Source: Chitinophagia bacterium (GTDB lineage: Bacteria > Bacteroidota > Bacteroidia > Chitinophagales > Chitinophagaceae). Taken from it: a stretch of DNA of 14,713 nucleotides. This document shows, piece after piece, positions 1 to 14,713 of the stretch; within the stretch, counting starts at the first letter, position 1; each line of letters starts with the position of its first letter. The position numbers and the translations under genes are program-made. The notes under the pieces are model-generated. The model saw nothing but the letters and a program-made list of their open reading frames with translations. It was not told where the DNA came from and searched no databases. Where the stretch lies: NCBI GenBank assembly GCA_010027295.1, contig RGVM01000015.1, positions 1-14,713 on the forward strand, in the 5' to 3' direction.

Positions 1-266
1 CCGCCGCCACACCCATGTGGCGATGCTTCGCCCTGACACCCGACACTACACCTTTCCGCAGCCGACCCGCCAACGTCGACCTCGACGAAAAGAATCGCGT
101 GGACAACGCCTGGTCCCGAAAAAGCCAACGCTTCGACTTCTCCCGGGAGGACAGAGCCCCGGACATCGAATTCAGCGAAGTCATATGGAAGGCCGTCAAG
201 GGCGAACACAGCCAAATGCCCGCCCCAAGACGCGCGGCCTTCCTCAGGACCTCGTCCGAAAAATGA
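1..266 (+). CDS. 3' end of a probable YncE/alkaline-phosphatase-family phosphoesterase (partial)
   Basis: This reading frame is open from the window edge (first full codon at 3) to TGA at 264-266, giving 87 residues with no start in view. The visible part contains PMWRCF, TPF, VDLDEKN, NAW, EDRAPD, FSEVIWKAVKGE and MPAPRRAAF. From family knowledge, this order of motifs resembles the extreme C-terminus of Bacteroidota proteins that join a YncE-like beta-propeller to an alkaline-phosphatase-fold domain. The metal and nucleophile motifs would lie upstream of the window, so activity cannot be judged. ATG 15 is an internal methionine, not the start. An overlapping frame at 17-304 is a shadow. The family call rests on memory of the tail motifs only. 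Confidence 0.6.
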   Translation, partial: AATPMWRCFALTPDTTPFRSRPANVDLDEKNRVDNAWSRKSQRFDFSREDRAPDIEFSEVIWKAVKGEHSQMPAPRRAAFLRTSSEK

Positions 267-286
267 CAAGGTTCTACTTGATGCAT

Positions 287-294
287 TACCTTTA
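287..294 (+). promoter_or_regulatory. Possible Bacteroidota -7 element (TACCTTTA) before the OmpA gene
   Basis: TACCTTTA matches TAnnTTTG except for the last base and sits 40 nt before the ATG at 335, in an AT-rich stretch that stands out from the GC-rich surroundings. A TATAAT string overlaps it at 293-298. I see no convincing -33 TTG at the usual spacing. Confidence 0.35.
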
Positions 295-334
295 TAATCC
301 ATAATCTATACGGAAAACCCATAACGACTATCCC

Positions 335-1210
335 ATGAAGATTAATGTACACAGCCTGGCCATCCTCCTCGCGGCGGCAATGACTACCTCGTGCGTCAGC
401 ACCAAGAAATTCGAAAGCCTGCAGAACAAGCTCAACGAGGCTGAGACCTCCATCACCGGTTACCAGCGTGAGATCAGGGAATGCCGTGACGCCAAAGCCG
501 AAGTCGAAAGGGCCAAGGCGAACCTTGAAACCCGGATCGCGGGCATGAACGAACAGATGGAGATCCTCAGACAGAACAACAACCAATCCCTCAAACAGCT
601 CCAGGACCTCTCCGTCATCTCCTCCGCCCAAGCAGAGAGCATCCGCAAATCCCTAGAAAATATCGGGGCCAAGGACTCCTACATCCAGACGCTTCAACAG
701 CAGATGGCACGGAAGGATTCCCTCAACATGAATCTTGTCATGAATCTCAAGGGAGCGATCGGAAACCTCGACGACAAGGATATCAACATAAAGGTCGACA
801 AGGGTGTCGTCTACGTCGACATCTCCGACAAGCTGCTCTTCAAGTCCGGCAGCTGGGACATTACCGAGCCCAAAGCCCTCGAGGTGCTCGGCAAGGTTGC
901 CACCGTCCTCAAGAACCAGCCCGACATCGAGTTCATGGTAGAAGGGCATACCGATGACGTACCCTATGCCAAAGGCGTTCTCGTGGACAACTGGGACCTC
1001 AGCGCCAAGCGCGCCACTTCCGTTGTACGGCTCCTGCAGAAACAATACGGCATGGACCCCGCCAAGATGGCCGCCGCCGCAAGGGCCGAATTCAAACCCA
1101 TCGCCAACAACGGCACCGATGACGGCAAGTCCGCCAACCGCAGGACGCGCATCGTCATCCTCCCGCAACTGGATCAGTTCTTCAAACTCTTCGAAAGACC
1201 CGGCGCCTGA
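335..1210 (+). CDS. OmpA-family outer-membrane lipoprotein with coiled-coil stalk
   Basis: This 291-residue protein probably anchors the outer membrane to peptidoglycan. Residues 1-20 form a lipoprotein-type signal ending in a loose lipobox, TTSC, with Cys20 as the predicted lipidated residue. Residues about 24-130 are charged, heptad-like and Gln/Glu/Lys-rich, predicting a coiled-coil stalk. Residues about 150-280 are an OmpA C-terminal domain: LLFKSGSWDI, VEGHTDD (203-208), NWDLSAKRA (219-227) and SANRRTRIVI. Asp207 and Arg226 align with the two residues that hold diaminopimelate in OmpA domains. No beta-barrel is present, so it is a lipoprotein rather than true OmpA. The ATG has no clear Shine-Dalgarno sequence, as is usual in Bacteroidota. 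It appears monocistronic and ends at the hairpin at 1237-1283. Confidence 0.9.
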   Translation: MKINVHSLAILLAAAMTTSCVSTKKFESLQNKLNEAETSITGYQREIRECRDAKAEVERAKANLETRIAGMNEQMEILRQNNNQSLKQLQDLSVISSAQAESIRKSLENIGAKDSYIQTLQQQMARKDSLNMNLVMNLKGAIGNLDDKDINIKVDKGVVYVDISDKLLFKSGSWDITEPKALEVLGKVATVLKNQPDIEFMVEGHTDDVPYAKGVLVDNWDLSAKRATSVVRLLQKQYGMDPAKMAAAARAEFKPIANNGTDDGKSANRRTRIVILPQLDQFFKLFERPGA

Positions 1211-1235
1211 CGCGCGCCATCCCGACTCAAAACCA

Positions 1236-1733
1236 TCAGGACAGACCGGTGAGTTCCTCGAACTCTCCGGTCTGCCTGTTTTTACGGACGTTGTCCCAGG
1301 AAAAACAACGGCCGTTCATGGCCACGTACACGCCATGGGGCAGCGCCTGAACGAAGGCCAGCGCGCTGCCCAGGTTGAACAGTCCGTCCGAACTGCCGAA
1401 CTTATAGGGCACCATCGCGCCTGTGAGCACAACGGTCTTGCCAGTGAGCCTCGAAGCCAACAACGCGGCCGTCTCGGCCATCGTGTCCGTGCCATGCGTG
1501 ATCAGGATCCTGTCCTCCTCAGAGGAGAGGCAGCGGTCTGCGATGAGCGACCTGTCGGCATCCGTCATGTCCAGGCTGTCGATCATCATCAGGGTCTCCA
1601 TGCGGACGTCGAGGCGGCTACGCCCAAGGACCAGCATCTCTGGAAGGTGCGTGTCCTTGAAGTACAGCCGTCCCGTGATCTCGTTGTACTCCTTGTCGAA
1701 CGTCCCACCGGTGACGAAAACCCTGATCGGCAT
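1236..1733 (-). CDS. Short asparaginase-domain protein
   Basis: This 165-residue protein matches only the N-terminal catalytic domain of L-asparaginases, which usually run about 320-340 residues. The start MPIRVFVTGGTFDKEYN carries the TGGT motif with the nucleophilic Thr. ITHGTDTMAETA carries the second catalytic Thr-Asp pair, and VVLTGAMVPYKFGSSDG is the substrate-loop region. Stand-alone single-domain versions are common in Bacteroidota and Proteobacteria, and the tail NGRCFSWDNVRKNR looks like their usual ending, so I do not read it as a truncation. The substrate is unproven. ATG 1733 was chosen over the longer frame (to 2063) because family similarity begins there and a consensus promoter lies just upstream. 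It is the last of four same-strand genes but probably has its own promoter. Confidence 0.85.
   Translation of the reverse strand: MPIRVFVTGGTFDKEYNEITGRLYFKDTHLPEMLVLGRSRLDVRMETLMMIDSLDMTDADRSLIADRCLSSEEDRILITHGTDTMAETAALLASRLTGKTVVLTGAMVPYKFGSSDGLFNLGSALAFVQALPHGVYVAMNGRCFSWDNVRKNRQTGEFEELTGLS
1237..1283 (+). terminator. Strong rho-independent terminator inside the convergent asparaginase 3' end
   Basis: The stem is CAGG, a bulged A, CAGACCGG, a T.T mismatch, then GAGTTC. A CTC loop follows, and the other arm is GAACTC, CCGGTCTG and CCTG, running directly into TTTTT at 1279-1283. That is 18 base pairs. It lies 27 nt after the OmpA stop and within the last 14 codons of the opposite-strand asparaginase gene. 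On the minus strand the same hairpin is followed a few bases later by TTTTG, so it may act in both directions. Confidence 0.85.
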
Positions 1734-1746
1734 GAGCGGTTTTTTG

Positions 1747-1754
1747 CAAAAGTA
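1747..1754 (-). promoter_or_regulatory. Bacteroidota -7 promoter element for the asparaginase gene
   Basis: On the minus strand TACTTTTG is a full match to TAnnTTTG, followed by CAAAAAA. It lies 13 nt before the ATG at 1733, which would give a leader of under 10 nt. No clear -33 TTG is visible at the expected spacing. Confidence 0.6.
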
Positions 1755-1801
1755 TGAAAGCCCGCGCCGAAGAGGGAAGGGATGCGCGCCTACCGCTCGG
1801 A

Positions 1802-2212
1802 TCAGGGATTCAGCCAACTGAAGACAAGTCCGGCCACGAAGGCCTGGAAGATGCCGTAGCACAACCAGCAGAGGACCTGGATGCCCGACACGTTCAGGGC
1901 GGTATAGGTCATCCATAGCACCGGTAGCATCGCCACCACGCCGTAGACGAGCGCCACCTCCAGTGCACGCATCAGTCCACCGGCCGGGAAAAGGTCCTTG
2001 TAACGCTCCCAGAACCACTTTAGCGCAAAACTCAACACAAAGGGATGGAGGTAGAACATCCAATCAGTCGAACGGTCCGACCAGCGGAATGCCTGGCTCC
2101 AATAGGTGTCCGCCATTTCTGGAAAGATCCGGAACTGCAGGAAGAAGATGGCTAGGCTCAGGATCAGCAGGACAGAACCTGCGGTGAATCCGGCTATGAG
2201 TGCCTTTTTCAT
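1802..2212 (-). CDS. Four-helix integral membrane protein of unknown function
   Basis: This 136-residue hydrophobic protein has four predicted membrane helices at about residues 5-25, 50-66, 81-103 and 108-130. A charged segment, ERYKDLF, separates helices 2 and 3, and an aromatic loop, FRWSDRSTDWMFYLHP, precedes helix 2. It resembles small conserved membrane proteins seen in Bacteroidota, but I cannot name a function. MKKALIAGF at 2212 is preferred over the upstream ATG at 2245 because it gives the usual short basic N-terminus before helix 1. It lies 43 nt after the YceI-like gene, so co-transcription is likely. Confidence 0.75.
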   Translation of the reverse strand: MKKALIAGFTAGSVLLILSLAIFFLQFRIFPEMADTYWSQAFRWSDRSTDWMFYLHPFVLSFALKWFWERYKDLFPAGGLMRALEVALVYGVVAMLPVLWMTYTALNVSGIQVLCWLCYGIFQAFVAGLVFSWLNP

Positions 2213-2255
2213 GGAATGGGTTTTTTGGATGCATGGAATGGACACGGAGTCAGTC

Positions 2256-2876
2256 CTACGGGAGCCGGGGCAAACCCTCTTCAGCCTTGGGCTTCAAGGT
2301 CATCACATACCGTATGGTGACCTTCTCGCTCGTGCGTATCGCCCCCAGCATCACGCTGATGGGCTTCACGTTGTAGTCGGTCGTCAGAAGGGGATAGGAA
2401 CCCTCGATCGTGACCGACCTGTCGGGGTTCACCTTTGCCATAGCAGACAGGGTGACGTCACGGGTCACGCTGCTGATGCTGAGCCTTCCGTCGACAATGA
2501 TGCCATAAGCCCCGCTGGCAGCGGGCCGGAGGGTGGCCGTGCCGGCCTCGAATCGGATCGTCGGATGGTTCTCTTCGTCCATCGCCTTGTAGGCGTTGTT
2601 GTCCATCTGACTTCCCTGCTCGCTTTTCAGACTGTTCACAGGCACCGTGAACCGGACATTGCCGACGCCCGTCAGCGCACCGGCCGCATCTATCCGCAGA
2701 CTCAGGGTGCACGCACCCTTTCGGGACACCATCTCCCAGTCATGGATATTGGAGGTGCCCAGTATGGTCGTCGTGACCTCTCCACCCGATGTGTACGGAG
2801 TCTGAGACCGGCATGGCGCCGGAAACATGGCGGCAATCAGAATCGTGGCGGTTGGGAAGAAGAAATGATGTTTCAT
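2256..2876 (-). CDS. YceI-family periplasmic protein
   Basis: This is a 206-residue secreted protein. Residues 1 to about 24 form a signal peptide: basic MKHH, a hydrophobic core, and probable cleavage near CRSQ-T. The rest matches the YceI fold, a lipocalin-like beta-barrel that binds isoprenoid or other long amphipathic ligands in characterised members. Visible family marks are GTSNIHDWE near the start, a VPVNSLKS strand, MDNNAYKAM followed by HPTIRFE, GRLSISSVTRDVTL, and a late VTIRYVMTLK strand. Start 2876 is preferred because it gives a normal signal peptide; an in-frame ATG at 2924 would add 16 hydrophilic residues. It begins 60 nt after the PPDK stop. The ligand is unknown. Confidence 0.85.
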   Translation of the reverse strand: MKHHFFFPTATILIAAMFPAPCRSQTPYTSGGEVTTTILGTSNIHDWEMVSRKGACTLSLRIDAAGALTGVGNVRFTVPVNSLKSEQGSQMDNNAYKAMDEENHPTIRFEAGTATLRPAASGAYGIIVDGRLSISSVTRDVTLSAMAKVNPDRSVTIEGSYPLLTTDYNVKPISVMLGAIRTSEKVTIRYVMTLKPKAEEGLPRLP

Positions 2877-2936
2877 CAGAATTTTTTTTACAGAGTAGGA
2901 GAACCGGCAGGCATCCCCCATCACCGAATCGGGTTA

Positions 2937-5714
2937 TCATCTCGTCAGGCAGGCCTGCGCAGCAGCCAGCCGCGCAATGGGGACACGGTAGGGCGAACAG
3001 CTCACATAGTCCATGCCAAGACCATGGAAGAAACGGACACTCTCCGGATCACCACCATGTTCGCCGCAAATACCCACTTTCAGGGCCTTGTTGGATTTTC
3101 TGCCACGTTCCGTACCTAGACGTACCAGCTCTCCGACGCCTTCCTGGTCGATGCTCTGGAAGGGGTCCTGTAATAGGATCCGTTGCTCGAGATACACGGG
3201 GAGAAAGCCTCCGATGTCGTCGCGACTGAAACCGAAACACATCTGTGTGAGGTCGTTCGTTCCGAAACTGAAGAAATCGGCTTGCTGTGCCATCTCACCG
3301 GCCTGCAGGGCGGCCCTCGGAACCTCGATCATGGTGCCGAATTGGTAGGGGATGCGTCGCAGTCCCTTCGATGCACAGACCTCCCGGTGCACACGCTCCA
3401 CGATCGCCCGCTGGTGCACCAGCTCGCTGGAAGTGGACGTGACCGGGACCATGATCTCGGGAAATGCCTTCCTACCCTCCGCCCGCAACTCGGCCGTCGC
3501 CTCCAGGATGGCGCGTACCTGCATCTCGGTGATCTCCGGGTAGCTGATGCCGAGGCGTACCCCCCGGTGGCCCAGCATCGGATTGTTCTCGTGCAATGCC
3601 AGCACCCTCCGGCGAAGGACACCCGGACGCACGCCGAGTACCTCCGATAGCTCCTTCAGTCGGACAGGGTCGTGCGGCACGAACTCGTGCAGCGGCGGGT
3701 CCAGGAGCCGTATCGTCACGGGACGGCCCGCCATCACCGAGAGGGTCGACTTGATGTCGCGCTTCACATGCCTCGACAGCTTTCCAATGGCTTCGCGGCG
3801 TTCCGCCTCCGTCTCGCTCAGAATCATCCTCCGCAGCAGGAAGAGAGGCTTCTCGCTATGCTCCCCGTAGAACATGTGCTCCGTACGGAAGAGGCCCACC
3901 CCCTCAGCCCCGAAGGCCAGCGCGACGGCCGCATCCTGCGGCGTGTCGGCATTCGCCCTGACACCCATGGTCCGGAAACCGTCGACGAGCCGCATGAAGG
4001 CCCGGTAAGGTCGGTTGGATCGGATATCGATGTCCACCAGCGGCAGCTGTCCCTCGTACACCAGTCCTTTCGTGCCGTTCAGGCTCAGCCAGTCACCTTC
4101 CCGCACCACCTGCCCGTCCTTCGTGCGGAAGGTCCTCCGCTCCTCATCTATCTCGATGTCGCCGCAGCCCACGATGCAGCACTTGCCCCATCCGCGGGCC
4201 ACGAGCGCCGCATGCGATGTCATGCCCCCCTTCGATGTCAGGATGGCCTGTGACTTGTGCATGCCGTCCACATCCTCCGGGGATGTCTCCTCACGCACCA
4301 TGATGACCTTCTCGCCCTTCGAAGCCCAAGCCACTGCATCCTCGGAACGGAAGACGACCCGCCCCCTCGCTCCGCCGGGCCCCGCGGGCAAACCCTTGGC
4401 CATGGGCTTTGCCGCGTGCTCTGCCAGGGGGTCGAGCATCGGCAGGAGAAGCTCCACCAGCTGGTTGGGCGATACCCGCTGCACCGCGGTCCTGGCCGGT
4501 ATCAGCCCTTCCCGATGCATGTCAACCGCCATGCGTACCGCAGCCATACCATTGCGCTTGCCCACACGGCACTGCAGCATGTACAGCCTACCCTTCTCGA
4601 TGGTGAATTCGATATCCTGCATGTCACGGTAATGCCGCTCCAACCGCCGCTGATATTCCCATAACTCCTTGTAGATGCCGGGCATGCTGCGTTCCAGCGT
4701 CGGCAGATGGCGACTCTGTGCGTTCTTCGAGTACTCGTTCACGGGTGCGGGCGTACGGATGCCGGCGACCACGTCCTCCCCCTGCGCGTTCATGAGGTAC
4801 TCGCCGTAGAAGCGGGCCTCCCCCGTACCGGGATTGCGCGTGAAGCCGACGCCCGTGGCACAGTCGGGTCCCATGTTCCCGAAGACCATCGCCTGGACGT
4901 TCACCGCCGTACCCCAGTCGTCCGGTATCTTCTCGATCCGCCGGTACTCGATGGCCCGCTTCCCATTCCAACTCGAAAAGACGGCTCCGATGGCGCCCCA
5001 TAACTGCTCCCATGGGTCATCGGGAAAGGATCTTCCCAGCACCTTCACGACGGTCGCACGAAACTCCTCCACCAGGGCCTTCCATTCGGCAACGGTCAAC
5101 TGCGTGTCGGAATCATAGCCCCGCCGGCGCTTCACCTCCTCCAACAGGCTGTCCAGCACCTTCCGGATGCCGACACCGCCGCGGGGCTCCACGCCGGCAG
5201 CCTTCTCCATCACCACATCCGCATACATCATGATGAACCTGCGGTAGGCATCGTACACAAAGCGATCGTCGCCCGACTGGCGGATCAGGCCCTCCAGGGT
5301 ATCCCGACTCAGCCCGACGTTCAACACCGTCTCCATCATGCCCGGCATCGAACGCCGCGCACCCGAACGGACAGAGAGCAACAGCGGATTCCGCGGATCG
5401 CCGAAACGCCTGCCCATCAAACGGCCGACCTCGGAGAGCGAACGCCTCACCTCCGCCTCCAGACCCCGCGGATACGAATGCCCCTTCTCATGGTAGTGCA
5501 TGCAGACATCCGTACCGATCGTGAAGCCGGGAGGCACCGGCAGCCGCAACTTCGGATGACCCGCCATCTCCGCCAGGTTCGCACCCTTCCCGCCCAGCAA
5601 CTCCTTCATCGATTCGTTGCCGTCGGCACGCCCGCCTCCGAAGAAATACACGAGTTTCCTTGAAGCCTTGCCCGGCTTGCCTGACTTCACCGCCTTTGCC
5701 CTGGACATTACCAT
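2937..5714 (-). CDS. ppdK: Pyruvate, phosphate dikinase
   Basis: This 925-residue cytoplasmic enzyme interconverts pyruvate, ATP and Pi with PEP, AMP and PPi, linking glycolysis and gluconeogenesis. The domains are in the usual order. The nucleotide-binding domain starts at LLGGKGANLAEMA with later SVRSGARRSMPGMMET. The phospho-histidine domain has GGMTSHAALVARG (catalytic His near residue 501). The C-terminal PEP/pyruvate barrel has GVGLFRTEHMF, RLLDPPLHEF, GTMIEVPRAA, FGTNDLTQM and ICGEHGGDP (catalytic Cys near 883). The TSH context distinguishes it from PEP synthase. Its length is close to the family norm of about 875-910. ATG 5714 or 5708 fits best, just before the conserved VYFFGGGRADG. 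The frame stays open to an ATG at 5894, but that extension is unlike the family. It heads the four-gene minus-strand cluster. Confidence 0.95.
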   Translation of the reverse strand: MVMSRAKAVKSGKPGKASRKLVYFFGGGRADGNESMKELLGGKGANLAEMAGHPKLRLPVPPGFTIGTDVCMHYHEKGHSYPRGLEAEVRRSLSEVGRLMGRRFGDPRNPLLLSVRSGARRSMPGMMETVLNVGLSRDTLEGLIRQSGDDRFVYDAYRRFIMMYADVVMEKAAGVEPRGGVGIRKVLDSLLEEVKRRRGYDSDTQLTVAEWKALVEEFRATVVKVLGRSFPDDPWEQLWGAIGAVFSSWNGKRAIEYRRIEKIPDDWGTAVNVQAMVFGNMGPDCATGVGFTRNPGTGEARFYGEYLMNAQGEDVVAGIRTPAPVNEYSKNAQSRHLPTLERSMPGIYKELWEYQRRLERHYRDMQDIEFTIEKGRLYMLQCRVGKRNGMAAVRMAVDMHREGLIPARTAVQRVSPNQLVELLLPMLDPLAEHAAKPMAKGLPAGPGGARGRVVFRSEDAVAWASKGEKVIMVREETSPEDVDGMHKSQAILTSKGGMTSHAALVARGWGKCCIVGCGDIEIDEERRTFRTKDGQVVREGDWLSLNGTKGLVYEGQLPLVDIDIRSNRPYRAFMRLVDGFRTMGVRANADTPQDAAVALAFGAEGVGLFRTEHMFYGEHSEKPLFLLRRMILSETEAERREAIGKLSRHVKRDIKSTLSVMAGRPVTIRLLDPPLHEFVPHDPVRLKELSEVLGVRPGVLRRRVLALHENNPMLGHRGVRLGISYPEITEMQVRAILEATAELRAEGRKAFPEIMVPVTSTSSELVHQRAIVERVHREVCASKGLRRIPYQFGTMIEVPRAALQAGEMAQQADFFSFGTNDLTQMCFGFSRDDIGGFLPVYLEQRILLQDPFQSIDQEGVGELVRLGTERGRKSNKALKVGICGEHGGDPESVRFFHGLGMDYVSCSPYRVPIARLAAAQACLTR

Positions 5715-5731
5715 GGTTTGTTGTTTCCACA

Positions 5732-5739
5732 CATAGGTA
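5732..5739 (-). promoter_or_regulatory. Possible -7 element (TACCTATG) before PPDK
   Basis: On the minus strand TACCTATG is one mismatch from TAnnTTTG and lies 17 nt before the ATG at 5714. That spacing resembles the better promoters at 1747 and 12008. It supports 5714 as the start over 5894. Confidence 0.35.
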
Positions 5740-5874
5740 TGCCGATGGCCCCGGACGATACATGGCTGATCGTCAGGAAAGGTCATGACAATGGTCATCC
5801 GCCGACTCTGACGATCCTTCATACTTCCAAGTCCCGGATGACCACGCTCATGGGAAAGCCTGCACGCGCCTGTG

Positions 5875-5882
5875 TACCTTTC
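5875..5882 (+). promoter_or_regulatory. Possible -7 element (TACCTTTC) before polX
   Basis: TACCTTTC matches TAnnTTTG except for the last base and lies 14 nt before the ATG at 5897, in the 182-nt gap between divergent PPDK and polX. No -33 element is apparent. The rest of that gap shows nothing coding; it holds a GTCATGAC palindrome near 5782. Confidence 0.35.
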
Positions 5883-5896
5883 CTTGCTCGGCAACC

Positions 5897-7675
5897 ATGG
5901 ACATAGCCAACACAGAAGACTGGAGGACGAACAGGGAACTGGCCGACATCTTCACCCGCATGGCCGGTTGCTACCGATACCTCGGGAACACGGAGCGCTT
6001 CCGGGCCATAGCCTACGAACGCGCCGCCAGAACCCTCGCAGGCCTGCCTGACGACATCTCCACCTACGCGACCGATACCGCCTCCCTCGACCGGCTGCCC
6101 AATATCGGGGAAGGCATCGCCGAAAGGATCCTCGAATACCTCCAAACCGGTCATATCGCCACCTGGGACGAGCTGCAAAGACAGGTACCCATCCCGCTGC
6201 TCGACATCATGGAGATACAAGGCATGGGACCCGCCACCACGAAGTCGCTCCACGAAGCCCTTGGCATCGAAGACAGGCAAGACCTGGAAGACGCCATCCG
6301 GGACGGACGAGTCTCCAAACTCAGGGGATTCGGCCCCAAACGACTCGAGAACATCCGAAAAGCACTCAAGCTCGACAAGGAATCCCATGGGAGACTGCGC
6401 CTGGACACGGCTCTCCGCATCGGTGAAGACCTGCTCCGACAGGTACGCGCCATCCCGTGCGTCATCAGGGCCGAACTCGCCGGCAGTCTCCGGAGGAGGA
6501 AGGAAACCATCGGCGACATAGACATCCTGGTCACATGCGCAGCCTCCGGCAGGAAAAGTATCATCCGACACTTCACCCGTACGCCCGGCGTAAGTAGGGT
6601 CCTCGCCTCCGGAGATACCAAGGCCAGCATCCTCCTGGCATCCCCCGAAGTGCAGGCCGACCTCCGACTCGTAGAACCCGAGGCCTTCGGCTCTGCTTTC
6701 CTCTACCTTACCGGCTCGCGCGAACACAACATCAGACTCCGGTCCCTCGCGCGCGAACGACATGGGAAGATCAACGAGTACGGCCTCTTCGGTCCCGATG
6801 GGAAGGAACGGCTGGCAGGCGATACCGAAGCTTCAGTCTATCAGGCGCTCGGACTAGCCTACATCGAACCCGAACTGCGGGAAGACAGGGGGGAACTCGA
6901 CCTCGCAGCCCGTAACCGACTGCCCTCTCTCGTGGGAGTCAGAGACATGCGCGGCGACATGCAGATGCACTCCGTCTGGAGCGATGGGGCCACAGATATC
7001 GCCACGCTGGCTAGCGAGGCCCTGCGAAGGTTCCCCCGTTACGAATACATCGTCATCACCGACCACTCGCCCTCTGTCCGTATCGCCCGCGGCATCGACC
7101 CGAAAGGTTTCCGACGGCAATGGAAGGAGATCGACAGGGTCAATGCCGACATCGGACGCGCCTTCGTGAAAAAAGGCGTGGAAGTCGACATCCTCGCGGA
7201 TGGCTCCCTCGACCTGCCCGACGATGTCCTGGAAGGCTTCGAATGGGTCACCGCCTCCATCCACTCCGGTTTCCGCAAAGACAACACGGAACGATTGCTA
7301 CACGCCTGCCGACACCGGCTTGTCCATGGCATCGGACATCCCTCGGGAAGACTCCTCATGAAACGGGAACCCTATGCCGTCGACTGGCCCGCCGTTTTCC
7401 GAAGCGCCGCAGAGACCGGCACCTCGATGGAAATCAACGCACAACCCGACCGCCTGGACCTCCGCGACGACCTTGCCAGACAGGCCGTCGCCGCCGGAGT
7501 CAGACTGACCGTCAGCACAGACGCCCACCATCCATCCCAGCTGGACCATATCCACCTGGGCATCTCCCAGGCCCGACGGGCAGGGTGCACCCGGGAAAAT
7601 ATCCTCAACACCCTGCCCTGGGCCGGCGTCCGCCGCTTCCGCGATGCCAAGGCCTCATCATACGCAACCCGATAG
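5897..7675 (+). CDS. polX: Family X DNA polymerase / 3'-5' exonuclease (PolX)
   Basis: This 592-residue protein combines a repair polymerase with a metal-dependent nuclease and probably fills gaps in base-excision repair. Residues 1-90 are the helix-hairpin-helix N-terminal domain (LPNIGEGIAERI). A second HhH, MEIQGMGPATTK, lies at 105-116, and LRGFGPKRLENI at 142-153. The polymerase core has AGSLRRRKETIGDIDILV at 195-212, with catalytic Asp207 and Asp209, a third Asp255 in QADLRLV, and YLTGSREHN at 270-278. The C-terminal PHP domain has GDMQMHSVWSDG (353-364), ITDHS (387-391), Glu429, SIHSG (455-459), GHPSGR (480-485), MEINAQP (511-517) and STDAHH (540-545). All these motifs look intact. The TAG stop overlaps the first unit of the repeat array. 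Confidence 0.95.
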   Translation: MDIANTEDWRTNRELADIFTRMAGCYRYLGNTERFRAIAYERAARTLAGLPDDISTYATDTASLDRLPNIGEGIAERILEYLQTGHIATWDELQRQVPIPLLDIMEIQGMGPATTKSLHEALGIEDRQDLEDAIRDGRVSKLRGFGPKRLENIRKALKLDKESHGRLRLDTALRIGEDLLRQVRAIPCVIRAELAGSLRRRKETIGDIDILVTCAASGRKSIIRHFTRTPGVSRVLASGDTKASILLASPEVQADLRLVEPEAFGSAFLYLTGSREHNIRLRSLARERHGKINEYGLFGPDGKERLAGDTEASVYQALGLAYIEPELREDRGELDLAARNRLPSLVGVRDMRGDMQMHSVWSDGATDIATLASEALRRFPRYEYIVITDHSPSVRIARGIDPKGFRRQWKEIDRVNADIGRAFVKKGVEVDILADGSLDLPDDVLEGFEWVTASIHSGFRKDNTERLLHACRHRLVHGIGHPSGRLLMKREPYAVDWPAVFRSAAETGTSMEINAQPDRLDLRDDLARQAVAAGVRLTVSTDAHHPSQLDHIHLGISQARRAGCTRENILNTLPWAGVRRFRDAKASSYATR

Positions 7676-7783
7676 GTTTTGAGAACTCCCCCCGGTTCCG
7701 AGAACCCCCCTATGTCCTCAGAACCCAACATGGTTTTGAGAACCATACCCGGTTTTGGGAACTACGCCATTTCCCGGTTCCAG
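7675..7783 (+). repeat. Degenerate tandem array, about 19-bp period, core GGTTTTGAGAACC
   Basis: Units begin at 7675, 7694, 7714, 7732 and 7751, spaced 19, 20, 18 and 19, with a partial unit GGTTCCAG at 7776. The cores are GGTTTTGAGAAC, GGTTCCGAGAACC, GTCCTCAGAACC, GGTTTTGAGAACC and GGTTTTGGGAAC. Several carry inverted arms: GGTTC-CGA-GAACC in unit 2 and GGTT-TTGAG-AACC in unit 4. The spacers are C-rich and not conserved. The array starts on the last base of the polX stop and ends 26 nt before the deacylase ATG. It could be an operator array, a transcript-end structure or a degenerate minisatellite. Confidence 0.7.
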
Positions 7784-7793
7784 CATCCCTTCG

Positions 7794-7801
7794 TACCTTT
7801 T
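7794..7801 (+). promoter_or_regulatory. Weak -7-like element (TACCTTTT) before the deacylase
   Basis: TACCTTTT matches TAnnTTTG except for the last base and lies 7 nt before ATG 7809. If used, the message would be nearly leaderless. Support is positional only. Confidence 0.25.
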
Positions 7802-7808
7802 CCTCACC

Positions 7809-9382
7809 ATGACACTGCTCCACAGAACCCTCGTCCGTTAGGACTTCTCTTCTGTTCCTTCGCCACCGGACAGGACAAGCCCGACCTGATCATCATCAAC
7901 GGCCGCATCATCGATGGGACAGGAAATAACTGGTACTACGGCGACATTGCCGTCCACCAGGGCCGCATCCAACGCATCGGGCGCAACCTCCCCCGCAACG
8001 CCGCCCGCATCGTCGACGCCGCGAATCGATTCGTGAGTCCCGGCTTCATAGACGTCCATGCCCATATAGAAGGAGGCATCTTCGAACGCCCCACCGCCGA
8101 CAACTACATACAGGACGGCGTGACCACCGTCGTCACCGGCAATTGCGGCAACTCCGCTGACGACCTCGGCAAGTTCCTCGACCGGATTGACAGCATGCAG
8201 ACCTCCATCAACGTGGCGTCCCTCGCCGGGCACAACACCATCCGCCGCATGGGCATGGGCCTGGGCGACCGGCAACCCACAGCCGATGAACAGCGAAAGA
8301 TGGAACAGCTCATGGCCAAAGCCATGGAGGAGGGGGCCGTTGGTCTTTCCTCCGGCCTCATCTACCTCCCCGGCATGTACTCCAAGACGGATGAGATCGT
8401 CGGCCTGGCCCGTGTCGCGGCCCAATCGGGCGGTGTGTATGCCACCCATATGCGCAACGAGGGCGCCAGGGTCACCGACGCCATCGAAGAAGCGCTCACC
8501 ATCGGCCGGCAGGCGTCCATCCCGGTACAGATATCCCATTTCAAAGTCGCCGGTCGCGCCAACTGGGGCCGTTCCTCACAAACCCTCGAGATGGTGCAGG
8601 CCGCCCGCCGGGAAGGCATCGAAGTGACCATCGACCAATACCCATACACCGCCAGCAGCACCAACCTCGCCGTCACCGTACCCGACTGGGCCCTCGACGG
8701 AGGTCTTGACTCCCTACGCGTCCGGATCAAAGACCCCGCCACCCGCGGCCGTATCGTATCCGACATGGTTCGGAGCCTGAAGAAGGGGAAGAACAAGGAC
8801 TATAGCTACGCCGTCGTGGCCAACTACGGTCCCGACTCCACCCTCAACGGGAAGAACATCAGCGAAGTCAATATCCGGAAAGGCCGGAAGAAGGGCGCCA
8901 GGAACGAGGCCGAGACAATCCTCGACATGCTATCCATCGCCAATGCACAGATGGTCTATCACACTATGAACGAGGACGATGTGATCCACTTCATGCGGTA
9001 TCCTTTAAATATGCCCGCAGCCGACGGCGGCGTCAGCAACGGAAAAGGCATGCCCCATCCCCGCGGCTATGGTACCAACGCCCGCGTGCTGGGCCGATAT
9101 GTACGGGAGAAGCAGGTCATCGGCTTCGAAGAAGCCATCCGACGCATGACATCACTGCCTGCACAGAAGTTCGGAATCAAAGACAGAGGGCTGCTCCGCG
9201 AAGGGTTCATGGCCGACATTGTCGTCTTCGACCCGGAAACGGTGTCAGACCGCTCGACCTTCGACGTACCCCACCAGTTCTCGGCCGGGATACCCTATGT
9301 CATCGTCAATGGAAAAGTCACCGTGGAGGAAGGCAGGCACAACGGAACCCGTAGCGGGAAGACACTGCGGCAAAGGTCCTAA
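7809..9382 (+). CDS. Secreted N-acyl-D-amino-acid deacylase-like amidohydrolase; signal peptide frameshifted
   Basis: The body of about 515 residues is a D-aminoacylase-type amidohydrolase, which hydrolyses N-acyl-D-amino acids. Marks are DLIIINGRIIDGTG, GFIDVHAHIE (metal HxH codons at 8057-8065), GNCG (Cys codon 8144, a metal ligand in this family), THMRNEG, QISHFK, AADGG, MPHPRGYGT and a late MADIVVFDPET. Upstream, ATG 7809 opens MTLLHRTLVR and hits TAG at 7839, while the enzyme's frame reads LGLLFCSFATGQ from 7838. One extra T in CGTTAGG would join them into a normal signal peptide. The body's frame has no good start of its own: TTG 7679 or ATG 7712 lie in the repeat array and give an unconvincing leader. 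Either a single-base sequencing error or a recent inactivating deletion fits. The specific substrate is not established. Confidence 0.8.
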
Positions 9383-9474
9383 AGCGTGCGGGACGACCCA
9401 TCCAAACCGTGTATCCTGACGGAGAATTTGTCCAGGGCTTGAGAAGCCTCCCAGGAACATGATGTGGAACCGCT

Positions 9475-9494
9475 CTGTCGGAAGACAGCTTTTC
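9475..9494 (+). terminator. Possible terminator between convergent deacylase and dsbD
   Basis: The stem CTGTC-GGAA-GACAG (5 bp with a GNRA-type loop) is followed by CTTTTC. It is short, so support is modest. A second small hairpin, GGCTT-GAG-AAGCC, lies at 9436-9448. The 122-nt gap has no other visible content. Confidence 0.4.
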
Positions 9495-9504
9495 TCACGG
9501 CCGC

Positions 9505-11505
9505 CTATTTCCCGAACTTCCCCTTTGCCTCGTCCAGGAGCCGGATGAACTTTGCAATATCAGGGTCGTATCCATATCCCTCTGGAACCAGCCGCTTCTC
9601 CTCGTTGTCGAGGAAGAAGTAATAGGGTTGGCTGTTGGCCTGGAAGCGGGTGACCTGCATGTCGGCGTTCTTGTCTCCCAGGGTAAACACTTTCTTTCCC
9701 AGGGCCTCCGACCGGTAGTGCTCGGCCTCAGGCAACTCGATGTCCTGGACGTCCACATACAAGGACACGATCACGAAATCCTCCTTCAGCCGGCGCATCA
9801 CCTCGGGGTCGCTCCACACTTCCGCCTCCATCTTCCGGCAGTTCACGCAATTGATGCCGGTGAAGTCCAGCATCAGCGGCTTCTTCAGCCTGCGAGAGAC
9901 CGTCAGCGCCTCCTCATAGTCGAAATACGTCGTCATGCCGTACTTCCTGACCACTTCCGGCTCATAGACCCGCATGCGCTCATAGTATTTCACCGGATGG
10001 GGGAGCTTCCCTTCTCCCGATGCAGGCGAGGCGGATGAACCCTGACCTGGGGATGCGTCGGAGATGATGAAGTCCTGCGTACCCACCGGCGGCAGGAAGG
10101 CGCCGATGGCCTTCAAAGGTGCGCCCCACATGCCCGGCACCATGTACACCGCAAACGACAGGGAGGCGATCGCGAAGAAAAGGCGAGTGACGGAGAGATA
10201 AGGAAGGCCGAAATCGTTCTTCGGGAGCTCGTCGTCGTGATGGAACCTCAGTTTCCCGAGCAGATAGATGCCCAGCAGGAGGAATATCACGATCCATAGG
10301 GATAGGAAGACCTCGCGGTCGAGCAGCCGCCATCCCTTTACGAGGTCGGCGTTCGAGAGGAACTTCAGGGCCAGCGCCAGCTCCAGGAAGCCCAGCGTCA
10401 CTTTCACCGCATTCAGCCAGCCCCCCGCCTTGCCCAGGATGTTGAGCTTGCTGGGGAAGAAAGCAAAGAGCGCGAACGGCAGGGCCAGCGCGAGGGAGAA
10501 TCCGAACATACCCACCAAGGGACCCAGGTAGCTGCCCCTGGCCGCTAACACCAGCAGGTTGCCGATGATCGGACCCGTACAAGAGAACGACACCAGCACC
10601 AGCGTCAATGCCATGAAGAAGATGCCGCCGAAACTGGTGGAGCCCGCGCGGGCATCGGAGCGGTTCGTCCAGGAGGAGGGCAGGTTGATCTCGAAGGCGC
10701 CCAGGAAGGATATGCCGAAGACCAGGAAGAGGATGAAGAACAAGAGGTTGGCTATCCAGTTAGTGGCAAGGTTGTTCAGGGCCGCAGGGCCGAAGACGAC
10801 CGTGACCAGGAAGCCCAGCAGCGTGAAGATCACCACGATGGAGACGGCATAGTACACTGCATTCCGGATACCCTCCGACCTTGTGGTACTCCGCTTGGTA
10901 AAGAAACTCACCGTCACCGGAATCATCGAATACACGCAGGGCGTCAACAACGCCAGCAGACCCCCGGCGAAGGCGGCCAGGAAGACCCACCAGAGGGAAC
11001 GGTCGGCCACGGGTGTTCCTCCGCCCTTTCCGTCGATGCCGCGCTCCGGAAGGATGGCAAAACGAAGAGGCTCCTCACCGTTGACGAACGACTGGCCAAC
11101 CTTGCAGATATAGCGCAGACTGCCCCGAACCACGAGGCTGTCGGCCCGTCCGGCGCGGACGCGCTGCGACCAGACCACGGAATCGCTGTGATAGCCCACC
11201 TCTGCGTCCAGGTCGGGATCCATATCCTTCGTCACCGCCCCTTGCACCGCCACCGGCCCGCTGAGGTGCGGAAGCGACAGGCTGTCGAACACCAGCTCCG
11301 TATAAAGCAGCTCGGCACCCGTCACAGGCAAGGCATACAACCTTGCCCCCTGCCCGATGCCAACCTGCACGGACAGCATCACGGTGCTGTCGTCGATACG
11401 CTGACTGGCATAGTGGAATGCAAGCGGGGCCTTCTCCTGCCCGGTCACGAACAAAGACACCGTGGAGAATACGGCAACAGACAACAGGAGCCGGATGGGA
11501 CGCAT
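9505..11505 (-). CDS. dsbD: Thiol:disulfide interchange protein DsbD (alpha-like, CcdA-like and thioredoxin domains)
   Basis: This 666-residue inner-membrane protein moves electrons from cytoplasmic thioredoxin to periplasmic thiol partners. Residues 1-22 are a signal peptide. Residues about 25-155 are a DsbD-alpha-like beta domain. Residues about 172-480 hold eight or more membrane helices, with the transmembrane redox cysteines Cys190 (LLTPCVYSMIP) and Cys309 (SFSCTGPIIG). A Ser/Gly/Pro-rich linker lies at 482-502. Residues 520-666 form a thioredoxin domain with Cys553-V-N-Cys556 in FTGINCVNCRKMEAEVW. The N-terminal domain has only Cys134 in YICKVGQS, with Ser139 where the second alpha-domain cysteine would be. 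It follows the free alpha-domain gene by 15 nt, so the two very probably share a transcript. Confidence 0.93.
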   Translation of the reverse strand: MRPIRLLLSVAVFSTVSLFVTGQEKAPLAFHYASQRIDDSTVMLSVQVGIGQGARLYALPVTGAELLYTELVFDSLSLPHLSGPVAVQGAVTKDMDPDLDAEVGYHSDSVVWSQRVRAGRADSLVVRGSLRYICKVGQSFVNGEEPLRFAILPERGIDGKGGGTPVADRSLWWVFLAAFAGGLLALLTPCVYSMIPVTVSFFTKRSTTRSEGIRNAVYYAVSIVVIFTLLGFLVTVVFGPAALNNLATNWIANLLFFILFLVFGISFLGAFEINLPSSWTNRSDARAGSTSFGGIFFMALTLVLVSFSCTGPIIGNLLVLAARGSYLGPLVGMFGFSLALALPFALFAFFPSKLNILGKAGGWLNAVKVTLGFLELALALKFLSNADLVKGWRLLDREVFLSLWIVIFLLLGIYLLGKLRFHHDDELPKNDFGLPYLSVTRLFFAIASLSFAVYMVPGMWGAPLKAIGAFLPPVGTQDFIISDASPGQGSSASPASGEGKLPHPVKYYERMRVYEPEVVRKYGMTTYFDYEEALTVSRRLKKPLMLDFTGINCVNCRKMEAEVWSDPEVMRRLKEDFVIVSLYVDVQDIELPEAEHYRSEALGKKVFTLGDKNADMQVTRFQANSQPYYFFLDNEEKRLVPEGYGYDPDIAKFIRLLDEAKGKFGK

Positions 11506-11520
11506 CGCCGTGGGATTCCC

Positions 11521-11988
11521 TTATTTCAACTCTATGGAGAAGTTCTGCGTGGCGGGAGGCAGACACTCCGTATCGTTGCAGACCATATACTCAACGCTGC
11601 CGCTCACATTCGTCTTCACCTTGCCCTTCACCGTCACCGTCTGCAAGAAGGTGACTTCATTGGAGAACTGGTGCACGTCCACCCCGAAGAGCTTTTCATG
11701 GCGCTTCTCCAACTTGCCGACCTCCTTCACGGGACCCGTCAGATCGACGAGTGGATTCTTGGTAAATTTGAAGGCCGTGGGAATGGGTCCCCCGTCGGGC
11801 GTCGCCTGCGAATACAAGTGCCATCCCTTCTCCAGCGACGCACGGACAACCACCTCGTATTTACCTTTGCCCGACGGACGGGCGCTGTAGGACCATTTCA
11901 CAGGATTCCTGACCTGCGCACCGACCTCCGGGGCCGAAGTCAGCATCAGGAGGACCGTCAACAGGGAGATGCAGAGGCTCTTAGTCAT
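11521..11988 (-). CDS. Stand-alone DsbD N-terminal (alpha) domain protein
   Basis: This is a 155-residue periplasmic protein. Residues 1-24 are a signal peptide ending near VGAQ. The rest resembles the DsbD alpha domain, the immunoglobulin-fold module that passes electrons to periplasmic targets. GWHLYSQATPDGG at 55-67 is the typical early motif, and VEYMVCNDTECLPP at 132-145 holds the redox pair Cys137 and Cys142. It precedes dsbD by 15 nt in one operon. Because the fused domain of DsbD lacks one cysteine, I infer that this protein is the working output module, reduced by DsbD. That role is inferred from cysteine content and position only. Confidence 0.88.
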   Translation of the reverse strand: MTKSLCISLLTVLLMLTSAPEVGAQVRNPVKWSYSARPSGKGKYEVVVRASLEKGWHLYSQATPDGGPIPTAFKFTKNPLVDLTGPVKEVGKLEKRHEKLFGVDVHQFSNEVTFLQTVTVKGKVKTNVSGSVEYMVCNDTECLPPATQNFSIELK

Positions 11989-12007
11989 GGCAAGGTATTG
12001 TGGTCCG

Positions 12008-12015
12008 CAAAATTA
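12008..12015 (-). promoter_or_regulatory. Bacteroidota -7 promoter element for the Dsb operon
   Basis: On the minus strand TAATTTTG is a full match to TAnnTTTG, followed by CGG, and ends 19 nt before the ATG at 11988. No -33 TTG is evident at the normal spacing. Confidence 0.55.
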
Positions 12016-12081
12016 GACATTATCCAGACGCGGCGGGGTCTCGATTGCTCATCAAGATACCGGCTAACGGTTGCACGGAAT

Positions 12082-12106
12082 GACAAAGAGCCGTTAAATA
12101 TGGCTC
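12082..12106 (-). terminator. Possible terminator overlapping the stop of the 69-residue gene
   Basis: On the minus strand GAGCC-ATATTTAAC-GGCTC is followed by TTTGTC. The left arm begins within the TGA stop at 12105-12107. The 5-bp stem and short T-run make it weak. Confidence 0.4.
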
Positions 12107-12314
12107 AACCACGGATGATTTGCTCCGTCGGGACGATCTCTGTGCTGTCGTTGGCCACGAAGAATTCGGGCTTGCTCTCGCTCTGGTAGAGTTCGCGGTA
12201 CTTGTTCTGGAGCCTGCGCTTGTAGTTGCCCAGATAGCCCGGCTTGGAGACGAGCTCCTTGTCCAATGACACGGTCTCGATCAGCTCGTCTCCGACGAAC
12301 ATCAGGAGTTTCAT
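12105..12314 (-). CDS. Small protein of unknown function
   Basis: This is a 69-residue cytoplasmic protein with no signal peptide or membrane segment. It starts MKLLMFVGDELIETV, has a basic middle (LGNYKRRLQNKYRELYQ) and ends EIVPTEQIIRG. I do not recognise a family. The beta-strand-like start, basic helix and second strand-like stretch (PEFFVAN) suggest a compact fold. ATG 12314 is preferred over 12335 because it starts directly at the hydrophobic strand. It is followed by a possible terminator and transcribed divergently from the helicase gene. Coding status rests on frame quality and position, not on homology. Confidence 0.6.
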   Translation of the reverse strand: MKLLMFVGDELIETVSLDKELVSKPGYLGNYKRRLQNKYRELYQSESKPEFFVANDSTEIVPTEQIIRG

Positions 12315-12381
12315 GGGGGTCCGGTTTTGATACAAAAAAACAATGGCGCCGGACAGCTGTCAATCCAACTAGTACTCGATT

Positions 12382-12428
12382 ATGTATCGTACATCTACGC
12401 GCCTCCAAGGGCCCCGTGCTCGTACATC
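12382..12428. repeat. Palindrome and 9-bp direct repeat in the divergent intergenic region
   Basis: The 208-nt gap at 12315-12522 has no evident gene. It holds the inverted repeat ATGTA-TCG-TACAT at 12382-12394 and a direct repeat TCGTACATC at 12387-12395 and 12420-12428, 33 bp apart. GTCCGG at 12319-12324 and CCGGAC at 12349-12354 form another inverted pair. These could be regulator sites for either gene but may be chance. Confidence 0.35.
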
Positions 12429-12522
12429 CGTCAGGGTTGCACACAGGGAAAACGCGATGCTGCGAAGGGACTTTGTTTTTCACATCGGGCGGAGGCACAG
12501 CCATTCATCCTAACTTGCGGAT

Positions 12523-14277
12523 ATGCAGGACTATCTGAAGGGATTGAACGACCGGCAGCGGGAAGCCGTCCTCCACCTCGACGGCCCCCTCATGATCATC
12601 GCCGGCGCAGGCAGCGGGAAGACCAAAGTCCTGACCACACGCATCGCGCACCTCATGGCCAACAGGGTGGACCCCTTCCGCATCCTCGCCCTGACCTTCA
12701 CCAACAAGGCAGCCCGCGAGATGAAGGAACGCGTGGAGAACATCTTCGGCAACAACGAGTCCAGAAACCTCTATATCGGCACCTTCCATTCCGTCTTCGC
12801 CCGCATCCTCCGCGCCGAAGCCCAACGCCTCGGATATCCGACCGCCTTCACCATCTACGATACCGACGACGCGAGGGGCGTCGTGAAAACTGTCATTCAG
12901 GAACTCAACCTCGATGACAAGCATTACAAGCCCGCCGCCGTCCTCAACCGCATCTCGAGCGCAAAGAACGCCCTCGTGGGACCGGAGGAATACGCCGCCG
13001 ATGCCTACCTCCAGCAGGAGGACGCCCGGTCCAACCGGCCCGCCATCGCCCAGATATTCGCTTCGTACGTCAAGCGCTGCTTCCGCAACGGGGCCATGGA
13101 CTTCGACGACCTCCTCCTCAAGTTCTACGAACTCCTCCGCAACTTCCCCGACAGCCTGCACAAATACCAGCACAAGTTCCGCTACATCCTCATCGACGAG
13201 TACCAGGATACCAACCCGGCCCAGTATGAGATCATCAAACTCCTGGGCGCCGCCCACGAGAATGTCTGCGTCGTCGGCGACGATGCACAGTCCATCTACT
13301 CCTTCCGCGGCGCCACCATCCAGAACATCCTCCAGTTCCAAAAAGACTACGCCGACGTGCACCTGGTGAAACTCGAACAGAACTACCGCAGCACACGGCA
13401 TATCCTCGAAGCCGCCAACAGCGTCATCGGGAACAACCGCAACCAGATACCCAAGGCCCTCTGGACGGAGAACGGAGAGGGCGAGAAAATACGCCTCGTC
13501 CGAACCCTCACCGACAATGACGAGGGTCGTTTCGTGGCCGACACCATCCAGGAACAGAAGTTGCGAAACCACTGTTTCAACCGAGACTTCGCCATCCTCT
13601 ACCGAACCAACGCACAGAGCCGGGCCTTCGAAGAGGCCCTCCGCCGCATGAACATAGCCTATACCATGTACGGCGGCATCAGCTTCTATCAGCGGAAGGA
13701 GATCAAGGACTTCGTCGCCTACCTGCGCATCCTCATCAACCCACGCGACGAGGAATCCCTGAAACGCATCATCAACTACCCCGCCCGCGGCATCGGTAAG
13801 ACCACCATCGATAAGGTCATCCTCATCGCCAACGAACAGAACATAGGCATGTGGGAGGTCCTCACACAGGCCGCCCGCCATGGCTTCCGCGCAGGAACCC
13901 TCGAGGCCATCGAGACCTTCGTCACCATGATCCGCAGCTTCGCCAGCATGCTCGGACAGAAGAACGCCTATGAAGTCGCCGTACACGTGGGCAAACAGAC
14001 CAACATCGTCCGCGAACTCTCGGGAGGCGATACACCGGATCTCTTTTTGATCCGTAACCTTTCGGTCGGGCGCGAAGAGAAGTTCGCGGACTATAGCAAA
14101 GTCCTCTTCAATCTCGAGATCGAAGCCCCGTTCATGTCCGTGGGCCACTTCCTCGAAAAGCTCGAAAAATCAGACCTCCTCACCGAAGTGGTCAACATCG
14201 ACATCTCGCGCGTCGAGCGCGAGATGAAGCGCTGCACGATCAAACTCAGCCTCTACTCCTACGTGGCCAGGCTGTAG
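12523..14277 (+). CDS. UvrD/PcrA-type helicase N-terminal two-thirds joined to an unrelated tail
   Basis: Residues 1-505 of this 584-residue frame are a superfamily-1 DNA helicase of the UvrD/PcrA type, used in repair and clearing of protein-DNA blocks. Visible are the Q-motif LNDRQREAV, Walker A GAGSGKT (28-34), motif Ia LALTFTNKAAREM, GTFHS, DFDDLL, motif II LIDEYQDTNPAQ (223-234), motif III VGDDAQSIYSFRGA (251-264), motif IV LEQNYRST (284-291) and YGGISFYQRKEIKD (383-396). Family members run about 720-780 residues and then carry motif V (AKGLEF) and motif VI (ALTRA); both are absent. After GGDTP at 501-505 the sequence becomes unrelated to UvrD. ATG 12523 is sound, with the family-typical start and TAACTTGC 4 nt upstream. 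As written the product should lack helicase activity. Confidence 0.85.
   Translation: MQDYLKGLNDRQREAVLHLDGPLMIIAGAGSGKTKVLTTRIAHLMANRVDPFRILALTFTNKAAREMKERVENIFGNNESRNLYIGTFHSVFARILRAEAQRLGYPTAFTIYDTDDARGVVKTVIQELNLDDKHYKPAAVLNRISSAKNALVGPEEYAADAYLQQEDARSNRPAIAQIFASYVKRCFRNGAMDFDDLLLKFYELLRNFPDSLHKYQHKFRYILIDEYQDTNPAQYEIIKLLGAAHENVCVVGDDAQSIYSFRGATIQNILQFQKDYADVHLVKLEQNYRSTRHILEAANSVIGNNRNQIPKALWTENGEGEKIRLVRTLTDNDEGRFVADTIQEQKLRNHCFNRDFAILYRTNAQSRAFEEALRRMNIAYTMYGGISFYQRKEIKDFVAYLRILINPRDEESLKRIINYPARGIGKTTIDKVILIANEQNIGMWEVLTQAARHGFRAGTLEAIETFVTMIRSFASMLGQKNAYEVAVHVGKQTNIVRELSGGDTPDLFLIRNLSVGREEKFADYSKVLFNLEIEAPFMSVGHFLEKLEKSDLLTEVVNIDISRVEREMKRCTIKLSLYSYVARL
14038..14277 (+). other. PilO/GspM-like C-terminal fragment fused in frame after the helicase
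   Basis: About 79 residues read in the helicase frame from 14038 to the TAG at 14275. They include LFLIRNLSVGREEKFADY, NLEIEAPFMSVGHFLEKLE, LLTEVVNIDIS and a closing CTIKLSLYSYV. The pattern (a beta-strand, a helix around FLEKLE, then strands with an alternating hydrophobic end) resembles the C-terminal domain of PilO/GspM-type assembly proteins. The downstream GspE/PilB gene supports this. The real N-terminus of that protein is missing. The family call is an inference from pattern and neighbour. Confidence 0.4.
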
Positions 14278-14343
14278 TACCGTCAAATTACCGTCAGCTC
14301 GAGATTCCTTCAGCTTTCCCTGACCGTCGGCCGATACGGCTAT

Positions 14344-14348
14344 GAGGA
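14344..14348 (+). promoter_or_regulatory. Shine-Dalgarno sequence (GAGGA) for the GspE/PilB gene
   Basis: GAGGA sits 10 nt before ATG 14359. It is one of few recognisable ribosome-binding sites in the window and unlike the leaders of the genes to the left. A tandem TACCGTCA (14278-14285 and 14289-14296, period 11) precedes it in the 81-nt gap. Confidence 0.6.
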
Positions 14349-14358
14349 CTTTTGACCC

Positions 14359-14713
14359 ATGGCTGATTCGACGGCAAAAAAACTCGAGAGCCCTTCCGCC
14401 CAGGCCGGCGGGACGGCTGCCGTTTCGAGTAAAGTCGCCAACCGCAAGAAGCTCGGCGAGATGCTCGTCGAAAAGCAGCTCCTGCGCGCAGGCGAGCTTT
14501 CTGCCGCCGTCAAGCGCGCCGAGCACGACAAGATCCCCCTGGGTACCTACCTCGTCAGCGAAGGCCTGATCTCGGATGTCGACATGGCCAGGGTGTTGGC
14601 CGAGCAGCTCGAGATGGAGTACGAGGATCTTTCGCGCAAAGTAGTCTCTGCCGACGTGCTCAAGTCCATGCGCCCGGACGTGATCCGGGAGTACTCGATC
14701 CTTCCCTTTGCCC
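14359..14713 (+). CDS. N-terminus of a GspE/PilB-type secretion or pilus ATPase (partial, runs off the window)
   Basis: The frame is open for 118 codons from ATG 14359 to the window edge. A hydrophilic leader of about 30 residues (MADSTAKKLESPSAQAGG) is followed by a GspE N-terminal domain. Its marks are KKLGEMLVEKQLL, IPLGTYLVSEGLIS, LAEQLEMEYEDLS and REYSILPFA, the usual two-repeat pattern LGExLVexgLi ... LAeqlgleyvdL. In this family the domain precedes a hexameric ATPase that powers type IV pilus or type II secretion assembly. The Walker motifs would lie beyond the window. The start is supported by GAGGA 10 nt upstream. Such genes are unusual in Bacteroidota and fit the idea that sequence right of 14038 has another origin. 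Confidence 0.8.
   Translation, partial: MADSTAKKLESPSAQAGGTAAVSSKVANRKKLGEMLVEKQLLRAGELSAAVKRAEHDKIPLGTYLVSEGLISDVDMARVLAEQLEMEYEDLSRKVVSADVLKSMRPDVIREYSILPFA

Follow-up and report, generated by a model that had tools for sequence, protein, structure and literature searches.

Chimeric contigs in metagenome assemblies are characterized by an abrupt join near one end, ordinary gene parts on each side of it, and a continuation on another contig. We analysed a window of 14,713 bp, which is the whole of contig C47 of a Chitinophagia bacterium; the genome assembly to which it belongs (G000; completeness 92.79, contamination 4.48) is in 923 contigs. C47 shares these features with such contigs, and no difference from them was seen at the sequence level. 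One gene part resembles the UvrD/PcrA superfamily 1 DNA helicases, with residues 1–499 at 78–90% identity to the 11 best same-genus relatives; unlike these helicases, the window lacks the 3' part, which sits on contig C358. The other resembles a PilB/GspE-type ATPase (type IV pilus or type II secretion), its first 118 residues being 90% identical to the metagenomic protein P0002; unlike such ATPases, the window's copy is cut by the contig end and lacks the catalytic domain. Judging from these sequences, the end of C47 is almost certainly an assembly chimera, in which uvrD would be misjoined to DNA of a pilus/secretion locus and C358 would be the true continuation. Because the window is the whole of C47, the anomaly comprises the final 694 bases of the contig. 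The features concerned are as follows:

12523..14019, plus strand: 5' part of uvrD/pcrA, 499 codons, 3' part missing (Pfam, NCBIfam, same-genus genes)
14018..14021, no strand: junction, best estimate directly after 14019 (ends of the alignments to relatives)
14020..14277, plus strand: tail part 1, final 85 codons plus stop of a weakly PilO-like frame that continues the uvrD reading frame (PF04350, under cut-off)
14359..14713, plus strand: tail part 2, opening 118 codons of a PilB/GspE-type ATPase, truncated where the contig stops (P0002, NF053729, TIGR02538)

The uvrD gene in the window lacks its 3' part

The 584-residue frame described in an earlier note on this DNA exists (12523–14277) and stays open across the junction. 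The Pfam UvrD-helicase profile matched it at 6.9e-91 with the whole N-terminal domain present, and UvrD_C matched partially (profile positions 1–167 of 350), confirming that the helicase core is incomplete, as that note had stated; complete N- and C-terminal helicase domains, expected of UvrD/PcrA, were not found together in the window. The absent part is presumably that of helicase motifs V and VI. The best NCBIfam profile was PcrA (1.1e-186, residues 5–505), which scored under its whole-protein cut-off, as expected, because uvrD is a fragment here. The 11 best same-genus uvrD genes, which formed the aligned set (loci L003–L013), matched residues 1–501 (or 2–501) at the identity given above. 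A protein search in 40 genomes (G000 and 39 relatives, E ≤ 0.001) gave some match in 38 of the 39 relatives, weaker paralogues counted, and none in G022. A 547-codon open frame also runs antisense to uvrD (window 12505–14148, minus strand) and is probably a by-product of codon usage.

The similarity to uvrD breaks at about position 14019

The nucleotide alignments ended at window positions 14018 (G007) and 14020 (G005), and the protein similarity to the 11 same-genus genes ended at ...NIVREL, with the codon ending at 14019 (residue 499). After (K/R)EL, all 11 aligned genes continue with FNDKSTEG and the window continues with SGGDTPDL. The abrupt in-frame loss of UvrD similarity that had been reported was thus confirmed by both kinds of alignment. 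However, the UvrD/PcrA match had been placed through GGDTP, to about 14037; since the alignments to relatives stop at 14018–14020, the join lies at about 14019, approximately 18 bases earlier, and GGDTP therefore belongs to the foreign DNA. The alignment to the NCBIfam PcrA profile extends six residues past the break, to 505. The join sits 694 bases from the contig end.

The tail holds a weakly PilO-like end and the start of a pilB/gspE-like gene

To characterize the 694-base tail, we compared its two parts with profiles and protein sets. On 14038–14277, PilO (PF04350) matched at E = 0.034 with 14.7 bits against a cut-off of 22 (profile positions 72–140 of 145), so that this partial domain fell outside the family by the curated cut-off; DUF2250 (0.0016) and TerD (0.017) scored better and were likewise under cut-off. 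NCBIfam profiles gave no match on 14020–14277, a search of 23 relatives with the 85-residue piece (14020–14274) returned nothing at E ≤ 0.1, and a scan of viral contigs with the PilO-like piece gave no match. The last 79 residues (14038–14277) had no homologue at E ≤ 0.001 in a 5.8-billion protein set, under word and length filters that only one candidate passed and of which the length filter excludes full-length PilO. The PilO/GspM-like character earlier proposed for this piece is therefore weakly indicated, chiefly by the gene downstream of it.

As the frame is open over 584 codons, the locus could in principle encode a natural helicase–PilO fusion protein that has its own function. None of the 39 relatives, however, matched all 584 residues; a whole-length homologue was one of the observations that the earlier note had named as speaking against a join. 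The longest match, in the more distant G027, was reported as spanning residues 3–547 at 52% identity within a 757-aa frame. With the helicase incomplete and the last 79 residues lacking a homologue under the conditions above, we regard a natural fusion as extremely improbable. Most probably, the reported junction is an artefact, and it brings nothing biologically novel.

The gene after the PilO-like piece had been called GspE/PilB, and the 118 residues at 14359–14713 proved to be a PilB/GspE-like start. NF053729 matched them above its cut-off and TIGR02538 at E = 1.1e-6. MshEN scored under its cut-off on them; P0002 (586 aa, PF05157 and PF00437), which is encoded on a contig of 5917 bases, carries both MshEN and T2SSE. 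The 118-residue start retrieved only itself from the protein set until full-length candidates were admitted, after which four homologues of 580–586 aa were found at 65–90% identity.

No close source of the tail was found among the genomes and sets searched

Searched against G000, the tail DNA gave itself and 23 chance-like matches of 15–49 bases (E ≥ 0.0255), with no second copy. At E ≤ 10, the ATPase start retrieved nothing in G000 besides itself, and the T2SSE profile gave no match there; MshEN gave none either, a weak test as the window's own fragment was equally undetected. Across 24 genomes (G000 and 23 relatives), T2SSE matched at E ≤ 0.001 in 16 and above its cut-off in G029 only, a genome of the same order. 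That G029 locus (L017, G029:C64:2480–3589) is a nearly full T2SSE ATPase, 36% identical to P0002, and represents contamination or a real acquisition.

Of 395 same-phylum genomes (G000 included) searched with P0002, 145 had related ATPases at E ≤ 1e-60, at no more than 48% identity among the matches listed; there was none in G000, nor in 13 other same-family genomes among those listed without a match, and a further 230 genomes also gave no match. A scan of genome contigs returned one relative at 33%, from a Thermodesulfovibrio MAG, which is too remote to show where the tail came from. P0002 found no match in viral contigs; the plasmid search gave none, and neither did Rfam in the window.

The tetranucleotide comparison that had been proposed gave a divided answer. 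By distance, the tail lay beyond all 134 overlapping segments of the contig body; by correlation, 5 of the 134 deviated as much as the tail or more. GC content (0.582 in the tail) was rejected as a criterion for a foreign tail because it does not shift at the join. Composition is thus mixed evidence on the tail.

The uvrD 3' part missing from C47 is found at one end of contig C358

To locate the missing 3' end of uvrD, which the earlier note had suggested seeking on another contig, we took the C-terminal 322 residues of the helicase from G007 as query. A single match was found in G000, at C358:9721–10554 on the minus strand, with 79% identity over query residues 45–321. The uvrD 3' part there comprises 280 codons (9715–10557, minus strand) and is open at the contig end; with its 10,558 bases, C358 stops before the frame is complete, and helicase similarity reaches to 4 bases from its end.

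Gene order was compared by nucleotide alignment in two relatives, G007 (C4) and G005 (C55). In G007:C4, window 12124–14018 aligned to 74004–72124 and C358 10524–9724 to 71960–71163; in G005:C55, window 12472–14020 aligned to 11672–10124 and C358 10466–9715 to 9898–9141. In both relatives, C47 up to 14018–14020 and the end of C358 thus adjoin inside a single uvrD, the two halves being contiguous. The aligned ends are 163 bases apart in G007, and C358 has 34 further bases there, leaving roughly 130 bases unassembled; C47 and C358 do not overlap, and the link across these bases rests on the relatives. Because both pieces align side by side in one uvrD of relatives, C358 is most likely the true neighbour and continuation of C47. 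Because the missing half is present on C358, in the same order as in two relatives, the organism itself most likely has an intact uvrD.

Assembly chimera versus recombination

The position of the uvrD 3' end at a contig end makes foreign DNA between C47 and C358 formally possible, so that a recent recombination or insertion in a real strain could have split uvrD, with pilus-locus DNA lying between its halves or replacing the second, and left a shortened helicase that carries a PilO-like tail. Such an event would require that foreign DNA separate the two parts of uvrD, yet the foreign DNA seen consists of parts of two genes only, C358 encodes helicase up to 4 bases from its end and shows no second junction, and the search of G000 revealed no further T2SSE ATPase. 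Moreover, the uvrD frame was unbroken (816–843 aa) in 10 of the 11 aligned loci, the 11th (L007) being cut by a contig end. We therefore consider recombination very unlikely. The earlier alternative of "chimeric contig join or recent recombination" stands, with the evidence favouring the chimeric join: the uvrD 3' end lies on another contig end, the relatives keep both halves in order, the tail has no second copy, and the join is near the contig end. A misjoin would explain all that was seen, namely two ordinary gene parts meeting, the lost half elsewhere in G000 and the normal order in two relatives.

Under this chimeric join, C47 would be sound up to about 14019, within an ordinary uvrD/pcrA gene, and would there be wrongly joined, presumably by the assembler, to a 694-base piece of a locus like those for type IV pili or type II secretion, in the order PilO-like end and then pilB/gspE-like start. 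The tail would come from another organism, most likely one living in the same community. The consequence concerns data quality only: neither the 584-aa "fusion" nor the pilus genes should be credited to this organism, and C47 is best cut back to about 14019 and connected with C358.

Other differences in synteny

The comparison with relatives also revealed differences away from the junction. At window 11906–12124, G007:C4 has about 10 kb (84174 to 74004) between the flanking homologues, absent both here and in G005. Window 1763–7861, with long frames at 2937–5894 and 5897–7675, had no nucleotide match in the compared part of G007:C4, where about 210 bases separate its flanks; in G005, 2953–5627 of it is matched. 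Beside uvrD on C358, the stretch 8939–9284 is inverted relative to G007:C4 (71127–70782), and its neighbours align directly.
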